A DNA stretch of 28,467 nt. It comes from a virus. This document shows, in pieces, positions 1 through 28,467 of this stretch; positions within the stretch are counted from its first letter, which is position 1; every line of letters starts with the position of its first letter. The translations under genes were made by a program, and so were the position numbers. The notes under the pieces were generated by a model. That model saw only the letters and a program-made list of their open reading frames with translations. It was not told where the DNA came from and did no database searches. The stretch lies in the IMG/VR virus record IMGVR_UViG_3300031772_000213, positions 1-28,467 of that record, one strand, 5' to 3'.

Positions 1-279
1 AAGAGCAACCCGTTCGGCAACGGAGCCGGAGGAGCAGCGAAGATGGCGAGCAGCGGCAACGACTTCCTGATGAACCCGAGCGGTGGTGGCGGAGCTGGTG
101 GCGGCGGGCAGCCGGCGCCGCAGTTCATGCAGAGTCGTCCTCAGCAAGCCGGCTCCGATCCGGTGAACGCCGGCGACAAGGCGCCCGGTCCGAACACCGC
201 GGCCGAGGTCGTCACGCCGGCAGATCTCGGCGGCACTCAGGGCGTGCAGCACAAGCCCTTCAAGCTCGGAAGCGTCTGA
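1..279 (+). CDS. C-terminal end of a head protein, 5' truncated (possibly portal)
   Basis: The frame is already open at base 1, so the methionine at base 43 is probably internal and only the last 92 residues are present. They form a low-complexity Gly/Pro/Ala/Gln-rich tail with a GGGGAGGGG run and no recognisable fold. Phage portal proteins often end in such disordered tails, and a portal would be expected just upstream of scaffold and capsid genes. That assignment is inference from position only. It could equally be another head protein, or a short gene starting at base 43. Confidence 0.5.
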   Translation, partial: KSNPFGNGAGGAAKMASSGNDFLMNPSGGGGAGGGGQPAPQFMQSRPQQAGSDPVNAGDKAPGPNTAAEVVTPADLGGTQGVQHKPFKLGSV

Positions 280-299
280 GCACGTAGGTCAACGGCGAC

Positions 300-707
300 A
301 TGGGACAACTGAAGGTCGAAGGCGCGCTCATCGCGGGACCGACGTCTGCAACGGACGTCTTTCCCGCAGGCGTGCTTACGCACCCGTTGTCCACGGCGCA
401 GACACCGAAAGGCTTTCAGGTTGGCACCGGCGTCCTGACGCGGCTGCTCAACAGCCCGGCCGTGTTCCTCACGTTTCCCGAGCTGGGCGGCAACGCAGCG
501 GTGACGAAGGCGAACTTCCTCTACATGCGCTCGAGCGCGCCGATGACGTTGCGCCTCACGACGGATGACGGAAGCGGTGGTAGCGTCGTCGCCGTCGAGC
601 CGATGCAAGGGCTCGTGATTCACGAGTACCCCGACAACAAGTTCCTGAAGCTGCTCGAAGTCATGGGCAGCGGACCGCTCGAGTACGCAATCTTCGGCCA
701 GCAGTAG
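300..707 (+). CDS. Small head-region protein, unknown function (135 aa)
   Basis: I do not recognise a family. The 135-residue product is rich in short hydrophobic beta-type stretches and has no signal peptide or transmembrane segment. Its second half reads as alternating strands (for example MTLRLTTDDGSGGSVVAVEP), and it ends in a hydrophobic segment. The start follows the previous stop by 20 bases and has only a weak ribosome site. Placed between a probable portal end and a scaffold-like gene, it is most likely a virion or head-assembly protein, perhaps a decoration or stabilising protein. That role is inferred from position. Confidence 0.6.
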   Translation: MGQLKVEGALIAGPTSATDVFPAGVLTHPLSTAQTPKGFQVGTGVLTRLLNSPAVFLTFPELGGNAAVTKANFLYMRSSAPMTLRLTTDDGSGGSVVAVEPMQGLVIHEYPDNKFLKLLEVMGSGPLEYAIFGQQ

Positions 708-726
708 TTACAAGGAGTCCGCCACC

Positions 727-1410
727 ATGTCCGAGTCCCTCAAGCAGACCTTCGACCGCTCTCCGCCGAACGCGCTTCCCGATGCGTTCCGCATCATCAG
801 GCTCGGGCAGACACTCGCGAGCGACGTCAAGCAGACGATCCGCAAGGCGAACCCCGATGTCGCGGGAGGCAACCCCTCGAACCTCGCGACGCTCGACGTT
901 CTCGATCTGCCCGATGACGCGAAGGCGATGAGCATCGTGCGAGCGTATGCGCGCGCTGGTGCTGGCGGCCTGGGCGAGTTCGTGATCGCAGCGCCGAATG
1001 CGACTCCTGCTGCAGGTCAGGTCGCAGTGGCCCCGAACGGTGACATCGTCTTCCTCGCAGCCGATGCCTACACCAACGTAGACGTGGAGTTCCTGGCTGC
1101 TCGTGGCGACGTCCTCGAAGTAACCGGCCAGGTCGTCGCCAACGTGATGACGCTGCCCGCCGCGGTGACTGCTCGCGGAGTCGTGATGCTCACGTCGATT
1201 TCGTCATCCGTCGGTGGAGCTCCCGGCCCGAAGGTCGTGCTCGCGCCTGGCGCTGGCGCACCGGCAGCGGGTCAGTGTCGGCTGAACTCCGCCAAGAGCA
1301 CGATCTCGTTCGCAGGCGCGGACGCGATCACGAAGGCGACAGCTCGGCTGGTCGTGGTCGCGGAAGCCGACCTGACGTCGCTGCTCGGTTCGGAATCGGC
1401 GCTGGTCTGA
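727..1410 (+). CDS. Head-region protein with an internal beta repeat (227 aa)
   Basis: The gene starts with a good ribosome site (AAGGAG, 8 bases before the ATG). The first 75 residues are mixed helical. The rest is beta-rich and Ala/Val-rich, with two similar segments: PNATPAAGQ followed by IVFLAADAYT near residues 90-115, and PGAGAPAAGQ followed by ISFAGADAIT near residues 175-205. The repeat of PAAGQ plus a hydrophobic strand plus ADAxT suggests a duplicated small beta domain. Such domains are common in phage virion surface proteins, so a decoration or minor head role is plausible but inferred. I cannot name a family. Confidence 0.6.
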   Translation: MSESLKQTFDRSPPNALPDAFRIIRLGQTLASDVKQTIRKANPDVAGGNPSNLATLDVLDLPDDAKAMSIVRAYARAGAGGLGEFVIAAPNATPAAGQVAVAPNGDIVFLAADAYTNVDVEFLAARGDVLEVTGQVVANVMTLPAAVTARGVVMLTSISSSVGGAPGPKVVLAPGAGAPAAGQCRLNSAKSTISFAGADAITKATARLVVVAEADLTSLLGSESALV

Positions 1411-1442
1411 GAGGGCCGGCACAGAAAGGTAACGAGAGGACC

Positions 1443-2225
1443 ATGAACGTAGAAACAATCGCGGGCGCCGGAGGAGAGGCCGCGCCGCCTGCAACCACGC
1501 AACCCGCCGCGGTAGTGGCGGTCGAGCCGCCCGGTACCGGTGGCGACAAGGTCACGCTCGATCGCGAAGCCTTCAACGATCGCATCACGCGGGCGAAGGA
1601 TAGCGCGACGGCGACCGAGCGTGCTCGGCTGAAGGCGATCTTCGGTACCGACGACGCGACCGAGATCGCCAAGATCAAGACCGAGTGGGAAGATCTGAAG
1701 AAGGCCAGTGAGGATGCGAAGCGACAGTCAATGTCGCGCGAGCAGCAGCTCGAGACGGATCTCGCGACAGAGCGAGCCAAGACGGCTGCCGCCGAAGCCC
1801 GCGTCCGGGCTGCCGAAGAAGACCGCGCGTTCACGCAGAACGACGTGAAGATCAAGCGCCTCGCGACCCAGGTGATCGCCGACGAGTACGTCGATGACAT
1901 CGCCACCATCTTCGCGCGGCAAGCGCTGGCGAAGCTGTCCGCGCGTCAGCTCGACAAGCTGACGGACAAGGACATCGAGAAGTGGTTTGTTGACTTCGCG
2001 AAGAAGAAGCCGGCCTTCGCTCGCACGACCGCTGCGGCGGTGGCGCCAGCGCCGGATCGTACCCAGGTCAAGAAGCCGATCACGACGGGCGCACGCCCGG
2101 AGCAGAAGCCAACGGCGAACGGGACACAGACGGCAGCCGGCAAGACGCCGCGCCCTGGTCAGCCGAACTCGATGAGCCGAGGCGAGTTTGAGAAGTTCAA
2201 GCGCGAACGAGGCATCAGCTACTAG
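1443..2225 (+). CDS. Scaffold-like coiled-coil protein (260 aa)
   Basis: The product is highly charged, with a disordered Pro/Ala-rich N-terminus (residues 1-35) and a long central helix rich in E, K, R and A (about 45-135) typical of a coiled coil. A second helical region near 140-185 is followed by a Pro/Thr/Ala-rich linker and a basic C-terminal tail containing SRGEFEKFKRERG. This architecture, directly upstream of the major capsid gene, matches phage scaffolding proteins, whose basic C-terminus binds coat subunits. An upstream in-frame start at 1275 would overlap the previous gene by over 130 bases, so I chose the ATG at 1443 behind GAGAGG. I see no protease motif. Confidence 0.7.
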   Translation: MNVETIAGAGGEAAPPATTQPAAVVAVEPPGTGGDKVTLDREAFNDRITRAKDSATATERARLKAIFGTDDATEIAKIKTEWEDLKKASEDAKRQSMSREQQLETDLATERAKTAAAEARVRAAEEDRAFTQNDVKIKRLATQVIADEYVDDIATIFARQALAKLSARQLDKLTDKDIEKWFVDFAKKKPAFARTTAAAVAPAPDRTQVKKPITTGARPEQKPTANGTQTAAGKTPRPGQPNSMSRGEFEKFKRERGISY

Positions 2226-2375
2226 ACGACCACCCCGGTGCAGGCGTAGGCTCGCACCGTCAAGCAAGCATCGAGGCCAGCCGCCTCCCCCGCCCCCCGC
2301 CAGGCGTGACCGAAAATGGCGTGAAGCACAGCGGCGAAACTCGATCGAAGTCCACCTCAGAAGGAGTCTCCGATC

Positions 2376-3764
2376 ATGTCACTCGTCCTGGGCATCCCGC
2401 CTTCCATCCTGAAGCTCGTGCAAGAAGGCCTGCTCGAGCGTGCGTTCCACGACGGCCTGTTCCCCGCACTCCAGTACCGCGCCGAGGCGATGGTCGAGGA
2501 GTGGCCGGCCAACACGGGTCAGTCGATCTTCATGTCGCGACCGGGCCTGCTCAAGCCCGTCGTGAAGCCGCTGCAGCCGGGAGTCGATCCGATTCCGCAG
2601 GCCGTCAGCTACGAGCAGTGGGAAGCGCGCCTCGATCGGTTCGGGTCGACCATCGACACGCACATGCCGACGAGCGCGACGAGCAACGCCAACCTGTTCC
2701 TGCGCAACATCCACCAGCTCGGATTGCAGGCGGGTCAGTCGCTCAACCGCATCCCGCGCAACTCGCTGTTCAAGGCGTACCTGTCCGGTCAGACGGCGCT
2801 CATCGACGCGACGCTGGCAGGCGACACCACGATCCACGTGGCGAGCGTCAACGGCTTCACGGACGTCGTGATCCCGGGATCGACCGTGCGCCCGGCGCCG
2901 GTGAGCGCGGCAACCCCGCTGCCCATCAGCATCATCGGCGCGGCCGACAACACCGTCGTGGGCTTCGTGCTCGACAACCCGAACGACTCGTTCGGGCCTG
3001 GCGTGCTGACCCTCGGCGCGGCAGTCGGAGCGGCGCTCGCAGCGCGAGCCCCGGTGCTGAGCTCGGCGAAGCCCGACGTGCTGCGCTCGGGTGGTGGTGA
3101 CAGCATCGACGCGATCGGCGCGGCCGACACGTTCGTGCTGCAGGACGCGATCAACGCGGTGAACCGACTGCGCCGGCACAACGTGCAGCCGCACGAGGAC
3201 GGCTACTACCACGCGCACATCAGCCCGGACTCGAACGCGCAGGTCTTCACGGACCCGGCGTTCCAGCGGTTGAACACCGCGCTCCCCGAGCACCACATCT
3301 ACCATGAGGGCTTCATCGGGACGATCAGCGGCATCATGTTCTTCATGAACACGGAGTCGCCGGACAACCTGAACTCGGGTGATCTGACCGCGACCGGCGT
3401 GAAGGCCAAGTACGCCGAGGACATCGGCGCCGAGGTCATCAACGACAGCGGCGTGAAGATCGGCCGCATCTTCGTCAGCGGCCGCGGGGCGCTGTACGAG
3501 AAGTGGCTACCGGAGTCGAACTACATCAGCGAGGCCGGCGTGACCGGCAAGGTCGGTGAGTTCGACGTGGTGAACGGCGGCATCGCGGTGCTGGCCGAGC
3601 GCATCCGGTTGGTGCTGCGCGCGCCGATCGATCGGTTGCAGGATCTCGTCGCGGCGACCTGGTCGATCTCGACCTCGTTCCCGGTGCCGAGCGATGTGAC
3701 GTCGGGCAGCGGCCCGCAGCGCTTCAAGCGCGCGATCGTCATCGAGCACGCGCTCGCCGCCTGA
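2376..3764 (+). CDS. Major capsid protein, N4 gp56-like
   Basis: At 462 residues this is the main head shell subunit (HK97 fold). The best signature is residues 270-320, where YYHAHISPDSN and HEGFIGTISGIMFFMN match the P-domain region of the N4 gp56 major capsid family, in which a 'hPd' motif precedes a G-x-I-G-x-I-x-G strand. Residues about 148-230 look like an inserted beta domain rich in V, T, G and P, giving a subunit somewhat longer than minimal members. AAGGAG lies 9 bases before the ATG. The gene is preceded by a 150-base gap and followed by a strong terminator, as expected for the most highly expressed virion gene. Confidence 0.88.
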   Translation: MSLVLGIPPSILKLVQEGLLERAFHDGLFPALQYRAEAMVEEWPANTGQSIFMSRPGLLKPVVKPLQPGVDPIPQAVSYEQWEARLDRFGSTIDTHMPTSATSNANLFLRNIHQLGLQAGQSLNRIPRNSLFKAYLSGQTALIDATLAGDTTIHVASVNGFTDVVIPGSTVRPAPVSAATPLPISIIGAADNTVVGFVLDNPNDSFGPGVLTLGAAVGAALAARAPVLSSAKPDVLRSGGGDSIDAIGAADTFVLQDAINAVNRLRRHNVQPHEDGYYHAHISPDSNAQVFTDPAFQRLNTALPEHHIYHEGFIGTISGIMFFMNTESPDNLNSGDLTATGVKAKYAEDIGAEVINDSGVKIGRIFVSGRGALYEKWLPESNYISEAGVTGKVGEFDVVNGGIAVLAERIRLVLRAPIDRLQDLVAATWSISTSFPVPSDVTSGSGPQRFKRAIVIEHALAA

Positions 3765-3785
3765 GTGTAGCGGCTGAGAACGACT

Positions 3786-3821
3786 GACGGCTCCGGGGCA
3801 ACCTGGGGCCGTCATCGTTTT
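3786..3821 (+). terminator. Rho-independent terminator after the capsid gene
   Basis: A 9-bp stem (GACGGCTCC paired with GGGGCCGTC, one G-U pair) closes a 10-base loop at 3786-3813 and is followed by a short tract ending TTTT at 3821. It begins 21 bases after the capsid stop codon. This should end or attenuate transcripts from the head segment and help keep capsid mRNA separate from downstream genes. Confidence 0.75.
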
Positions 3822-3822
3822 G

Positions 3823-3831
3823 TGATAGCTT
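3823..3831 (+). promoter_or_regulatory. Extended -10-like element TGATAGCTT
   Basis: The sequence TG-A-TAGCTT fits an extended -10 promoter element (TGn plus TAnnnT) and starts two bases after the T tract of the capsid terminator. The same TGATAGC core recurs in the gaps at 12819 and 17849. No convincing -35 box is present, which is usual for extended -10 promoters. The next start codon is at 3879 and has its own ribosome site, so a leader of about 40 bases is implied. The promoter role is inference. Confidence 0.4.
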
Positions 3832-3878
3832 CTCCGAAGGTCAGCGCGGTGAGAGGCGCTGCTTGGAAAAGGAAGCCG

Positions 3879-4235
3879 ATGCCACGCAAGCCGAAAGAAC
3901 AGAGCCAGGCCGAGCAAGATCCGTTCGAGGTTGACGCGAACGTGGTCGACGCCGACAACCTCAACGCGTCGCAGCCGGTGATTCCGCTCGTGCCCGAGTC
4001 ACGTGAGAACCCAAGCTCGTTCACTGCACCGGTCATTGCTCCGATCTCCGCGACAGCCCCGCTCGCCGCGCTGCAGATCGTGAAGACGTACCGAGTGCGC
4101 AACGGTGGACCGATCATGCACCGCGGGCAGATGACGAACTTGAAGCAGGGCAAGGTGATCGACGAGCGTTTCTACGACGTCGCTCGGTTGCGCGAGCAGG
4201 GCATCGATCTCGAGCCGATTCCGCCGACGCCGTAA
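3879..4235 (+). CDS. Small protein after the capsid gene, unknown function (118 aa)
   Basis: The first 65 residues are charged and Pro/Ala-rich, probably disordered. The conserved-looking part is residues 68-115, where a beta strand (IVKTYRVRNGG) leads into HRGQMTNLKQGKVIDERFYD and LREQGIDLEPI. Small proteins of this form lie just after capsid genes in other phages, but I cannot attach a proven function. A GTG at 3822 is in frame but sits in the terminator tract without a ribosome site. I chose the ATG at 3879, which has AAGGAAG about 4 bases upstream. A head-decoration or connector role is possible. Confidence 0.65.
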   Translation: MPRKPKEQSQAEQDPFEVDANVVDADNLNASQPVIPLVPESRENPSSFTAPVIAPISATAPLAALQIVKTYRVRNGGPIMHRGQMTNLKQGKVIDERFYDVARLREQGIDLEPIPPTP

Positions 4236-4246
4236 GGAGCTGAGCC

Positions 4247-4648
4247 GTGTCGTTCACTGCCGAGGAGAAGGTCAGCATCCGGCATCACATGGGCTACTTG
4301 AACGTGGCCGCGTCGCAGACCTTCGTCCTCGGTTCACCCGCCGCGCTCGAGACGCAGTTCATCATCGAGGGCGCGATGGACAAGGTCTTGCTGGCAGCCG
4401 AGCCGCAGGTGCGCCGTCACATGCAGATCCTCGACAAGATCGAGGAGCAGATGATTGGCGACCAGGAGATCTTGGCGGTGGACGTCGTCGGCGAGATCAC
4501 GCTGCGCAAGACTGAGATGCCGGAGCTGCGCAAGGAGTACAAGTATTGGCAGGCCAGCTTGGCGAACCTGCTTGGCGTGTACCCCAACCCATTCGACAAG
4601 CGCTTCGACGCGACGGCGGGCGGCGTGAACGTGCCAGTAAATCACTGA
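4247..4648 (+). CDS. Head-tail connector-like protein (133 aa)
   Basis: The product is largely helical and starts with FTAEEKVSIRHHMGYLNV, a pattern seen at the start of small phage neck-region proteins. Two long helices (about 40-70 and 85-110) are followed by a turn with NLLGVYPNPFDKRF. Its length and its place between capsid and tail-completion genes fit a neck or head-completion subunit. The start is GTG with AAGGAG 7 bases upstream; no ATG gives a comparable product. The family assignment is from general resemblance and context, so I hold it loosely. Confidence 0.6.
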   Translation: MSFTAEEKVSIRHHMGYLNVAASQTFVLGSPAALETQFIIEGAMDKVLLAAEPQVRRHMQILDKIEEQMIGDQEILAVDVVGEITLRKTEMPELRKEYKYWQASLANLLGVYPNPFDKRFDATAGGVNVPVNH

Positions 4649-4651
4649 GAC

Positions 4652-4681
4652 GTGACAAGCGAACCGGGTGGCCGCTATGCT
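4652..4681 (+). promoter_or_regulatory. Sigma-70-like promoter candidate
   Basis: In the 58-base gap after 4648 there is GTGACA (4652-4657), an 18-base spacer, and TATGCT (4676-4681). Five of six positions match the -35 consensus and four of six match the -10. The ATG at 4707 follows with an AAGGAG ribosome site. It is one of few gaps in the window with both boxes visible. Confidence 0.4.
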
Positions 4682-4706
4682 GCGGTCTCCCTGAAGGAGT
4701 GACGAC

Positions 4707-5267
4707 ATGTCGCAGCTGTTCTTGATCAACAACATCCGGGTCGGCCTGAACTTCCGCTTCGCAGGGGAACTGATCGACACCGCGATCGAAGACCCGACGC
4801 CGATCACTGACGCGGGCGGTGTGCTCGTGGTGTCGATCCCGGTAGTGGCAACGGCCGCGGCGAAGGCGCGGGCAATCAAGCTGCAGGGTGGTGACCCGAA
4901 CATGATGGCGGGGATCATGCTCGCGAGCGTAGGCGCGACGGCTGATGCCGCCGCGATTGCTGCCGCTCAAGCGGACGCGACGCAGGCGCTTGCCGATGCC
5001 GCAACGGCGCAGGGCACTGCCGATGCGGCGGTACCATCGGCGAGCGTGCAGACGGGCGTCGGGACGCTGGTCGCGGGTACGCTCAACGTGCCGACGGCAA
5101 ACATCACGGCGGGTTCGGTGATCGTTCCGATCCGCGACGTCGAGGACCTGGTGAACAGTGGCGCGCTGAGCATCAGCGGCATCACGCCCGGTGCACCCGG
5201 GTCATTCGACATCGACTCGGCCAACGGCGCGGACACGTCGTCAGTGAGCTGGCTCGTCATCGGCTGA
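4707..5267 (+). CDS. Alanine-rich coiled-coil virion protein (186 aa), possible head fibre
   Basis: Three regions are visible. Residues 1-70 form a compact mixed domain. Residues about 72-112 are an Ala/Asp/Gln helix (AAAIAAAQADATQALADAAT) with trimeric coiled-coil character. The C-terminal 70 residues are beta-rich with Thr, Ser and Gly and end in SSVSWLVIG. An N-terminal anchor, Ala-rich coiled coil and beta tip is common in phage fibre or decoration proteins. A promoter candidate and AAGGAG precede the start. The fibre role is inferred from architecture. Confidence 0.6.
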   Translation: MSQLFLINNIRVGLNFRFAGELIDTAIEDPTPITDAGGVLVVSIPVVATAAAKARAIKLQGGDPNMMAGIMLASVGATADAAAIAAAQADATQALADAATAQGTADAAVPSASVQTGVGTLVAGTLNVPTANITAGSVIVPIRDVEDLVNSGALSISGITPGAPGSFDIDSANGADTSSVSWLVIG

Positions 5268-5442
5268 GCTTGCGCGATGGCTGACGACACGGCGGCAGAT
5301 CGCTTGGAAGGCATGGCACGAAGGCCAGGCGGGCTTTCCGCCACCGGACGGCCTGACCCTCGAGGGCATGGACGCGGACACGTCCTGGGGCATCCTGGCG
5401 TGGGCAAGGGCTAGCGCAGGCGGCCGGGCTAGTGGACGATAG
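5248..5442 (+). CDS. Start-less short reading frame with SWGILAWA (64 codons)
   Basis: The gap between the flanking genes contains an open frame of coding-like composition with many Trp residues (WKAWHEGQAGFPPPDG, then LEGMDADTSWGILAWARAS). It has no ATG, GTG or TTG near its beginning; the first ATG is in the middle, near base 5368. The preceding gene is in a different frame and its TGA is at 5265-5267. An ATG at 5277 opens a third reading that joins the Trp-rich peptide only through a frameshift. Options are a +1 shift from the previous gene, a CTG start at 5281, or a gene broken by an indel. Its SWxILAWA core recurs at 18063-18089. Confidence 0.35.
   Translation, partial: AGSSSAELARWLTTRRQIAWKAWHEGQAGFPPPDGLTLEGMDADTSWGILAWARASAGGRASGR
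5381..5407 (+). repeat. 27-base near-repeat, copy 1
   Basis: This copy matches 18063-18089 at 24 of 27 positions, including a perfect final 16 bases (ATCCTGGCGTGGGCAA). Both copies lie in unassigned DNA just upstream of a gene start, and both can be read as SWxILAWA. Confidence 0.65.
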
Positions 5443-5445
5443 AGC

Positions 5446-6009
5446 GTGCCCCGACCCCGACCCCTGTTCCCGTACGAGGCGAAGCGAGCGCTCGCTCAAC
5501 GCCTCTCGCCGTTGGCGAACCGCATCCGGCAGTTCGCGACGAAGTTCGGCATCCGGTCACGGCGCGTGTTCCTGGTCTGGACCGAGTACACCGGCAGTGA
5601 GCGTGGTGAGGGCACCGAGACGGAGATCGCTCGGCTCGAGATCTTGCCGACGCCGCGCGTGAGCGAGCTGACGGCGATTCAGTTCCAGGCCTTCAGCGCT
5701 GGCACGTTGCCGACCGGGTCGGTACGCGTTGATCTCATCAGCGCGCTGCTCGCGCAGGAGACGTTGATGGGCGAACTACCACCAGCGACGAAGAAGATCG
5801 GTGGCCGCATCCGAGAGTCGTACGACTTCTTCTACGAGGTTGTGGAGGACAACCGCGTGTCGCCGGAGCCGGAGCGAGCGAAGTTCCGGTTGCTCAGCAA
5901 TCCAACGCGGCAAGAAGGCAACGTGTGCTGGGTGATCATGCTCGAGCGTGAGAGCGAAGACAGGCGACCGAACGGGCAGAGCAACTACGGCACCGACAAG
6001 GACGACTGA
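5446..6009 (+). CDS. Neck or head-completion protein, unknown family (187 aa)
   Basis: The product starts with a basic segment (PRPRPLFPYEAKRALAQRL) followed by a helical region and a beta-rich core (VFLVWTEYTG, ARLEILPTPRVSEL). The C-terminal third is charged and ends in NGQSNYGTDKDD. The start is GTG without a clear Shine-Dalgarno site, right after the TAG of the preceding short frame. Its stop overlaps the next start (TGATG), indicating translational coupling. Position between connector-like genes and the tail-completion gene suggests a head-tail joining role. I do not recognise the family. Confidence 0.6.
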   Translation: MPRPRPLFPYEAKRALAQRLSPLANRIRQFATKFGIRSRRVFLVWTEYTGSERGEGTETEIARLEILPTPRVSELTAIQFQAFSAGTLPTGSVRVDLISALLAQETLMGELPPATKKIGGRIRESYDFFYEVVEDNRVSPEPERAKFRLLSNPTRQEGNVCWVIMLERESEDRRPNGQSNYGTDKDD

Positions 6010-6530
6010 TGCCTGCTTTCAACATCGAGCTGAAGGATGCGGCCGGCTTCATCGACTCGAAGCTCGGCCCGGCAATCCGTGAAGGCGCGAAGCGCGGGTT
6101 GTTCTCCGCCGCGTTGCGCATGGTGCAGGAGATCCAGCTCCGCACGATCCCAGCGACGGTGCCGCAGCCGAGTGCGCGCGGATTCTACAAGGCGGCGTGG
6201 CGCGCCGAGGAGACGCCCGACGGCGCTGAGTTCTTCAACACGATGCCCTATGCCGCGATGATCGAGTACGGCGTGCGAGCGGGTAACGTGAAGATCGGAA
6301 CCGGGATGATCTCGAGCCTGGCCGACTGGGTGAAGATGAAGGGCCTGGCGCGCGACACGAACGAGGCGTGGCACATCGCGTGGGCAATCGCCAAGGACAT
6401 GCGGAAGCGCGGCATCTTCAACAAGGGAACGGGCCTGCGCATCATGGAACGCGCGAGCGTTCATCTTCCGCAGATCGTGCAAGAGGAAGTCGAGCGCGAA
6501 GTCGAGCGTGCGCTCGGTGGTAAGCTCTGA
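6009..6530 (+). CDS. Tail completion protein, HK97 gp10-like
   Basis: The 173-residue product has the layout of gp10-like tail-completion proteins: an N-terminal helix, a central segment MPYAAMIEYGVRAG resembling the conserved 'Ya..vEyG' motif, and a helix AWAIAKDMRKRGIFN, where such proteins usually carry a hydrophobic helix ending near R-G-I. The C-terminus is a charged helix (VEREVERALGG). In HK97-type phages this protein helps finish the head-tail interface. It overlaps the previous stop by one base (TGATG). The family call rests on these short motifs and position. Confidence 0.7.
   Translation: MPAFNIELKDAAGFIDSKLGPAIREGAKRGLFSAALRMVQEIQLRTIPATVPQPSARGFYKAAWRAEETPDGAEFFNTMPYAAMIEYGVRAGNVKIGTGMISSLADWVKMKGLARDTNEAWHIAWAIAKDMRKRGIFNKGTGLRIMERASVHLPQIVQEEVEREVERALGGKL
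6518..6526 (+). promoter_or_regulatory. Extended -10-like element TGGTAAGCT
   Basis: TG-G-TAAGCT lies at the end of the preceding coding region, only 7 bases before the ATG at 6534, which has no visible Shine-Dalgarno site. If used, it would give an essentially leaderless mRNA. It overlaps codons (GGT AAG CTC), so it could be coincidence. Confidence 0.25.
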
Positions 6531-6533
6531 GCC

Positions 6534-7229
6534 ATGGCCGAAGATCCTGGCTTCACCTTCGTCGGCGAGATGCTCGGGACCGTGTTCCCACCGCGACCAC
6601 CCGTGGCGCTGCCGACGATCGAGGCACGTACCGCGGCGCTGCGTGCCCTCGCGAGCTACCTCGCGACGTTGCGCTTCATGCGACCCGGGTTCGAGGGCTC
6701 GCCGTTCCCGGTGGAGTTCCGCGTCAAGCGCGAAGACATCCACATCGAGCAGCCCGATGGCGTGGTCGAGCTGCGCTTCCCGAGCATCGCCTTCCTCGGC
6801 GGGCGAGGGACCTACGACTGGTTCCGCCTCGGCGGCCCGTACCTGTTCGAGGAAACCTTCAACTGCTTTGCGCCGGGCACGGTGCTCGCGTGGATGGGTG
6901 ACTACGTCGAGGACTTCACGATTGAGTGCTGGGCGAGCAAGAAGCCGGAACGGCGTGCGATGATCGCCGGCATCGAAGCAGCGATGCTGCGAAGTGAATC
7001 GAGCACGGCGATCAGCTTCCGGCTGACCGAGTTCTTCGGGATCGTTGCCGTCTACAACCTCAGCCAACGGGAGTTGAACGAGGACGAGGCGGTGCGGAAC
7101 CGGCGCCGGGCGATGCTCTACGTGAACCTCCGGGTCCCCGTGGTGGAGCTGGTAAACGCCGTGACCCTGAAGCCCTACGTGCGTCTTGTTGTGGCTGATA
7201 CAGGCTTGCTCGCGGAGATCGATCCGTAG
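6534..7229 (+). CDS. Probable tail terminator or tail-completion protein (231 aa)
   Basis: The 231-residue product is rich in beta strands and aromatic residues, with a central region (residues 65-130) containing FRVKREDIHIEQPDGVVELR and GTYDWFRLGGPYLFEETFN. The C-terminus has RRRAMLYVNLRVPVVELVN, a strand pair of the kind seen in tail terminator folds. It lies immediately before the sheath gene, where contractile-tailed phages usually encode the protein capping tube and sheath. No family signature is certain, so the role is inferred from synteny. No Shine-Dalgarno site is visible; a TAAGCT box ends 7 bases before the start. Confidence 0.55.
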   Translation: MAEDPGFTFVGEMLGTVFPPRPPVALPTIEARTAALRALASYLATLRFMRPGFEGSPFPVEFRVKREDIHIEQPDGVVELRFPSIAFLGGRGTYDWFRLGGPYLFEETFNCFAPGTVLAWMGDYVEDFTIECWASKKPERRAMIAGIEAAMLRSESSTAISFRLTEFFGIVAVYNLSQRELNEDEAVRNRRRAMLYVNLRVPVVELVNAVTLKPYVRLVVADTGLLAEIDP

Positions 7230-7270
7230 GCCGCTAGACGAGGGCGGGACTGCGTGCGAGCATCCGGCCC

Positions 7271-9490
7271 ATGAGCGCGTTCATTCGCAGGTTCCTGTTC
7301 GATCCCGGCATCGAGACGCTGCTGGAGATCGAGAGCGTCAACATCCTCGATCTCGATCCGCCCGCGAGCATCAGCGGCATCGGCACCGGTACCGCACTCA
7401 TCGTCGGTGAGTTCGAGAACGGTGGCTTCGCAACGGATGACGGGCCGAGCGAGGTGACGGGCGCGACCGACTTCCTCACCCGCTTCGGCGGGTTCGGCTA
7501 TCAGTACAGCGGCGTGGGCGCGAACAACCCGTGCGCTCGAGCTCGCAAGGCCGACGGCGCGCTGCTGCCAGAGTTCTGGAACGGCAACGGGTTCATCAGC
7601 CTGGTGAACAAGCGCTTCCGCCGACTCATCATCGCGCGTGTCGACACGAGCGTCGGTGAAGTCACGTTCACGCGACTCGCGTGCCTGAGCGGCGTCAACA
7701 ACCCAGCCTTCGACATCGAGCCGGGCCAGACGATCGTGACGGACAGCGGCGGCGGTCCGTTGGTCGCGACCTTCACGGCCGTCGTCGGCACGGTCGCGTC
7801 TGGCGTCGGCGTCTACCCGACGCTGTTCGTCGGTGGTGAGCAGCTCGTGCTCACGGTCGATGGTGGAACCGTGAATCAGATCGGACCCATCACGACGACG
7901 TTCCTCGCTGCCGATCAGACGCAAGCGCAGGTCGTCGCGCGCATCAATGCGGCCATGGGCTTCGCGTGCGCAATCGTCAGCGGTGGTGGCGTCACGACTT
8001 TCGTCGGGCGCCAGCGTGGTACGGGCGGCAACATCCAGATCGTCAGCGCCAGCGCCAGCGTGCTCGCCGCAATCAACATCGTCGTGGGCACGACCGCGGG
8101 GACGGGCAACGTCTCGAACATCGACGCCGTCACGATTGCCGAGGCGAACACGATCATCAGCGCAGCGAACCCGGACCTGGTTGTCAGTCGCAACGCAGAA
8201 GGCAACATTCAGATCTGCGACGTCGTCGACGGCGGCACTGGCATCCTGACGATCACAGCGGCGAGCACGGCGACGGGCTTCGGCTTCGATCTCCCGTCGA
8301 CTGCAGACGCGACCATCGGCACGGCCGGCTCGATCCCCGCAGGCACGCGCGTTCGTAACGTGGGCGGTACCGAGTGGGTAACGATGCAGGACGTCGCGGT
8401 CGCCGATGACAGCTCGGGCCCGTACACCGCGAAGGTGCGCCCGGCGACGGATGATGGAACGACGCTTGCGGCGGCGGTCGCCACGGTCAACGTGTTCCCG
8501 TTTCCGATCTCAGTCGGCTCGTTCTCGGTGACGAACCTGCTCGGGCTGAGTCCCGCGCTCACCGAGCCACAGCTCGACGCGAAGTACCTCGATGCGATCG
8601 ATACCACGCGCAACTTGAACAACGTGGGCGCTGAGACGAACGTGATCTGGAGTTCACGTCAGTCGAACGCGATCCGCAACGCGCTGCTCAACAACGCGCT
8701 GCTCGCCAGCTCCGAGGGCTGTCTCGGTCGGCAGTGTGTCGTGCGCCCTCCGCTTCGCACCACGTCGCGAGCGACGGCCGAAGGCAACGCGCAGCCGGGC
8801 GTCGGCGCCTCGCGCGACCAGCGACTCATCTACGCCTACCCCGGCGTGCAGACGTTCTGCTCACAGATCGCAGCACGCGGTACGGCAGGCGGCGCTGGGT
8901 TCACGGCCAACGGTGTGCTCGACGTTCCCTTCGACGGGTTCATCGCCAGCGTGATCTCGCAGCTCCCGCCCGAGGAGAACCCGGGCCAGCAAACCGCGTT
9001 CCTCATCGGCGTGCTCGGCATCGAGGCGAACAACGTCGATGTCCAGAACCTCACGATCGTCGACTACACGAACTTCCGGTCGAAGGGCATCGCGGCGCCG
9101 CGAGTGGACGGCGGGGCGGCGTTCATCCAGTCGGGCGTCACGAGCGTTGACCCGCTGGTGTTCCCGAACCTACGGAACATCGCTCGTCGGCGGATCGCTG
9201 ACTTCATCCAGGACACGTTGGCGCGTCGTCTCAAGAGCTTCGCGAAGAAGCTCAACAGCCGGGGGCGTCGTGCGCTCATCGCGCAAGAGGTCCGGGCTTT
9301 CATGCAAGGGCTCGTCGACGCAGGACGCATCGACGGCTTCTTGCTCGACGCGATCAGCGGCAACACCCCGACCACGCTCGCTCAGGGAATCTTCCGCATC
9401 ATCTTGAAGGTGCGCTCGCTGTCGAGCCTCGACTCGATCGTGCTCGAGACGACCGTCGGTGAAGGCGTCGACATCGCCGAAGCTGCGTGA
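7271..9490 (+). CDS. Contractile tail sheath protein
   Basis: At 739 residues this is a long sheath subunit, polymerising around the tube and contracting to drive it into the cell. The N-terminal domain carries ISGIGTGTALIVGEFENG and DFLTRFGGFGY, as in sheath families, followed by a strand ending RRLIIARVD. Residues about 185-353 are an inserted beta region that looks like two tandem copies. The C-terminal domain has LIYAYPGVQTFC, VPFDGFIASVISQLPPEENPG and FPNLRNIARRRIADFIQDTL, matching the conserved core that locks sheath to tube. The tube gene follows after 33 bases. No strong ribosome site is visible; a TAGACG box lies about 30 bases upstream. Confidence 0.95.
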   Translation: MSAFIRRFLFDPGIETLLEIESVNILDLDPPASISGIGTGTALIVGEFENGGFATDDGPSEVTGATDFLTRFGGFGYQYSGVGANNPCARARKADGALLPEFWNGNGFISLVNKRFRRLIIARVDTSVGEVTFTRLACLSGVNNPAFDIEPGQTIVTDSGGGPLVATFTAVVGTVASGVGVYPTLFVGGEQLVLTVDGGTVNQIGPITTTFLAADQTQAQVVARINAAMGFACAIVSGGGVTTFVGRQRGTGGNIQIVSASASVLAAINIVVGTTAGTGNVSNIDAVTIAEANTIISAANPDLVVSRNAEGNIQICDVVDGGTGILTITAASTATGFGFDLPSTADATIGTAGSIPAGTRVRNVGGTEWVTMQDVAVADDSSGPYTAKVRPATDDGTTLAAAVATVNVFPFPISVGSFSVTNLLGLSPALTEPQLDAKYLDAIDTTRNLNNVGAETNVIWSSRQSNAIRNALLNNALLASSEGCLGRQCVVRPPLRTTSRATAEGNAQPGVGASRDQRLIYAYPGVQTFCSQIAARGTAGGAGFTANGVLDVPFDGFIASVISQLPPEENPGQQTAFLIGVLGIEANNVDVQNLTIVDYTNFRSKGIAAPRVDGGAAFIQSGVTSVDPLVFPNLRNIARRRIADFIQDTLARRLKSFAKKLNSRGRRALIAQEVRAFMQGLVDAGRIDGFLLDAISGNTPTTLAQGIFRIILKVRSLSSLDSIVLETTVGEGVDIAEAA

Positions 9491-9523
9491 TCTCGGGAAA
9501 TTTGAAGGGAACGGAGATCGATC

Positions 9524-9982
9524 ATGGCGAAGTTCGGAACCGAAGCGCGGCTCAAGGGCCAAGAGGTCGAAGTGCGAGTCACGCAGGACGGAGCGCAATC
9601 CCTCGCCTTCACTGCGGTCGCGTCGTTCAGCGACACGACGAAGTTCGAGAAGAAGGAAGACGGCTTCATCGGCGAGACGACCAACCGCTACGATGACATC
9701 TTCAACGGCTACGACGGGTCGCTGGAAATGCAGGTGTCGAACCAGCAGTGGATGGAGTTCCAGGCTGCGGTAAAGCTGCGCGCGACGCGCGAGCAGCCGA
9801 ACATTCAGTTCAACTTCGTGCGTACTGACTTCTACGCGAACGGCGACACGCCGAGTCGCACGTACATGGATGTGAAGTTCGGCGGCCAACCGACGGCCAT
9901 CGCCTCGCGCGGTGACTTCGTGAAGGTGACGATCGACTTCTCATGTTCCGACGTCGCAGATGATCTGCAGGGCGTGCTCTGA
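9524..9982 (+). CDS. Tail tube protein
   Basis: The 152-residue product is the size and form of the gp19-like tube subunit that stacks in hexameric rings to make the DNA channel. It is beta-rich with a short central helix. Typical features are VTQDGAQSLAFTAVASFS near the N-terminus, the charged loop TKFEKKEDGFIGETTNRYDD, NGYDGSLEMQVSNQQWMEF, and C-terminal strands ending FVKVTIDFSCSDV. The gene follows sheath and precedes the chaperone and tape measure, the canonical order. A GGAG lies about 9 bases before the ATG. A 110-base gap follows, with no terminator visible. Confidence 0.88.
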   Translation: MAKFGTEARLKGQEVEVRVTQDGAQSLAFTAVASFSDTTKFEKKEDGFIGETTNRYDDIFNGYDGSLEMQVSNQQWMEFQAAVKLRATREQPNIQFNFVRTDFYANGDTPSRTYMDVKFGGQPTAIASRGDFVKVTIDFSCSDVADDLQGVL

Positions 9983-10092
9983 GTCGACGTCGGTAAGAAG
10001 ATCACCACGTTCGTCGTTGCTCCGGAAACGCGGCCGGCGCACCTCTCGCGGCGGGCGTGGTGGTCGCTAACTCGGAAAGAGAGGATACGAGG

Positions 10093-10554
10093 ATGGCGGA
10101 CGAAACGATTGTGGAAGAACCGGTTCCGGAGATCGAAGGCGCAACGCCAGACTGGGTGGTGCTACCTCCCGATCTGAAGATCCCTCCAGGGCGCGTGGTC
10201 GCGTTCCTGAAGTTCCGAGCGGAGTGGACCGACACGCCGAACAACGGCGACCGACAAGCCGTCGTCTGGAACCTGACGGACACCGACGAGAAGCTGGCCC
10301 TCAAGCGCGCCGCATCGGGTGACGCGATGACGATCGCCGGTGAGCTCGGGCGCCAGGCGATCCGCGCAGTCGATGGCGTGAAGGTGAACTGGATGTTGCC
10401 GAACGGGCCTGGCTCCATCGACCAGTTCTGGCGTGAGATCGGATCGAAGTGCCGGCAGATGGTCACGCGCTGGTACACGCAGAACCACATGCTCACGCAA
10501 GCGGAGCAGACTGATTTTTTCGAGAACTGCGTCGTGCTCAGGACGATGGGCTGA
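10093..10554 (+). CDS. Tail assembly chaperone, zero-frame product (gpG-like)
   Basis: This 153-residue product lies between tube and tape measure genes, the place of the tail assembly chaperone. Such proteins coat the tape measure during tail assembly and are absent from the finished virion. It has an acidic N-terminus, a core beginning TPDWVVLPPDLKIPPG, and a helical C-terminal half. The ATG at 10093 has AGAGAGG about 8 bases upstream; an in-frame GTG at 10057 lacks such a site. Near its end the codons GAT TTT TTC contain a T TTT TTC heptamer, and the -1 frame is open from 10515 to 10850. A minority longer product, like lambda gpG-T, is therefore expected. Confidence 0.82.
   Translation: MADETIVEEPVPEIEGATPDWVVLPPDLKIPPGRVVAFLKFRAEWTDTPNNGDRQAVVWNLTDTDEKLALKRAASGDAMTIAGELGRQAIRAVDGVKVNWMLPNGPGSIDQFWREIGSKCRQMVTRWYTQNHMLTQAEQTDFFENCVVLRTMG
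10515..10521 (+). other. -1 ribosomal frameshift site, T TTT TTC
   Basis: The heptamer reads GA[T TTT TTC] in the zero frame and fits X XXY YYZ. It lies in a 40-base window: the -1 frame opens just after a TGA at 10512-10514, and the zero-frame stop is at 10552-10554. A possible stimulatory hairpin (CGTGCTC at 10533-10539 with GAGTACG at 10557-10563, one G-U pair, 17-base loop) starts 11 bases after the heptamer. That spacing is a little long, so the structure is less certain than the heptamer. Confidence 0.8.
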
Positions 10555-10853
10555 ACGAGTACGAGGACGGCACGCCGCTCTCGCAGTATCGGCAGCAAGA
10601 GCGGCTGCACGTCCTCGCCCGGTTCACGGGCTCGTTTCTCGACGCGGTCTTCCAGCACGTCATCCCGTTCCCCGACGTCGACGAGTTGCTTGCGATGCGT
10701 CGCAAGCAGGTTGCCTTCCTCGCGCGGTACGGCCGACAGTCGATGCTACAGTGGGGCGACGTCGAGACGAGCGTGATCAACGACTGCGTCGAGGACATCG
10801 CGGAGCTTCTTCGCGAAGAGAATGCGATGGTGAGCAAGCACGACGATGACTGA
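10515..10853 (+). CDS. Frameshift extension of the tail assembly chaperone (T domain)
   Basis: After slippage the ribosome reads from CGA at 10521 and adds 110 residues before the TGA at 10851-10853, giving a fused product of about 253 residues from 10093. The extension looks like real protein: it starts RELRRAQDDGLNEYEDGTPL, is mostly helical (QERLHVLARFTGSFLDAVF; ELLAMRRKQVAFLARYG) and ends in acidic EDIAELLREENAM...KHDDD. In lambda, the T domain of gpGT binds tail tube protein while the G domain binds the tape measure; the same division is inferred. There is no ATG, GTG or TTG near its beginning. Its end overlaps the tape measure start by 8 bases (ATGACTGA). Confidence 0.8.
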   Translation, partial: FFRELRRAQDDGLNEYEDGTPLSQYRQQERLHVLARFTGSFLDAVFQHVIPFPDVDELLAMRRKQVAFLARYGRQSMLQWGDVETSVINDCVEDIAELLREENAMVSKHDDD

Positions 10854-12813
10854 CGTGAATGTCCGCACAAAGCTGACGCTCGACGATGCCGCGAGCGGCG
10901 CGCTCAACCGCATCCGAGAAGGGTTCAGCGGCGTTGCCGATGCCTCGCACGGTGCCGAGGGTGGGCTTGGCTTCTTGAAAAGCACGCTCTCGCAGATCGT
11001 CGCCTTCAACTTCGCGCCGATGATCGGGCAGGTGAAGGAATGGATCGGGAGCTTCGTCGACGCAGCATCGTCCGATCAGCAGGTAACGCGCACGCTGACC
11101 GCGCTTGGCATCGCGATGGAGGGCTTGCCGATCGACGAGGCGACGAAGAAGGGTCAGGAGCTGAACGACGCGCTTGATGACATGGCGATCTCAAGCGGCG
11201 AGTCGGGTGACGCGCTGGCGTACGCGTATCAGCGGCTCGTTGAGATCGGTGGCGGAGGAGCGGGCTCGCTCGACAAGGCACGCGTCCAGCTCGACTCGCT
11301 CGTGAAGGTAGCTGACGTCATGGGTAAGGACGTCGGCACCATCGCCGGTGAGTTCGGCTTCATGCAGGAAGGCATCCTTCGGACGAAGGCTCCGTTGTTC
11401 AACCTGCTCAAGAGCACGGGCATCTTCGGCGACAACGTGAAGAAGGCGGCCGGTGAATGGGCGAAGTTGACGGAGGAGGATCGCGCGAAGCTACTTGCGA
11501 AGGGTCTCGATCAACTCGGCAAGTCGGTTGCTGCTACGCCGCCGAGCTTCGCGAAGCTGGTGACGTCGTTCGAGGAAATCGGTGGCGTGATGAAAGAGGT
11601 GATCGGCGGGCCCATTGTGAAGGCCCTTATGCCGATCCTCGAGAACCTGAAGAACACCTTCACGTCGCATCGCGCGGAGATCGAGAAGTGGGCGACTGCG
11701 CTCGGCACTGACGTCGGCAAGTGGGTGACGGAAGCCGGCGCGAAGATGCAAGAGGGGTTCAACTGGATCAAGGATCATCAGGCCGAGATCCGGTCGGCGA
11801 TCATTGATGGGGTCGAACGAGCCGAGGCGCTGGTGAAGTTCATCCTTGCGCACAAGGAGGAGATCGCGATCGCGTTCGGCGCGAAGTCAGTGGCCGGGTC
11901 AAGCCTCGTCAAGACAGGCGTCTCGGTCGCGTCGGCGGTTGCGAAGTCGGGTGCGGCGGGTACCGGCGCGCTCGGGCTCGCCGGCGCCGCAGGCGGTGCT
12001 GCCGCGCTCGCTGCGTTCGGAGCTGCGATCGCCGGCGTCGCCGCGGCTGCGTGGCAGGGCAAGAAGCTGCTCGATGAGACGCAGGGCGGGATGTCCGCTG
12101 CCGAGCAAGACATCGACGCCATCCAACGAAAGTTTCTCGAGGGCGTGAAGTCGGGCGGCGGCTACGGCGAATGGAGCGACGCGCAGCAGCAGGCCTTCAC
12201 GCACATGCGTGAGAACCTCGTCTCGCTGTCCGAGTCAATCGGGAAGTCAGGGCGAGAAGCAGGCGCGCTCGCCGATCAGGCCTTCGAGGCGCACAAGGCG
12301 ATGCGTGAGCAGGTGCAGGGTTACGAACGCGCAGCCGAGATTGTCGGCAAGCTCGAAGCGACGGGCGGCACCGAGGCGCTTGACCTTACGCCGACCGCGC
12401 AGATGTTCGTGACCGGCATCCAGAACGCAGCAGCAGCAGGCAACAGCGGATTGCTCGGGTACATCGGCAACATTCTTGGTGGGGCGACCAGCCTGCGCAG
12501 CAGCTTCATCACGGCAGGCGGGCTCAGCTCCGAGGCCTACCTCGCACTGGCCGATGCCGTGCGTGCGCAGCACGCGGACTTCGCGAAGACGCTCGAGGAT
12601 CTGGCTGCGAACGCCAAGCCGGGCGGCGGGAAGCCCACGACAACGAAGCCGGCACCGGCGAAGGTCAGCATCGGCGGCGGCAACACGTTCCAAATCAAAC
12701 AGGACTTCCGCGACCAGGACCCTGACCGCGTCGCGACGGTGTTTCAGCGGGACATCGTGCGAGCAGCGGTCAACCGAGCCGGTTCAGGTCGGGGTAACTT
12801 CTTTGGCTTCTGA
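10846..12813 (+). CDS. Tape measure protein
   Basis: At 655 residues this is the largest tail-interior protein. It fixes tail length and passes through the tube at infection. The N-terminus (VNVRTKLTLDDAASGALNRI) matches the usual opening of tape measure proteins. Long Ala/Lys/Glu helices run to about residue 340, followed by a hydrophobic Ala/Gly-rich stretch at about 340-403 resembling the membrane-active part of such proteins. Further helices and a Pro/Lys/Thr linker near 588-600 follow. I see no transglycosylase or peptidase motif. The usual rule of about 1.5 angstrom per residue predicts a tail near 100 nm. The start overlaps the chaperone extension by 8 bases. Confidence 0.9.
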   Translation: MTDVNVRTKLTLDDAASGALNRIREGFSGVADASHGAEGGLGFLKSTLSQIVAFNFAPMIGQVKEWIGSFVDAASSDQQVTRTLTALGIAMEGLPIDEATKKGQELNDALDDMAISSGESGDALAYAYQRLVEIGGGGAGSLDKARVQLDSLVKVADVMGKDVGTIAGEFGFMQEGILRTKAPLFNLLKSTGIFGDNVKKAAGEWAKLTEEDRAKLLAKGLDQLGKSVAATPPSFAKLVTSFEEIGGVMKEVIGGPIVKALMPILENLKNTFTSHRAEIEKWATALGTDVGKWVTEAGAKMQEGFNWIKDHQAEIRSAIIDGVERAEALVKFILAHKEEIAIAFGAKSVAGSSLVKTGVSVASAVAKSGAAGTGALGLAGAAGGAAALAAFGAAIAGVAAAAWQGKKLLDETQGGMSAAEQDIDAIQRKFLEGVKSGGGYGEWSDAQQQAFTHMRENLVSLSESIGKSGREAGALADQAFEAHKAMREQVQGYERAAEIVGKLEATGGTEALDLTPTAQMFVTGIQNAAAAGNSGLLGYIGNILGGATSLRSSFITAGGLSSEAYLALADAVRAQHADFAKTLEDLAANAKPGGGKPTTTKPAPAKVSIGGGNTFQIKQDFRDQDPDRVATVFQRDIVRAAVNRAGSGRGNFFGF

Positions 12814-12818
12814 GCCCG

Positions 12819-12827
12819 TGATAGCGT
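12819..12827 (+). promoter_or_regulatory. Extended -10-like element TGATAGCGT
   Basis: It lies in the 46-base gap between the tape measure stop and the ATG at 12860. It shares CCCGTGATAGC with the element at 17849 and TGATAGC with that at 3823. The gene downstream has a ribosome site (AGGGAG), so a leader of about 25 bases would result. No -35 box is convincing. Confidence 0.42.
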
Positions 12828-12859
12828 GAGCCGGCCAAGGCAAAGGGAGCAGCCACGCC

Positions 12860-13474
12860 ATGCACAAGAAGATCCTCATCACTGACGACGCCACGCTGCC
12901 CGAAGGGCTCGACCCCGAGGAATACGTGGTCGTCAGTCCCGACTCACTCGATGACGCAACGAAGGCCGCGCTCGAGGCGCTCGCTGGCGGCGGTGAGGAC
13001 GCAGGTGATGACCTGCCTACGCTCGGTGCACCGGATGACGGTGAGCCAGCCGAGGCCGATGAGACATTGAGCGATGAGCTGGCGGAGACGCCCGACGAGC
13101 AGGCGACCGAGGAAGCCGAGGGCACCGAGCAACACGGTGGAGCCGAGGTACAGAAGATGGTCGAGGCGGAGATGGACCGCGCTCGCGCCATGAAGATCAC
13201 GGCAGACAAGATCGCCGAGTCGATGCCTGACGCCGAGGACGACGCGAGTGAGATCTCCGATCTGCTCGATGAGCTCGAGGACCTCTACACGGCCGTGATG
13301 GACGCGGACGAGGAGGACCCCGAAGCGGTGCGTGAAGCGGCGACGGAGTTCGAGGCGAAGGTCGAGGAGATCGAGGCGCTGTGCGCGAAGGTGAAGGCGT
13401 ACATCCCGGCCATTGCGGAAGTGCCAGCTGCGACCGGGCTCGGTGCCTGGGCAAAGCGGACGGCGACCGGCTGA
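12860..13474 (+). CDS. Highly acidic protein between tape measure and hub (204 aa)
   Basis: I do not recognise a family. The product is strongly acidic. Residues 1-30 are ordered-looking (KKILITDDATLPEGLDPEEY), residues 38-95 are low-complexity Glu/Asp/Ala/Gly, and the second half is helical with coiled-coil character (EDDASEISDLLDELEDLYTA; EFEAKVEEIEALCAKVKAYI). It ends in a short basic tail (WAKRTATG). It is preceded by a promoter-like motif, so it may start its own transcription unit. Its site suggests a role in tail or baseplate assembly, perhaps a chaperone or a tape measure partner, by inference only. Confidence 0.6.
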   Translation: MHKKILITDDATLPEGLDPEEYVVVSPDSLDDATKAALEALAGGGEDAGDDLPTLGAPDDGEPAEADETLSDELAETPDEQATEEAEGTEQHGGAEVQKMVEAEMDRARAMKITADKIAESMPDAEDDASEISDLLDELEDLYTAVMDADEEDPEAVREAATEFEAKVEEIEALCAKVKAYIPAIAEVPAATGLGAWAKRTATG

Positions 13475-13514
13475 GAGCGCTCGCGCCGCAAGGCGTGCAA
13501 CCGCATGGTGACGC

Positions 13515-14723
13515 ATGAGCATCCCGACGAGCTACGTGCTGATCACCGAGATCACCGGGCTTCATCGTTCAGTGCGTCTTGTTGGCGCAGGGCTGCCCTT
13601 CCAAGGCGCGAGCTGGGGAGTGCAGCTACGCAACAAAACGACGTGGTACCCCGGCAACGCGCAGCAAGCGACGCAGCACATCCTCGGACCGGTCGAAGCC
13701 GACAGCGACTGGGAAGGTTTCTGGCGCACGACGCAGCTCATCCGAACGCCGGCGCAGTTCACGGACGAGAACGGCGAGACGACGCGCGTCACCAGCGCGT
13801 TCTCGTTGATGCAGGTGATGGAGGACGTTGTGCGTCGCGGCGCGACGCTAAGCGTGGAATGGGGCGACGATCTCCGAGGGCTCAACCGACGCATCGTGCG
13901 TGAAGGCATTGCGGACGAGATCGATTTCAAGGTCGATCGAGCCGACGACATTTCATGGTCGATCACCTGGAAGTGGTCGGGACGTGGGGTGCAGCAGCAG
14001 AAGGTTGCGGCGTTCCGCACGGAGGACCTGGTCTCGAAGATTCGTGACAGCATCTTGCAGGGGCAGGAGATCGCCCAGCTCGAAGCGCTCGACACGATCA
14101 TCAGCAAGCGGCGGGTCGTGAGGAACAGCGCGTCGAAGTTCTCGCTCGGGCAGCTCGAGAACTTGGCGAAGGCGCCGCTTGAGTTGACCCGATCGTTCAC
14201 GCGCAAGATCCAGCAGATCGTCGGGCGCTTCAAGAAGCTGGGCGAGATCATCAACCAGGTGAGGTCGCTGCCGACGCAGCTCGCGAACCAAGGGATCGAT
14301 CAAGCGGCGAACGCGGTAAGCGTCTGCAACAACTTCATCGACACGATGAGCCGCAAGCCACCCGAGGCGCTGACTGCACGCACGCGGTTGTCGAACCTGA
14401 CGCGAGCGCTCACGTTCTACGGCGGTGCGATGACGACCAGCAAGCTGCTGCGTCGCAGCGCGCAAGGCCTGCACACGCAGCTCGAGGGCGCGCAGAAGCA
14501 AGCGTCGACCATCCTCGCGGTGCACGTCTGCCGAGCGCGATACCCGAACCGGTCCGAGACACTCGCTTCGATCTCGATCACCTACTACGGCGTGCCCGAC
14601 TACGCGGCGGGCATCGCGAAGGCGAACCACTTACCGCTCAATCAGATCAGCGTGTTCCCCGGGGACATCCTGACCATTCCCACGCTGAGCGTGATCAAGG
14701 GGTTCAACGTCGCCAGTGGCTGA
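13515..14723 (+). CDS. Baseplate hub-associated protein with C-terminal LysM domain
   Basis: The 402-residue product has an N-terminal beta domain (1-165) with ASWGVQLRNKTTWYPGN and ISWSITWKWSGRG, a middle helical region (170-320), and a C-terminal LysM-type domain at about 338-392. The latter reads RYPNRSETLASISITYYGVP then IAKANHLPLNQISVFPGDIL, matching the LysM pattern 'GDTL..IA...YG....I..AN.L.....I.PG..L.IP'. LysM tail proteins (for example PBSX XkdP-like) join hub and tube and may bind peptidoglycan. There is no clear Shine-Dalgarno site. The end overlaps the next start by 8 bases (GTGGCTGA). Confidence 0.75.
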   Translation: MSIPTSYVLITEITGLHRSVRLVGAGLPFQGASWGVQLRNKTTWYPGNAQQATQHILGPVEADSDWEGFWRTTQLIRTPAQFTDENGETTRVTSAFSLMQVMEDVVRRGATLSVEWGDDLRGLNRRIVREGIADEIDFKVDRADDISWSITWKWSGRGVQQQKVAAFRTEDLVSKIRDSILQGQEIAQLEALDTIISKRRVVRNSASKFSLGQLENLAKAPLELTRSFTRKIQQIVGRFKKLGEIINQVRSLPTQLANQGIDQAANAVSVCNNFIDTMSRKPPEALTARTRLSNLTRALTFYGGAMTTSKLLRRSAQGLHTQLEGAQKQASTILAVHVCRARYPNRSETLASISITYYGVPDYAAGIAKANHLPLNQISVFPGDILTIPTLSVIKGFNVASG

Positions 14724-16479
14724 GTACACGAGGCAGACCTACTACGCCTCGGCCAAGGCGATCTTGATCCCGCGCTTCGACGACTCGTTGACGGGAACGA
14801 AGACGCCCGAGCCGCCGAAGAAGCGTCAGCAAGTACGACGCGGCATCGGCAAGGACAAGAGCCAGGCGGCGCTGCACGTCGAGAAGGTCGATGGGAAGTT
14901 CGTCCTCATCGCACCTGGTGATGATCCGACCTCGATCGGTTCGCCGCAGCAGCAGAAGGGGCCGCAAGATCACGAGATCATCGTGTTGCCGCGCAGCGCG
15001 AACCTCGGGCACAACGGCCCAAAGGACGGCAAGCGTCTATCACTCGAGGTGAAGTTCCGCGATTTCCCGATCGATCCGCGCACCATCCGTTCTTGCGCAG
15101 TCGAGTTCTACCTGGGAACCGTCAGCGCCGACGACTTCTCACGCGGCATCGCCGGCGAGACGCGACGCGTGGGAGACGCAGGCGCAAGCGGCGTCAGCTT
15201 CGAGCCGCTTCACCTGGTACCGAGCGAGTGGACCGATCACAACGGACAGACGCGATCGAACCTCCGGTTCCAAGGCTTCGTCGACGAGTGGGAGGCGACG
15301 TTTGATGAGGACGAGCCGATCGTGAAGCTCGAGTGCACCGACAACGCGCGCCTCATCATCGGGCAATTCGCGCCGCCGCAGCTCGCGATTGATCCTGCGC
15401 TGCCGATCGACGAGGCGATCGCGAAGTACCTCGCCAACTTCCCGCAGTTCCGTGGGCTCAGCGTGCAGTACCTGGGCAAGAACCCGCCGAAGCTGAAGGG
15501 GTCACTCGGGCCGACGGCGTATCAGCCGAAGCTCGGGCCGCCGCCGAAGGGCGGTAGCGGCGCATCGGGCACGACGGTCTGGGATTACTTCGTCGACGTG
15601 ACCGGCGCGCTCGGGATGTTCGTGCGAATGGAAGGCACGACCATCATCGTGCAGACACCGCGACGATTCTTCTCGGCCGAGCAACGGCAGGACGACCCGT
15701 ACCGTCCACGCCGGCTCGCCGGATCGCAGAGCACACTCGACCATCGGACCTTCGTTTACGGCCGCAACCTGAGCGACGTGACCTTCACGCGGAACTTCAC
15801 GCGCTTCGCACCGTTCAACGTCGAGGTACGCAGCTACGATCCGCGTCGGAAGAACGTCAGCGTCGCACGCTTCCCCGAGAAGAAAGATCGCGTGACGAAC
15901 GTGAACCCCGGCAACGCAGCCGACCAGAAGTGGCACGTTCTCCGGCTCGACTTCCCGATGGACCCGGCATCATTGAAGGCGTACGCGCAGAGCATCTACG
16001 AGCAGCAGGGTCGGCGCGAGCTGACGGTGAAGTTCGATACCGACAACCTCTCGAGCTACGGCCGCGGGAACGAGGACCCGGACATCCTCGACATGCGTGT
16101 CGGTGACACGATTGACGTGCAGATCAACCGTAGCGATGCGGGCGAGCATGAGGAGTTCAACCTCCCGCTCGACGGCGCGAAACTTCAGCTCTTGCAGATC
16201 GAGCGCACGATGGGCCTGATGCAGAAGCTCGGCTACCCAGAAGACTTCGCTCGCGCGTATGCGACGGCGTACACGAATCAGCTCGGCTTCGTGACGCTCT
16301 ACAAGGTGCGCAAGTTCGGCATCGACTGGAACGAGAGCGACGGCGTGAAGATCGACGTCGAGGGAATCAACTACGTCCTCGTGCGTGCGAACGTCGGGAA
16401 CTCGACCGGCGTAGAGCCCGAGCCCGGCACGCCGGACGGCGCAGCAGATGACGTCGACACCGTGACGGTGAAGGACTGA
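14716..16479 (+). CDS. Baseplate hub protein, gp27/gpD-like
   Basis: The 587-residue product has the features of tail hub proteins that join tube to spike. Residues 105-215 are strand-rich (LSLEVKFRDFPIDPRTIRSC; NLRFQGFVDEWEATFDEDEP; VKLECTDNARLIIG). Residues 290-345 contain WDYFVDVTGALGMFVRMEG, and TFVYGRNLSDVTFTRNFTRF resembles the 'G.nl..l...r' segment of gp27/gpD-type hubs. A 'LDMRVGDTIDVQI' strand follows near 460-475. The start is a GTG overlapping the LysM gene. The acidic C-terminal tail seems disordered. The family call combines fold pattern and order: LysM protein, hub, spike. Confidence 0.72.
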   Translation: MAEYTRQTYYASAKAILIPRFDDSLTGTKTPEPPKKRQQVRRGIGKDKSQAALHVEKVDGKFVLIAPGDDPTSIGSPQQQKGPQDHEIIVLPRSANLGHNGPKDGKRLSLEVKFRDFPIDPRTIRSCAVEFYLGTVSADDFSRGIAGETRRVGDAGASGVSFEPLHLVPSEWTDHNGQTRSNLRFQGFVDEWEATFDEDEPIVKLECTDNARLIIGQFAPPQLAIDPALPIDEAIAKYLANFPQFRGLSVQYLGKNPPKLKGSLGPTAYQPKLGPPPKGGSGASGTTVWDYFVDVTGALGMFVRMEGTTIIVQTPRRFFSAEQRQDDPYRPRRLAGSQSTLDHRTFVYGRNLSDVTFTRNFTRFAPFNVEVRSYDPRRKNVSVARFPEKKDRVTNVNPGNAADQKWHVLRLDFPMDPASLKAYAQSIYEQQGRRELTVKFDTDNLSSYGRGNEDPDILDMRVGDTIDVQINRSDAGEHEEFNLPLDGAKLQLLQIERTMGLMQKLGYPEDFARAYATAYTNQLGFVTLYKVRKFGIDWNESDGVKIDVEGINYVLVRANVGNSTGVEPEPGTPDGAADDVDTVTVKD

Positions 16480-16484
16480 CGAGC

Positions 16485-17549
16485 ATGAAGCTCAACCGCA
16501 ATCGAGGCGACGTCGATGCAGGCGCGTTCTCGGCACTCGTGTCCGCGCCCGGCATCGACCCGCGGACCTGGGTGTCCTACGGACTCGTCGAGCAGGCGAC
16601 GCAGGACGAGGACACTGGCGAGACACAGCAGCCGGTCGAGTTCGATCCCGACTTCGGACCGCTCATCCTCGTGCGCTTGCAGCCGAGTGATCTCCCGGTG
16701 CGCTGCCGTGTCTCGATGTCCGTCGCTGGTGACGGCGAGGGTAGCTACCACCCGTTCATGCCGGGTGACGAAGTGCTCGTCTTGTTGCCCGAAGGCACGG
16801 AGTCGGGCTCGCCGTGCATCACGGGACGGCTGACGAACAGCATCGACAAGTTCCCGAGCAACGTCGCAGGACAAGACCCGACGGGAAACAAGTTCGGGTT
16901 CACGCGTCGGCGCACGCCGTACATCCAGGAGTTCTCCTCGACGTGGATGATACGCGTCGCATCGCACGGTGGCTTCGCGCTCTTGAGCGAAGCGGGCTCA
17001 TGGACGTTCAAGGATGGCAGCGGTGGCGCGTTGCAGATGGGCCCGGACATCTTCGGCTACAGCGAGGGCTCGCGCTCGCTCGTCGATCCGAACGCTGACC
17101 CGCAGCCTCCGCCGCCAGCCGTGAAGGCGCTGCTCCAGCTCGACCTGACGGGTCGCCGACTCACGTTGCAGATGGATGACGCGTTGTTCGTGCTCAACTC
17201 GAGCGACGCCGATGCGAACGTCGGGCAAGCGTTCCTCGGTGTACCAGCGCAGCTCACTGTCGCGCTCGGCACCAATCAACCGTTCGAGCATGTCGCGACG
17301 ACCGAGTTCGTGCTCGCGATGATAGAAGCGCTCGCGCTCGCGCTCGCGGCACCTGCAGGTGGACCGGCCGCGCTCATCGCGCTTGCGACGACCATCGCGA
17401 CGGGCGGCGTGCCGCTGGGACCGACATTGAAAGTTGCCTACGCGACCGGGCTTCCGATCTCGGCGACGGTGCCGAAGCCACCTGCAGATCCGGTGACGGG
17501 CTTGCAAGTCGCGCCTACGCTCGGCGCAACCTTCTTCATCACTGGGTGA
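16485..17549 (+). CDS. Baseplate central spike protein with OB fold (gpV/gp5-like)
   Basis: The 354-residue product carries an OB-fold region at about 58-125, with ILVRLQPSDLPVRCRVSM and PFMPGDEVLVLLPEGTESGS followed by CITGRLTNSID. This is the arrangement in P2 gpV and T4 gp5 N-terminal domains, where 'PGDeVlV.f..Gd...pvi.G...n' is typical. A later segment (ASHGGFALLSEAGSWTFKDG) resembles short repeated beta turns of a spike helix. Residues 265-310 are an unusual Ala/Leu-rich helix. No lysozyme domain is present, unlike T4 gp5. AAGGA precedes the ATG by 8 bases. It presumably forms the trimeric needle at the hub centre. Confidence 0.75.
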   Translation: MKLNRNRGDVDAGAFSALVSAPGIDPRTWVSYGLVEQATQDEDTGETQQPVEFDPDFGPLILVRLQPSDLPVRCRVSMSVAGDGEGSYHPFMPGDEVLVLLPEGTESGSPCITGRLTNSIDKFPSNVAGQDPTGNKFGFTRRRTPYIQEFSSTWMIRVASHGGFALLSEAGSWTFKDGSGGALQMGPDIFGYSEGSRSLVDPNADPQPPPPAVKALLQLDLTGRRLTLQMDDALFVLNSSDADANVGQAFLGVPAQLTVALGTNQPFEHVATTEFVLAMIEALALALAAPAGGPAALIALATTIATGGVPLGPTLKVAYATGLPISATVPKPPADPVTGLQVAPTLGATFFITG

Positions 17550-17554
17550 TCATC

Positions 17555-17851
17555 ATGGGTGTCGCACCGCCTCCGAACTTCCCGCCGCCCGCCGAGCAGG
17601 ATCAAGACATCGTCGATGCCGGCTTCAAGCCAAGCCCGACCGGCGCGTCACTGTGCGGCTTCGGGCTGCCGGTGTTCTTCTTGTCGATCAAGATCCCCGG
17701 CTTCAAGTTCCCGCCGTTCGACTTCCCGCCGAAGCTGAACCTCTCGCTCTCGCTCAACTGCGACCTCTCGAACCCGATAGACGCGGAGCTCAGCTTCGGC
17801 GGCGGCCGTGTCTCGCAGCAGGACCCCGACCCCGACGACGTCGACCCGTGA
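17555..17851 (+). CDS. Small Pro-rich baseplate protein, candidate spike tip
   Basis: About 98 residues; an in-frame GTG at 17546 would add three and overlap the previous stop. The product is Pro/Phe-rich at its start (APPPNFPPPAEQDQDI). Its middle has alternating hydrophobic strands (GLPVFFLSIKIPGFKFPPFD) and then LNLSLSLNCDLSNPIDAELS. It ends in an acidic tail. Two cysteines (in SLCGFG and LNCDLS) are the only Cys. Small proteins directly after spike genes often cap the needle, so a tip role is plausible, but there is no PAAR motif. I have a general memory of similar small proteins in other phage baseplate clusters. Confidence 0.55.
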   Translation: MGVAPPPNFPPPAEQDQDIVDAGFKPSPTGASLCGFGLPVFFLSIKIPGFKFPPFDFPPKLNLSLSLNCDLSNPIDAELSFGGGRVSQQDPDPDDVDP

Positions 17852-17857
17852 TAGCCT
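17849..17857 (+). promoter_or_regulatory. Extended -10-like element TGATAGCCT
   Basis: It overlaps the TGA stop of the preceding gene and ends 10 bases before the ATG at 17868. That ATG has no Shine-Dalgarno site, so a transcript from here would be nearly leaderless. It shares CCCGTGATAGC with the element at 12819. Confidence 0.42.
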
Positions 17858-17867
17858 CCGGCCCACC

Positions 17868-18044
17868 ATGAACGAGAAGCCGACTGACGATCCGAAGGCG
17901 ACCGAGAAGGATGCGATCGAGCAGGCGCTCGACTGCCCGACGCTGGACAACACGAAGGCGATTCCACGTGAAACGGCCGAGCCGGTAGCGCCCGACCACG
18001 ACGCGCCCCAGGACGCGCCGGGCGAGTCGGACGGCCAAGGGTAA
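17868..18044 (+). CDS. Small acidic protein, unknown function (58 aa)
   Basis: The 58-residue product is hydrophilic, rich in Asp, Glu, Pro and Ala, and lacks hydrophobic core segments, so it is probably disordered. It starts MNEKPTDDPKATEKDAIEQA and ends APGESDGQG. The start has no ribosome site but lies 10 bases after a TAGCCT box. After its TAA the -1 frame continues open for about 34 codons into the next start region, with the peptide SWPILAWA. That invites a frameshift reading, but I see no good slippery site. Low confidence on function; moderate that it is expressed. Confidence 0.5.
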   Translation: MNEKPTDDPKATEKDAIEQALDCPTLDNTKAIPRETAEPVAPDHDAPQDAPGESDGQG

Positions 18045-18062
18045 GCCCGGCCCCGGAAAGCG

Positions 18063-18089
18063 CGTCCTGGCCGATCCTGGCGTGGGCAA
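18063..18089 (+). repeat. 27-base near-repeat, copy 2
   Basis: This copy matches 5381-5407 at 24 of 27 positions. It lies in the 94-base gap before the gene at 18139. In the frame that reads SWPILAWAIGHPFAFG it is open to a TGA at 18149-18151, overlapping the next start, but no start codon precedes it. Confidence 0.65.
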
Positions 18090-18123
18090 TCGGGCATCCT
18101 TTCGCGTTCGGTCCCGCCTCGCG

Positions 18124-18129
18124 TAGACT
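18124..18129 (+). promoter_or_regulatory. -10-like box TAGACT, 9 bases before a start codon
   Basis: TAGACT is followed by only 9 bases before the ATG at 18139, which lacks a Shine-Dalgarno site. Transcription from it would start at or next to the ATG. No convincing -35 box was found. It belongs to the group of TAG-containing boxes in the gaps of this window. Confidence 0.35.
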
Positions 18130-18138
18130 GCTCGGACG

Positions 18139-18936
18139 ATGGCCGTCTTGATCGTGATCGACCAGCCCGGCTCGGGTGCCCCGCCCGGGGTCGCCGGGCA
18201 GTCGCGAGAGGACCTTGTCACGGGCTTCGCGGTCCAGCTCTCGATGACCGGTGGGCCGTTCCTGGCCCAGCAGTGGACGATCATCGACAAGGCGATCGAC
18301 ATCGTCATCCCGGCGCAGAGCGCAGCGACGTTGTCTGCGCCAGCCGCGCCGATCACACTCGTCGCGCCCATCGACCGTGAGGGCACGTACCTCGTGCAGG
18401 TCGCGGTCGATGCCGGCTTCGGGCTGGGCGCCCGCGCCGAGGACGTGGATAGCCGAACCTTCTACGCCGGCGCCACGCTCAACGCGTTGAACGTCGACCC
18501 GGCCGAGCTTCCGCGTCGTGAGATGGCGTTCCGCGAACGCACCGAGCACAACGTGCCGGACGCGCTCTTCCCGCTGGGCAACCCGCGAGGATGGGCCGAG
18601 GAGCGACAGCGCTGGCAAGCGGTGCTGCAACGCATCTACCTCGGCAAGTCGTGGGCCTGGGGTCGCGTCGTCGTTCCTGCAGGTGGTCCCGCGACGGTGT
18701 TGTCCGGATTCAACTGCGCCGGCGCAGTATGGGTCGCGCCCGGCATCGTCGATATTTCGTTCACGCTCGCGCTACCGAACGCGAACTATGCGGCGAGTGC
18801 TCATGCACGGGGTCCGTTCGGTGGATCGGCGACCTGTCGCAACGAGCTGGCCGGCAGCTTCCGGGTCGAGCGAGCAGATCTCGCTGGGGTGCTCGTCGAT
18901 GCCGACTTCACCTTCGACGTGAAGTGCTTCCCGTGA
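18139..18936 (+). CDS. Baseplate/tail structural protein, unknown family (265 aa)
   Basis: Residues 1-105 are beta-rich (VLIVIDQPGSGAPPGVAGQS and later IDREGTYLVQVAVDAGFG). Residues 118-175 are helical and charged, with PAELPRREMAFRERTEHN followed by RGWAEERQRWQAVLQRIYLG, a pattern I associate with phage virion proteins, though I cannot name the family. The last 90 residues are again strands. Its position between spike and gp25-type wedge genes suggests a baseplate component. The start has no ribosome site and sits 9 bases after TAGACT. It overlaps the next start by GTGA. Confidence 0.6.
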   Translation: MAVLIVIDQPGSGAPPGVAGQSREDLVTGFAVQLSMTGGPFLAQQWTIIDKAIDIVIPAQSAATLSAPAAPITLVAPIDREGTYLVQVAVDAGFGLGARAEDVDSRTFYAGATLNALNVDPAELPRREMAFRERTEHNVPDALFPLGNPRGWAEERQRWQAVLQRIYLGKSWAWGRVVVPAGGPATVLSGFNCAGAVWVAPGIVDISFTLALPNANYAASAHARGPFGGSATCRNELAGSFRVERADLAGVLVDADFTFDVKCFP

Positions 18937-19829
18937 GCGTAACGGGGAGCGGTTGGGGCGGTGGCTTCTGGGGCGCGAGCTTCTGGGGAAGCGGTAGCTC
19001 CGACCTGACGCTCGATCGCGTCGAGCCGATCCGTGAGAACGTCGTTCGCTTGTTCTTCTCGGAGGCCCCGCGCTTCACCGGCATCCTCGATCCGCATGAC
19101 GCATCCGATCCGGCGCGCTACTCGATCACGATCGTCGCTGGCACGGTCGGCAACAACGGCAAGCCCGTGCGCCCGGTCACCCCGGTGAAGGTGGAGATCG
19201 CGCTCGAGGTCGGCGCTGCAGGTGCCGCGCTCGACGTGACGACCGACCGTCCGTTCACGCCGTACCCAGCGCAGTACATCGTCGCCGCGAACGGCTTGGT
19301 CGCTGCGTCGAGCGGCGCGCTGCTCATCCCGCCAGCGAGCTTCGTGTTCTTCGGGTTGTACCGATTCCTTCAACCGCCTGCGGTCGACACGCGCATCCCG
19401 TCGCGGGACATCGCGAACCCACAGACGCACTCGGCGATGGATTCACTTCCGGACTCGGACAACCCGCTATTGCTCGGAACGATCGTGGTCGACGACAACG
19501 GCGACTACGCCTTCGACGAAGGGCTCGACAACTTGAAGAAGCGCATCTACCGCCGACTGCTCACGAGCCGCGGACGCTTCGCGCACCTGCCGACCTACGG
19601 CGTTGGCGTGCCAGACCAGGTGAAGCGCCTGAACATCGCGGCTGTGCGGGGCGCACTTGCGAGCGATGCGCAGAAGCAGATCAGCGAGGAGCCCGACGTC
19701 CAAGCGGTGACGGTCCGTGTCGTCACGGACTCGAGCGCGCCGAACCTCGTGCGCTTCAAGGTACGCGTGAAGGCGAAGTTCAGCCAAGCTCCTATCGACG
19801 TGGACATCCCGTTCTCTGCTACTGAGTGA
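18933..19829 (+). CDS. Baseplate wedge protein, gp25/gpW-like, with N-terminal extension
   Basis: The 298-residue product has a gp25/gpW-type domain at about 182-294: TIVVDDNGDYAFDEGLDNLK, RIYRRLLTSRGRFAHLP, TYGVGVPDQVKR and a closing strand VRVKAKFSQAPIDVDIPF. Stand-alone gp25 proteins are near 100-140 residues. Here a 180-residue N-terminal part is added, starting with a Trp/Gly motif (GSGWGGGFWGASFWGSGS) and a beta domain (LTLDRVEPIRENVVRLFFSE). The protein should attach wedges to sheath and start sheath assembly. The GTG start overlaps the preceding TGA. Longer upstream starts would overlap the previous gene heavily, so I rejected them. Confidence 0.85.
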   Translation: MSVTGSGWGGGFWGASFWGSGSSDLTLDRVEPIRENVVRLFFSEAPRFTGILDPHDASDPARYSITIVAGTVGNNGKPVRPVTPVKVEIALEVGAAGAALDVTTDRPFTPYPAQYIVAANGLVAASSGALLIPPASFVFFGLYRFLQPPAVDTRIPSRDIANPQTHSAMDSLPDSDNPLLLGTIVVDDNGDYAFDEGLDNLKKRIYRRLLTSRGRFAHLPTYGVGVPDQVKRLNIAAVRGALASDAQKQISEEPDVQAVTVRVVTDSSAPNLVRFKVRVKAKFSQAPIDVDIPFSATE

Positions 19830-19831
19830 CC

Positions 19832-20953
19832 ATGCCTGCCGACTTCCCAAGCCGACTCGATCTCTTTGCGCTCGGGCGTGACTACGTGCTGTCGCGAGTG
19901 ACGCGCATCGACCCGGCTCAGGTCGACGTCGCAGGGTCCGACGTCAACATCGTGATCGCGAGCGCGAGTGAGATCGGGTACGAGCTGGTGCTTCAGCTTG
20001 CGGCTCGGATCAATTCGCTGCTGCTCGACGGCGCCGACGGCGAAGACCTCGACCGGTACGCGCTCGATCGGTACCAGCTAACGCGCAAGGGTGCGTCGGC
20101 GGCGGTCGGGTCGGTAGTATTCTCGAGGACGACCACGGCGGCGGGCGCTGGCTCGGTGCCGGTCGGGACGAAGCTCATCACGCTCACCGGGGTCGAGTAC
20201 ATCACGATCACGACGTCGACCTTCGCGGCTGCGTCGACGAGCGCAAGCGCCGATGTGCGCGCCGTGACGGCTGGCAAGACGACGCAGGTCGGCGCGAATG
20301 CCATCCGGCGTATCGACCAACCGGCGCTGCTGTGGGACCCGTCGCTCGCGGTGAACAACGCCGACCCGACGGCAGGCGGTGAGGATGCCGAGACTGATGA
20401 TGTGTTCCGTGAGCGCATCCGAGACTTCTTCAACACAGCACGCCGCGGCACGCTCGACGCGATCGCGTTCGGTGCGCGCCAGGTCGAAGGTGTTGAATCG
20501 GCGCAGGCCGTCGAGGCTCTGACGCTCGGGCTCAACGGAGCGCAGCCAGCACGCGTCGTGTTGCTGTACGTGGCCGACTCGAGCGGTGTCGCGAGCGCGG
20601 CGCTCGGTAACGTCGTGCGAAACGCGCTCGACGAATACCGTGCCGCAGGCATCGCGGTACTCGTGAGCACGAGCGTTCCGCAGATCGTCGACATCAAGCT
20701 CGCGCTGAACTTCCGCGCCGGCGTCGATACCGCACTGCTCTCCGACAACGTGCGCGCTGCGGTCGTCGAGTTTGTGAACTCACTCGATGTGAACGGTACG
20801 CTTTACCGCGCGCAGCTGTTCAGCGTGCTTCAGCGCTTCGCGAATGACGGGCTCATCCCGACGGAGACGAGCGTCGTAGAGCCGGTCGGTGACTTGATCC
20901 CCGACACGGGCAAGACGTTGCGCACGACGATCACGAACGTGACCTTGGTGTAG
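19832..20953 (+). CDS. Baseplate J-like wedge protein
   Basis: The 373-residue product has the layout of J-type (P2 gpJ, T4 gp6-like) wedge proteins. An N-terminal helical region includes LAARINSLLLDGADGEDLDR. A strand-rich domain follows with SVPVGTKLITLTGVEYITIT. The signature GGEDAETDDVFRERIRDFF lies near residue 185, followed by GTLDAIAFGARQVEGVESAQ, typical of the family. The C-terminal domain has IKLALNFRAGVDTALLSDNV and a final strand. An in-frame GTG at 19826 overlaps the previous stop (GTGA) and would add two residues; either start is possible. It should form the wedge ring with the gp25-like protein. Confidence 0.9.
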   Translation: MPADFPSRLDLFALGRDYVLSRVTRIDPAQVDVAGSDVNIVIASASEIGYELVLQLAARINSLLLDGADGEDLDRYALDRYQLTRKGASAAVGSVVFSRTTTAAGAGSVPVGTKLITLTGVEYITITTSTFAAASTSASADVRAVTAGKTTQVGANAIRRIDQPALLWDPSLAVNNADPTAGGEDAETDDVFRERIRDFFNTARRGTLDAIAFGARQVEGVESAQAVEALTLGLNGAQPARVVLLYVADSSGVASAALGNVVRNALDEYRAAGIAVLVSTSVPQIVDIKLALNFRAGVDTALLSDNVRAAVVEFVNSLDVNGTLYRAQLFSVLQRFANDGLIPTETSVVEPVGDLIPDTGKTLRTTITNVTLV

Positions 20954-20955
20954 TC

Positions 20956-22764
20956 ATGGCGAGCGATCCGCAGGTCGGCCCGTACACGCAGCAGCAGCTT
21001 CTCGAGCTGTGGATCTCGCTCGTCGATCCACTCTACGTGCAGCCACTCCTGCTGCAAGGCGACGGGCACGGGCTCGAGGTGTTCTCGCAGCAACAAGCGC
21101 AAGGCGTGCGTGCGAGCCAGGCGATCGATCGCACAACGCAAGGCATGTTCATCCTGCCGTGGTCAGGTCAGAGCGACGTTCCGGCCGAAGGCGCCGCTCG
21201 CGCTCGCGTTGACTTGACGATGATGCGCACGGCGATCGCTCTGCCGCTCGCGATCACCTTCAACCTGGCCGTCCGATTCGAGGAGGAGACGACCGATTAC
21301 TCCGACGCGGGCTCGTTGCCCGTGCGCACCGGTCGGTTGTACCTGCCTTCACAGCTCGTGACCTTCGGGCCCGGTGACACAGGCCCGACCACGGTGCCGG
21401 CGATCGCGGCGGGTGAAGGCTACGGCTACAACAACCCGTTGCCGGGAACGATCAAGGCGTTCGCGCAGGTCGGCGCGGGCTTCACGAATATCCGTGCAAC
21501 GATCGCTCCGGGGCCGACGGCACACCGGTTAATTGTCCAGCCCAACCCTGACGTCGTGCTGCCGCAGCACGTCGGGCAGTACGTGAAGATCATCAGCGGC
21601 GCGAACGCTGGTCAGATCCGCCGCATCATCGGATACGAGGCGCCGACGCCCGGCAACGGTGGTGTCGCCGTCCTCGCGAAGACCGCGGTGCTTCAAGTCG
21701 CTGGCACGGTCGGAACCTTCATCCTGGGCGAGTCGCTGACGGTCGGCGCCGGCCTGGTCGCCGCGAAGTTCATCTACCTCAACGGGCCGCACGCGGTGAT
21801 CGAGGAGGTCAACGGAGTGATCGCGCCGGCCGACGTCATCACCGGCGTCTCGAGCGGTGCGACCACGACGATCACGAGTGTCGACCTGTCACCTGACATG
21901 GTGCCGGAGTTGAACAACACAACGTGGCTCATCCTCGACTTCGAGAAAGATCTCGGCTTCTCGGTGACGAACGAGCTCAGCCCGACGGGTGGGCGCCTCG
22001 CGATGCTCGATGAGCTGGGCGCGGAGCGAAACATCGGACGAGCGCCAGGCGAGACTGACGACGCGTATCGCCAACGGATCGCAACGCTGCCCGACACGGT
22101 CAGCCCGAACGCGATCCGCCGAGCAGTGAACCGCGTGCTCTCGCCGCTCGGCGCAGCCGTGTGCTTGCGTGAGGTCGGGCTCGAGTTGTTTCGCGGGATG
22201 TTCTTCGACGGCGACCCGCTGAACCTCGACCGGCGCGTGGGCTTCGCCTTCGACCTGGCATCAGTCCTCGTTGGCGGCGCGATCGTCGGTAGCTTCTTCG
22301 AGGGCGAGCGCGTGAAGCAAGTACACGGCAGCGGGCAGATCGCGACGGGCCGCGCGTTGATCGATCACTCGACCGGCATCTTCATGGGCATCGACGTCAC
22401 CGAGGGTGACTTCGTGGCCGTGCCTGCCGAGTTGATCGTCGGCGAGCGCAGCGGCGCGGCGTGTGCGCCAGCCGTTGTGACGGGCGGGTTGAGCCCGTTC
22501 GATCGCTTTCGTGTCGACCTCGACTACCTCGAGTTCCGTGCCTTCTTCTTGCTGGGCGTTCCTCCGCTCAGCACCGGTGAGTTCGGGCTCGCGTTCGATG
22601 CTGGCCCAAGTAACGCGTTCGATGCGAGCCCATTCCTCGCCTTCATGGACGGGTTCCCGGTCGGCGCAGCGATCACGTACCGAGCCATTTGGCAGGACAT
22701 CGACAAGCGAAGGGCGGGTGGCGTCGGCTTCGATCTCTACATCGAAACGCTCGGGTGCTTCTAG
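20956..22764 (+). CDS. Large baseplate wedge / fibre-attachment protein (602 aa)
   Basis: It follows the J-like gene after 2 bases. Residues 1-60 contain PYTQQQLLELWISLVDPLYV. The middle is beta-rich, with GQYVKIISGANAGQIRRIIG near 210-235. A J/I-type signature, LGAERNIGRAPGETDDAYRQ then RIATLPDTVSPNAIRRAVN, lies near 355-390, as in baseplate proteins that follow gpJ. The last 150 residues carry aromatic strands (FDRFRVDLDYLEFRAFFL). I infer a protein that completes the wedge and links it to fibres, comparable in place to P2 gpI but much larger. No Shine-Dalgarno site is visible. Confidence 0.68.
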   Translation: MASDPQVGPYTQQQLLELWISLVDPLYVQPLLLQGDGHGLEVFSQQQAQGVRASQAIDRTTQGMFILPWSGQSDVPAEGAARARVDLTMMRTAIALPLAITFNLAVRFEEETTDYSDAGSLPVRTGRLYLPSQLVTFGPGDTGPTTVPAIAAGEGYGYNNPLPGTIKAFAQVGAGFTNIRATIAPGPTAHRLIVQPNPDVVLPQHVGQYVKIISGANAGQIRRIIGYEAPTPGNGGVAVLAKTAVLQVAGTVGTFILGESLTVGAGLVAAKFIYLNGPHAVIEEVNGVIAPADVITGVSSGATTTITSVDLSPDMVPELNNTTWLILDFEKDLGFSVTNELSPTGGRLAMLDELGAERNIGRAPGETDDAYRQRIATLPDTVSPNAIRRAVNRVLSPLGAAVCLREVGLELFRGMFFDGDPLNLDRRVGFAFDLASVLVGGAIVGSFFEGERVKQVHGSGQIATGRALIDHSTGIFMGIDVTEGDFVAVPAELIVGERSGAACAPAVVTGGLSPFDRFRVDLDYLEFRAFFLLGVPPLSTGEFGLAFDAGPSNAFDASPFLAFMDGFPVGAAITYRAIWQDIDKRRAGGVGFDLYIETLGCF

Positions 22765-22781
22765 CAACGCCAGGGCCGGGC

Positions 22782-22787
22782 TAGAGT
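22782..22787 (+). promoter_or_regulatory. -10-like box TAGAGT
   Basis: It lies in the 45-base gap before the gene at 22810, within GGCCGGGCTAGAGT. The 11 bases GGCCGGGCTAG also occur at 5422-5432 upstream of the gene at 5446. A GGAGGAG ribosome site lies between the box and the ATG. The promoter role is inference. Confidence 0.35.
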
Positions 22788-22809
22788 CGGCGGGAGGAGA
22801 CCGTAGAAC

Positions 22810-24438
22810 ATGAGCAGCGGCGGCAAGCGAGTCATCTACAACACGCGTGAACGGGTGATCTCGCCCGATCAGAACCGAGCGCAGGCCTTCTCCCAAGCCG
22901 AAGCTGCCGAGGTCATGCGCCAGCGTGCGACGCAGACGCAGATCTGGGAGACGAGCACATCAGGGCGGCTCGCTTCAACAGTCACTGCGCCCGAAGCAGG
23001 TGCGGTGCTGCAAGGCCTTTTCGTGATCGCTCCACTTGCGTCGCTCGAGCTGGGTGTCGAGCCGGGCATGGCGATCTTCATCGACCCCGACGGGCAGCTT
23101 GGCTCAACGGTGCCACTGCCGCCGAACTCCGATGACTCGCCAGGCAAGCTGTGCTTCGACCCGCTCGGCGTGATCGCTGGTAGCGGGACGCTCGTGTTCA
23201 CGCCGAACGGTGGTGGAGCGGTACGCGTTGACGTCGTCGAGATCCAACGTGACCCGGGCCAGGTGCTCGAGACGGACAACCGCGACATCTTCGACCCCGG
23301 CACGGGCCTGTTCACGCCGGCCACCGTCAACAAGGTGATGCGAGACGGCATCAAGTACCGCATCCGGCTTGGCGTCGCGGGCGCCGGCCTGCCCGCGAAC
23401 GCGCTCGGCTGGATGCCGATCGCCGTGATCTGCACACCGAACGGCGCACCGAACTTCGACACCTGCACGATCTACGACGTGCGACCGCTCGAGTCCGATC
23501 GCCCGAGCCCTGGTGCTCGCATCGGTCGACTCGCTCCAGAGATCACGCGGAGCTTCTACGTGGACAGCGTGACTACGCCGGGTGTGCTTCGTTGCACCGG
23601 CCGAATTGAAGGGCCAGGCGTCGATGGCTTCTGGACGGGCGGCGACTTCTCTGTCGATCTGCGCACCGCAACGATCCGCGAACCTGGGTTCGGTGCGATC
23701 ACGGCAAATCAACTGGTGTACTTGTGGGCGCTCTACCCGGGCGGCCTGCCGCGTTGGGTGCGCTATTCGACCGTCGCCGTCGCGCCGTTCGGTGGCCGAG
23801 TACCTGTGGGCTTTCGAGGCATCTTCTGTCTCAGCAAGAAGGCTCCGCTCGCCTTCGGTTACGCCGGGCTGAACCCGGCCACGCCGGTTGCGCTGCCGCT
23901 CGACAGCGGCTTCGACGCAGGGGCCGCCGCGTTCGGCCAGCTCATGCTCGCGAACGCGAACGACTCGACCGGTGTAACTGTCGCTTCGATCGCCAACTGC
24001 AAGCGAGGGCGTATGGCGTTCGGATTCGCAGCACCCGCGCCGGTACTTTCGCCGGTCCCGTCGGTTGCTGCGTCGATCGACACGTACCCACTGAACTACG
24101 GCACGATCATCCCGTACGGCGCGCGTGCGGTACTCGTCCAAGTAGAAGCTGTCTTCACTGCCGCGCCGGGCACGGAGTTCACGTACCTGCAGAACATCAT
24201 GCTCCAGCATCCGACGCTCGGCGGCCCGGTGTTCTCCGGTGACGCCGACGTGATCGATACGGTCATCCCGTCGGGTGGCACGCTCTCGGTGAGCTTCATC
24301 CGATGGGTCGACCTCATCACCGACTACAGCAACGTGACGCTGGCGCTGCTCAAGCAAGTGCTCGAGGTTCGCTGGTCACAACCGGGCGGCGTCGTGAAGT
24401 CTGCGGAGGCGGCCTTCATTCGCGGTTGGGAGTTGTAG
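22810..24438 (+). CDS. Large tail protein, possible appendage or receptor-binding base (542 aa)
   Basis: No family is recognised with certainty. The N-terminus has a conserved-looking segment, RVIYNTRERVISPDQNRAQA, then a helix (FSQAEAAEVMRQRA), like segments that dock large tail proteins. The rest is beta-rich with many Gly, Pro and Val residues and no helical stalk, including IYDVRPLESDRPSPGARIG and FYVDSVTTPGVLRCTGRIEG. It lies directly after the wedge genes and before lysis genes. A role as base of a tail appendage is inferred. GGAGGAG lies about 10 bases before the ATG. Confidence 0.6.
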   Translation: MSSGGKRVIYNTRERVISPDQNRAQAFSQAEAAEVMRQRATQTQIWETSTSGRLASTVTAPEAGAVLQGLFVIAPLASLELGVEPGMAIFIDPDGQLGSTVPLPPNSDDSPGKLCFDPLGVIAGSGTLVFTPNGGGAVRVDVVEIQRDPGQVLETDNRDIFDPGTGLFTPATVNKVMRDGIKYRIRLGVAGAGLPANALGWMPIAVICTPNGAPNFDTCTIYDVRPLESDRPSPGARIGRLAPEITRSFYVDSVTTPGVLRCTGRIEGPGVDGFWTGGDFSVDLRTATIREPGFGAITANQLVYLWALYPGGLPRWVRYSTVAVAPFGGRVPVGFRGIFCLSKKAPLAFGYAGLNPATPVALPLDSGFDAGAAAFGQLMLANANDSTGVTVASIANCKRGRMAFGFAAPAPVLSPVPSVAASIDTYPLNYGTIIPYGARAVLVQVEAVFTAAPGTEFTYLQNIMLQHPTLGGPVFSGDADVIDTVIPSGGTLSVSFIRWVDLITDYSNVTLALLKQVLEVRWSQPGGVVKSAEAAFIRGWEL

Positions 24439-24441
24439 CTC

Positions 24442-24762
24442 ATGGCCGCGACGTCGACCGCTGCGTTCACGCCGACGCTGCTCTCGCTCGCGAACGCACA
24501 CCGCATGACGCGCGAACAACTCGCGCTGAAGGTGGGCGTTCATCCGTTACTTCTGCAACGTGTCGATCAAGGCCGTCAACCGTTGCGCTTCGACATCGTG
24601 CAGAAGATCGCGATCGTCACGGGTGAGCAGATCGGGGACGTCCTCGCTGCTGTACGCCAGACCATCCACTCAGGCGACGATCGGTTACTGAACCCGCAGC
24701 CGCCGATCCCGTTGTTCGGTGACGTACTACCGCCGCTCGTTCTCAAGCAGGTGCCGCCATGA
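24442..24762 (+). CDS. Helix-turn-helix protein, Cro/C1 (XRE)-like
   Basis: The 106-residue product has a Cro/C1-type HTH domain at about residues 10-72. The first helix is LLSLANAHRM, then TREQLALKVGVHPLLLQRVD forms helix-turn-helix (about 22-41), followed by QGRQPLRFDIVQKIAIVTG as the closing helices. This matches the pattern 'R.s..eLA...Gvs...is..E.G...p......kia...g'. The C-terminal 30 residues are Pro/Leu-rich. It probably binds DNA and could regulate late genes or lysis timing, but no operator is identifiable. Its location inside the late operon is odd. It has GGAG 8 bases upstream and overlaps the next gene by 4 bases. Confidence 0.7.
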   Translation: MAATSTAAFTPTLLSLANAHRMTREQLALKVGVHPLLLQRVDQGRQPLRFDIVQKIAIVTGEQIGDVLAAVRQTIHSGDDRLLNPQPPIPLFGDVLPPLVLKQVPP

Positions 24763-25046
24763 CCGAGTTCATCGCAGTCCTTCAAGCGGCAGGCCCGTTC
24801 ACGGCACCGCTTTGCATCGCGATGGCGTTCGCGATGCGGTACCTCGTCACGGCGCTCGACAAGATGGAAGCACGAGCTGTCACCGGCGAGACGGACGCGA
24901 AGGGCTTGCGAGACAAGCGCACCGAGGAGCTGGTCGCGGCGACCCGTGCGATGGGTGCGTTCGGCGAGGAGATGCGGCACAGCATCGAGGCTCACAACGA
25001 CCGCATCGACGCAGCACTCGCGGCGCTCGTGCCGAGGGGGAGATGA
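24759..25046 (+). CDS. Small membrane protein with charged helix (95 aa), lysis-type
   Basis: One hydrophobic segment (residues about 11-30, GPFTAPLCIAMAFAMRYLVT) is followed by a charged amphipathic helix to the end (KRTEELVAATRAMGAFGEEM). This suits a membrane-anchored coiled-coil protein such as a spanin or holin-associated protein. It overlaps the HTH gene by ATGA and the next gene by ATGA, as in tightly coupled lysis clusters. No lipobox is seen. Function is inferred from topology and neighbours. Confidence 0.55.
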   Translation: MTEFIAVLQAAGPFTAPLCIAMAFAMRYLVTALDKMEARAVTGETDAKGLRDKRTEELVAATRAMGAFGEEMRHSIEAHNDRIDAALAALVPRGR

Positions 25047-25270
25047 TGCACGTGGCGACTTGGTTCACCCGCATGTTCTCCTGGCACCCACCTGAGCAAG
25101 TTGTTCGTGAGGACGATCAAGCCGAGCGTGAATACCAGCGGAAACTTGCGGAGCTGCGTCGCGCGACTGCTGCGATGAAGCGGCGGCGTGCACCGAACCT
25201 GGAAAGCCTTGACCGGCAGGTGCTAGAAAGCGATCAGCTGATGCGCGCCGCGCTCGGCAGTAAGCCATGA
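25043..25270 (+). CDS. Small basic coiled-coil protein (75 aa)
   Basis: A longer in-frame reading exists upstream but overlaps the previous two genes, so I chose the ATG at 25043 (ATGATG; 25046 is the alternative) behind GAGGGGGAG. The product is charged and helical (EREYQRKLAELRRATAAMKR), with an N-terminal aromatic segment (MMHVATWFTRMFSWHPPEQ). No clear transmembrane span is present. It overlaps the previous stop by ATGA and the next start by ATGA. It could be a partner of the adjacent membrane proteins; I do not recognise a family. Confidence 0.5.
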   Translation: MMHVATWFTRMFSWHPPEQVVREDDQAEREYQRKLAELRRATAAMKRRRAPNLESLDRQVLESDQLMRAALGSKP

Positions 25271-25854
25271 GCAAGGACACTGCCACCAGCGGCGAGCATC
25301 TACTCTCGCTTGTCGAAGCTGACCCTCCTGTCGGCGAGCACTTCGTCGGCACGCATAGCGATCCGCCGTCGGGGATTGATCCGACGAAGTTGCTGCGTGC
25401 GTGGGAGGCGAACGTCGCGGTCCAACGCGAGCTGATCTCCGTCGTTCAGAAGAACGAATCGGCGAACGTGAAAATGCGCGAGGACAACGTGTTGACGCGC
25501 AAGATCGCGACGCTCTGCGTGGCGCTCGTCGGGCTCATCATGGGCATCAGCACCGGGCTGAGCTACGCGACGAACCGCGATTCGCTCTCAGTCTTGCGTG
25601 CGACGAATGAGAACGTGATCCGAACGCTGCGCGCTGTCCGTGCCAGCGCGATTGCGCTCGGGGCGAAGGTCGAGGCCGACACCGCGATGGAGCCCGAGGT
25701 CGAGCTATCCGCTCGACGCAAGGCGCTGGGCGCACAACGCGAAGCGCTCGAGGCCGAGATGGTCGTCGGGTCGCCTTCGCCATCCACCGCGCAACAGCTC
25801 CAAGACGTGAAGCTGCGTGAGAAGCAGATCGATGATGGGAGCACACCTCGATGA
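25267..25854 (+). CDS. Single-span membrane protein with flanking coiled coils (195 aa)
   Basis: Residues 1-78 are hydrophilic and end in a helix (LRAWEANVAVQRELISVVQK). Residues 80-100 (IATLCVALVGLIMGISTGLS) form a transmembrane span. Residues 105-195 form a long charged coiled coil (LSARRKALGAQREALEAEMV). This layout resembles phage inner-membrane anchored spanin or holin-accessory proteins, but the soluble N-terminal part is long for an i-spanin. It is coupled by ATGA overlaps to both neighbours. The lysis role is inferred. Confidence 0.55.
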   Translation: MSKDTATSGEHLLSLVEADPPVGEHFVGTHSDPPSGIDPTKLLRAWEANVAVQRELISVVQKNESANVKMREDNVLTRKIATLCVALVGLIMGISTGLSYATNRDSLSVLRATNENVIRTLRAVRASAIALGAKVEADTAMEPEVELSARRKALGAQREALEAEMVVGSPSPSTAQQLQDVKLREKQIDDGSTPR

Positions 25855-26069
25855 ACGCGATGATCAGTAGTCTCGCAACGAGTCGGAAGGCATGGGTCCT
25901 GCTCGTTGCCGTCGTCGGCGCGGTCGTGATGAACGTGGCCGGGCGCATCGACGGTGAGAAGGCGCTCGAGTTCATCAAGTGGATCGTGATGACGTGGCTC
26001 GGTGCACAGGCCTACGAGGATGCGCACGTGAAGTCGTCCGCGCTCGAGAACGGGAGCGCCGACAAGTGA
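25851..26069 (+). CDS. Holin-like membrane protein (72 aa)
   Basis: Two hydrophobic segments are visible, residues 14-30 (AWVLLVAVVGAVVMNVA) and 39-55 (LEFIKWIVMTWLGAQAY), separated by a short charged turn. A hydrophilic C-terminus follows (EDAHVKSSALENGSADK). Size and topology fit class II holins, which form holes in the cytoplasmic membrane at lysis. A GGGAG site lies about 9 bases before the ATG. The start overlaps the previous stop (ATGA). No endolysin gene lies nearby within the window. Confidence 0.68.
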   Translation: MNAMISSLATSRKAWVLLVAVVGAVVMNVAGRIDGEKALEFIKWIVMTWLGAQAYEDAHVKSSALENGSADK

Positions 26070-27076
26070 CGCTCCGGCTTTTGCTCAACACGTTGCCCGG
26101 TGGCTTCTACGCCGGAGACGTCCTCGATGACGGAGCGCCGACGGGCGCAACGCAGCTTTCGACCTACCGCAGTGCAGGCGGCGTAGACATTCCTTCGTCA
26201 CCAACGCTGACAGCGGCAGGCGCTCGTGCATCTGCTGTTCGCGCCAAGGGCAACACAACTCTCGCCGACGCACTCGTGTTGGCGATTGCCGCAGCCGAAG
26301 GTTCCGGTGGCGGTGATGCCGCCCTCGTGACGTACACGCCGGCCGTGCCGGGTGACTGGGCTCCGGTGCCGGCTGACGTCGCAGCCGCGCTCGACCAGCT
26401 CGCGGTTGGTGGTACGGCCACGCAGCTCACGCGCGTCGACTGCTCGGTGAACTCGGCGCGTGTCGAGCAGCCGTACTCGGCGACGCCGTTCCTACACTGC
26501 CAGAACGGCGGCAACGCCGCTGGCGGCTTCAACGGCGGAGGCGTGGGCAACAAGAGCATCCTCGGCTTCGACGTGGGCGACGGCGAAGCGCTGGGCGTGT
26601 GGACGGGCGTCGAGTGGACGTGGCTCGATCTCGCGGCAGCTACCCCAGGGATCGGCGTGTACGCGAACCTCATCGTGGACCAGAACGGCAACGGCACGCT
26701 CTACAAGGTGTTCGTGATCGATCCGGCGTCCGGCGTCGCGCTCAACAACGGGACGACGGTGACGAACGGCGACGGGTCCAAGACGACGACGTTTGACCCG
26801 TCGACCGAGTACGTCCTGGTGGTGAACGATATCGTCGGTGTCGTGCCGGCGGTGGACCTCGGCGGCCCGTTCTGGGGGAACCGCAGCTACCGCGTGTCGG
26901 ACATCCTGGCGACTTATCCGTTGGCGAAGTTCAAGTATGCGGCGAGCGCGGACGGTGGCTTGCCCAAGTCGCCGACCAAGACGCCGGCCTACCTGCTCAT
27001 GACGGGTGACAGCACGAACAACCGGGTGCGCGCGTTCCGCCTCTCGGGCGTGAAGTTCGACGGCGTTCCCGTCTGA
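26066..27076 (+). CDS. Tail appendage protein with shared N-terminal module (336 aa)
   Basis: A longer upstream reading overlaps the holin gene, so I chose the GTG at 26066 overlapping its TGA. Residues 1-75 (LLLNTLPGGFYAGDVLDDGA, then QLSTYRSAGG) match the N-terminus of the next protein. The remainder is beta-rich with Gly/Asn loops (GGNAAGGFNGGGVGNKSILG; YANLIVDQNGNGTLYKVFVI) and a C-terminal YLLMTGDSTNNRVRAFRLSG. This suggests a virion-attached fibre or decoration protein with a common docking domain and a distinct tip. The exact function is unknown. Confidence 0.6.
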   Translation: MTLRLLLNTLPGGFYAGDVLDDGAPTGATQLSTYRSAGGVDIPSSPTLTAAGARASAVRAKGNTTLADALVLAIAAAEGSGGGDAALVTYTPAVPGDWAPVPADVAAALDQLAVGGTATQLTRVDCSVNSARVEQPYSATPFLHCQNGGNAAGGFNGGGVGNKSILGFDVGDGEALGVWTGVEWTWLDLAAATPGIGVYANLIVDQNGNGTLYKVFVIDPASGVALNNGTTVTNGDGSKTTTFDPSTEYVLVVNDIVGVVPAVDLGGPFWGNRSYRVSDILATYPLAKFKYAASADGGLPKSPTKTPAYLLMTGDSTNNRVRAFRLSGVKFDGVPV

Positions 27077-27087
27077 AGGAGGATTCG

Positions 27088-28164
27088 ATGGAACAAGTAT
27101 TGCTCGTTTCGCTACCGGGGTTCCCTGCGCAGATCATCGACGACGCATCACCGAGCGGCAGTGAGCAGCTCGCTCGGTATGTTGCGTTGGGCGGTACGTT
27201 GACGCCTGCGACCGATGGGCTTCGTTCTGTGTTCCGCAACATCGGTGGGCAGGCGAGCGGCGTTCCGAACGTGTTGAGCGTCGCGCTCGCGGCAGCGCGG
27301 GCGGCGGCGGGTAGCGCGGGAGGTGTCATCGGGTGGAGCCCGGCAGGCAACGGAGACGTGACGACGTGGCAGGAGGCGAAGGCAATTCTCCTGGCGACGA
27401 AGGTCCCGTTGTCGATCTTCTTGATCGACACAAGCCAGACTTACGAAGTCGATGAGAGTGCTGATCTGCACGGATCGACGTTCAACTGTGCGCCGGGCGG
27501 TAACATCCTGCTCAATGTCCAGGATGGCGTGCAGCTTCGGAACGGCGGCATCCTGGTCCTGTCTCACGGGTTGTTCAACGGCGGCATGACCGTCGTGTTC
27601 AACAGCACTGGCGGAGCGCCGAACCCGCTTGCGTGGGACACGATGGAAGATCCCATGCGCTTCTCCGCGACCGGCTTCGGCGGCGGGTGCGATGTCCGCA
27701 ACGACGGAACGGTTCCGGTGATCCACGTACCGACGAACCCGGACGGCCTGTTCATCCTCATCCTGATGAACACGGCGAGGATCCTTCCGAGCACGGGCTT
27801 CTTCGTGGAAGTCGAGGACGGCGGGTTTGTGTTCATGGCTGTTGCCAACAACGGCGTGGGCCATGTCGATGATGAATGGATCTCTGTGCCCGGCGACCCG
27901 ACGACGTGCCTCATCGCGGTGCTGTCCGACGACGTGTGGAACTTCCAGGCGATGCTCGGCTGGCCCGGCGTTACCGGCATCACCATCGTCAACCAACCGA
28001 TCACGATGGGCGGTGGGTCAGGCCCGACTCCGCTTCGTCCGGTCGGAGCGTTGGAGCCGCTCATCCCAGGGACGCGCTACTGGGACATCGATCTTGTCCC
28101 ACCCCGCCCCGTCTTCTGGGACGGCGCGATGTTCGTTGACGCGCTGGGCGTCGGCCCGGTTTGA
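27088..28164 (+). CDS. Tail appendage protein with shared N-terminal module and beta-rich body (358 aa)
   Basis: The start has a perfect AAGGAGG site. Residues 1-75 (LVSLPGFPAQIIDDASPSGS, then EQLARYVALGG) are related to the previous protein. The body looks like repeated short strands of a beta-helix or spike (GSTFNCAPGGNILLNVQDGV; LRNGGILVLSHGLFNGGMTV), a form common in receptor-binding proteins. The C-terminus contains PGTRYWDIDLVPPRPVFWDG. Probably an appendage or receptor-binding protein; the binding partner cannot be inferred. Confidence 0.6.
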   Translation: MEQVLLVSLPGFPAQIIDDASPSGSEQLARYVALGGTLTPATDGLRSVFRNIGGQASGVPNVLSVALAAARAAAGSAGGVIGWSPAGNGDVTTWQEAKAILLATKVPLSIFLIDTSQTYEVDESADLHGSTFNCAPGGNILLNVQDGVQLRNGGILVLSHGLFNGGMTVVFNSTGGAPNPLAWDTMEDPMRFSATGFGGGCDVRNDGTVPVIHVPTNPDGLFILILMNTARILPSTGFFVEVEDGGFVFMAVANNGVGHVDDEWISVPGDPTTCLIAVLSDDVWNFQAMLGWPGVTGITIVNQPITMGGGSGPTPLRPVGALEPLIPGTRYWDIDLVPPRPVFWDGAMFVDALGVGPV

Positions 28165-28173
28165 GGAGGCTAC

Positions 28174-28347
28174 ATGGACCTGATGAATCTGACGAAGGTG
28201 GTCTACGTGGACGCTGATGGCGAACCGTGCGATCCGCAAGACGCAGTGTGGTCCGTACGCGGCAACCTCCGCACGAGCAAAGTCGCTCGGCCGCAGGTGT
28301 TTCTGAACGGTGAGTGGGCCGAACTGAAGCAGGCGGTGAAGAAGTGA
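28174..28347 (+). CDS. Small protein, unknown function (57 aa)
   Basis: A GAGGAGG site lies 5 bases before the ATG, supporting a real gene. The 57-residue product starts MDLMNLTKVVYVDADGEPCD, has a central basic part (VRGNLRTSKVARPQVFLNGE) and ends ELKQAVKK. It has no membrane span. The stop overlaps the next start by GTGA. It is probably a small accessory of the preceding appendage gene, but the function is unknown. Confidence 0.55.
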   Translation: MDLMNLTKVVYVDADGEPCDPQDAVWSVRGNLRTSKVARPQVFLNGEWAELKQAVKK

Positions 28348-28467
28348 CCAAGAAGCTCAAGGCCCTCGTAGGCGTCGCGCTGGTCGGTACATGTTCAGTC
28401 GGCGTGGTTGTTCTGCGTCCGACGCCTGAGCGTAGCCGCGTCTCACTCGTGAACGCGACGACGACCG
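28344..28467 (+). CDS. Membrane-anchored or exported protein, 3' truncated
   Basis: The GTG start overlaps the previous stop (GTGA), and the frame stays open to the end of the window, giving 41 residues. A basic start (TKKLKA) is followed by a hydrophobic stretch (LVGVALVGTCSVGVVVL, residues about 8-24) and then charged residues, as in a signal peptide or signal anchor. A Cys at residue 17 is preceded by VGT, a poor lipobox, so a lipoprotein is unlikely. Nothing can be said about the rest. Confidence 0.5.
   Translation, partial: MTKKLKALVGVALVGTCSVGVVVLRPTPERSRVSLVNATTT

Follow-up and report, generated by a model that had tools for sequence, protein, structure and literature searches.

Between the tail tube and tape measure genes of an uncultured bacterial virus in IMG/VR (record IMGVR_UViG_3300031772_000213, whose whole stretch of 28,467 nucleotides is here called the window), there are two overlapping open reading frames (ORFs), of which the second has no start codon near its beginning. 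The question that this locus raises is how the second frame comes to be translated, if it is translated at all. With a probability of roughly 0.94, we consider that a −1 programmed frameshift at the sequence T TTT TTC would yield two tail assembly chaperones from one start. The features on which this reading draws are collected in Table 1.

Table 1. Coordinates of the tail module features discussed, numbered along the window.
Feature	Position	Strand	Remarks
Tail sheath protein (contractile tail)	7271..9490	+	739 aa; phrog_23, 5.1e-10; Phage_sheath_1C, 6.6e-6, marginally below the Pfam cut-off
Tail tube protein, upstream neighbour	9524..9982	+	Weak match to phrog_365 tail protein; homologues in L002 and L003
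Putative zero-frame tail assembly chaperone (lambda G / P2 gpE equivalent)	10093..10554	+	153 aa; ATG start
Slippery heptamer T TTT TTC	10515..10521	+	In phase; zero-frame codons GAT TTT TTC
−1 frame extension (T-like domain)	10515..10853	+	110 aa after the slip; without its own start codon near its beginning
Zero-frame stop TGA	10552..10554	+	30 bases past the heptamer
Strong predicted RNA hairpin	10562..10617	+	Inside the extension coding region; begins ~40 nt downstream of the heptamer
Tape measure protein	10846..12813	+	phrog_1538 tape measure, 1.4e-6

Overlapping reading frames in the tail module

The genes at this locus run in the order sheath, tube, chaperone, and tape measure, and the tail module of the window also encodes baseplate wedge gp25-like and J-like proteins. 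Taken together, the sequences of the sheath and of the gp25-like and J-like baseplate proteins identify the tail as contractile. The chaperone ORF, which has an alternative in-frame start (GTG at 10057), closes at its 3' end with ...GCG GAG CAG ACT GAT TTT TTC GAG AAC TGC GTC GTG CTC AGG ACG ATG GGC TGA. In the original prediction, the heptamer was placed at 10515-10521 and the −1 frame was described as closed upstream by a TGA at 10512-10514 and then open from 10515, with 110 codons beyond the slip, until a TGA at 10851-10853; against the sequence and its translations, all of this proved exact to the base. After the slip, the −1 extension reads RELRRAQDDGLNEYEDG...ELLREENAMVSKHDDD (RELRR...HDDD), and the tryptic peptide expected across the −1 junction would be WYTQNHMLTQAEQTDFFR, against WYTQNHMLTQAEQTDFFENCVVLR for the zero frame. 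An early start in the −1 frame had also been said to be lacking, and in fact there is no ATG, GTG, or TTG in the first 170 bases from the heptamer, with the first such codon being the TTG at 10686 and the next the ATG at 10695. Moreover, the GC content by codon position in the −1 frame (0.72/0.34/0.82) is a coding composition like that of the adjoining genes. From the zero-frame stop to the tape measure ATG there are 291 bases, and other mechanical ORFs cover the same stretch in the third frame (10433-10849, plus strand) and on the minus strand (10538-10870), so that a gene caller might pick one of these instead of leaving a gap.

As regards the heptamer, TTT makes up 17 of the 356 Phe codons (5%) in the main genes of the window, and given the residues Asp-Phe-Phe, the chance of GAT TTT TTC is ~1.3% under the window's codon usage. 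Among the ten in-phase XXXYYYZ sites in these genes, T TTT TTC is the sole T-run. The −1 frame stayed open by chance in 2.8% of shuffles; in DNA of 65% GC, an open −1 frame is by itself weak evidence, and it is homology that carries the case.

Conservation of the arrangement among relatives

To avoid a bias towards the heptamer, relatives were gathered via the neighbouring sheath gene and without reference to the slip site. This set comprises 32 virus loci in IMG/VR (the L002 and L003 contigs included) and one bacterial contig (L106), which is titled as a Methylocystis MAG. Removal of identical copies left 20 distinct relatives with the full stretch, which together with the window make 21 members. 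L002 and L003 were found by the chaperone-based search as well, and both show T TTT TTC in the corresponding codons, along with a −1 protein that resembles the window's. Profile searches revealed that the chaperone is present wherever a sheath-selected contig reaches it, and the extension ORF, invariably in the −1 frame, was found in all loci that are not truncated ahead of it. One contig (L081) that had been a candidate for a relative without the chaperone was rejected, as it ends inside the N-terminal part of this protein, and a single weak match from an order-wide genome search (G289/L110) was dismissed for having no chaperone-like ORF of tail context.

In all 20 distinct relatives with full DNA, a homologous chaperone ORF is followed by a homologous −1 extension ORF, and 18 of the 20, plus the window, have T TTT TT[C/A/T] at the same codons, in one alignment column. 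Codon usage alone would give the heptamer with an expectation of 0-17% per locus, for a joint chance of ~1e-37 if the loci were independent, a figure that shared ancestry makes indicative only. The extensions of the relatives are 20-44% identical to that of the window, which implies a deep divergence of the family. With the heptamer, its phase, and a homologous extension conserved in the relatives, the open −1 frame is thus far beyond chance. The two relatives that have no canonical heptamer read T TTC TTC (L089, 8562-8568) and G TTT TTT C (L094, 8698-8704) at the site, and the −1 extension is intact in both; the shift may take a less regular course in these two (in L094, for instance, slippage of a single tRNA on TTT), or their sequences may contain errors. 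Here, we also looked for homologues without the heptamer in which the −1 frame is closed, and found none of the homologues with full DNA to have a closed −1 frame, with the two lacking the canonical heptamer keeping the extension. Compared in sequence with its nearest relative (L096), the −1 extension is under purifying selection, the dN/dS being about 0.36 (0.51/1.41) for the extension and about 0.40 for the chaperone part, while the remaining two frames of L096 contain 5 and 4 stops.

These same comparisons bear on other ways in which the second frame might arise. It might be a gene in its own right, with translation beginning internally (TTG at 10686 or ATG at 10695) by coupling or re-initiation, and an ATG does occur in several relatives at a comparable spacing from the heptamer (about +150 to +190), ahead of the C-terminal part, where conservation is highest. 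Yet an internal start would cut 55-60 residues from the beginning of the extension, a part in which the comparison with L096 still shows −1 frame conservation, and it would leave the in-phase T6 heptamer in 18 of the 20 relatives unexplained, which makes a separate gene very improbable. RNA polymerase might instead slip on the T6 run to produce mRNAs of altered length, as the run is a homopolymer, and it is T7 in one relative (L095). The family, however, keeps the codon phase X XXY YYZ and most members have not lengthened the run, and since efficient transcriptional slippage in bacteria usually requires longer runs, we see scarcely any chance for this route either. Finally, the window being a metagenomic fragment, one gene might have been split by misassembly or by a frameshift mutation of recent date, but the family effectively refutes this, as 20 distinct relatives, drawn from many metagenomes and one bacterial MAG, are split at the same site and in the same direction.

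Predicted folds of the two domains

The AlphaFold2 model of the zero-frame protein (pLDDT 86) has as its top Foldseek match in the PDB the HK97 tail assembly chaperone (PDB ID: 2OB9; E 0.85, prob 0.51). Structural alignment of this model with VIA-align gave a Z of 6.5 for YqbN (PDB ID: 3KLU; 107 residues, rmsd 4.9) and a Z of 5.1 for 2OB9 (93 residues, rmsd 4.1), values that are middling and come with a sequence identity of only 4-6%. The next rows were 5IR0 (Z 4.0; unknown function, PICI-like element) and then an unrelated one at 2.3. Several viral models in BFVD named tail assembly chaperone also match the zero-frame model (E 0.004-0.04). Independently of gene order, the predicted zero-frame fold resembles those of the HK97 tail assembly chaperone and YqbN, a likeness that is suggestive, not conclusive; the proteins that were matched are ones that the gene order would lead one to expect, and a common fold is not by itself proof of function. 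The extension is modelled as a helical domain (pLDDT 82), for which the fold comparison gave no convincing match. That the −1 sequence would be helical and protein-like was part of the original prediction, and is in keeping with this model, the coding composition, and the purifying selection. As for its central claim, a −1 programmed frameshift in a chaperone gene stands as the best explanation, with the heptamer, its phase, the −1 direction, and the extension all conserved in a family gathered blind to the heptamer, and with a predicted fold that is chaperone-like.

Database searches and novelty of the family

When all 21 members were searched against PHROGs, the chaperone had no match at E 0.01 and the extension one stray match to an unnamed PHROG. 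No Pfam family was matched by the window's chaperone or extension, and neither these two (tblastn) nor the sheath had a match among 50,697 deposited phage records. Viral contigs yielded no match when the extension was the sole query, a search of genome contigs with the chaperone alignment turned up no relative, and Rfam gave no match. A degenerate nucleotide motif for the slip site hit 70 loci, none of them tblastn-related to the window's tail proteins. By these searches, the chaperone family is previously undescribed, while the site and the mechanism are textbook ones. The finding leaves the understanding of the frameshift mechanism unchanged, and extends the rule of the frameshifted tail chaperone to a phage lineage without relatives in deposited phage genomes. 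Annotation of such phages, in which the extension will probably be overlooked or called wrongly, is aided by the 21-member alignment of both domains with its near-universal slippery site. As a separate observation, the sheath without a deposited-phage match defines an uncultured contractile-tail lineage (32 IMG/VR loci and one Methylocystis MAG).

Proposed mechanism and comparison with known systems

The locus had originally been likened to the G/GT arrangement of lambda. The frameshifted chaperone logic of this comparison holds, but lambda does not stand as the nearest analogue, since the tail is contractile and P2 E/E+E' is therefore the nearer precedent. In P2, E/E+E' arises by a −1 frameshift at a T6G site, and the extension, which has no ribosome site of its own, runs into the beginning of the tape measure gene (PMC3931495). 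P2 and the window have in common a contractile tail, a chaperone gene before the tape measure gene, a T6 heptamer, a −1 shift, and an extension overlapping the tape measure start. In contrast to the T6G of P2, the heptamer ends in C in the window (and in A or T in some relatives); the zero-frame protein, at 153 aa in the window, exceeds that of P2 in length, many relatives have a more extended N-terminus, and no sequence similarity was detected by tblastn against the 50,697 phage records, a search that distant homology may escape. Lambda, for which the slippery site is GGGAAAG, shares the short chaperone in excess and the −1 extended form with a T domain, and differs in its non-contractile tail and unrelated sequences. 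In that phage, the tape measure is bound by numerous copies of gpG and a few of gpGT, whose T domain brings in the tube protein (PMC5009743).

In the window, most ribosomes would end at the TGA at 10552 and so make the 153-aa chaperone. A minority, with their tRNAs paired to TTT and TTC, would slip one base back onto TTT TTT and read on in the −1 frame, adding the 110-aa helical domain to reach a total of 253 aa. If the roles known from lambda and P2 carry over, the tape measure protein would be coated by the short form and tied to the tube protein by the extended form, which would let the tube build up around the tape measure. What the sequence shows is the site and its phase, the two homologous domains with their conservation, and a predicted fold that is chaperone-like; slippage, its frequency, and the binding partners are what we infer.

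Possible stimulators of slippage

In the 100 nt after the heptamer, the RNA of the window folds at a z of −3.8 against shuffles. Folding of the first 60 nt past the heptamer is no stronger than that of coding sequence with comparable GC, and 10526-10585 alone folds at a z of about 0. The predicted hairpin listed in Table 1 is farther from the heptamer than a usual stimulator, and its role is uncertain. On average across the family, the 50 nt starting 0-12 nt from the heptamer start are more structured (mean z about −0.8, sem 0.3), and there is strong structure near the heptamer in L083, L095, L097, and L098. This suggests a stimulatory stem just past the site, as a family average and in individual members, and no conserved element is claimed. 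A Shine-Dalgarno-like GGAG is present upstream, and was set aside as a stimulator for being no stronger than synonymous codons would give; across the family, the Shine-Dalgarno-like signal is hardly above synonymous shuffles (mean z −0.36, sem 0.17).

Overlap with the tape measure start

An overlap between the extension and the tape measure start had been predicted, and we observed one, with the extension's TGA at 10851-10853 and the ATG at 10846 giving an overlap of stop and start at 10846-10853 (ATGACTGA). Stop and start also overlap or nearly abut in some relatives (e.g., L075, L090, L095, L096, L097, and L101). Coupling of the extension stop with the tape measure start was rejected as a general feature, as the gaps in other relatives reach >100 nt, and in some members of the family frameshifting might be linked to the translation of the tape measure. 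A broader reading would have an undescribed chaperone family, in an uncultured contractile-tail lineage, in which some members (L089 with T TTC TTC and L094 with G TTT TTT) shift −1 outside the X XXY YYZ rule and in which frameshifting may tune tape measure translation where the extension stop overlaps the tape measure start; this we regard as rather unlikely, and put forward tentatively.
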